NCBI GenBank assembly: GCA_003543135.1
Contig: DPJG01000015.1
Location: forward strand, 1 to 33,189
Reading direction: 5' to 3'
Length of the DNA: 33,189 nucleotides
Origin: Rheinheimera sp.
GTDB taxonomy: Bacteria; Pseudomonadota; Gammaproteobacteria; Enterobacterales; Alteromonadaceae
The position numbers and the translations under genes were made by a program. The notes under the pieces were generated by a model. That model ran no database searches and was not told the origin of the DNA. It worked only from the letters and a program-made list of their open reading frames with translations. Shown piece by piece: positions 1-33,189 of this stretch (within the stretch, counting starts at the first letter, position 1; each line of letters starts with the position of its first letter).

Positions 1-157
1 CAGTTGGCGTCTTAAAACCTCAAACTTTCAATTTTTATCGGCTCGGCAAAACGGGGAGGGAAAGCGCTGGCGTCGCTTGCCTCAAACAGTTGGCGTCTTA
101 AAACCTCAAACGTTCAATTTTTATCGGCTCGGCAAAACGGGGAGGGAAAGCGCTGGC
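1..157. repeat. 86-bp-period tandem direct repeat
   Basis: Bases 1-71 recur at 87-157 (offset 86) with one mismatch seen, T at 26 against G at 112. A 15-base unit joins the two copies. The first copy starts exactly at the window edge, so more copies may lie to the left. I see no ORF or known element in the repeat. It lies on the upstream side of the cassette run, so it may belong to an ORF-less cassette or to the leader side of the integron; this cannot be decided here. Confidence 0.9.
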
Positions 158-278
158 TGGGGGATTGGTCTTTTCCTTATTTAGCCGGCAATACGTCATT
201 TATTCTGTTGTAAGTGATTAGTTTCAAATTAACTATGCGGGTTTATCCACGCTTTTACGCCCGCCCAAAATCGCTGCT
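158..278. other. Non-coding stretch upstream of the first recognisable attC
   Basis: No ORF with a credible ribosome site is visible between the tandem repeat and the first attC. A short inverted pair (GCGGG near 237 and CCCGC near 259) could form a small hairpin. Together with the repeat this leaves the first ~400 bases without a gene. It may be an ORF-less cassette, which is common in chromosomal integrons. Confidence 0.5.
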
Positions 279-393
279 GTTATAACCACTTGTCGTCAAT
301 CATATTTATCTGTAGCTTGGATAGATATTGGAACAAAAGCAGGGAAAACCACGCTTTAAATCGTGGTTTTTCCCGTTGATTAAGTTGTTAGGC
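279..393 (+). other. Probable attC recombination site (attC-0)
   Basis: The right core site GTTAGGC at 387-393 matches the GTTRRRY consensus. The left arm begins near TATAAC at 281-286. The ends are imperfect inverted repeats: TAACCACTTG on the left against the complement of AAGTTGTTA on the right. The centre carries a long stem-loop, GGGAAAACCACG (342-353) against CGTGGTTTTTCCC (362-374). The left boundary is less certain than the right one, which directly precedes the first cassette gene. Confidence 0.6.
342..374 (+). terminator. Strong hairpin inside attC-0, terminator-like
   Basis: GGGAAAACCACG and CGTGGTTTTTCCC form a roughly 12-bp stem with one bulged T around an 8-base loop. It lacks a run of T after the stem, since the T run lies inside the stem. 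It is therefore more likely the folded arm of the attC site than a dedicated terminator, but it could attenuate read-through from upstream cassettes. Confidence 0.4.
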
Positions 394-418
394 AATTAAA
401 TTAGGGAGTTCTGTAGAT

Positions 419-634
419 ATGGCAAAAATGACAGTTTGTATTCTGAACAGCAAATCTATTGATATAAACGAGGCCATAGACATAAAGGACTCTGGCAGTA
501 AGGTTGCTGCAGATTTTCGTTGTACCGAGTGCAATAAACCTGTGCGCCCTCATCGGGCAGGTGGTCATGCAGCTGCTCATTTTGAGCACCTTGAACGCAA
601 TCCAAATTGTTCACAAAGCCATGTTGCACGTTAA
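419..634 (+). CDS. Small CoiA-like zinc-ribbon cassette protein (71 aa)
   Basis: The 71-residue product has a Cys-x2-Cys pair at about residues 35-38, then His-rich segments and a final Cys at about residue 64 (AHFEH, then NPNCS). This resembles the short N-terminal metal-binding segment of competence protein CoiA and of related nuclease-associated proteins. No nuclease domain follows, so it is at most a stand-alone module. Start: GGGAG at 404-408 lies 10 bases before the ATG. The stop is directly followed by the attC core GCCTAAC. The gene is the first in a run of + strand cassettes. The family assignment rests on motif memory only; the function is unknown. Confidence 0.7.
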   Translation: MAKMTVCILNSKSIDINEAIDIKDSGSKVAADFRCTECNKPVRPHRAGGHAAAHFEHLERNPNCSQSHVAR

Positions 635-733
635 GCCTAACAAGTTACTTAATTTCGTGCCGGCCACAAATAGCGTGGCCTCCACGGGACTGCCTACGCT
701 GCGCTGCGGCAGCCCATTAGTAATGCGTTAGCA
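635..733 (+). other. attC recombination site (attC-1)
   Basis: The left core GCCTAAC (635-641) matches RYYYAAC. The right core is GTTAGCA (727-733), with the last bases off consensus. The outer arms are inverted repeats: TAACAAGTTACT on the left pairs with AGTAATGCGTTA on the right apart from the central spacer. Inner pairs GGCCAC/GTGGCC and CTGCC/GGCAG extend the fold. The site follows the stop of the 71-aa gene without a gap, as expected for a cassette. Confidence 0.85.
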
Positions 734-747
734 GTAACGAGGTTCTG

Positions 748-1299
748 ATGGACTTAGCTAAGAAATTTTATTTTGCGTGGTGTGATAAAGTAAATTCACG
801 TAAGAAAGAGCTTGAAAATACATGGAGAAACTCTAAAACCTATACAAAGACAATTATCCATTCAGATAACTCAATTTTAATGGATGTATCTGAGACCTTG
901 GGCTTTAAATGTTATAACGCGGATTACTACTTTATTGATGCAGTTTTCTTTAAACCTGAAGATTTGGTTCCTGAGTATCCAGAGGCTTACTACTTAACTG
1001 ATCTTCGGATCGCGTTTGAGCATGAAAATGATTTTGCTAGTGGTTTATTTCAAGAGGTCTGTCATCTACTCCAAGTTAACTGTGACTTGAAGGTCTTGGT
1101 TACTTATCCGCCCAATGAAACCGATGAATTGTCCGAGCTTGAGTATTTACACAAAATAGTAAGGAAATCTCGCAAAGAGAGTGCTCTATCGGAAAACAAT
1201 AGTTTTCTGATAATTATGGGTCATGATGAATTGGAAAAATGGAAGGGGTGGATTTACAAATCTGCGGGTTGGGAACAAATAGCTAACAATTCAAGTTAG
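748..1299 (+). CDS. Hypothetical cassette protein, possible PD-(D/E)XK-like fold (183 aa)
   Basis: Not a family I can name. The AT-rich gene encodes a soluble, charged 183-aa protein. The middle part reads YYFIDAVFF (about 61-69), then LRIAFEHEND (about 86-95) and LKVLVTYP (about 114-121). The order strand with Asp, strand with Glu-x-Glu, helix, strand is what one sees in PD-(D/E)XK nuclease-fold proteins, but the catalytic Lys is not obvious, so this is a suggestion only. GAGG at 739-742 lies five bases before the ATG, just after the attC-1 right core at 727. Its own attC follows at about 1330. No secretion signal or membrane segment is seen. Confidence 0.75.
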   Translation: MDLAKKFYFAWCDKVNSRKKELENTWRNSKTYTKTIIHSDNSILMDVSETLGFKCYNADYYFIDAVFFKPEDLVPEYPEAYYLTDLRIAFEHENDFASGLFQEVCHLLQVNCDLKVLVTYPPNETDELSELEYLHKIVRKSRKESALSENNSFLIIMGHDELEKWKGWIYKSAGWEQIANNSS

Positions 1300-1329
1300 T
1301 GTAGCGAGCCGCGCAAGTTCGCTGGAGGC

Positions 1330-1387
1330 TGCTAACAAGCAAAGACTGCCGACGCTTAACAGCGCGTGGCTGCTTTGAGCGTTAAAT
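1330..1387 (+). other. attC recombination site (attC-2)
   Basis: The right core GTTAAAT (1381-1387) fits GTTRRRY exactly. The left core region TGCTAAC (1330-1336) fits except its first base. The outer arms pair: TAACAAGCAAAG with CTTTGAGCGTTA, leaving the usual central spacer. At about 58 bases it is near the small end of attC sizes. It closes the 183-aa cassette and opens the next one. Confidence 0.85.
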
Positions 1388-1402
1388 TGAACGGAGTGAC
1401 AA

Positions 1403-1714
1403 GTGCCTGATTTGAAATATGTGCAGCTTGAAAGTGATATCCAATCAGCTTTGAAGCTCTGTGGTTGGGTAAAATTTCTTAAAATCGTCTTGGCTTTATT
1501 GGTTTTACTATCGTATTTCTTTTTTCCTGACTGGTTGGGGAAGTTAATAGTTATTTCTGTCGTAATCTCCCTAGTTTTGCCGCTTGGCTTCTTTGATGTT
1601 TTTATTCAAAAGTTATTGGAATACAACACTCAAAAAACCGAAGAGCGTCAAACTTTAAATGCCAAAGAAGCAAATGAGCATTTCGACAATCTGTACAAAA
1701 GGGTTGGGAAGTAA
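1403..1714 (+). CDS. Small two-helix membrane protein in a cassette (103 aa)
   Basis: The product has two adjacent hydrophobic segments, about residues 24-40 and 46-68, and a charged C-terminal tail (about 75-103) that could form a short helix. It should be an inner-membrane hairpin protein with both ends on the same side. The start is GTG at 1403, with GGAG at 1393-1396 six bases upstream. This start lies 16 bases beyond the attC-2 right core. No family is recognised. Small membrane proteins are common in integron arrays and some are toxins or stress proteins, but nothing here shows that. Confidence 0.75.
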   Translation: MPDLKYVQLESDIQSALKLCGWVKFLKIVLALLVLLSYFFFPDWLGKLIVISVVISLVLPLGFFDVFIQKLLEYNTQKTEERQTLNAKEANEHFDNLYKRVGK

Positions 1715-1718
1715 TGCA

Positions 1719-1785
1719 ATTTAACAAGCCGCGTCATTCGGGGCCTGCGACGCTCGCGCGCTTGCGCGGGTCGCTATAGTTAAAC
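1719..1785 (+). other. attC recombination site (attC-3)
   Basis: Both cores match the consensus exactly: ATTTAAC at 1719-1725 (RYYYAAC) and GTTAAAC at 1779-1785 (GTTRRRY), and they are near-perfect inverted complements. The centre is GC-rich with inverted pairs (GCGAC at 1747-1751, GTCGC at 1770-1774, and the self-complementary region around 1753-1769). Length is about 67 bases. It follows the 103-aa gene by four bases. Confidence 0.9.
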
Positions 1786-1812
1786 TCGCGTGAGTCGAGA
1801 AATAGGGACTGC

Positions 1813-2388
1813 ATGAATCAGAGGACGATGGGAGACATACACTACGGAATACAAAATCCAAGAGACCTTTTGGATAAATTTCTGCAAGATGCAAGTAAGA
1901 TTTCAAAGCTTCCAGATAAATATGACTTATTCAATTTCGTTGTTACAGCAGCTGTGCTGAGTGAGTGGATTTGCAAATTCTATAAAAAAGTAATGCCAGA
2001 GGATTTATTGAGGGCTATGAACGGAGAGTCTGAAACCGGACTTCCTATAGATGCTGAAGACTGGATAGATGACAAAAGCTGTTTGCCAAATCCCGCGCAA
2101 GGAGCGTGCAGGCACATATGCAATGCGATGCGTATATGTTGGGGTACAGCCAATGCGAGCAAGCATTACTATTGGCAAAAAAGTAGCGGTGTGCAGTCAA
2201 TCGGCGCTGAGCCGGAAATTAATGATTTTTATAGTTATTTCAATACCGCAGTAGGCGCCGGTATATTCATAAATTACAACGGTGAATATTACACTGTAGA
2301 ACAAGTTAAAGAGATATTAGTGCAGTTCTATCCCAGCTTCATCGAATATCTGGAAGCCCTGCAAGAGGGGCATGAAAATGCACCATAA
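1813..2388 (+). CDS. Hypothetical cassette protein (191 aa)
   Basis: I do not recognise the family. The product is soluble, with no signal peptide. It has a helical N-terminal half rich in aromatic residues (a Phe-Val-Val-Thr-Ala-Ala-Val-Leu-Ser-Glu-Trp run at about 43-53), a central Cys- and Trp-containing segment (about 90-120), and a charged C-terminal helix. The alternating helical pattern is vaguely HEPN-like, but I cannot place the catalytic motif. The ATG at 1813 has only a weak GGGA upstream; the in-frame ATG at 1828 is a possible alternative. The TAA stop sits inside the attC-4 left core, a compact arrangement typical of cassettes. It is the last array gene before the chromosomal gamma-glutamyltransferase gene. 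Confidence 0.75.
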   Translation: MNQRTMGDIHYGIQNPRDLLDKFLQDASKISKLPDKYDLFNFVVTAAVLSEWICKFYKKVMPEDLLRAMNGESETGLPIDAEDWIDDKSCLPNPAQGACRHICNAMRICWGTANASKHYYWQKSSGVQSIGAEPEINDFYSYFNTAVGAGIFINYNGEYYTVEQVKEILVQFYPSFIEYLEALQEGHENAP

Positions 2389-2460
2389 CAAACGCCAGCA
2401 CAACGCACCTGCTGCGCTGGACTCGCAACACGTAGCACTTGTTTGTGGCGGGTGTTAGCG
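2383..2460 (+). other. attC recombination site (attC-4), end of array
   Basis: The left core CCATAAC (2383-2389) and right core GTTAGCG (2454-2460) flank about 78 bases. The arms pair as TAACAAACGCC with GGCGGGTGTTA apart from a short spacer, resembling the TAACAAACG type of Vibrio-like repeats. The left core contains the stop codon of the 191-aa gene. No further attC is seen directly downstream, so this is taken as the end of the contiguous array. Confidence 0.85.
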
Positions 2461-2540
2461 TGCTTTCATCTCATAAAAAAACTTTATCTATAAACCCTAA
2501 ACTACAAACCACAAACAAGTTACAGGAGTAGCAGACATCT

Positions 2541-4280
2541 ATGAAGGGAATCATGCGGTTTTTGAAATGGGCATTCGCCTTCATTTCAGTGATTGGCATT
2601 GCAGCGGTTGTGGCGGGATTGTCGTTTCGCTCGGGGTTAGGCACGCCAAGCACAGAGTTCAAAGAAAAAGCAGTGTATGCACCGCATGGTGTTGTGGCGA
2701 CCAGCCAACCTTTAGCCAGTCAGGCTGGTTTGGCCGTGCTGCAAAATGGTGGCAACGCGGTGGATGCTGCAGTGACCGCTGCGGCCGTGTTGAGTGTTGT
2801 TGAACCTTATATGACCGGTATTGGCGGCGATATGTTTGCGATGCTTTGGCTGGAGTCTGAGCAGCGCCTGATCGGTATTGATGGCAGCGGCCATGCCGGT
2901 GCGCTGATGACACTCGATAAATTGGCAGGCCGTAATCGTGTACCAGACGAGGGCGCGCAATCCATTACCTTGCCTGGGGCGCTTAGTGGCTGGGCAATGT
3001 TGTTGGAAACCCATGGCACAATCAGTCTGGCGCAAGCATTGGCACCAGCAATTGCGTTGGCAGAAAAAGGCTTCCCAATCTCTGAAACAACAGCTGAAGA
3101 ATGGGGACTTTTTGCAAGTAAAATCAATTATGACCAAGGGGCAAAAAGCACCTTTTTAATGGATGGCGGCCGCACGCCTGCTGCCGGTGATTGGTTTGTG
3201 AATCCAGACTATGCCAACACACTGAAACTGATAGCCGCAGAAGGACATAAGGTGCTGTATGGCGGTGAACTGGGTGAGAACATTGCGGCAAGAGTGCAAG
3301 AATTGGGCGGTTTTTTAACCCCTGGCGACTTTGCCAATTATCAGGCGAAGTGGGTGGCGCCTATGTCCGTGTCCTATAAAGACTATCGTTTATGGGAGTT
3401 ACCGCCGAATGGGCAGGGTATTGCAGCGCTTGAAATGCTGAAAATCTTAGAACCCTATGATTTAAAGGCGATGCAGCATAATTCGCCCAGCTATTTACAC
3501 CATCTGATTGAAGCCAAAAAGTTGGCTTACGCCGACCTCGAACATTTTGTTGGTGACCCCGAATTTATGCAGATAAAAGCGGAACAGTTGTTAGAAGACG
3601 CTGTGATTGCGAAACGGCGTGCGTTGATTAAGCCGCAGCAAGCCATGCAGCAAGCTGAGCCGGAAGCTTCCCTCACCACCAGCGACACAACCTATCTGAG
3701 CGTGGCAGACAAAAACGGCAATATGGTGTCCTTGATTAACAGCATTGCCGGGCCTTTTGGCTCTGGCGTTGTGGTTCCGGGCACCGGTTTTGCTTTACAA
3801 AATCGCGGTGTGGGTTTGTCGCTGCAACCCAACCGCGCCAACACAGTTGCCCCAGGCAGAAAGCCATTTCATACTATTATTCCTGGTTTTGTCACTAAAG
3901 CCGATGCTCATGGTAAGCAACAACCCTGGTTAAGTTTTGGCATTGTTGGTGGTCCGCAGCAGCCTCAGGCGCATGTGCAAATGCTGCTGAATATGGTGGT
4001 GTTTGGTATGGATGTACAAGAAGCTATTGATGCGCCGAGGTTTCGCCATTGGGAAGGCAATAGCGTCAGCTTTGAACAAGGCATCCCACAGAGTACAGTG
4101 GATGAACTCTATTCGCTCGGACATGCACCGCAAAACCCGGTGATGGCCACGGTACAGGGCTTTTTTCACGGCAATAACCCCGGGCTGGTCTTTGGTGGCG
4201 GACAAGGTGTGATGAAAACGTCCAAAGGCTATGTCGCAGGTTCTGATTCCCGTCGTGATGGCGTGGCTGCGGCACATTAG
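2541..4280 (+). CDS. Gamma-glutamyltransferase family protein (glutathione hydrolase-like)
   Basis: An N-terminal-nucleophile hydrolase of the GGT family, 579 aa, close to the usual 550-600. The family cleaves itself into two chains at a Thr and then transfers or hydrolyses gamma-glutamyl groups. Visible: a hydrophobic N-terminal segment (about 8-27, signal or anchor), the AVDAAVTAA region (about 74-82), GIGGDMF, and DTTYLSVAD in which T383 is the expected nucleophile (equivalent to E. coli T391). The PPNGQG motif and the GGPQQPQ segment resemble the GGT-like YwrD branch rather than classical Ggt, so the substrate is uncertain. Start ATG 2541 has AGGAG 12 bases upstream; ATG 2553 is an alternative. 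It directly follows the cassette array but its base composition is like the chromosome. Confidence 0.9.
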   Translation: MKGIMRFLKWAFAFISVIGIAAVVAGLSFRSGLGTPSTEFKEKAVYAPHGVVATSQPLASQAGLAVLQNGGNAVDAAVTAAAVLSVVEPYMTGIGGDMFAMLWLESEQRLIGIDGSGHAGALMTLDKLAGRNRVPDEGAQSITLPGALSGWAMLLETHGTISLAQALAPAIALAEKGFPISETTAEEWGLFASKINYDQGAKSTFLMDGGRTPAAGDWFVNPDYANTLKLIAAEGHKVLYGGELGENIAARVQELGGFLTPGDFANYQAKWVAPMSVSYKDYRLWELPPNGQGIAALEMLKILEPYDLKAMQHNSPSYLHHLIEAKKLAYADLEHFVGDPEFMQIKAEQLLEDAVIAKRRALIKPQQAMQQAEPEASLTTSDTTYLSVADKNGNMVSLINSIAGPFGSGVVVPGTGFALQNRGVGLSLQPNRANTVAPGRKPFHTIIPGFVTKADAHGKQQPWLSFGIVGGPQQPQAHVQMLLNMVVFGMDVQEAIDAPRFRHWEGNSVSFEQGIPQSTVDELYSLGHAPQNPVMATVQGFFHGNNPGLVFGGGQGVMKTSKGYVAGSDSRRDGVAAAH

Positions 4281-4530
4281 CATTCATCACTTGTGTGTAG
4301 GCTCTTCAACCGGCTAATGCTTGTGCTTTTTACAACAGCCAGATGAGGGGTGATAGGGCTAACCATCACATCTTAATCGCCCAGGCTGCGCATGGCAAAA
4401 CGCGCGCGTTTTTTCCCGCCCTAGATTTGGTAGTTATGTTTTACCGACTTGTGGCTAATTGATTTCGAATTATGCAAAACGCAAGACCTGAGCCAAATGG
4501 CCGAGCTAAGTTGGGCGTTGTGTTTGTGAG
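4281..4530. other. Intergenic region with a palindrome and a possible attC-like core
   Basis: About 250 bases without a gene. It contains a self-complementary stretch AAAACGCGCGCGTTTT followed by TT at 4397-4414, which could terminate the GGT transcript. Near the right end is GTTGGGC at 4510-4516, which fits the attC right-core consensus and lies 15 bases before the ATG of the next gene. I could not find a convincing left arm. Confidence 0.4.
4397..4414 (+). terminator. Possible terminator after the GGT-family gene
   Basis: The palindrome AAAACG-CGCG-CGTTTT is followed by two more T residues and then CCC. The stem is short and the loop tight, so termination strength is doubtful. It lies about 115 bases beyond the GGT stop. 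Confidence 0.35.
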
Positions 4531-5229
4531 ATGAATATGGATAGTTACCAGAAAATAGCTCAGCTTGAGGCAAGATACTGCGAAATAATCAGGGAAACCG
4601 ATTTACGCGAGTTATATGGGAATAGCCAGCTTTCGGGGGTGTTCTTAGCTTCGCCGAGTAACGCTTACTTCGAGTCGAGCAAGAAGGTTTTTATTATCGG
4701 CCAGGAAACAAGAGATTGGAGAAGGGCTAAATGTCATATAAAAAATGAATATAGCTCTGATATCAATGCCATCAGGGAGTCGATGCAGGCAACCTTAGAT
4801 TTCAATCAAAAGAAACCAAAATCCTCGAAATTTCGTCAGTTCTACATCAAAGCGTCGAATTTATTATCCAAATCAAATAGTGATCCGAAGCACTCAGCAG
4901 TTTGGACAAACCAATTTTGTATTAGCTACAAAGGTAATTCACCAGTACATTCGGATGCTTTCCCAGAAATAAAAGAGTTATCAAAGAAGCTACTCAAAGC
5001 TCAATTTGAGATTTTATCGCCAGATATCGCTATTTTTGCTGTTGGTTCCTCTCGTGATAAGTACATTAAAGAAGCTCTTGATGTTACAACGATTGATGTA
5101 ATACATCCGCGTCGCCTTTGGCACTTTAAAGTCGGGGATACAAACTGCTTCCGCTGTAATCACCCTCGATGGCATGGTGCCAATCGATACCTTGCTGAAG
5201 CATTGGAGTTGGCTAAAGCACTTACATAA
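4531..5229 (+). CDS. Hypothetical protein with weak uracil-DNA-glycosylase-like motifs (232 aa)
   Basis: Soluble 232-aa product of an AT-rich gene unlike its neighbours. VFIIGQETRDW at about 52-62 resembles the first active-site loop of the uracil-DNA glycosylase superfamily (Gly-Gln-Glu in place of Gly-x-Asp-Pro). IAIFAVGSS at about 168-176 is a second strand, and NHPRWHGAN near 210-218 occupies the place of the C-terminal His-Pro-Ser loop. These are weak resemblances; DNA repair activity is not shown. The ATG at 4531 is close to its possible ribosome site, and ATG 4537 is an alternative. A GTTGGGC core 15 bases upstream and a stop within CATAACAACGG suggest a stray integron cassette. Confidence 0.7.
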   Translation: MNMDSYQKIAQLEARYCEIIRETDLRELYGNSQLSGVFLASPSNAYFESSKKVFIIGQETRDWRRAKCHIKNEYSSDINAIRESMQATLDFNQKKPKSSKFRQFYIKASNLLSKSNSDPKHSAVWTNQFCISYKGNSPVHSDAFPEIKELSKKLLKAQFEILSPDIAIFAVGSSRDKYIKEALDVTTIDVIHPRRLWHFKVGDTNCFRCNHPRWHGANRYLAEALELAKALT

Positions 5230-5278
5230 CAACGGCTGGGGTTAGTGAGGCTACCCATCGCAGTTGCTCTGTCATTGA

Positions 5279-5308
5279 TAAAAAAAGCCCCGGTTTTTAC
5301 CAGGGCTT
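5279..5308 (-). terminator. Intrinsic terminator of the TonB-dependent receptor gene
   Basis: On the - strand, AAGCCCTGG and CCGGGGCTT form a stem with one mismatch around an A-rich loop, followed by a run of seven T. It lies about 90 bases beyond the receptor's stop. The + strand copy has a poorer T run, so it could serve the upstream + strand gene only weakly. Confidence 0.85.
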
Positions 5309-5395
5309 GTTCTCTATCCACAGTGTGCAGCCACTGTCGCTAAACACGGCAACGGCTGCGATGGTTGATCACAACTGCTGAACGCAGCAAAAGCA

Positions 5396-8083
5396 TTAAA
5401 ACCTCTGGCTATAACTTAAACCCACACTGCGGCCTTGCTCGCGGCGCTGTAAAATTTCGCCTTGCTGCAGAATCTCCACGTCTTTATTCAGCAGGTTTTT
5501 TGCCGACACTTTAATGGTGCCTTCTGGCAACACATTGTAAGAGTACACAAAATCCAGCGAGTGGAATGGCTGCTCATAAGCGTCATCTTTGCCGTCGATG
5601 CCGGCAAAGGCAATACGTTTACCAAAGACGTTGTAGGTTAAGGTGGCGGTGTGCGCTTCGTTGTCAGAGTCAAAACCCAGCTGCATATTCACCACATATT
5701 TGCTGTGGCCGGTCAGCGGGCGTTTTAAGTTGGTCAGGTTGGTTTCACCCAGCGATTCAATTTCAATTTCGGATTCGCTGTACGTGAAGTTACTGACCAC
5801 AAAGAAGTTATCCATCAGCTCGCCAAAACTGCCTTCAAACATATCCAGTTTTTGCAAAGCTTCAGCTTCCACACCGTACACTTCACCGCCGAGCGCATTT
5901 CTGAATGACATCAGAAGGTTACCGTCAGAGCCTTTGAGTTCAACCGCTTCAATAGGGTTAGTTAAGTCTTTATAAAACACACCCAGGCTGTAGTTGCTGC
6001 CGCTGTCCAGATATTGCTCCCAGCGTAAGTCATAAGCGCTGATGCTGGTGCTTTTTAAACCAGAAAAGCCAATGACTTTAAAGTCGGTAATAGGGTCGAT
6101 AAAGAGCACTGGGGTCACTTCACGTAAATCCGGCCGCACTACGGTTTCAGAAAAACCAAAACGGTATTGGTTTTCTTCCGACTGCATCCAGGTCACGGCC
6201 AGAGAAGGGTAGAGGTCGTCTTCCTGACGCGGGAAGTCGCTGATATTGCCTTCAATGGCGCCTGTGGCCGGGTTCAGCGGAATAGACACCTGACGGAAGT
6301 CTTCATAACGCACACCGGCATTGACCCGCCAGGTCATGTCGAAAGTGGCTTCCACGCCGGCATAAGCGGCGTCGGTTTGCTGGGCAGCCACATAATCGTC
6401 GGCCTGGGCTGTCACGTCAGATAATAAAAACTTCTTCGCCGGGTTGCTGATATTGGCATCGGAGAAAATCGCCGAATAAGCCTGGCTTAACTCTTCGTTG
6501 CTAAAACCGCGGGTGTCCATTTTAAATCTGTTGGTACTGGCGTTACGCTGGCGTTCAAAATAGGCATAACCAGTGCTCAGGGTCAGCTCAGTGTCCCCCA
6601 ATGTCATGGGGTATTTGGCATTCCAGCTGGCGTTTTCGGTGTTGTCTTCCAAAGTACCAAACTGATAAATAGCGGCGTTGTCGCTGCGGCGCATAGTGCG
6701 GTTTTCCAGGCTGCCATCATTGGCCAGCTGGCGCACATAACGGTATTCCACTTCGTTTGGCGCATACCGTTCGGCTTTGGCGTCTGTGTATTGCCAGTCC
6801 AAAGCTAAATCGTTCAGGAAAGTCAGGGTATGACGGCCACGGATCTGATTGGTCAGCATGGTGCGTTCTTCATACAACACTGAATAATCTTCGTTTTCGC
6901 GGTTTTGTTCGTTGATGGTTTCAATCGAATCACCGGTTTTGATTTTCAGCTCATCTTTGGTGTCGGCCAGATAAATGCTGGAGGTTTCAAATCTGTGGTT
7001 TTCGTCCCATTCCAGACCAAAGTTCAGCATGCCCGACAGTTTCACCTGATGTTCGGTACCGCGGATATCGTCGTAACGGTTCAGTGGTGTTAAGTTGTTG
7101 CCCGAGCTGATGGAATAATAACGTTCCTGCTCTTTAAAGTTTTCTGAGGATTTGTCGTAACTTACACCCGCCATCAGACCAAAAACCGTCTGGCCAATGT
7201 CAAATCTGTTGCCATAAGACAGGCTGCCATCGTACTCAGGGCCAATGCTTTTTTTGCGAAAATCCATATTGCGGTTGAGCTCAAGGCCAAGGCTGCGGTT
7301 AATGGCTTCGGCTTTGGCCAGGTTGTCAGCACTGACACCCCCCAGGCCCTGGGCAATTTTCACCACATCCAGCGAACCGTACTGATCCAGCGCTTGGGTA
7401 AGGCCCGCCGATAAACCGCGCGAACCATCGTCTTTACCACGCCAGTCGTCTGAGCCGCCTGCGTACTCCAGGCCGTCGTCTGAGCTTAAGCTGTTGTAGC
7501 CGGTGCCAATAGAAAAGCTAAAAATTTCCTCGCGTGGGATACTGACGGTGCGGATATTCACATTCCCCCCACCAAAGGCGGCCGGTAATTCAGGTGAATA
7601 AGCTTTTTGTACCACCATACTTTCAATAATACCGGCGGGGAACATATCCAGCGGCACCACGTTGCGGGTTGGATCCGGGCTGGGTACCTGGGCGCCGTTG
7701 AGTAAGGTAGACGAATAACGCTCCCCTAAACCACGTACGTAAATAAATTTGTCTTTGACCAGGGTCAGGCCGGTGACGCGGCGCAGTGCACTGGCGGCAT
7801 TGCTGTCACCGGCACGGGAAATTTGTTCCATGCCTAAAAGTTCAGCCACATAAGGCTGTTGGCGGCGCTCTTCGGCTGTGGCTGCTGCCGAACTTAATAA
7901 ACGGCCTGATACATTAATACGTTCAACCTGCTCGGCCAGGGGTTGCAGTGCAACCGGCGCGGCATCCGGGGTCTGGCTTTCGGTAGCAGAGGCGGGCATC
8001 AAAACTACGGCAGCGCTGGTGGCTAAAGCCAAAAGCACACCCAGGTTCACGCGACTGTATTGAAAACTATGCTTGCTGCTCAT
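5396..8083 (-). CDS. TonB-dependent outer membrane receptor
   Basis: A ligand-gated 22-strand beta-barrel transporter of the outer membrane, energised by TonB-ExbB-ExbD; 895 aa, within the usual range. Visible: signal peptide (about 1-33, Ala-Ser-Ala end), a TonB-box-like VERINVSG at about 53-60, a plug domain (about 75-185, with YVRGLGERYSSTLLNG and a Gly-rich GGGNVNIRT strand), the barrel, and a terminal Phe (SYSQRF). There is no N-terminal carboxypeptidase-like or secretin-like signalling domain. Start ATG has AGGA about 10 bases upstream. It lies downstream of a duplicated lipoprotein gene in the same direction but has its own terminator-separated upstream region holding four 11-bp-spaced TTGTC repeats. 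Substrate unknown; context suggests a phosphorus compound. Confidence 0.93.
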   Translation of the reverse strand: MSSKHSFQYSRVNLGVLLALATSAAVVLMPASATESQTPDAAPVALQPLAEQVERINVSGRLLSSAAATAEERRQQPYVAELLGMEQISRAGDSNAASALRRVTGLTLVKDKFIYVRGLGERYSSTLLNGAQVPSPDPTRNVVPLDMFPAGIIESMVVQKAYSPELPAAFGGGNVNIRTVSIPREEIFSFSIGTGYNSLSSDDGLEYAGGSDDWRGKDDGSRGLSAGLTQALDQYGSLDVVKIAQGLGGVSADNLAKAEAINRSLGLELNRNMDFRKKSIGPEYDGSLSYGNRFDIGQTVFGLMAGVSYDKSSENFKEQERYYSISSGNNLTPLNRYDDIRGTEHQVKLSGMLNFGLEWDENHRFETSSIYLADTKDELKIKTGDSIETINEQNRENEDYSVLYEERTMLTNQIRGRHTLTFLNDLALDWQYTDAKAERYAPNEVEYRYVRQLANDGSLENRTMRRSDNAAIYQFGTLEDNTENASWNAKYPMTLGDTELTLSTGYAYFERQRNASTNRFKMDTRGFSNEELSQAYSAIFSDANISNPAKKFLLSDVTAQADDYVAAQQTDAAYAGVEATFDMTWRVNAGVRYEDFRQVSIPLNPATGAIEGNISDFPRQEDDLYPSLAVTWMQSEENQYRFGFSETVVRPDLREVTPVLFIDPITDFKVIGFSGLKSTSISAYDLRWEQYLDSGSNYSLGVFYKDLTNPIEAVELKGSDGNLLMSFRNALGGEVYGVEAEALQKLDMFEGSFGELMDNFFVVSNFTYSESEIEIESLGETNLTNLKRPLTGHSKYVVNMQLGFDSDNEAHTATLTYNVFGKRIAFAGIDGKDDAYEQPFHSLDFVYSYNVLPEGTIKVSAKNLLNKDVEILQQGEILQRREQGRSVGLSYSQRF

Positions 8084-8145
8084 CTTTATTTATTCCTGTG
8101 GGCTCACTTGGTGGCTGGGCATCAGATGCGGTGCAGCCGGCGTCA

Positions 8146-8199
8146 AATGTAGCGAACTGTTGTCTTATCAGTGTCTTGTGTTTGTCTTGCTGTTGTCAT
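8146..8199 (-). promoter_or_regulatory. Tetrameric 11-bp-phased Pho-like repeat and -10 upstream of the TonB receptor
   Basis: On the + strand four 7-base units start at 8160, 8171, 8182 and 8193, exactly 11 apart: TTGTCTT, GTGTCTT, TTGTCTT, TTGTCAT. The period and core match PhoB half-sites (consensus CTGTCAT), but the units point away from the receptor gene, the reverse of the usual arrangement. On the - strand TACATT (8151-8146) could be the -10, eight bases from the array. The spacing is seen directly; PhoB as the binder is inferred. Confidence 0.65.
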
Positions 8200-8216
8200 A
8201 AGGCCGCAGCAAAAAC

Positions 8217-8248
8217 AAAGCCGCCGGTCATCAAACCGGCGGCTTTTG
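8217..8248 (-). terminator. Intrinsic terminator after the duplicated lipoprotein gene
   Basis: AAAGCCGCCGGT and ACCGGCGGCTTT form a perfect GC-rich stem around a short loop just beyond the lipoprotein stop at 8251. On the - strand it is followed by a T-rich tract (TGTTTTTGC). It separates the lipoprotein and TonB receptor transcripts. Confidence 0.9.
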
Positions 8249-8250
8249 AC

Positions 8251-10947
8251 TTATTGGCCTAAACCAACAGTCCAGCCTTTGGTCCAGTCGCTGCTGGCAT
8301 CTACAGCACCCACAGTGGCGGATTTGCTGAAGAAGCTGTTTACAGCAGACATATCTTTTGGTGTTGTGGTGTCGATGGTGTAAATGCCATTCAGCACAGC
8401 TGCCTGATCGGCCGCCGTTTTGTTGCCTTGCTGGCCTTCAAACCATTGTTTCACTGTTTGGTTGGCAGATACTGTGCCTTTGAATGGCTCAGGGCAGCCA
8501 ATCACAGAGTGCGTCATCACCAGGGCACCTGATGCGGCCAGCGCCTGAGACTGGGCAGTTTCAATTTCCAGACACTCACCCATGCCGGTTGGGCCTGCAA
8601 TCACAAAGTTATGCAGCTGGGCATTGGTGCCGGCGCGTAACAACACACCTTCAGAGTCTTTTTCGGCCGACTTGTAGCTGTTGCCGATAATGGTCATATT
8701 GGCAATAGTCGGGTTAGAAACCGGCGTGGCCGAGAAGTTAGATGACTGGTTGTCAGCTTCAATACCCCGGTTGGCTTCGCCGTTGTTGGCATCGTGTTTT
8801 ACCAGGAAATACTGACCTTTACCGTTCCAGCCATCTGCCCAGTCCAGTGAGTCGTCACCATTGCTGGTCAAAACCACATACTTCACGTTGACAGTACCGC
8901 CGAAGAACTCAACACCGTCGTCCAGGTTCTGGTGTACCTGAATGTGGCTGACTGTCGTGCCTGCACCCACACCGGCGAAGGTAATGCCGTTTAATTCGTT
9001 GTCTTGCAGTACTTCATAACCTGCGTGTTTCACCCGCACATATTTCAGTACGCCAGAGTTGTCGTTCACATCAGCACCACCATAAGGGCCGGCGTTGCCT
9101 TCAGCTTCAATTTTACAGGCGGCCAGATTGGCCTGGTCACACTTGTTGCTTGGTGCTTTGCCCAATAACACCATACCGCCCCACTGACCGGCCGCTGTTG
9201 GTGCGCCAATCACGTCTTGCAAAGAGGTAAAGGTAATAGGGTTTTGCTGGGTGCCTTCGGCGTTAATTTTTGAACCGCGGGTCACCACCAGGAAGTCTGC
9301 ACCTGAGCGGCCATACACTGTAACGCCAGGTTGTACTGTTAAAGTGGCGGCTGTGGTGTTGTCCACACCAATACGCACCCGGCCATTTAACACATAATCC
9401 GCACCGGCCACTAAAGTGACGTTGCTGGTGATATCACCTTTGAGCTCACAGTTTAATTTACCTGTTAAAGAAGCAACTTCAGTGGTGCCGGCAGGGCAGG
9501 CAGCAATAGCAGTGGACGCATGCAGGCCGAAGGTCCAGCCTTTGGTCCAGTCTGACACCCCATCAAAAGCACCGATGTAGTCGACATCGTCAAACCAGGC
9601 GTCAACAAAGTTCGACACGTTGTAACCGTTTTTCAGTGCAGGCGAGGTTGAAGCTGGCATATAACCACCCAGCAGGGCGTCTGTGGTCATATTGCCGCTT
9701 TGTGCCATAAACCAGGCTTTTACATCCAGCAGCGTGTTGCCTTGGGCATCTTTTGGATTTTTAAAAGGTTCTTTACAGTCGATAATTGAGTTGCGCATCA
9801 GTAAACCGCCGTTTTGCGCTTGCTGGACCGACTGCTCGGTTTCAATTTCCAGACACTCGCCCATACCGGCCGGGCCTTTAATAATGGTGTTGTAAATTTC
9901 ACCGGCGGTACCGGCGCGCAGCAAAATACCTTCAGAGTCGGCGTCGGCAGATTTGTAGTTGTTGCCAAGGATGGTCATGTTGGCAATTTTTGGTTTACTG
10001 ATAGGCGTGGCAGAAAAATTACCGGACTGGTTGTCGGCTTCAATACCGCGGTTGGCTTTGGCGTCGTTTTTGCTGTGCTGGATCAGCACGTGCTGCATTT
10101 TACCTGTCCAGCCATCCGCCCAGTCTAAGGAGTCGTCACGGTTGCCGGTTAACACCACATGTTTGGCATTAACAGTACCGCCAAAAAACTCCACACCGTC
10201 GTCCAGGTTGTTGTGCACCTGAATGTAATCCACAGTGGTGCCTGAACCCACACCGGCAAAGGTAATGCCGTTTAATTCGTTGTCGGTTAATACTTCAAAA
10301 CCGGCATATTTCACCTGCACAAACTTTAAAATACCGCTGTTATCTTCCGGCTTGTCACCGCCGTATGGGCCGGCGTTCCCTTCAGCTTCAATTTTGCAGC
10401 CGGCAAGGGCGGCGGCGTCACACTTGTTGCTTGGCGCGCGGCCTAATAACACTAAACCACCCCATTGAGCGGTAGAGTCTTCATTTACTGAGCCAATCAT
10501 GTCGTTGACTGAAGTAAAAACGATTGGGCTGGCGCTGGTGCCGACAGCACGGATTTGTGAGCCACGGGCAATCACCAGATAATCTGCACCGGATTTACCA
10601 AAAATAGTGGTGCCTGGTTCAATGGTTAATACGGCGCTGTTGGCATTGTCGTTACCTACAGCAACTTTGCCGCTTAAGGCCCAGGCGATATTGGCCGTTA
10701 AAGTGGCATCTGCAGTTAAAGTGCCGCTGATTTCACAGATAGGTTTAGTTACACCGCCTAAACTGGCACCTTGTTTGGCAAAGGCCGGGCAGACAGAAGC
10801 TGGAGGTGGGGTGGGTGTTGTTGGATTGGTTGGGGTGGTCGGGCTGGTGCTGCTGCCGGTATTGACCACAATATCACCACCGCCACAGCCGGCCAGGGCC
10901 AGCGCTGAAGCCATAGCGCTTAATTTCAGAATTTTTGCAAAAGCCAT
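8251..10947 (-). CDS. Duplicated beta-helix-like outer membrane lipoprotein
   Basis: A 898-aa lipoprotein whose function I cannot name. The signal peptide ends in the lipobox LAGC (Cys21), followed by Gly, which favours outer-membrane sorting, then a Thr/Pro linker (about 30-50). The rest is two homologous halves of about 420 residues. Each carries SGADxLVxxRGS, QWGGxVLLGxAPSNKCD, IEAEGNAGPYGG, NLDDGVEFFGGTVN, DDSLDWADGW, RGIEADNQS, MGECLEIET and ends in SDWTKGWT. The Gly/Asn-rich repetitive strands look like a right-handed beta-helix. Paired Cys recur in both halves. Start chosen at ATG 10947, with GGAG six bases upstream; upstream ATGs at 10959 and 10974 remain possible. Preceded by a tandem PhoB-box array. 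Confidence 0.85.
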   Translation of the reverse strand: MAFAKILKLSAMASALALAGCGGGDIVVNTGSSTSPTTPTNPTTPTPPPASVCPAFAKQGASLGGVTKPICEISGTLTADATLTANIAWALSGKVAVGNDNANSAVLTIEPGTTIFGKSGADYLVIARGSQIRAVGTSASPIVFTSVNDMIGSVNEDSTAQWGGLVLLGRAPSNKCDAAALAGCKIEAEGNAGPYGGDKPEDNSGILKFVQVKYAGFEVLTDNELNGITFAGVGSGTTVDYIQVHNNLDDGVEFFGGTVNAKHVVLTGNRDDSLDWADGWTGKMQHVLIQHSKNDAKANRGIEADNQSGNFSATPISKPKIANMTILGNNYKSADADSEGILLRAGTAGEIYNTIIKGPAGMGECLEIETEQSVQQAQNGGLLMRNSIIDCKEPFKNPKDAQGNTLLDVKAWFMAQSGNMTTDALLGGYMPASTSPALKNGYNVSNFVDAWFDDVDYIGAFDGVSDWTKGWTFGLHASTAIAACPAGTTEVASLTGKLNCELKGDITSNVTLVAGADYVLNGRVRIGVDNTTAATLTVQPGVTVYGRSGADFLVVTRGSKINAEGTQQNPITFTSLQDVIGAPTAAGQWGGMVLLGKAPSNKCDQANLAACKIEAEGNAGPYGGADVNDNSGVLKYVRVKHAGYEVLQDNELNGITFAGVGAGTTVSHIQVHQNLDDGVEFFGGTVNVKYVVLTSNGDDSLDWADGWNGKGQYFLVKHDANNGEANRGIEADNQSSNFSATPVSNPTIANMTIIGNSYKSAEKDSEGVLLRAGTNAQLHNFVIAGPTGMGECLEIETAQSQALAASGALVMTHSVIGCPEPFKGTVSANQTVKQWFEGQQGNKTAADQAAVLNGIYTIDTTTPKDMSAVNSFFSKSATVGAVDASSDWTKGWTVGLGQ

Positions 10948-10999
10948 CTTCTTCTCCATAGAGCCAGAAACCAAAGTCAGGGATTAAAAAACTGAGCTG

Positions 11000-11055
11000 A
11001 AGGTAAAAGAAGGCTGTGACTGTTTTGTGACAGAAAATCGACACTGTGATGACAT
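11000..11055 (-). promoter_or_regulatory. Tandem Pho box and -10 for the duplicated lipoprotein gene
   Basis: Read on the - strand, four half-sites lie at an exact 11-bp period: ATGTCAT (11055-11049), GTGTCGA (11044-11038), CTGTCAC (11033-11027) and CAGTCAC (11022-11016), with linkers CACA, TTTT and AAAA. They point toward the lipoprotein gene. A -10-like TACCTT (11005-11000) begins 10 bases after the last half-site, as at known PhoB promoters where the box replaces the -35. Predicted, not shown, to be PhoB-activated. Confidence 0.8.
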
Positions 11056-11105
11056 TATGACAAGGTGCAGCAATGACAAGGGCTGGCGCTCTGTTGGCAG
11101 AAAAA

Positions 11106-11123
11106 ACTTCATAAAACTGTCAT
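11106..11123 (+). promoter_or_regulatory. Additional isolated Pho-box-like sequence
   Basis: ACTTCAT, linker AAAA, CTGTCAT: two half-sites 11 bp apart, pointing to phoB but about 235 bases before its ATG. No -10 is visible 10 bases downstream. It may be a second PhoB site in the shared regulatory region between the lipoprotein gene and phoB. Confidence 0.6.
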
Positions 11124-11288
11124 AGTGTGCACTGGCGCAGCTGGTGACGTTTTCGGGAAGATGCAGCAAATATCGGTGTTGGCATAGGACAAAAACAGCT
11201 TCAAAGGCAAGCCCGACAGTGGCAGCTTTGGCGGTTGGTTATGACATCTTTTTCACAAAAAATGCGCTTTTGGAAAAAGCCGCGCTTT

Positions 11289-11322
11289 GTTTCATAAAAT
11301 TGTCATAATGGCAGCAGATACT
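11289..11322 (+). promoter_or_regulatory. Pho box and -10 of phoB
   Basis: GTTTCAT, linker AAAA, TTGTCAT (11289-11306) form a good Pho box, and GATACT (11317-11322) follows 10 bases later as -10. The ATG of phoB is 35 bases beyond. This is the classic autoregulated phoB promoter layout. Confidence 0.85.
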
Positions 11323-11357
11323 AAGTCCAATACAACAGGACAGATGGGTGACAGGTT

Positions 11358-12044
11358 ATGTCGAGAAGAATTTTGATAGTGGAAGATGAAGCACCAATCC
11401 GCGATATGCTGTGTTTTGTGCTGGAGCAAAATGGTTATCAGGCCAGCACGGCCGGTGACTTTGATGCTGCAATCAACCAGCTGGTCGAGCCTTATCCGGA
11501 TTTAGTACTGCTGGACTGGATGTTGCCTGGTGGCAGCGGTATTCAGATCGCTAAAAAGATGAAACAGCACGAGTTAACCCGCGCTATTCCGATCATTATG
11601 ATCACAGCCCGCGGTGAAGAAGAAGACAAGGTGCGGGGGCTGGAAGTGGGCGCCGACGATTATGTCACCAAGCCATTTTCACCCAAAGAGCTGATGGCGC
11701 GCATTAAAGCGGTGATCCGCCGGGTGGCACCTACCAGCCTGGATGAAGTGATTGAAGTGCAGGGCCTGAAGCTGGATCCGGTGTCACACCGCGTGATGGC
11801 AGCGGAAAATCCGCTGGAAATGGGGCCAACTGAGTTCCGTTTACTGCACTTTTTTATGACGCATCCGGAGCGGGTTTACAGCCGCGAGCAGCTGCTGGAC
11901 CATGTTTGGGGCACCAATGTGTATGTGGAAGACAGAACAGTGGACGTGCATATCAGAAGGTTACGTAAAGCCATTTCGGTGGCAGGACATGACAGATTAG
12001 TGCAGACAGTACGTGGCTCTGGCTACCGTTTTTCGGTAAAGTAA
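11358..12044 (+). CDS. phoB: Phosphate regulon response regulator PhoB
   Basis: OmpR-type DNA-binding response regulator, 228 aa (E. coli PhoB 229). Receiver domain about 1-120: acidic pair E9-D10, phosphoacceptor D53 in LLDWMLPG, and the conserved Lys in DYVTKPFSP. The C-terminal winged helix (about 130-228) contains the [13 protein letters not shown] and [10 protein letters not shown] segments typical of PhoB recognition. When phosphorylated by PhoR it binds Pho boxes and activates phosphate-starvation genes. Start ATG has AGG five bases upstream. Its promoter carries a Pho box. phoR follows in the same direction after 122 bases rather than the usual tight overlap. Confidence 0.97.
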
Positions 12045-12127
12045 GCTCGTTTTGCACTCTGTTTGACTGCTGATGCCGGCTGCCTGATGCTGGCCGGCAA
12101 CAGCACATTGATATACACAGTGCCGGT

Positions 12128-12151
12128 AAGCCAGCCACTGCTGGCTTTTAT
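12128..12151 (+). terminator. Hairpin with T-rich tail between phoB and phoR
   Basis: AAGCCAGC (12128-12135), loop CACT, GCTGGCTT (12140-12147), followed by TTAT. This is terminator- or attenuator-shaped and ends about 16 bases before the phoR ATG. It could lower phoR relative to phoB expression; the T run is short, so strength is uncertain. Confidence 0.6.
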
Positions 12152-12166
12152 CCCAAAGCAGGTGTT

Positions 12167-13501
12167 ATGCGGTTATTACTCTCCAAACGCACAATAGCGC
12201 TGCGGCTGATTGGCCTGGCAGCGCTGGCTTTATTCTTCGGCTGGTTGTTTAACCTGGCCACCGAATTTTTATTATTGTTGTGTGTCGGCATTATTGGCTG
12301 GCATTACAAGCATTTGTTTTTACTGGACAAGTGGCTTTGGCGTGACAGAAAACTGTCGCCGCCGGCCGGTGATGGCAGCTGGCAACAAGTGTTTGATGGT
12401 ATTTATTACCGTCAGCGCAAATCCCGCAAGAAAAACAAAGAATTACGTGCCTTAGTGCGCAGGTTCCGCGACGGCGCTGAAGCTTTACCCGACGCTATAG
12501 TGGTGCTCAGCAACGACTGGACCATCGTCTGGTGTAACAAACTGGCGCAGCAACTGGCCGGTTTACGCTGGCCGATGGACGAACGCCAGCGTATTGATAA
12601 CCTGATCCGTAATCCGGAGTTTCAACAGTTTTTGCAACTGCAGCAGTTTGATACTGCGCTGGAGCTGGTGTCGCCTTTAACCGAGGATGTGACACTGGAA
12701 TATCGCATGCTGCAATACGGTGAAAAACAACATTTGTTGATCATCCGCGACATTACCCAGCTAAAACAACTGGAGCAAATCCGCAAAGATTTTGTCGCCA
12801 ATGTGTCGCACGAGCTGCGCACCCCACTGACAGTGCTGCAGGGTTATCTGGAAATGATGGACGCCAGCAGCATGCCGCCAGAGCCCGTCTGGCAAAAAGC
12901 CCATGGGGTGATGCTGGATCAAACCAAACGCATGGATGCGCTGGTGCAACAGCTGCTGACGCTGTCGCGCATTGAAGCAGCCGCCAAAGTGCATTTTGAT
13001 GAAGTGGTGGATGTGCCGGCTATGCTGGCGCTGCTGGAGCAGGAAGCCCATAGCTTAAACCGCGATAAACAGCATCAGCTGGTGTTCCGGATTGATCCTG
13101 ACTTAAAAGTGACAGGTATCACCGAAGAGCTGCGCAGTGCTTTTTCTAATTTAATTACCAACGCCATTAAATACACCCCCGATGGCGGCAGCATTGAAGT
13201 GGTGTGGCAGCGTGAACACCAAAAAGCGCTGTTCAGAGTCACTGACAATGGTGAGGGCATTGCCGCCCATCATGTCAAACGTTTAACAGAAAGGTTTTAC
13301 CGGGTCGACGAAGCCCGCACCCGCGCCACAGGCGGGACTGGTCTTGGCCTTGCAATTGTGAAGCATGTATTGTCGCGCCATCACTCCAGACTGATGATTT
13401 TCAGCGAGCCGAAACACGGCAGCAGTTTTTCTTTTGCCTTGCCACCTGAACTGGTATTGCCGGTGGCAACAACAAAAAGCAACCGTAAATCTTCGGCCTG
13501 A
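12167..13501 (+). CDS. phoR: Phosphate regulon sensor histidine kinase PhoR
   Basis: Membrane histidine kinase that phosphorylates PhoB and responds to Pst activity through PhoU; 444 aa (E. coli 431). Two N-terminal hydrophobic segments (about 10-47) without a sizeable periplasmic loop, a charged region, a PAS domain (about 95-200), the DHp helix with NVSHELRTPL and phosphoacceptor H215, and an HATPase domain with N-box NLITNAIKYTP, DNGEGI and GGTGLGLAIV. AGGTG precedes the ATG. It is transcribed with or after phoB; a hairpin lies between them. Its 3' end converges on the gene for an orphan solute-binding protein 45 bases away. Confidence 0.96.
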   Translation: MRLLLSKRTIALRLIGLAALALFFGWLFNLATEFLLLLCVGIIGWHYKHLFLLDKWLWRDRKLSPPAGDGSWQQVFDGIYYRQRKSRKKNKELRALVRRFRDGAEALPDAIVVLSNDWTIVWCNKLAQQLAGLRWPMDERQRIDNLIRNPEFQQFLQLQQFDTALELVSPLTEDVTLEYRMLQYGEKQHLLIIRDITQLKQLEQIRKDFVANVSHELRTPLTVLQGYLEMMDASSMPPEPVWQKAHGVMLDQTKRMDALVQQLLTLSRIEAAAKVHFDEVVDVPAMLALLEQEAHSLNRDKQHQLVFRIDPDLKVTGITEELRSAFSNLITNAIKYTPDGGSIEVVWQREHQKALFRVTDNGEGIAAHHVKRLTERFYRVDEARTRATGGTGLGLAIVKHVLSRHHSRLMIFSEPKHGSSFSFALPPELVLPVATTKSNRKSSA

Positions 13502-13546
13502 TTGTTAAAGTTTTAGTTTTGGCTACTGCCGCTGTTCGCGCATCAG

Positions 13547-14317
13547 TTAGCGCTGCCGCCGCAGCAGTTTTTCTACCTGCTCCGGCGCTTTAAGAGCTTG
13601 TTGTTCGATATCGCTAATGGCGCCTTGCTGCAGATATTTTTGCAGCAGTGGCTCTACCTTTTGTTGCAGTTTCGGGGCTGAAAATGCCAGCCGGTATTCA
13701 ACTTGTGGCAATACATCAAAACTGCGCACCAGCGAGGTGGGTTGTTGCAGCTCAGCCAAACGCCGGTAAAAGGTTTTTTTATTCAGCACCAATAGCTCAG
13801 TGCGGCCTTTGAGCAGCAGTTGCACCGCCTGAATATGGTCAAACACTTCCCGGTACGACGGCGCTTCGCGGCTGACTTTGGCAAATTCCTGTCCCAGCAC
13901 ATAACTGGCATTTTGAAAACCAACCAGCGGATAGGCTTTTAAATCTTGAATAGTTTTGATAGTGCCGGAAAAGTTCTGCCGGGCGAACACCAGATTATGC
14001 ACCTGCAAATACACCGGACTGTAATATAAGTTGCTCTGCAACTGACCCGATTGCCGGGTGGCGACATCAATCTGGCGTTGTTGTAACAGTTGGGTCAGCT
14101 TGGCATAAGGCGCCACAATAAACTTCACCTGATAACCCAATTCAGTAAACAAGCGGTAGCACAGCAGCACATCCAGATGATAATTGCTGCCTTTGCGGCT
14201 CATATTCACCTGGTCGCTAAAACCAATACCCACCACCAGCACAGGTTTGGCCGCCTGGGCGGAAGAGCTGCCAAGCGCAGCACAAAACCACAGGCAAACA
14301 AGTAGCAGCCGTAACAT
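13547..14317 (-). CDS. Periplasmic solute-binding protein, family-3-like, orphan
   Basis: A 256-aa exported protein with a cleavable signal peptide (about 1-22, Ser-Ala-Gln-Ala) and the general outline of bacterial extracellular solute-binding family 3: an early VVGIGFSD strand, GYQVKFIVAPYAKLTQLLQQRQID (paraphrased: the typical loop in which the number of acquired positions is set), and a second lobe from about 100 to 200. No permease or ATPase genes adjoin it, so it may be an orphan sensor or enzyme-like binding protein. Start chosen at ATG 14317 with AAGGA eight bases upstream and the signal peptide beginning right after; an upstream ATG at 14350 would add a poor leader. Ligand unknown. 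Convergent with phoR. Confidence 0.8.
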   Translation of the reverse strand: MLRLLLVCLWFCAALGSSSAQAAKPVLVVGIGFSDQVNMSRKGSNYHLDVLLCYRLFTELGYQVKFIVAPYAKLTQLLQQRQIDVATRQSGQLQSNLYYSPVYLQVHNLVFARQNFSGTIKTIQDLKAYPLVGFQNASYVLGQEFAKVSREAPSYREVFDHIQAVQLLLKGRTELLVLNKKTFYRRLAELQQPTSLVRSFDVLPQVEYRLAFSAPKLQQKVEPLLQKYLQQGAISDIEQQALKAPEQVEKLLRRQR

Positions 14318-14650
14318 ATCCAAAGTCCTTGTTTTCAGAAGACAGCCCAAAGTAATCAGCCCGGAATTCCGCCGGGTTTTGTTACTAATGTCGGAACTTT
14401 TACAGCATAGCAGAAGCGGTTGAAGCTCAGCTTAACGCCTTGAGACTGTGTTTGATTGGGCTCTGTTTGACGGGGGATGTGGCAGCACCAAAGCGCCGCT
14501 CAGTGCACTTGGCGGTCGCAAACTGGCGATTTGGCGGCGCTAAGTTCAGTAAAAAAGTTCACTAAAAAAGTGCACAAAAAACGCGGCACAAGCCGCGTTG
14601 ATGGTTAATCTGATGCTACTTGCCCTCATGGCGTGAGCGCTGTGTTCTTG
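14318..14650. other. Intergenic region, 333 bases
   Basis: Holds the promoter side of the solute-binding protein gene and the terminator of the M20 gene (at 14575-14599). Between about 14400 and 14570 I see no ORF with a ribosome site, no Pho box and no known element. A local near-repeat, AAAAAAGTTCAC and AAAAAAGTGCAC, occurs at about 14551-14575. Confidence 0.6.
14575..14599 (-). terminator. Intrinsic terminator of the M20 amidohydrolase gene
   Basis: On the - strand AACGCGGC, loop TTGT, GCCGCGTT followed by TTTTG. It lies about 50 bases beyond the stop codon. Confidence 0.85.
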
Positions 14651-15943
14651 TTATTTTTTCTCAAGAAAATCAACGGCTAAAGCGGTCAGTGCGCGCACGC
14701 CGTTTTCCATGGCCGGTTCATGAATTTTAAAAAACGGCGAGTGATTGGGTGCGGTTTTTTCCACACTCACCCCTGGCTCGTTAATACCTAAAAAGAAAAA
14801 CACGCCAGGCACCTGCTGTTGATAAAAGGAAAAATCTTCTGAAGCAGTAATAGGTTTAATTGGTGCTACACCTGCATCGCGGCCAGCCCATTGCAGGCTG
14901 GGCATGGCCCATTGCGTGAGTTTGACATCATTCCAGGTCACAGCAGCAAAACCACGCTGGCTAAACTCGGCGCTGGCGCCGCTGGCGGCAGCAATATGCT
15001 CAGCGGTATGTTTCATTTTGCTTAAAAGCTGTTCGCGCATTTGTGGGTCAAAGGTGCGGACTGTGCCACCCAGAGTCACTTCATCCGGAATAATATTCCA
15101 GCGCACACCGCCATTCACCTGGCCTATCGACAGCACTGCGGGTGCTTTGGTGACATCCAGCTGGCGCGCCGGAATTTGATGCAGCGCGGTGATCAGCTGG
15201 CCTGTGACGGCCACAGGGTCAACCCCACGCCATGGGCTGGAGCCATGCACCTGCACCCCTTTGACTTTAATTTCAAAACTGTCGGCGGCGGCCATTATGC
15301 CTTCATCTTTGACCTGCAGCTGACCGCTTGGCCCCGGCCACACATGGACACCAAAAATGGCATCGGGTTTGAGTTTGCTGAATAAACCCTGTTTTAGCAT
15401 TAACGCCGCACCACCTTCTTCACCGGCCGGCGGGCCTTCTTCGGCCGGCTGAAAAATAAAGACCACAGTGCCTGTAAGATTTTTTTGCTGTGATTTCAGC
15501 ACCGTAGCAGCGCCTAATAACATAGCCACATGGGCGTCGTGACCACAGGCATGCATCACACCGACTTCCTGGCCGTTAAATTCAGCTTTGGCTTTGGAAG
15601 CAAAAGGAATGTCCACCTGCTCTGTTACCGGCAGTGCATCCATGTCGGCACGTAGCGCCACCACAGGACCAGGCTTGCCTCCTTTCAGAACACCGACCAC
15701 GCCGGTATGGGCAATGCCGGTTTGTACTTCCAGCCCAAGTTTTTTCAGCTCTTTGGCCACCAGTTCACTGGTACGGAACTCGCGGTTGGAGAGCTCCGGA
15801 TGTTGGTGTAAATCACGGCGCCAGCTAATGACTTGTGGCATCAGCTTGCTGATCTGTGGCTCCAGTGCAGGTTTTAAATCGGCATTGGCGTGTTGCGCAT
15901 AAAAAGCGCTTAAACAAAACAGGGCAGGCAGGCAAATACGCAT
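14651..15943 (-). CDS. Exported M20-family amidohydrolase (N-acyl amino acid hydrolase type)
   Basis: A zinc-dependent M20D peptidase/amidohydrolase that releases amino acids from N-acyl or aminoacyl conjugates; 430 aa with signal peptide (about 1-22, ending Ala-Asn-Ala). Metal-site motifs: HACGHDAH at about 120-127 (Cys and His ligands), FQPAEEGPPAGEEGG at about 156-170 (the Glu-Glu pair with the catalytic base and a metal ligand), and a C-terminal SEDFSFY with a later His. The dimerisation domain lies about 205-320. Start ATG 15943 chosen because the signal peptide begins there and GGAG is eight bases upstream; the longer frame to 15982 has no such site. Alone in its transcript, with its own terminator. 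Substrate unknown; a periplasmic hippurate- or IAA-amino-acid-hydrolase-like activity is plausible. Confidence 0.9.
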   Translation of the reverse strand: MRICLPALFCLSAFYAQHANADLKPALEPQISKLMPQVISWRRDLHQHPELSNREFRTSELVAKELKKLGLEVQTGIAHTGVVGVLKGGKPGPVVALRADMDALPVTEQVDIPFASKAKAEFNGQEVGVMHACGHDAHVAMLLGAATVLKSQQKNLTGTVVFIFQPAEEGPPAGEEGGAALMLKQGLFSKLKPDAIFGVHVWPGPSGQLQVKDEGIMAAADSFEIKVKGVQVHGSSPWRGVDPVAVTGQLITALHQIPARQLDVTKAPAVLSIGQVNGGVRWNIIPDEVTLGGTVRTFDPQMREQLLSKMKHTAEHIAAASGASAEFSQRGFAAVTWNDVKLTQWAMPSLQWAGRDAGVAPIKPITASEDFSFYQQQVPGVFFFLGINEPGVSVEKTAPNHSPFFKIHEPAMENGVRALTALAVDFLEKK

Positions 15944-16084
15944 GGTCGATCTCCGTGGCGCTGGCCACCGGCAGGTGGCCATGACTCAAAAAAGCACTTC
16001 ATAAAAAACTAAATGACAATACTCAGTTGCAGCACAAGGTATCGGCTTTTGGCCAGCATCACAAATCTTGGCTTGCAGGTACTG

Positions 16085-16109
16085 ACGGCTGGCAATCACA
16101 GCCAGCCGT
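16085..16109 (-). terminator. Stem-loop at the ppx stop codon
   Basis: ACGGCTGGC and GCCAGCCGT form a perfect 9-bp stem around a 7-base loop, starting in the ppx stop codon. No T run follows on the - strand, so it may stabilise the 3' end or need a factor rather than act as a true intrinsic terminator. Confidence 0.5.
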
Positions 16110-17644
16110 TATTCTTCCAGCAAGGTTTGCCTAAGGCCAGGGCACTGCAGTTCAATACCAACAGTGGCCAGATGCTCTTTTTCTGCCAGCAAATCGGCTG
16201 CCAATACACTTTGTTGTTGATACCACTCAGCGGGTATTTGTAATTCCAGCTGGTTGCCTTTGGCGTGCAGCTCAAGTGCCGGTACCACATCGTCACGGCG
16301 CTTTTGATTCAGCAAAATGGCCAGACGGAACAAGGCCAGTGCCTGATGTACCTGCTGGTGCTGGAATAAATAAAAAGGCGGAAATTTATCAGGTTTAATT
16401 TTGCGGCGGTGAAAACGCACCAGACAAGACAACAGCTGTTGTTGCTCCTGGTTAAAACCGGGCAGGCTGGTGTTTGACAGAATATAAGCGCTGTGGCGCT
16501 GCACACTGGACGAATTAATTTGCAGGCCGGTTTCATACAAAGTGGCGGCCCAGCCAAGCAGCTGCGGCCATTCATCGCCAAGTGGCCAGTTGGGTTGTAC
16601 CTTGGCATGTAACATCAGTACGGTTTTTTTCACCCGCTCGGCCTGCTCTGTGTCTATGGCATAACGTTTGACCAGGCTTGCCACCGTATGGCTGCGGATA
16701 TCCTGATGTTGCAGCCGGTTGCTCATTTCGTACAACACGCCTTCACGCAGCGCTGCATCCACATACACCATCTGGTCGATATCCAGCATATTAAAAGCGG
16801 CGATCAGAATAGCCAGGCCAGGGCAAAGCAGTTGTTTTCTGTCTTCAGTCAGGCCGGGTAAATCCAGTTCGTCGCAATTTTCGTGCGCCAGGGCCAGCTG
16901 TTTTATTTTTTCCAGATGAGCAAGCTCAATACAATGCGGATGCCAGCCCAGGCCACTAATAATATCTTTAATGGTTTTAATGGTGCCTGAGGTGCCCACC
17001 ACCTGTTGCCAGCCGGTGGTTTTGTAGTTGTTCACTATGTTCTCAAGCTCTTGTTCTGCCTGAATAATAGCGCGCTCAAAACGTTTTTCACTGATTTTGC
17101 CTTTGGCAAAAAACTGTCTGGCGTAACTGACACAGCCCATGTTGCGGCTGGCCAGACGCAGCGGCTGAAAATCTAAACCAATGGCAAATTCGGTACTGCC
17201 ACCGCCAATGTCCATGACCAGGCGCTGGCCGGCATAATGTTCAAAATGCGCCACACCCTGATAAATAAAACGGGCTTCTTCCTGGCCGGAAATGACTTCA
17301 ATAGGGTAAGGAAATACCGCTTTGGCTTTATGCAAAAAGCTGTTGGCGTTTTTGGCGCGGCGCAGGGTGTAAGTGGCAATGACCCGCACAGAGCCGGACG
17401 GCACGCCCTGCAGCGTGTCGGCAAATTGTTTTAACACCACCAGGCCACGGTGCATGGCCTCATCGCTTAGCATCAGCTGTTCATCCAGACCATCGGCCAG
17501 CTGAACCTTTTGTTTTTCCCGGTGCAAAAGCTGCAAAGCGCCATCCATGATGCGTGCTATCACCAGATGGAAACTATTGGAGCCTAAGTCTACTGCAGCA
17601 ATAAGTTCGGCTGCAGCAATTGCGCTGGGAGTTAACTGGGTCAT
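16109..17644 (-). CDS. ppx: Exopolyphosphatase Ppx
   Basis: Releases terminal phosphate from polyphosphate and may also hydrolyse pppGpp. 511 aa against 513 in E. coli. The ASKHA-fold N-terminal domain shows VDLGSNSFHLVIA (about 17-29) and the second phosphate-binding loop VMDIGGGSTEFAIG (about 142-155); SGQEEARFIYQGV carries the catalytic Glu region. The C-terminal HD-like domain (about 305-510) has the KRYAID and LLGWAATLYETG segments. Its ATG overlaps the ppk stop (ATGA, 17641-17644), so the two are translationally coupled and one operon. Confidence 0.96.
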   Translation of the reverse strand: MTQLTPSAIAAAELIAAVDLGSNSFHLVIARIMDGALQLLHREKQKVQLADGLDEQLMLSDEAMHRGLVVLKQFADTLQGVPSGSVRVIATYTLRRAKNANSFLHKAKAVFPYPIEVISGQEEARFIYQGVAHFEHYAGQRLVMDIGGGSTEFAIGLDFQPLRLASRNMGCVSYARQFFAKGKISEKRFERAIIQAEQELENIVNNYKTTGWQQVVGTSGTIKTIKDIISGLGWHPHCIELAHLEKIKQLALAHENCDELDLPGLTEDRKQLLCPGLAILIAAFNMLDIDQMVYVDAALREGVLYEMSNRLQHQDIRSHTVASLVKRYAIDTEQAERVKKTVLMLHAKVQPNWPLGDEWPQLLGWAATLYETGLQINSSSVQRHSAYILSNTSLPGFNQEQQQLLSCLVRFHRRKIKPDKFPPFYLFQHQQVHQALALFRLAILLNQKRRDDVVPALELHAKGNQLELQIPAEWYQQQSVLAADLLAEKEHLATVGIELQCPGLRQTLLEE

Positions 17645-19758
17645 GGTTCTGCCTGAATCGTCGGACCAAACTGCTGACTGGCCAGATAATCATAAATGGC
17701 CTGTTGCGAGCGGATATTCTTTTTATTGCCCCGTTTGACGTAGGCATTCTGTTGTAACTGGTCAATGATACGGGCTTTCACGTTGTCGTGCCATTGCAAA
17801 TCCAGGATCGTCATAATTTGCTGTTTGATCCGCGCATCATAAATAGGCACACCCACTTCCACCCGCTGGTCGATATTGCGGGTCATCCAGTCGGCGGACG
17901 ACAGGTATAAGTCGATATCTCCGCCATTGTGGAACTGATAAACCCGCGCATGCTCAAGGTAGCGGTCGAGCACACTAATGACTTTAATATTGTGGCTTTT
18001 GCCCGCAATGCCGGGCACTAACGAGCACATACCACGGATGATCATGCGGATTTTTACCCCGGCCTGACTGGCTTTGTAGAGTAAATCCACAATGTCGTTG
18101 TCGACCAGGTTATTAATTTTCAGCAGAATTTCTGCTTTGCGCCCGCTGACAGCAAAGTCAATTTCACGCTGGATCAGGCCGGTCAGTTTGGCGCGGCTCC
18201 AGGTAGGGGACACTATTAAGTGATTAAATTTAAATGGTTTATAGCTGTATTCTATAAACTCAAACACCTGATCCACTTCATCACAAATTTCGCCATGACA
18301 GGTGAACAAACTCATATCGGTATAAACCCGGGCGGTTTTTTCATTAAAGTTGCCGGTGCCGATATGGGCGTATTTCACCACTTTGCCTTTTTCGTGCCGG
18401 CTGATTAAACAAAGTTTGGAGTGAATTTTTAACGTAGTGAGGCCAAACACCACCTGGATGCCGGCCTGCGTCATGCGTCTGGCCCAGTGAATATTGTTTT
18501 CTTCATCAAAACGGGCTTTGAGTTCCACCACCACTGTAACTTTTTTACCGTTGCGCACAGCGTCCAGCAATGAATGAATGACCCGTGAGTTTTTGGCCAC
18601 CCGGTACATCGTCATTTTGATTGAAGTGACTTTCGGGTCAAAAGACGCCTGGCGCACCCACTCGGTAAAGTAAGTAAAGTTATGATAGGGGTAATGCAGC
18701 AGCACGTCATTGCTGCGAATGGCATCAAAAGTGGTGGTGTGCTGCTCAAAATCCGGGCTTGGCAAAGGCGGTAGCGGCGGATATTCCAAACTGGCGTGGC
18801 CAATATTGGGGAAGCTGATAAAGTCTTTAAAGTTGCGGTAGCGTGAGCCCGGAATAAGGGAGTCAAAAGAGCTTGCGCCAAGCTGTTTTTTCAGAATTTT
18901 CAGCATATGTTCCGGCATAGTGGCGTCATACACCAGCCGCACCGGCTCAGATTCCAGCCGCTGGCGAATACCTCTGGACATTTTATCCAATAAGCTTTGG
19001 TCCAGGGTGTCACTTAAATTGTATTCGGCGTCTTTGGTCAGTTTGAGTGAAAAGGCCTGAATGTCACAAAATTCAAAAAAACCACGGAATAAGTCGTGCA
19101 GACAATGAATGATTAAATCATCCAGCATCATAAACTGATGGCGGTAACGGCCGCGTTTTTTGGTTTTATTTAAATAAATCGGCAGTTCAATAAAACGTGA
19201 CACTTCTTCGGTGGGCACCTGCACTATGGCGTATTCAGCTTTGTTGGCGCCGGTCATTTCCACCATCAGATAAGTGGCGTTGTCTTCTAACCGTTTTGAC
19301 AGTTTTAAATCTTCATTCGACAGCAAAATAGGGGATATATGCCGAAGCACCCGTTCGCGGAAATAAGTGCGCACCCAGGCCGACTGCGATTCATTGAGTT
19401 TATGCTGGTCAATAAATTCAATATTGTGTTTACGAAGCTCCAGCAACAAAGTCTGGTAAATACCGTTAAATTTGTCACCCAACCGCAACACCTGCCGCTG
19501 GATATCCAGCATCAGCTGTTCGGCATCTTCTTCATCTGCCTGATATTTTTTCAGTAAAATTCGTCTTTTAACGTCTGCAACCCGCACCCGGTAAAACTCA
19601 TCCATGTTATTGGAATAAATACCTAAAAAGCGCAGCCGCTCAATCAGCGGGTTACGTTCATCTGCTGCTTCCTGCAGCACACGTTCATTAAAGGCTAACC
19701 AGCTCAGTTCTTTGGGGAAATAATGCAATTCAGTTACTGTCTGTTGTTGTGCATTCAT
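17641..19758 (-). CDS. ppk: Polyphosphate kinase 1
   Basis: Makes polyphosphate from the gamma phosphate of ATP; 705 aa, slightly longer than E. coli Ppk. The N-terminal domain carries ELSWLAFNERVLQEA (about 18-32). Catalytic histidines: H in IHSKLCLIS and H in YAHIGTGNFNEKTAR, 19 residues apart as for E. coli H435 and H454. C-terminal domains show the phospholipase-D-like fold with RGMCSLVPG and SSADWMTRN. First gene of the ppk-ppx operon. Pho-box-like half-sites are found upstream, which would place polyphosphate storage in the Pho regulon, as known in E. coli. A ribosome site near AAGGTG (complement strand) is weak. Confidence 0.97.
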   Translation of the reverse strand: MNAQQQTVTELHYFPKELSWLAFNERVLQEAADERNPLIERLRFLGIYSNNMDEFYRVRVADVKRRILLKKYQADEEDAEQLMLDIQRQVLRLGDKFNGIYQTLLLELRKHNIEFIDQHKLNESQSAWVRTYFRERVLRHISPILLSNEDLKLSKRLEDNATYLMVEMTGANKAEYAIVQVPTEEVSRFIELPIYLNKTKKRGRYRHQFMMLDDLIIHCLHDLFRGFFEFCDIQAFSLKLTKDAEYNLSDTLDQSLLDKMSRGIRQRLESEPVRLVYDATMPEHMLKILKKQLGASSFDSLIPGSRYRNFKDFISFPNIGHASLEYPPLPPLPSPDFEQHTTTFDAIRSNDVLLHYPYHNFTYFTEWVRQASFDPKVTSIKMTMYRVAKNSRVIHSLLDAVRNGKKVTVVVELKARFDEENNIHWARRMTQAGIQVVFGLTTLKIHSKLCLISRHEKGKVVKYAHIGTGNFNEKTARVYTDMSLFTCHGEICDEVDQVFEFIEYSYKPFKFNHLIVSPTWSRAKLTGLIQREIDFAVSGRKAEILLKINNLVDNDIVDLLYKASQAGVKIRMIIRGMCSLVPGIAGKSHNIKVISVLDRYLEHARVYQFHNGGDIDLYLSSADWMTRNIDQRVEVGVPIYDARIKQQIMTILDLQWHDNVKARIIDQLQQNAYVKRGNKKNIRSQQAIYDYLASQQFGPTIQAEP

Positions 19759-19788
19759 AAGGTGACCATCATCCGCGGGGGTTGCGGC

Positions 19789-19822
19789 ACTCTATGGCAA
19801 TTTGATGAAAGATTTATGAACA
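19789..19822 (-). promoter_or_regulatory. Pho-box-like half-sites and -10 upstream of ppk
   Basis: On the - strand TGTTCAT (19822-19816), AAAT, CTTTCAT (19811-19805), CAAA, TTGCCAT (19800-19794) lie at 11-bp spacing. TAGAGT (19794-19789) is a -10-like hexamer 10 bases after the second half-site, about 30 bases before the ppk ATG. The half-sites are imperfect, so PhoB control is inferred with moderate confidence. Confidence 0.6.
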
Positions 19823-19846
19823 AGATAGCCGCAGCGGGCTATCTTG
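19821..19846 (-). terminator. Stem-loop after the ACT-domain gene
   Basis: CAAGATAGCC and GGCTATCTTG form a perfect 10-bp stem with a 6-base loop, beginning about 17 bases beyond the stop. The downstream tract on the - strand is only moderately T-rich (TTCATAAATC) and overlaps the Pho-like site of ppk. Confidence 0.65.
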
Positions 19847-19862
19847 TCTGTTTCTTTGTGTA

Positions 19863-20369
19863 TTAATGCAGATCTTCAACATCGACCACCACATCAGAAG
19901 CAATAGCTTCCAGCGCACGCACGACTTCTTCTTTATTTAAGCCTTGTGGCAATTCCACTGTGGCAATAGCGTTAAAGAGTGGCACGCCCCAGTTGGGTGC
20001 ACTTTGTTTTGAGCTTTCAAAGTGAATAATGTTGGTGCCTTTGTGTTTAATCACTGAAGACAGCTCGCGAACTATGCCTGGCCTGTCGTTGCCGGTGATG
20101 ACAAACTTCAGTTGCTGCTGTGGATTGACTTTAGACTCCATGCCCTGATGGATTTTAACGTCCAGCTCCTGCATGGTTTCCAGCGCCGCAGTTAACGCCG
20201 CTGCGTGTTCTTCTGCCACTTCAACCTGTAATATACCGGCAAAATAACCACCCAGATGGCTCAGGTTACTGGCTGTCCAGTTCCCATGATGGGCATTAAT
20301 CACAGTTGCCAGCTGTTCAACCAAACCTGCTTTATCTTTACCAATCAGTGTCAGAACCAACTGCTTCAT
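19863..20369 (-). CDS. GcvR-like protein with two ACT domains
   Basis: 168-aa cytoplasmic protein of the GcvR family (glycine cleavage system regulatory protein in E. coli). Two ACT domains: about 1-75, starting QLVLTLIGKDKAGLVEQLA, and about 90-165, starting LKFVITGNDRPGIVRELS; the Gly-x-Asp-x-x-Gly-hydrophobic pattern is the ligand-binding loop. GcvR works with GcvA, which is not in the window, so the regulatory target is not shown. Start ATG 20369 has AAGGA eight bases upstream. It is upstream of ppk in the same direction, and divergent from pstS. Confidence 0.85.
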   Translation of the reverse strand: MKQLVLTLIGKDKAGLVEQLATVINAHHGNWTASNLSHLGGYFAGILQVEVAEEHAAALTAALETMQELDVKIHQGMESKVNPQQQLKFVITGNDRPGIVRELSSVIKHKGTNIIHFESSKQSAPNWGVPLFNAIATVELPQGLNKEEVVRALEAIASDVVVDVEDLH

Positions 20370-20556
20370 AGCGCAATTCCTTGTTTTTAAGTTGTACATC
20401 ATTCACAAACTTGTTGTTGTAGTTTTAACTGCTCAGCGCTGGTATGTCCAGCGCGGGCGGCGGCGTTAGTCGCAAACAGCCGCTGAAATTTAGCAAGCCG
20501 AAACTATAGACCCTCAGCTTAAAAACTCCAGCCTGTGACCGGGTAAAATTTATTGG

Positions 20557-20622
20557 TAGTCATAATAGTGTCATATTTACTTCTTAAGATTGTCATATTC
20601 GGCTCATAAGATGACATGAATT
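20557..20622 (+). promoter_or_regulatory. Five-unit Pho box array of pstS
   Basis: Half-sites TAGTCAT (20557), GTGTCAT (20568), ACTTCTT (20579), TTGTCAT (20590) and GGCTCAT (20601) start exactly 11 bases apart with mostly A/T linkers, all pointing at pstS. Possible -10 hexamers are TAAGAT at 20607-20612 and TGAATT at 20617-20622. An extended array fits strong PhoB activation of the phosphate-binding protein gene. Confidence 0.88.
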
Positions 20623-20667
20623 CGAACCGCAGGCCGAAGCCTGATTTTGCCAACAGAGGACAGCATA

Positions 20668-21645
20668 GTGAAAGCTTTGAACATGTTAACTACCGCAACT
20701 TTGGTTGCCGCTACTTTATCTTTTAGTGTTGCCGCCAGTACCAAAGTGGATCCGGCGCTGCCAGATTATCAAAAGGCCAGCGGTGTGTCGGGCAATATTT
20801 CCAGCATTGGTTCTGACACGTTAAACAACCTGATGACCTTATGGGCGGAAGACTACCGCAAGGTGTACCCGAACGTGAATATTCAGATCCAGGGCGCAGG
20901 TTCTTCTACTGCACCAACCGCCTTAACTGAAGGCACCGCCAACTTTGGCCCTATGAGCCGGGCGATGAAACCATCAGAAGTGCAGGCATTTGAAGCCAAG
21001 TATGGTTACAAACCAACAGCTGTGCCTGTTGCTATCGACTTACTGGCTGTTTATGTTAACAAAGACAACCCAATCAAAGGCTTAACCATTGCAGAGGTTG
21101 ACGCTATTTTCTCGGCAACCCGTCGTTGTGCTTACAAAGAAGACGTAACACGCTGGGGTCAGCTGGGTTTAACAGGTGCCTGGGCCAACCGTGATTTCAC
21201 CACTTACAGCCGTAACGCTGTGTCTGGTACCTACGGTTATTTTAAAGAACACGCTTTATGTAACGGTGACTTTAAAGCCAGCATCAACGAACAACCTGGT
21301 TCTGCATCTGTAGTGCAGGGTGTCAGTGAATCCATTAACGGTATCGGTTATTCAGGCATCGGTTATATCACCTCTGGTGTCCGTGCTTTACCTCTGGCGA
21401 AAAAAGCCGGTGAGCCTTTTGTTGAGCCAACAGCTGAACACGCTTTAGATGGTAAATACCCACTGTCGCGTTTCCTGTACGTGTACGTCAACAAACACCC
21501 AAACAAAGAGTTAGCGCCAATGGAGCGTGAATTCGTCAAGATGGTGTTGTCTAAACGTGGTCAGGAAATTGTGGTACGTGACGGTTACGTACCAGTGCCA
21601 AATAAAGTTGCAGCCAAGGTGCTGGCTGAGTTAGGCATTAAATAA
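20668..21645 (+). CDS. pstS: Phosphate ABC transporter, periplasmic phosphate-binding protein
   Basis: The high-affinity phosphate-binding subunit, 325 aa. Signal peptide about 1-24 (Ser-Val-Ala-Ala-Ser). Phosphate-contact motifs: [10 protein letters not shown] near the N-terminus, [14 protein letters not shown] (about 72-85), the MSRAMKPSE loop, and [12 protein letters not shown] in the second lobe. This is the shorter PstS/SphX-like branch common in marine gammaproteobacteria. Start chosen at GTG 20668, with AGAGGA seven bases upstream and the signal peptide following immediately; a longer frame from 20647 has no ribosome site. A strong terminator follows, so pstS can be made in excess over the permease genes. 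Confidence 0.95.
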
Positions 21646-21681
21646 CAAGACTGCATTACAACAACTTGCATGCAGAATCAT

Positions 21682-21710
21682 AGCGGCGCCATTGGGCGCC
21701 GTTGTTTTTT
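21682..21710 (+). terminator. Intrinsic terminator after pstS
   Basis: CGGCGCC (21684-21690), loop ATTG, GGCGCCG (21695-21701), then TTGTTTTTT. It separates pstS from the pstC operon. Confidence 0.92.
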
Positions 21711-21810
21711 GTGCAAGCAGTGCATCGTTGTACAGTTAGCCGCTGGCTCAGGCCATTGATTTTTCAGCCATTCTGACATTTTTGTGTCAACTGTGTGACA
21801 AAAACGCTTT

Positions 21811-21844
21811 ATGTAATATTTCTGACATATTCCTGCTCTATAGT
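21811..21844 (+). promoter_or_regulatory. Probable Pho-dependent promoter of pstC
   Basis: ATGTAAT (21811-21817), ATTT, CTGACAT (21822-21828) is a degenerate Pho box. TATAGT (21839-21844), a good -10, follows after 10 bases. Further TGACA/TGTCA units at 21773, 21784 and 21795 also have 11-bp spacing but mixed sense. Confidence 0.55.
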
Positions 21845-21880
21845 TTGCAGCATCCTAAAGTCAGAAGTGGATGTGCAACA

Positions 21881-24169
21881 ATGCAACCTAACCAAGCCAG
21901 TTCAGCCGGCACGCAGACCGAACTTCAGTCGCTGTTGCCGAGCGGTGAACGCCGCGCCCGGTTACGCCGTTGGCGTAGTCTGAAAGATCAAATGTCCCGT
22001 TATGGCATCGCCTTTGCCGGTATCAGTGTGGTACTGGCATTTACCACTATTTTTGTGTACCTGTTCTCAGAGGTGGGGCCGATTTTTTCTTCGGCATCAA
22101 CTGAGCAGCAGCAGACTTATCAAAGCCCGGAACAAAACGCTATTTTTGCCAACCTGGAGCGTTATGGTGAAGTAGGGCTTGTGGCCAATAAAGCCGGTGA
22201 GTTGCAGTTTTTTAATGCACAAACCGGTGAGCCCGGGCAAAAACTGCAGCTGGCCTTGCCTGAAGGCGCCAGCATCACCAGTTTTTCCCGGGGTGAACCC
22301 CGCTCCGGCATTATTGCTTTTGGTTTATCCAATGGTCAGGTGCTGGTGGCCAAACACGAATACAACTTAAGTTACCCTAATGATAAAAGGCAGATAGTGC
22401 CTGTGGTGACTTATCCGCTGGGTGAAACACCTTTACAGCTGGACGCCAAACAACAGGCTATTTTATCGCTGGCGGTGCAGGAAGGTCCTTCAGGCACTGC
22501 TATTACTGCATTTACTGCCGATGGCCGTTTGTCTTATAACCTGTTTGAAGCCAAAACCGAGTTTTTAACCGGCGAAACGACCTTAGAACGCAGTGAATAC
22601 CAGCTGCCGGATGCGCCAAAGACAGTGTTAAAAATGCTGGTCGACACCACATTACAAAACCTGTTTGTGGCTGACACTCAGGGCAATATTCATTATTACG
22701 ATATCCGCGACCCGGCATCAGCCCGTTATGTAGAAGCCATCAGTGCGGTAAAAGCTGGTCAGCAGCTAACGGCACTGGAATTTTTGGTGGGCTCGGTGTC
22801 GCTGATCGCAGGTGGCAGTGACGGTTCTCTCAGTCAGTGGTTTTTAGTGCGTGATGAACACAACAACTTCCACTTAAAACATATCCGCGACTTTGAGCAA
22901 CATCCGGCAGCTATTGTGCAGATTGAACCTGAATATTCGCGCAAAGGTTTTATGGCCATTGATGCCAAAGGTTATCTGGGCATTCATTACGGCACCTCAG
23001 CCCGCACCCTGATGCTGGAACCTTTGGGTGAACAACTGCAACCTGCGCGTATTGCCATTTCACCAATCAACCAGAGTTTCCTGGCTTTTGATAAAAACGG
23101 CACAGTGCAGCATTTTGCACTGGACAATGCCCATCCGGAAGTCAGCTGGAAAGCGATGTGGAACGAAGTCTGGTATGAAGGTCGCGCTGAAAAAGACTAT
23201 ATCTGGCAGGCATCTTCAGGTTCTGATGAATTTGAAGCCAAAATGAGCCTGGTGCCTTTGGCGTCGGGCACCTTAAAAGCGGCATTTTTTGCCATGTTAT
23301 TTGCCACGCCGCTGGCTCTGATGGGCGCTTTATACACAGCGTATTTTATGGCGCCGGCATTAAGAGGCAAGGTCAAACCTACCATTGAAGTGATGGAAGC
23401 TTTGCCTACAGTGATCCTGGGCTTTTTAGCCGGCCTGTGGTTAGCGCCTTTTATTGAATCTTATTTAAGTGCAGTGTTCTCCATTTTACTGCTGCTGCCG
23501 CTGATGATGATTGCAACTGCTTATCTGTGGCGTTATGCCCCGGAAAAGCTGCGTTTTGCACTGGGGCATGGCTGGGAAGTGGTGGTGCTTATTCCGGTCA
23601 TCATGCTGCTGATTTACCTTTGTGTACAGGTAAGCCCGGTGATTGACCACATGTTTTTTGCCGGCAATTTACGTCAGTGGCTGACTGACAACGGCATTAC
23701 TTATGATCAGCGTAACGCTCTGGTGGTGGGCATTGCCATGGGCTTTGCGGTTATCCCCAATATCTTTTCGATTGCTGAAGATGCCATTTACAACGTACCA
23801 AAACACCTGACGCAGGGCTCATTGGCACTGGGTGCAACACCATGGCAAACCATGATGAATGTTGTGTTGCCAACAGCAAGCCCGGGCGTATTTGCCGCCG
23901 TGATGGTGGGTTTTGGCCGTGCCGTGGGCGAAACCATGATAGTTCTGATGGCGACAGGTAATAGCCCTATTGTGAACTTTAACCTGTTTGAAGGCATGCG
24001 CACTTTGTCGGCCAATATAGCGGTAGAACTACCGGAAACTGCAGTGGGTAGCACTCACTTTAGGGTGTTGTTCCTGGCTGCGCTGGTGCTGTTGGTCTTT
24101 ACCTTTATTTTTAATACTGTCGCCGAGCTGATTCGGCAGCGTTTACGTCAACGCTTCAGTAACCTGTAA
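21881..24169 (+). CDS. pstC: Phosphate ABC transporter permease PstC with periplasmic propeller-like insert
   Basis: Inner-membrane permease subunit, 762 aa, more than twice the E. coli length (319). A cytoplasmic N-terminus (about 1-40), a first membrane segment (about 42-65), then about 390 residues of periplasmic sequence with repeated strand patterns such as VANKAGELQFF, VADTQGNIHYYD and AGGSDGSLSQWF that look like a WD40-type propeller, then the standard permease (about 460-762) with the EALPTVILGFLAGLW and [21 protein letters not shown] coupling motifs. Start ATG 21881 has AAGTGGA about 10 bases upstream; the frame runs open to 21782 without a site. pstA follows after 15 bases. Confidence 0.93.
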   Translation: MQPNQASSAGTQTELQSLLPSGERRARLRRWRSLKDQMSRYGIAFAGISVVLAFTTIFVYLFSEVGPIFSSASTEQQQTYQSPEQNAIFANLERYGEVGLVANKAGELQFFNAQTGEPGQKLQLALPEGASITSFSRGEPRSGIIAFGLSNGQVLVAKHEYNLSYPNDKRQIVPVVTYPLGETPLQLDAKQQAILSLAVQEGPSGTAITAFTADGRLSYNLFEAKTEFLTGETTLERSEYQLPDAPKTVLKMLVDTTLQNLFVADTQGNIHYYDIRDPASARYVEAISAVKAGQQLTALEFLVGSVSLIAGGSDGSLSQWFLVRDEHNNFHLKHIRDFEQHPAAIVQIEPEYSRKGFMAIDAKGYLGIHYGTSARTLMLEPLGEQLQPARIAISPINQSFLAFDKNGTVQHFALDNAHPEVSWKAMWNEVWYEGRAEKDYIWQASSGSDEFEAKMSLVPLASGTLKAAFFAMLFATPLALMGALYTAYFMAPALRGKVKPTIEVMEALPTVILGFLAGLWLAPFIESYLSAVFSILLLLPLMMIATAYLWRYAPEKLRFALGHGWEVVVLIPVIMLLIYLCVQVSPVIDHMFFAGNLRQWLTDNGITYDQRNALVVGIAMGFAVIPNIFSIAEDAIYNVPKHLTQGSLALGATPWQTMMNVVLPTASPGVFAAVMVGFGRAVGETMIVLMATGNSPIVNFNLFEGMRTLSANIAVELPETAVGSTHFRVLFLAALVLLVFTFIFNTVAELIRQRLRQRFSNL

Positions 24170-24184
24170 GTTGGAGTCATAGTG

Positions 24185-25846
24185 ATGAAAGCGTGGTTTA
24201 GAACAGGAACGCCGTGGATTTGGTTAAATGCCGGTGCTATTGCCCTGAGTCTGGTGATGGTACTTGGTGTGCTGGGCCTGATCACTGTGCAGGGTGCCAG
24301 TCATTTTTGGCCGGCCGATTTGCAGCAGGTCAAACTGACCAAAGCTGATGGCAGCACACAGATGATTCTGGCTGAGCTGGTCAGAACTGAAGAAGTCAGT
24401 GCCACTGTGTTGAAAGATTCAGGCATTAAGCTTGAAACCCAGGCAGAGTTTTATCAGCGCCATTTGTTAAAAATGGGTAACCGGGATTTATACGGCCGTG
24501 ACTTTAGCTGGTTTCTGCAGCCGCAGTTATCAGACTGGTCACAACCAGAAAATGCCATTGTGATTGAGCGGCGCGAGTGGGGTAACTTTTATGGTTTCCC
24601 ACTGCGGTTGTTGCAGGAGGGGCAGGTTGTGGCAGAAGGCGACAAATTGTTGACTGAGCTGCAGCAACGTATTGCCCGCGCCAATGAAATTTACCAGCAA
24701 ATTGCCCTGATTGAAAAAGGCGATATCGGCCGTATCAACAAAAAGCTGGAAGCCTTGCGGCTGACAGAAAGGAAACTGCAGCTCGCACAGGCCGATGCAG
24801 CAACTTTGCAGGCACACAAGGCCGAAGCTTTAACAGAAAAAGCGGCGCTTGATGCTGAATACGCTGCGCTGCAACAACAATTAGAGCAGCTGTACGCCGC
24901 AACCAAAAGAGACGTTTTGTTGGTGCAAAGTGCCGAAGGTAAAGAGCTGGAAATTAGCCTTGGTAACATAGTCCATGCGCATTTCCCGAATGCCATGAGC
25001 ACCACAGACAAACTGCAGCACTATGTTGCTGCAATCTGGAATTTCCTCAGTGACGAACCGAGGGAAGCCAACACTGAAGGTGGGATTTTCCCGGCGATTT
25101 TTGGCACCGTCACTATGGTGATCCTGATGTCGATTATCGTTACACCTTTTGGTGTGCTGGCGGCTATTTATCTGCGTGAATATGCCAAAGATGGTCCGCT
25201 GCTGCGGGTGATCCGGATTTCGGTCTACAACCTGGCCGGTGTTCCTTCGATAGTGTATGGCGTATTTGGTCTGGGCTTTTTTGTCTACATTATGGGCGGC
25301 AGTATTGATGCGCTGTTTTATCCGGAGTCTTTACCTTCGCCAACTTTTGGTACCCCGGGTTTATTCTGGGCATCTTTGACCCTGGCGTTATTAACTTTGC
25401 CCGTGGTGATTGTATCGACCGAAGAAGGTTTGTCACGTATTCCAAGCACCATCCGGATGGGCAGTCTGGCGTTGGGCGCGACCAAGTCTGAAACTTTATG
25501 GAAAGTGGTGGTTCCGCTGGCAACGCCGGCCATGATGACTGGTTTGATCCTGGCCATTGCCCGCGCTGCCGGTGAAGTGGCACCGCTGATGCTGGTTGGG
25601 GTGGTGAAACTGGCGCCAACTTTACCTGTGGACGGTAATTTTCCCTTTGTGCATTTAGATCAAAAAATCATGCACTTAGGCTTCCATGTTTATGATGTGG
25701 GTTTCCAGAGTCCGAACGTTGAAGCGTCACGGCCGCTGCTTTATGCCACAGCATTGGTGTTGGTGATCCTGATTATGGTGCTGAACCTGGCCGCCATTCA
25801 GTTGCGCAACAGGCTGCGGGAAAAATACCGTAGTGAATCAGACTAA
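24185..25846 (+). CDS. pstA: Phosphate ABC transporter permease PstA with coiled-coil insert
   Basis: Partner permease of PstC, 553 aa against 296 in E. coli. First membrane segment about 10-34, then a long periplasmic region. About 160-240 is an Ala/Leu/Glu-rich heptad pattern without Pro or Gly, strongly suggesting a coiled coil. The permease domain spans about 300-553 with [22 protein letters not shown] and [14 protein letters not shown], the ATPase-coupling region. GGAG at 24173-24176 suits ATG 24185 (eight bases) better than the GTG at 24182. Between pstC and pstB in one operon; its stop overlaps nothing, and pstB starts 73 bases later. Confidence 0.93.
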
Positions 25847-25919
25847 ACAGAACACAGAGCAAGGGCAAAACTCTGGTTTTGCCTGCAAGAACAAATTTTG
25901 CAGTAATGAGAGACGAATC

Positions 25920-26726
25920 ATGACCCAACAGCAAACGATATTAAATGATGCCGAACTGAACCTGGCGGATGAGAAAATTAAATTAGAAGTCAACGATTTA
26001 CGCTTGTACTACGGCGATTCGCTTGCACTGAAAAACATTAACCTGCGTATTCCGGAAAAACGCGTGACGGCTTTTATCGGCCCCTCAGGCTGTGGTAAAT
26101 CCACCTTGTTGCGTTGTTTTAACCGCATGAACGACCTGGTGGATATTTGCCGGATCGAAGGCAAAATTCTGATGGATGGCCAGAATATTTATGACAAAAA
26201 AGTGGACGTGGCTGAGCTGCGCCGTCAGGTCGGTATGGTGTTTCAAAAACCAAACCCATTCCCGAAAACCATTTATGAAAACGTGGCTTATGGCCTGCGC
26301 CTGCAAGGGGTGAAAGATCGCCGCGTGTTGGATGAAGTGGTGGAAAACTCACTGAAAGGCGCTGCACTCTGGAACGAAGTGAAAGACCGTCTGCATGACA
26401 ACGCTTTTGGTTTGTCCGGTGGTCAGCAGCAGCGTCTGGTGATTGCCCGCGCTATTGCCATTGAGCCTGAAGTGTTATTGCTGGACGAACCGGCTTCTGC
26501 ACTGGACCCTATTTCGACGTTAAAAATTGAAGAGCTGATTTATGAGCTCAAGGACAAATACACCATAGTCATTGTGACCCACAACATGCAGCAGGCGGCC
26601 CGTGTGTCTGACTATACTGCCTTTATGTATATGGGCGATTTAATTGAGTTTGACGCCACCAACAAGATGTTTACCAATCCATCGCAACAGCAGACTGAAG
26701 ATTACATCACAGGTCGTTTTGGTTAA
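25920..26726 (+). CDS. pstB: Phosphate ABC transporter ATP-binding protein PstB
   Basis: ATPase that drives PstCA, 268 aa (E. coli 257). Walker [10 protein letters not shown] at 54-62, Q-loop [12 protein letters not shown], signature LSGGQQQRL, Walker [14 protein letters not shown], and switch His in VTHNMQQA. These are typical PstB motifs, as is the RMND segment after Walker A. Start ATG 25920 lies behind a modest GAGAG site; an in-frame upstream GTG at 25833 would add a leader of 29 Asn/Gln/Lys/Cys-rich residues not seen in the family. phoU follows after about 32 bases. Confidence 0.97.
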
Positions 26727-26758
26727 GCGCTTAGGGCTTTAATAAAGAGGAATTGATG

Positions 26759-27469
26759 ATGGATAAGCTGAATCTGACAAAACACATTTCCAGCCAGTTT
26801 AATGAAGAAATTGAACAAATCCGCAACCACGTCATGGCGATGGGTGGTTTGATTGAACAGCAACTGTCGGATGCGTTAACCGCTATTGCCCAAAACAACG
26901 CAGAGCTGGCGCAGCAAGTGATTGCGACTGATTTAAAAGTGAATGAGTGGGAGATCCGCATTGACGGTGAATGCACCCGTATTATTGCCAAACGCCAGCC
27001 GGCAGCCAGCGATTTACGGCTGATTATGGCCATTATCAAAGCCATTTCCGACTTAGAACGCATTGGTGATGAAGCCGAGCGTATTGCCAAAGTGGCGCTT
27101 GAATCATTTTCCAGTGCACAACAGGATTTACTGGTCAATCTGGAAAACATGGGCCGCCATGTTGCGCAGATGTTACATGACGTATTGGACGCTTTTGCCC
27201 GGATGGACGTGGAAGCTGCGCTTGCCGTATATAAAGAAGATAAAAAAGTCGACCGTGAATATGAAGCCATCACCCGTCAGCTGATGACTTATATGATGGA
27301 AGACCCGCGTTCTATTCCAAAAATCATGAATGTGCTCTGGTCGGCCCGCTCGCTGGAGCGTATCGGTGATCGCTGTAAAAACGTGGCTGAATACGTGATT
27401 TCTTTTGTTAAAGGCAAAGATGTGCGGCACAGCGACGAAGATAGTCTGGAGCAAAATGCCCGCAGCTGA
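26759..27469 (+). CDS. phoU: Phosphate signalling regulator PhoU
   Basis: Cytoplasmic regulator connecting PstSCAB to PhoR; it holds the Pho system off when phosphate is abundant. 236 aa, two three-helix repeats (about 8-115 and 120-225), each with the metal-binding [12 protein letters not shown] and [13 protein letters not shown] motifs (Glu/Asp triads). Start ATG 26759 chosen because AGAGG lies eight bases upstream and the protein then begins [14 protein letters not shown] like E. coli PhoU; ATG 26756 is directly before. Last gene of the pstCAB-phoU operon. Confidence 0.97.
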
Positions 27470-27511
27470 TCATAATCTCTGTAGCTCAGCAAGGCGTTAA
27501 AAAAACAAAAA

Positions 27512-27533
27512 GATAGCGCCTTGTGGCGCTATC
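27512..27533. other. Perfect stem-loop between phoU and the pit pair, T run only on the - strand
   Basis: GATAGCGCC, loop TTGT, GGCGCTATC: a perfect 9-bp stem. On the + strand it is followed by AGAAAAATAA, without a T run; on the - strand it is followed by TTTTTGTTTTTTT. It therefore looks like a terminator for leftward transcription, though no - strand gene reaches it. Confidence 0.75.
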
Positions 27534-27553
27534 AGAAAAATAACCGGCAATGC

Positions 27554-27593
27554 AGCCAGTTCTGACTAAAATTCAGGCTGGCTTTTGTATTTT
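27554..27593 (+). terminator. Probable terminator of the pstCAB-phoU operon
   Basis: AGCCAG (27554-27559) and CTGGCT (27578-27583), extended by TGA/TCA pairing inside, are followed by TTTTGTATTTT. About 85 bases after the phoU stop. Confidence 0.7.
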
Positions 27594-27630
27594 CAGCGCA
27601 GAATTCGTTTTTATTCAGCACCTGATGCAG

Positions 27631-27636
27631 TACAAT
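27631..27636 (+). promoter_or_regulatory. Possible -10 of the DUF47-pitA operon
   Basis: TACAAT lies 45 bases before the DUF47 ATG. The region 17 bases upstream is T-rich but a poor -35. No Pho box is seen, consistent with a Pho-independent low-affinity system. Confidence 0.4.
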
Positions 27637-27680
27637 GCGCGCCGACTTTCGTCCATTTAAAAAAACCAAGAGGCACACTT

Positions 27681-28355
27681 ATGCCAAGTGCATTTTTAGC
27701 TGTTTTTGCTAAATCACCGATCAAACCGATCGAAGAGCATATTCGCAAAGTATTAACAGCCAGCGAGCAGTTATTACCATTTTTCGCTGCTGTATATAAC
27801 AAAGACTGGGATAAAGCAGCGGAAGTCAGGAAGACGATAGTGGCGCTGGAAAAAGACGCCGACAAATTAAAACGAGATATCCGTATTCACTTACCCCGAG
27901 GTTTGTTTTTGCCTGTGGACCGCACCGACATTCTGGAGCTGGTGTCACAACAAGACAAAATCGCGAACAAAGCCAAAGACATCACAGGCCGGGTATTAGG
28001 CCGTGAGCTGGAAATTCCGGCGCCAATTCAGGCCGAATTTCACGCTTATCTGCAACGTTGTGTCGATGCGGTGGCGTTGGCTTGTGATGCTATTAACGAG
28101 TTAGACGAACTGCTGGAAACCGGTTTCCGTGGCCGTGAAGTGGATCTGGTGATCAAGATGGTCGAAAAAATCGACGAGATTGAACACGACACAGATCAAA
28201 TGCAAGTGAGCCTGCGTAAGTTTGTCCGCAAAGCAGAAACTGAGTTAAATCCAGTTGATGTGATGTTCCTGTACCGCACGCTGGAGTGGGTAGGCGACTT
28301 AGCCGACACTGCACTGCGCGTGGGTTCGCGTCTTGAAATCATGTTAGCTCGTTAA
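27681..28355 (+). CDS. DUF47 (TIGR00153) PhoU-like Pit accessory protein
   Basis: A 224-aa all-helical cytoplasmic protein of the DUF47/UPF0111 family, related to PhoU and usually encoded before pit-type phosphate transporters, whose activity it is believed to modulate. Visible: an N-terminal FAKSPIKPIEEH segment and the helices with LPRGLFLPVDRTDILELVSQQDKIAN (first half of the metal-binding bundle) and EWVGDLADTALRVGSRLEIML at the C-terminus, the counterpart of the PhoU E-x-x-x-D motif. Start ATG 27681 has AGAGG about 8 bases upstream; the frame is open farther but with no site. pitA follows after 19 bases. Confidence 0.93.
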   Translation: MPSAFLAVFAKSPIKPIEEHIRKVLTASEQLLPFFAAVYNKDWDKAAEVRKTIVALEKDADKLKRDIRIHLPRGLFLPVDRTDILELVSQQDKIANKAKDITGRVLGRELEIPAPIQAEFHAYLQRCVDAVALACDAINELDELLETGFRGREVDLVIKMVEKIDEIEHDTDQMQVSLRKFVRKAETELNPVDVMFLYRTLEWVGDLADTALRVGSRLEIMLAR

Positions 28356-28374
28356 TTCTCAGGGTAGTTAAATC

Positions 28375-29646
28375 ATGGAATTATTGTCTCAATACGGCTT
28401 TTATTTGCTGGTTGCCGCCGCTTTGTTCGGCTTTTTTATGGCTTATGGTGTAGGTGCAAATGATGTTGCCAACGCCATGGGTACTTCAGTAGGTTCAAAA
28501 GCCTTAACCTTAAAGCAAGCCTTAATTGTGGCTGCAGTATTTGAAGCTGCCGGTGCCTGGTTAGCCGGTGGTGAAGTTACTTCCACCATCCGCAGTGGCA
28601 TTGTTGATGCAGCCGCTTTTGCGCCAGTGCCTGAACTTTTGGTGTACGGCATGATAGCGTCGTTATTGGCTGCCGGCACCTGGTTATTGGTGGCTTCTTA
28701 TTTTGGCTGGCCTGTATCGACCACTCACTCTATTGTTGGTGCCATTATAGGTTTTGCCTCAGTAGGCGTGGGCATGGAATATGTGCACTGGGATGAAGTG
28801 GGCGGTATTGTTGGCAGCTGGGTGGTAACCCCTGTGCTGTCAGGTATCCTGGCTTATTTGATCTTTATGAGTGCACAAAAGCTGATTTTTGATACTGAAA
28901 ACCCATTGGCCAATGCCAAAAAATATGTGCCTTTTTACATGTTTTTTGCCGCTTTTATTATGGCTTATGTGACAGTTTCAAAAGGTCTGAAACATGTTGG
29001 TCTTAAATTCAGCACTGCTGAGGGGATCTGGTTATGTTTGGCGATCGCAGTCACTGTTGCTGTGATTGGTAAAATTGCCATTAGCCGGCTCAAGATTGAT
29101 CCGGATGCCGATAAAGAAATGCACTTTACCAATGTGGAAAAAATCTTTGGTATTCTGATGATTTTCACTGCCTGTTGTATGGCCTTTGCCCACGGTTCAA
29201 ATGACGTTGCCAATGCGATTGGCCCTCTGGCTGCGGTAGTGGGTATTATCCAGTCTGGTGGTCAAATACTGGATAAAGTTGCGCTGGATTGGTGGATTTT
29301 ACCTTTAGGTGCTGTGGGTATTGTGATTGGTTTGGCGACTCTGGGTGCCAAAGTGATTCAGACCATTGGTGAAAATATCACCCACTTAACTCCAAGCCGT
29401 GGTTTTGCGGCTGAAATAGCAGCGGCAAGTACTGTGGTGATTTCATCTGGTTTAGGTTTACCTATTTCCACCACTCAGACCCTGGTTGGTGCTGTATTAG
29501 GTGTAGGTTTAGCTCGTGGTATCGCTGCATTAAATTTAGGTGTGATCCGTAACATCTTTATTTCGTGGGTCGTCACTTTACCAGTGGGTGCTTTCCTGTC
29601 CATCGTATTCTTCTATGCCATCAAAGGTATTATGGGTTCGCTCTAA
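28375..29646 (+). CDS. pitA: Low-affinity inorganic phosphate transporter, Pit family
   Basis: Inner-membrane secondary transporter that imports metal-phosphate complexes with protons or sodium; 423 aa. It has about ten membrane segments in two inverted repeats, each with the Pit signature: GANDVANAMGTSVGSKALT near residues 27-45 and GSNDVANAIGPLAAVVG near 276-292. A hydrophilic loop at about 165-255 is shorter than in E. coli PitA (499 aa), giving the shorter Pit class that goes with DUF47 proteins. Followed by a strong terminator. Confidence 0.94.
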   Translation: MELLSQYGFYLLVAAALFGFFMAYGVGANDVANAMGTSVGSKALTLKQALIVAAVFEAAGAWLAGGEVTSTIRSGIVDAAAFAPVPELLVYGMIASLLAAGTWLLVASYFGWPVSTTHSIVGAIIGFASVGVGMEYVHWDEVGGIVGSWVVTPVLSGILAYLIFMSAQKLIFDTENPLANAKKYVPFYMFFAAFIMAYVTVSKGLKHVGLKFSTAEGIWLCLAIAVTVAVIGKIAISRLKIDPDADKEMHFTNVEKIFGILMIFTACCMAFAHGSNDVANAIGPLAAVVGIIQSGGQILDKVALDWWILPLGAVGIVIGLATLGAKVIQTIGENITHLTPSRGFAAEIAAASTVVISSGLGLPISTTQTLVGAVLGVGLARGIAALNLGVIRNIFISWVVTLPVGAFLSIVFFYAIKGIMGSL

Positions 29647-29663
29647 GCTTTTGAAAAAGAATA

Positions 29664-29688
29664 AAAACCCGCTGCGGCGGGTTTTTTT
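29664..29688 (+). terminator. Intrinsic terminator after pitA
   Basis: AAAAACCCGC, loop TGCG, GCGGGTTTTTTT. A compact GC stem with a long T run, 18 bases after the stop. Confidence 0.95.
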
Positions 29689-29838
29689 ATTGCTGAAAAG
29701 TGCTGCCATTGTGTTGCCGCCTGCTGCAGTTTTGTTTGCTTTAGCAAAATCTTAATTTTCACTTGCTGCGTTAGCGCTTATCCACTAGCATCAATTCATC
29801 GTAATTACAGGTAAAAATCTTTCTTTTTAACGGATTTA

Positions 29839-30756
29839 ATGATGAAACGATTACCCAGTATTAAACAACTGCAATACCTGCTGGCTTTACATGAACATCA
29901 GCATTTTGGTCGTGCAGCCGACGCCTGTTATATCGGGCAATCTACCTTAAGTGCTGCCATCGCCAATCTGGAAGAGACGATGAATGCGCAGTTGCTGGAA
30001 CGCGACCATAAAACCTTTATTTTTACCCCGCTGGGTGAGGATGTGGTGCGTCAGGCACGTTATATCATTGAGCAGTGTGAAGAGCTGACCGATTTTGCCC
30101 GCCACCAGGGCAAACCTATGACTGGCCCTTTCCGCTTGGGTTGTATCCCAACCATTGCACCTTTTGTGCTGAGTGAAGTGATGGCGCTGTGCCGTGAGCG
30201 TTATCCGGAATTACAGCTGTTGCTGCGGGAAGACACCTCAGATAATTCGCTGCATGCCTTAGCTGAGGGTAGGCTGGATATGGTGCTGTTGGCATTGCCT
30301 TATGAAACCGGCGCTTTGCACACTGAAGTGTTGGCTCAGGATGCATTTAAGCTGGTACTGCATAAAGACTGGCTGGACAGAGGTTTTCAGAACGATATCA
30401 GCCAGTGGCCGGATGAAAGTATTTTTTTACTGGAACGGGAACACTGCCTGACCAATCATGCGGTAAAAGCCTGTGAGCTGGAAGACTCGCGCAAAGTGAA
30501 TCCGTTTTTTGCCACCAGTCTGCATACCTTAACCCAGATGGTAAACAACAAACTGGGCGTGACCTTTATGCCCCAAATGGCCATTAACAGCGGTTTGCTG
30601 GATGGCACTGAACTGGTTAGTCAAAGCCCGGCGACGGCCGGTGCTTACCGCGATATAGGTGTAGCCTGGCGGCCTACGTCTACCAAAGCCCGCAGTTACC
30701 GTATGATGGCTACACTGATTGCCGAAGTGCTGCAGAAAAAATGTGCTGTGCGTTAG
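29839..30756 (+). CDS. oxyR: Hydrogen peroxide-responsive LysR-type regulator OxyR
   Basis: LysR-type activator of peroxide defence, 305 aa as in E. coli OxyR. The N-terminal winged helix reads LPSIKQLQYLLALHEHQHFGRAAD and AIANLEE. The redox pair C203 and C212 (EHCLTNHAVKAC) has the same spacing as E. coli C199 and C208, the disulfide that switches the protein on. The C-terminal region follows the family (VNNKLGVTFMPQMAINSGLL). Two adjacent ATGs, 29839 and 29842; the ribosome site is weak (CGGA). Neighbour genes katG, ahpC or recG usually seen near oxyR are absent here. Confidence 0.94.
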   Translation: MMKRLPSIKQLQYLLALHEHQHFGRAADACYIGQSTLSAAIANLEETMNAQLLERDHKTFIFTPLGEDVVRQARYIIEQCEELTDFARHQGKPMTGPFRLGCIPTIAPFVLSEVMALCRERYPELQLLLREDTSDNSLHALAEGRLDMVLLALPYETGALHTEVLAQDAFKLVLHKDWLDRGFQNDISQWPDESIFLLEREHCLTNHAVKACELEDSRKVNPFFATSLHTLTQMVNNKLGVTFMPQMAINSGLLDGTELVSQSPATAGAYRDIGVAWRPTSTKARSYRMMATLIAEVLQKKCAVR

Positions 30757-30787
30757 ATCTGACGGCTGAAACTCTGTCCATCACAAC

Positions 30788-30815
30788 AAAAACCAGCACC
30801 ATAATGCTGGTTTTT
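30788..30815. terminator. Bidirectional terminator between oxyR and the small membrane protein gene
   Basis: AAAACCAGCA, loop CCATAA, TGCTGGTTTT with A and T runs on the flanks. Serves oxyR on the + strand and the convergent 74-aa gene on the - strand. Confidence 0.9.
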
Positions 30816-30833
30816 GCTTTAACGGGCTGAGCT

Positions 30834-31058
30834 TCAGGGACGTTGCCGGTGTTTACTAAAATACACCTGATGCAGATGGGCATTTTTATCTGGCAGCAGA
30901 TACAACAATAACAATGAAAAGAAGTTGAGCAGTGGAACCAGGCCAAGTAAAGCAAAGAGCCAGGGCGGGTAACCTTTTTCCAGTGCCAGCTGATGACAAT
31001 ACCAGCTTAAAATTAACAAACTGCAGCCAAATAACCACAGCGTAAACCAAAGTTCCAT
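30834..31058 (-). CDS. Small membrane protein with two hydrophobic helices (74 aa)
   Basis: No family recognised. Two hydrophobic segments, about 3-20 and 32-55, with a short loop (HQLALEKGYPPWL) and a basic His/Lys/Arg-rich C-terminus (about 57-74), which should lie in the cytoplasm. Strong support for being real: AAGGAG six bases before the ATG on the - strand, and a terminator just beyond the stop. The PPWLFALLGLVPLLNFF segment is like small phospholipase-D-nuclease N-terminal-type membrane domains, but this is loose. Convergent with oxyR. Confidence 0.75.
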   Translation of the reverse strand: MELWFTLWLFGCSLLILSWYCHQLALEKGYPPWLFALLGLVPLLNFFSLLLLYLLPDKNAHLHQVYFSKHRQRP

Positions 31059-31216
31059 TTATGCTCCTTATTTCGGCGTCCTGCCGTATTTTTCAATGCC
31101 GCAATTATAGTCAGGCTTTATCTGTGCGAAAAATAAAAATAACAAAAATTAATCATTTAGCTATTTATCTTGATGTTGAACCTGATTTTGCAACAGGTTG
31201 TTACGGCACTGTTGGT

Positions 31217-31245
31217 TTGAGTTCAGCGGCAAAGCTCAGTACAAT
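31217..31245 (+). promoter_or_regulatory. Sigma-70 promoter of queA
   Basis: TTGAGT (31217-31222), 17-base spacer, TACAAT (31240-31245), about 40 bases before the queA ATG. A good housekeeping promoter by eye. Confidence 0.75.
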
Positions 31246-31287
31246 GGCGCCCCTTTTTTTAGTTTGTCAGTAAAGCGGACTAACCCC

Positions 31288-32322
31288 ATGTTAAGAACAG
31301 ATTTTAGTTTTGAGCTGCCTGAGCAGCTGATCGCCCGTTTCCCACAACCTGAACGTTCAGCCAGCCGGTTGTTGCGTTTAAACAGACGGAGCGGAGAATT
31401 ATCCCACCATAAATTCAGCGATATCCTTGATGCTATTGCTCCCGGTGACTTGCTGGTGTTTAACAACACCAGAGTGATCCCAGCGCGGCTGTTTGGCCAA
31501 AAAGCTTCAGGCGGTAAAGTTGAGGTGCTGGTAGAGCGACTGCTGGACGAACAGCGTTTTTTAGCCCATGTCCGTGCCAGTAAAGCGCCAAAACCCGGCA
31601 CCATGTTGCTGCTGGAAAATGATGCTGAAGTGGAAATGCTGCAGCGCCAGGGCGAGTTGTTTGAGCTCAGAGTCACGGGCAGCGAGCCTGTGCTTGCCAT
31701 GCTGGAGCGGTTGGGCCATATGCCACTGCCACCTTATATCGATAGACCCGACAGCGCCGCAGACCGTGAGCGTTATCAGACTGTGTATAACCAAAAGCCA
31801 GGTGCAGTGGCTGCGCCAACAGCAGGCTTGCATTTTGATGAACCTTTGCTGGCAGCACTGAAAGCCAAAGGTGTGGAGTTTGCTTTTGTCACGCTGCATG
31901 TTGGCGCTGGCACCTTTCAGCCTGTGCGGGTAGATAACGTACTTGAACATCAGATGCATGCTGAATATATCGAAGTGCCGGACGAGGTGGTGGCGGCGGT
32001 AAAAGCCTGTAAAGCGCGGGGCAATAAAGTGATTGCTGTGGGCACCACTTCAGTGCGGTCGCTGGAGTCGGCGGCACAAATTGCCAAAAATAACGGCAAA
32101 GAGCTGGAAGCCTACAGCGGGGACACCCGGATCTTTATCTACCCAGGTTATCAGTTTGCCGTGGTGGATGGCCTGATCACCAATTTCCACCTGCCGGAAT
32201 CTACGCTGATTATGCTGGTATCTGCGTTCAGCTCCCGTGAATTTGTAATGAATGCCTACCAAACAGCCATTAACGAGCAGTATCGTTTTTACTCATATGG
32301 CGATGCCATGCTTATTCTCTGA
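31288..32322 (+). CDS. queA: S-adenosylmethionine:tRNA ribosyltransferase-isomerase QueA
   Basis: Transfers and rearranges the ribosyl group of SAM onto preQ1 at position 34 of tRNAs for Asp, Asn, His and Tyr, giving epoxyqueuosine. 344 aa (E. coli 356). Family hallmarks: [20 protein letters not shown] near the N-terminus, [17 protein letters not shown] (about 53-69), [22 protein letters not shown] (about 174-187), [14 protein letters not shown] and [17 protein letters not shown]. Start ATG 31288 gives the normal N-terminus; the longer frame from 31198 lacks a site and overlaps the promoter. tgt follows 133 bases later. Confidence 0.97.
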
Positions 32323-32335
32323 ATCCTGCTGCTGA

Positions 32336-33189
<854 letters not shown>

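Follow-up and report, generated by a model that had tools for sequence, protein, structure and literature searches.

The closest described relatives of the system analyzed here come from Caulobacter and Flavobacterium. ElpS (CC0170) of Caulobacter is a palmitoylated surface lipoprotein that is specific to phosphate starvation and responds to phosphate, not to iron, and its gene adjoins those of the TonB receptor CC0171 and of a type II secretion system (T2SS); Le Blastier et al. 2010 (PMC2996285) report both ElpS and Cc0171 in stalk extracts of phosphate-starved cells, and already proposed that the two cooperate in phosphate mobilization. In the same report, alkaline phosphatase activity was unchanged by deletion of elpS, overproduction of ElpS led to more extracellular alkaline phosphatase, refolded or immunoprecipitated ElpS had no alkaline phosphatase activity, ElpS was shed through proteolysis, a shift from rich to poor medium brought no significant change in intracellular phosphate, and cc0171, unlike elpS, was described as constitutive (“data not shown”; PMC2996285). 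A 2024 paper on Caulobacter counts the T2SS and a variety of TonB receptors among the members of the PhoB regulon (PMC11208175). For Flavobacterium, Lidbury et al. 2020 (PMC8115612) describe three lipoproteins, FI, FII, and FIII, with 31–36% identity to ElpS. Phosphate depletion strongly induces them, and they are repressed when nitrogen or iron is limiting; two of the three lie downstream of TonB-dependent transporters (TBDTs), FII lies in a phoBR operon, and FI and FII were modeled on polygalacturonase.

A TBDT with a surface lipoprotein partner is also how SusC/SusD and PusC/PusD work. SusD is alpha-helical, and BtuG of the BtuB-BtuG system of Bacteroides is a cobalamin-binding beta-propeller. 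Most TBDTs import iron chelates or glycans, and Pho-regulated entry of phosphorus through the outer membrane is served by the passive porins OprP and OprO. The PhoB half-site pattern that we used is TGTCAT-N5-TGTCAT, with TGTCA-type half-sites phased at 11 bp.

The whole stretch of DNA that we analyzed (the window) comprises 33,189 nucleotides of a Rheinheimera sp. contig (DPJG01000015.1, assembly GCA_003543135.1). The gene scan agrees with the first-pass annotation of this DNA that a TBDT without signaling extension and a large lipoprotein lie together beside phoB-phoR:

5285-5308, minus strand: terminator-like hairpin 3′ of the TBDT gene
5396-8083, minus strand: TBDT gene, 895 aa, no signaling extension
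8251-10947, minus strand: two-repeat lipoprotein gene, ElpS family, 898 aa from ATG 10947
10885-10896, minus strand: lipobox LAGC in the translation, lipidated Cys then Gly, similarly placed in most close relatives
10959 (ATG) and 10974 (TTG), minus strand: alternative lipoprotein starts
11358-12044, plus strand: phoB, response regulator
12167-13501, plus strand: phoR, sensor kinase

In the TBDT, Plug and barrel domains are present and a signaling domain is absent. The phoB-phoR genes are divergent from the lipoprotein and TBDT genes, and beyond phoR lie ppx, ppk, pstS, pstC, pstA, pstB, phoU, a TIGR00153-family gene, and a Pit-like gene whose match is below the curated cut-offs; the scanned genes of the window include no T2SS genes beside the pair. 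The lipoprotein most likely starts at ATG 10947 because GGAG precedes this codon and most close relatives begin there, and the lipidated Cys is at +21 counted from it.

No family was found for the lipoprotein in Pfam or NCBIfam at E = 0.001, and at E = 0.1 there were two weak, unrelated matches; a PDB sequence search gave no significant match, and no paralog was found in its own genome. As the annotation had remarked, the protein is unlike SusD, which is absent from its Pfam/NCBIfam matches and from the families matched by 42 of its relatives. The description of a lipoprotein without known relatives was dropped, since genome and literature searches returned a large family with published members. 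One locus, L219, shows every ElpS feature checked: a GTG start, LAGC at residues 17–20, and Asn38, followed by a TBDT gene and then gsp genes. From the LAGC position, Asn38, and the order of TBDT and T2SS genes, the L219 protein is taken to be ElpS or a close ortholog; L220 fits the description of ElpS as well as L219 does. The L219 protein shares 36% identity with the window lipoprotein over 436 aa (E = 2e-65), and its receptor shares 30% with the window TBDT over 837 aa (E = 2e-81).

Judged by its sequence, the window lipoprotein belongs to the ElpS family, in a tandem-duplicated form. The Caulobacter and window pairs are alike in having homologous lipoproteins and a TBDT in the same order, a lipobox in the lipoprotein signal, and a link to phosphate starvation. 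They differ in that ElpS has one repeat and the window lipoprotein two, and in that T2SS genes follow the Caulobacter pair whereas phoB-phoR stands beside the pair in the window; a consensus Pho box, present in the window, was found in one of nine T2SS-linked loci. In our reading, T2SS adjacency is a feature of a lineage and does not define the ElpS family. PUSIII/PUSIV of Flavobacterium johnsoniae likewise combine a TBDT with a lipoprotein, FII being phosphate-induced and bearing a pectin-lyase-fold signature, but there the lipoprotein genes are downstream of the TBDTs (PMC8115612); FI and FII were compared by description, the sequences used being those of other Bacteroidota relatives. The annotation had spoken of an uncharacterized system, a term that no longer fits: homologs have been in print since 2010 (ElpS/CC0171, PMC2996285; FI/FII with TBDTs, PMC8115612), thus the earlier idea is largely in print for relatives. 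The window system is a tandem-duplicated member of a known, functionally unsettled ElpS/FII-TBDT kind. A limited literature search found no gammaproteobacterial two-repeat form in the titles and abstract openings returned, and no papers on Rheinheimera with PhoB and TonB; a paper on Baltic Brevundimonas and Polaribacter (PMC9671461) added nothing to the question.

The annotation is also supported in taking the lipoprotein to be duplicated and beta-helical, as structure models predict a right-handed parallel beta-helix in each of the two repeats:

9511-10791, minus strand: repeat 1, residues 57-483, predicted right-handed beta-helix; invariant acids D253, D254, E257, D275, D276, D279, E307
8254-9498, minus strand: repeat 2, residues 488-902, predicted right-handed beta-helix; invariant acids D680, D681, E684, D702, D703, D706, E734

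The seven acids of each repeat have a conservation of 1.00 (rounded) across 191 repeats, counted where more than 75% of the model was covered with a score above 60. The motif DD-G-x-[ED] is matched by 164 of the 191, and in each of these 164 the next DD follows at a distance of 21 residues. The same spacing was counted by eye in the motif of one GH28 sequence; we keep it as a lead only.

We followed the lipoprotein family beyond the window. A scan of genome contigs gave 32 loci from Rheinheimera, Arsukibacterium, Alishewanella, Aliidiomarina, Glycocaulis, and gammaproteobacterial MAGs. Counting also weak matches (up to E = 0.001), we find the family in 97 of 118 genomes of the same bacterial family, in 39 of 99 genomes of another family, taken as Caulobacteraceae, in 33 of 369 genomes of the class sample, and in 31 of 299 of the phylum sample. 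A plasmid collection held 21 records with the family; nine were inspected, three of them from Bacteroidota, whose lipoprotein relatives adjoin TBDTs as well; Fjoh_0546 was not among the Bacteroidota relatives found. Detailed counts were made on 120 loci, a nonrandom set that includes 40 of the 97 matching own-family genomes and 40 regions obtained in searches of the class and the phylum; the counts leave out the short loci L034-L063 and L073-L113 and, throughout, L188 (a 22-aa fragment).

A same-strand TBDT lies within 2.5 kb of the lipoprotein in 113 of the 120 loci (lipoprotein first in 100, TBDT first in 13), with no such match inside 2.5 kb in the remaining seven. The partnership that the annotation had supposed is thereby conserved, and the neighborhood survey that it had suggested further gave phoB (>50% identity) inside 41 of the 120 loci and TonB-ExbB-ExbD-DUF3450 matches inside 35. 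Lipoprotein and TBDT distances are correlated (r = 0.86, n = 112, with the last lipoprotein repeat used and the partial TBDTs of L020, L172, and L181 left out), also after removal of the phoB distance (partial r = 0.74, n = 40). On an Alteromonas macleodii plasmid, phoB, phoR, pstS, an oxygenase gene, the lipoprotein, the TBDT, and a TonB cluster stand in a single run. In the own-family loci, which were chosen, not random, and share ancestry, phoB was found in 12 of 40, whereas the size of a locus (19.5 kb) relative to a 4-Mb genome gives an expectation of about 0.2.

The intergenic regions of the window contain the following elements:

11016-11054, minus strand: Pho array of the lipoprotein promoter, four half-sites (6-mers starting at 11016, 11027, 11038, and 11049)
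11107-11123, plus strand: Pho box in the shared intergenic region, facing phoB, largely kept in aligned relatives
11290-11306, plus strand: Pho box of phoB
8161-8199, plus strand: half-site array upstream of the TBDT gene, inverted relative to the gene
8217-8246, minus strand: terminator-like hairpin of 13 pairs between the lipoprotein and TBDT genes

The pattern TGTCAT-N5-TGTCAT with at most two mismatches occurs 13 times in the window against 2.66 expected. At the lipoprotein promoter, the TGTCA-type half-sites TGTCAT, TGTCGA, TGTCAC, and AGTCAC follow each other at exact 11-bp steps, as in the PhoB regulon, and the array is among the best-conserved intergenic parts in eight sequences (the window and seven relatives), its second half-site being degenerate in L006-L008. 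At least one half-site pair at spacing 11 was found in 77 of the 120 lipoprotein upstream stretches (300 bp), compared with 4–25 at ten other spacings and 2–34 with eight permuted hexamers, the value of 34 belonging to a one-base shift of the same repeat. Control upstream stretches had a Pho box in 65 of 709 cases, a rate above the shuffled expectation, the controls coming from the same loci and often lying near Pho genes. The box precedes the lipoprotein in 35 of the 41 loci with phoB nearby and in 42 of the 79 without. Fisher tests (P = 3e-38 for 77 of 120; P = 2e-19 for 42 of 79) assume independent loci, and these share ancestry and hence are not independent. The 43 loci without a box include eight of the nine T2SS-linked ones and all three opened Bacteroidota loci; in two of these three the gene order starts with the TBDT, and the promoter may therefore lie outside the stretch tested. 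Pho control of the lipoprotein gene is thus supported at the level of sequence.

For the TBDT gene the picture is weaker. Among the seven aligned relatives, its array recurs only in L002 and L003, both very close genomes, and Pho pairs in the 150 bp upstream of the TBDT are near background in four groups of loci (2/25, 0/7, 0/13, and 2/61); the array in the window is therefore a local feature. A scan for hairpins was near chance overall (11 sites against 9.1 expected), and because of this the case for the intergenic hairpin is its 13-pair stem together with the similar hairpins that aligned relatives have at the matching lipoprotein-TBDT position. Such a terminator-like hairpin argues against tight co-transcription of the two genes. 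We have dropped the TBDT half-sites as proof of Pho control of a single operon, given their inverted orientation, their presence in only two close genomes, and the hairpin between the genes. Thus, where the annotation had proposed phased half-sites upstream of both genes and Pho control of both, its proposal holds for the lipoprotein, whereas for the TBDT the sequence gives a weak hint of Pho control, and the Caulobacter receptor is reported to be constitutive (PMC2996285).

Because TBDT pairing is strong, TonB systems are found nearby, and the lipoprotein has a Pho box, we favor, with moderate confidence, an ElpS-type outer-membrane pair for scavenging phosphorus, in which a surface capture protein or enzyme would pass a phosphorus compound to the TBDT. 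At low phosphate, PhoR would activate PhoB, and PhoB bound to the phased half-sites would switch on the lipoprotein gene. After export and lipidation, the lipoprotein would sit on the outside of the outer membrane, as shown for Caulobacter ElpS. The acidic cluster of each beta-helix repeat could then, possibly with the help of a divalent metal, bind or cleave a ligand containing phosphorus, and the ligand or its product would pass to the adjoining TBDT for TonB-energized import into the periplasm, where phosphatases and PstS would take over. The complex, the import, the ligand, and the metal are parts that we infer. The TBDT would probably be made at a lower, less regulated level, by terminator read-through or from a promoter of its own. 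The pair would work as SusCD or BtuB-BtuG do, with a predicted beta-helix protein in place of SusD or BtuG. Counter to such an uptake pair are the lack of a phosphatase phenotype in the elpS deletion, the constitutive cc0171, the lack of a significant shift in intracellular phosphate in Caulobacter, the shedding of ElpS, the 43 of 120 loci without a Pho box, and the seven of 120 without a TBDT match within 2.5 kb on the same strand. Proteolytic release of ElpS does not fit a permanent lid.

A serious rival, which we hold to be possible but clearly the less expected, is that the lipoprotein works as an enzyme on the cell surface, a hydrolase or lyase of the beta-helix type whose invariant acids free phosphate or phosphorylated fragments from polymers, with the TBDT importing the product. 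The invariance of the seven acids, their GH28-like spacing, and the polygalacturonase models of FI and FII all speak for it. So do the best Foldseek matches, PL6 alginate lyases (E = 1.5e-5), and the many carbohydrate-active beta-helix enzymes among the VIA-align rows; the latter, however, also contain the non-enzymes NosD and Vag8, and whole-chain TM-scores are low (best row 0.17), perhaps, as we guess, owing to uncertainty in how the two helices sit relative to each other (pTM 0.68). The 50 rows listed in the two fold comparisons contain no SusD structure, though absence there excludes nothing. Against an enzyme, a profile comparison with ten GH28 proteins gave a probability of 3% and left the acids unaligned, and ElpS itself had no alkaline phosphatase activity (PMC2996285). 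An assignment to GH28 was not made, given the profile probability and an own genome without a GH28 match.

It is unlikely that the lipoprotein instead activates or anchors secreted phosphatases, as proposed for ElpS, and that the TBDT is independent and nearby for other reasons. The rise in extracellular phosphatase with overproduced, itself inactive ElpS and the constitutive cc0171 would agree with this, as would the T2SS genes in nine of the 120 loci and in five of ten longer loci from the family taken as Caulobacteraceae (one of the five being already among the nine). The effect on phosphatase nevertheless needed overproduction of ElpS, deletion having none (PMC2996285), and a TBDT in 113 of 120 loci, in two phyla and with correlated distances, is hard to explain as a chance neighborhood.

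Still more doubtful is import of inorganic phosphate itself, e.g., as metal-phosphate, by a pair standing in for a phosphate porin but having, unlike OprP/OprO, a TonB receptor. The genome that carries the window lacks a full porin of the OprP/OprO family (one fragment at 20.1 bits, below the cut-off), and strong Porin_O_P matches (E under 1e-20, our own cut) occur in seven of 20 own-family genomes without the lipoprotein and in 15 of 95 with it (P = 0.06, samples of 118 and 116 genomes being treated as one draw). This difference is a weak lead and not significant; the 15 genomes have both porin and lipoprotein, and the machinery, a receptor of 900 residues and a surface partner of 91 kDa, is large if the cargo is a free anion.

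That the pair serves another nutrient, such as the iron or carbohydrate usual for TBDTs, and adjoins phoB by chance is very improbable: the inspected Pseudoalteromonas and Bacteroidota copies have no annotated Pho genes adjoining them (plasmid gene tables being incomplete) and Pseudoalteromonas CF6-2 has a siderophore cluster two genes further on the opposite strand, but more than half of the loci without phoB nearby have the Pho box, the Caulobacter homolog answers phosphate and not iron, and the Flavobacterium homologs are not induced by nitrogen or iron limitation.

For the uptake pair that we favor, the wider bearing is as follows. The passage of phosphorus across the outer membrane is poorly understood for bacteria without phosphate porins, and ElpS has no settled function in the literature found since 2010. 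We put forward, tentatively and as an idea that may well fail, that a distinct class of TonB transporters, apart from SusCD and BtuBG and common to Proteobacteria and Bacteroidota, has ElpS-type beta-helix lipoproteins as its surface partners, and that such pairs would be a main active entry for an unrecognized phosphorus substrate, the number of repeats (one, two, or three helices) setting how multivalent the capture or processing is at an invariant acidic site that may bear a metal. The TBDT pairing, the Pho box away from phoB, and the invariant acids turn this into testable predictions in a genus of common water bacteria. Should the compound bound or cleaved prove to be an organic phosphorus compound, the pair would represent a widespread active uptake route, relevant to phosphorus cycling in aquatic habitats and the rhizosphere.

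Residues just behind the lipidated Cys are conserved between the lipoprotein of the window (10850-10887) and its relatives, and the linker beyond them is variable. Many lipoproteins of Alteromonadales read CGG(G)D[IL]xx here, and many alphaproteobacterial copies carry a VASPGEG-like stretch. These residues, kept although the linker behind them differs, may be a surface-export signal.

No lipobox was found in the homologues of five loci from other genomes (L072, L186, L187, L189, and L190), and no TonB-dependent receptor (TBDT) gene adjoins the homologue gene there. Homologues of this subgroup have an N-terminal extension, and that of L190 lies near matches to pst genes and phoU.

Further genes were observed around the lipoprotein/TBDT pair, in the window and in loci of other genomes:

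Window 4531-5229: orphan ORF, 232 aa, between ggt and the TBDT gene
Window 21782-25846: PstC and PstA genes, 795 and 554 aa
L065 11494-12285: 2OG-Fe(II) oxygenase gene, PF13640 match

The orphan ORF had no match in Pfam or NCBIfam. Both PstC and PstA appear long, the permease match falling in the C-terminal part. A 2OG-Fe(II) oxygenase lies near the pair in nine loci (L065, L115, L121, L132, L133, L134, L161, L162, and L169), six of which have the order pstS, oxygenase, lipoprotein gene and belong to the phoBR-linked locus type. At the Aureibacter locus L068, a PI-PLC-domain gene (17466-18665) is found a few genes beyond the pair, which is ordered TBDT-lipoprotein there.

The number of predicted beta-helix repeats also varies: the lipoproteins of L065, L134, L135, and L136 have three (about 1,360 aa), and that of L137 has one. 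The rest of the L137 locus resembles that of the window, which suggests that repeats have been lost or gained inside one lineage.
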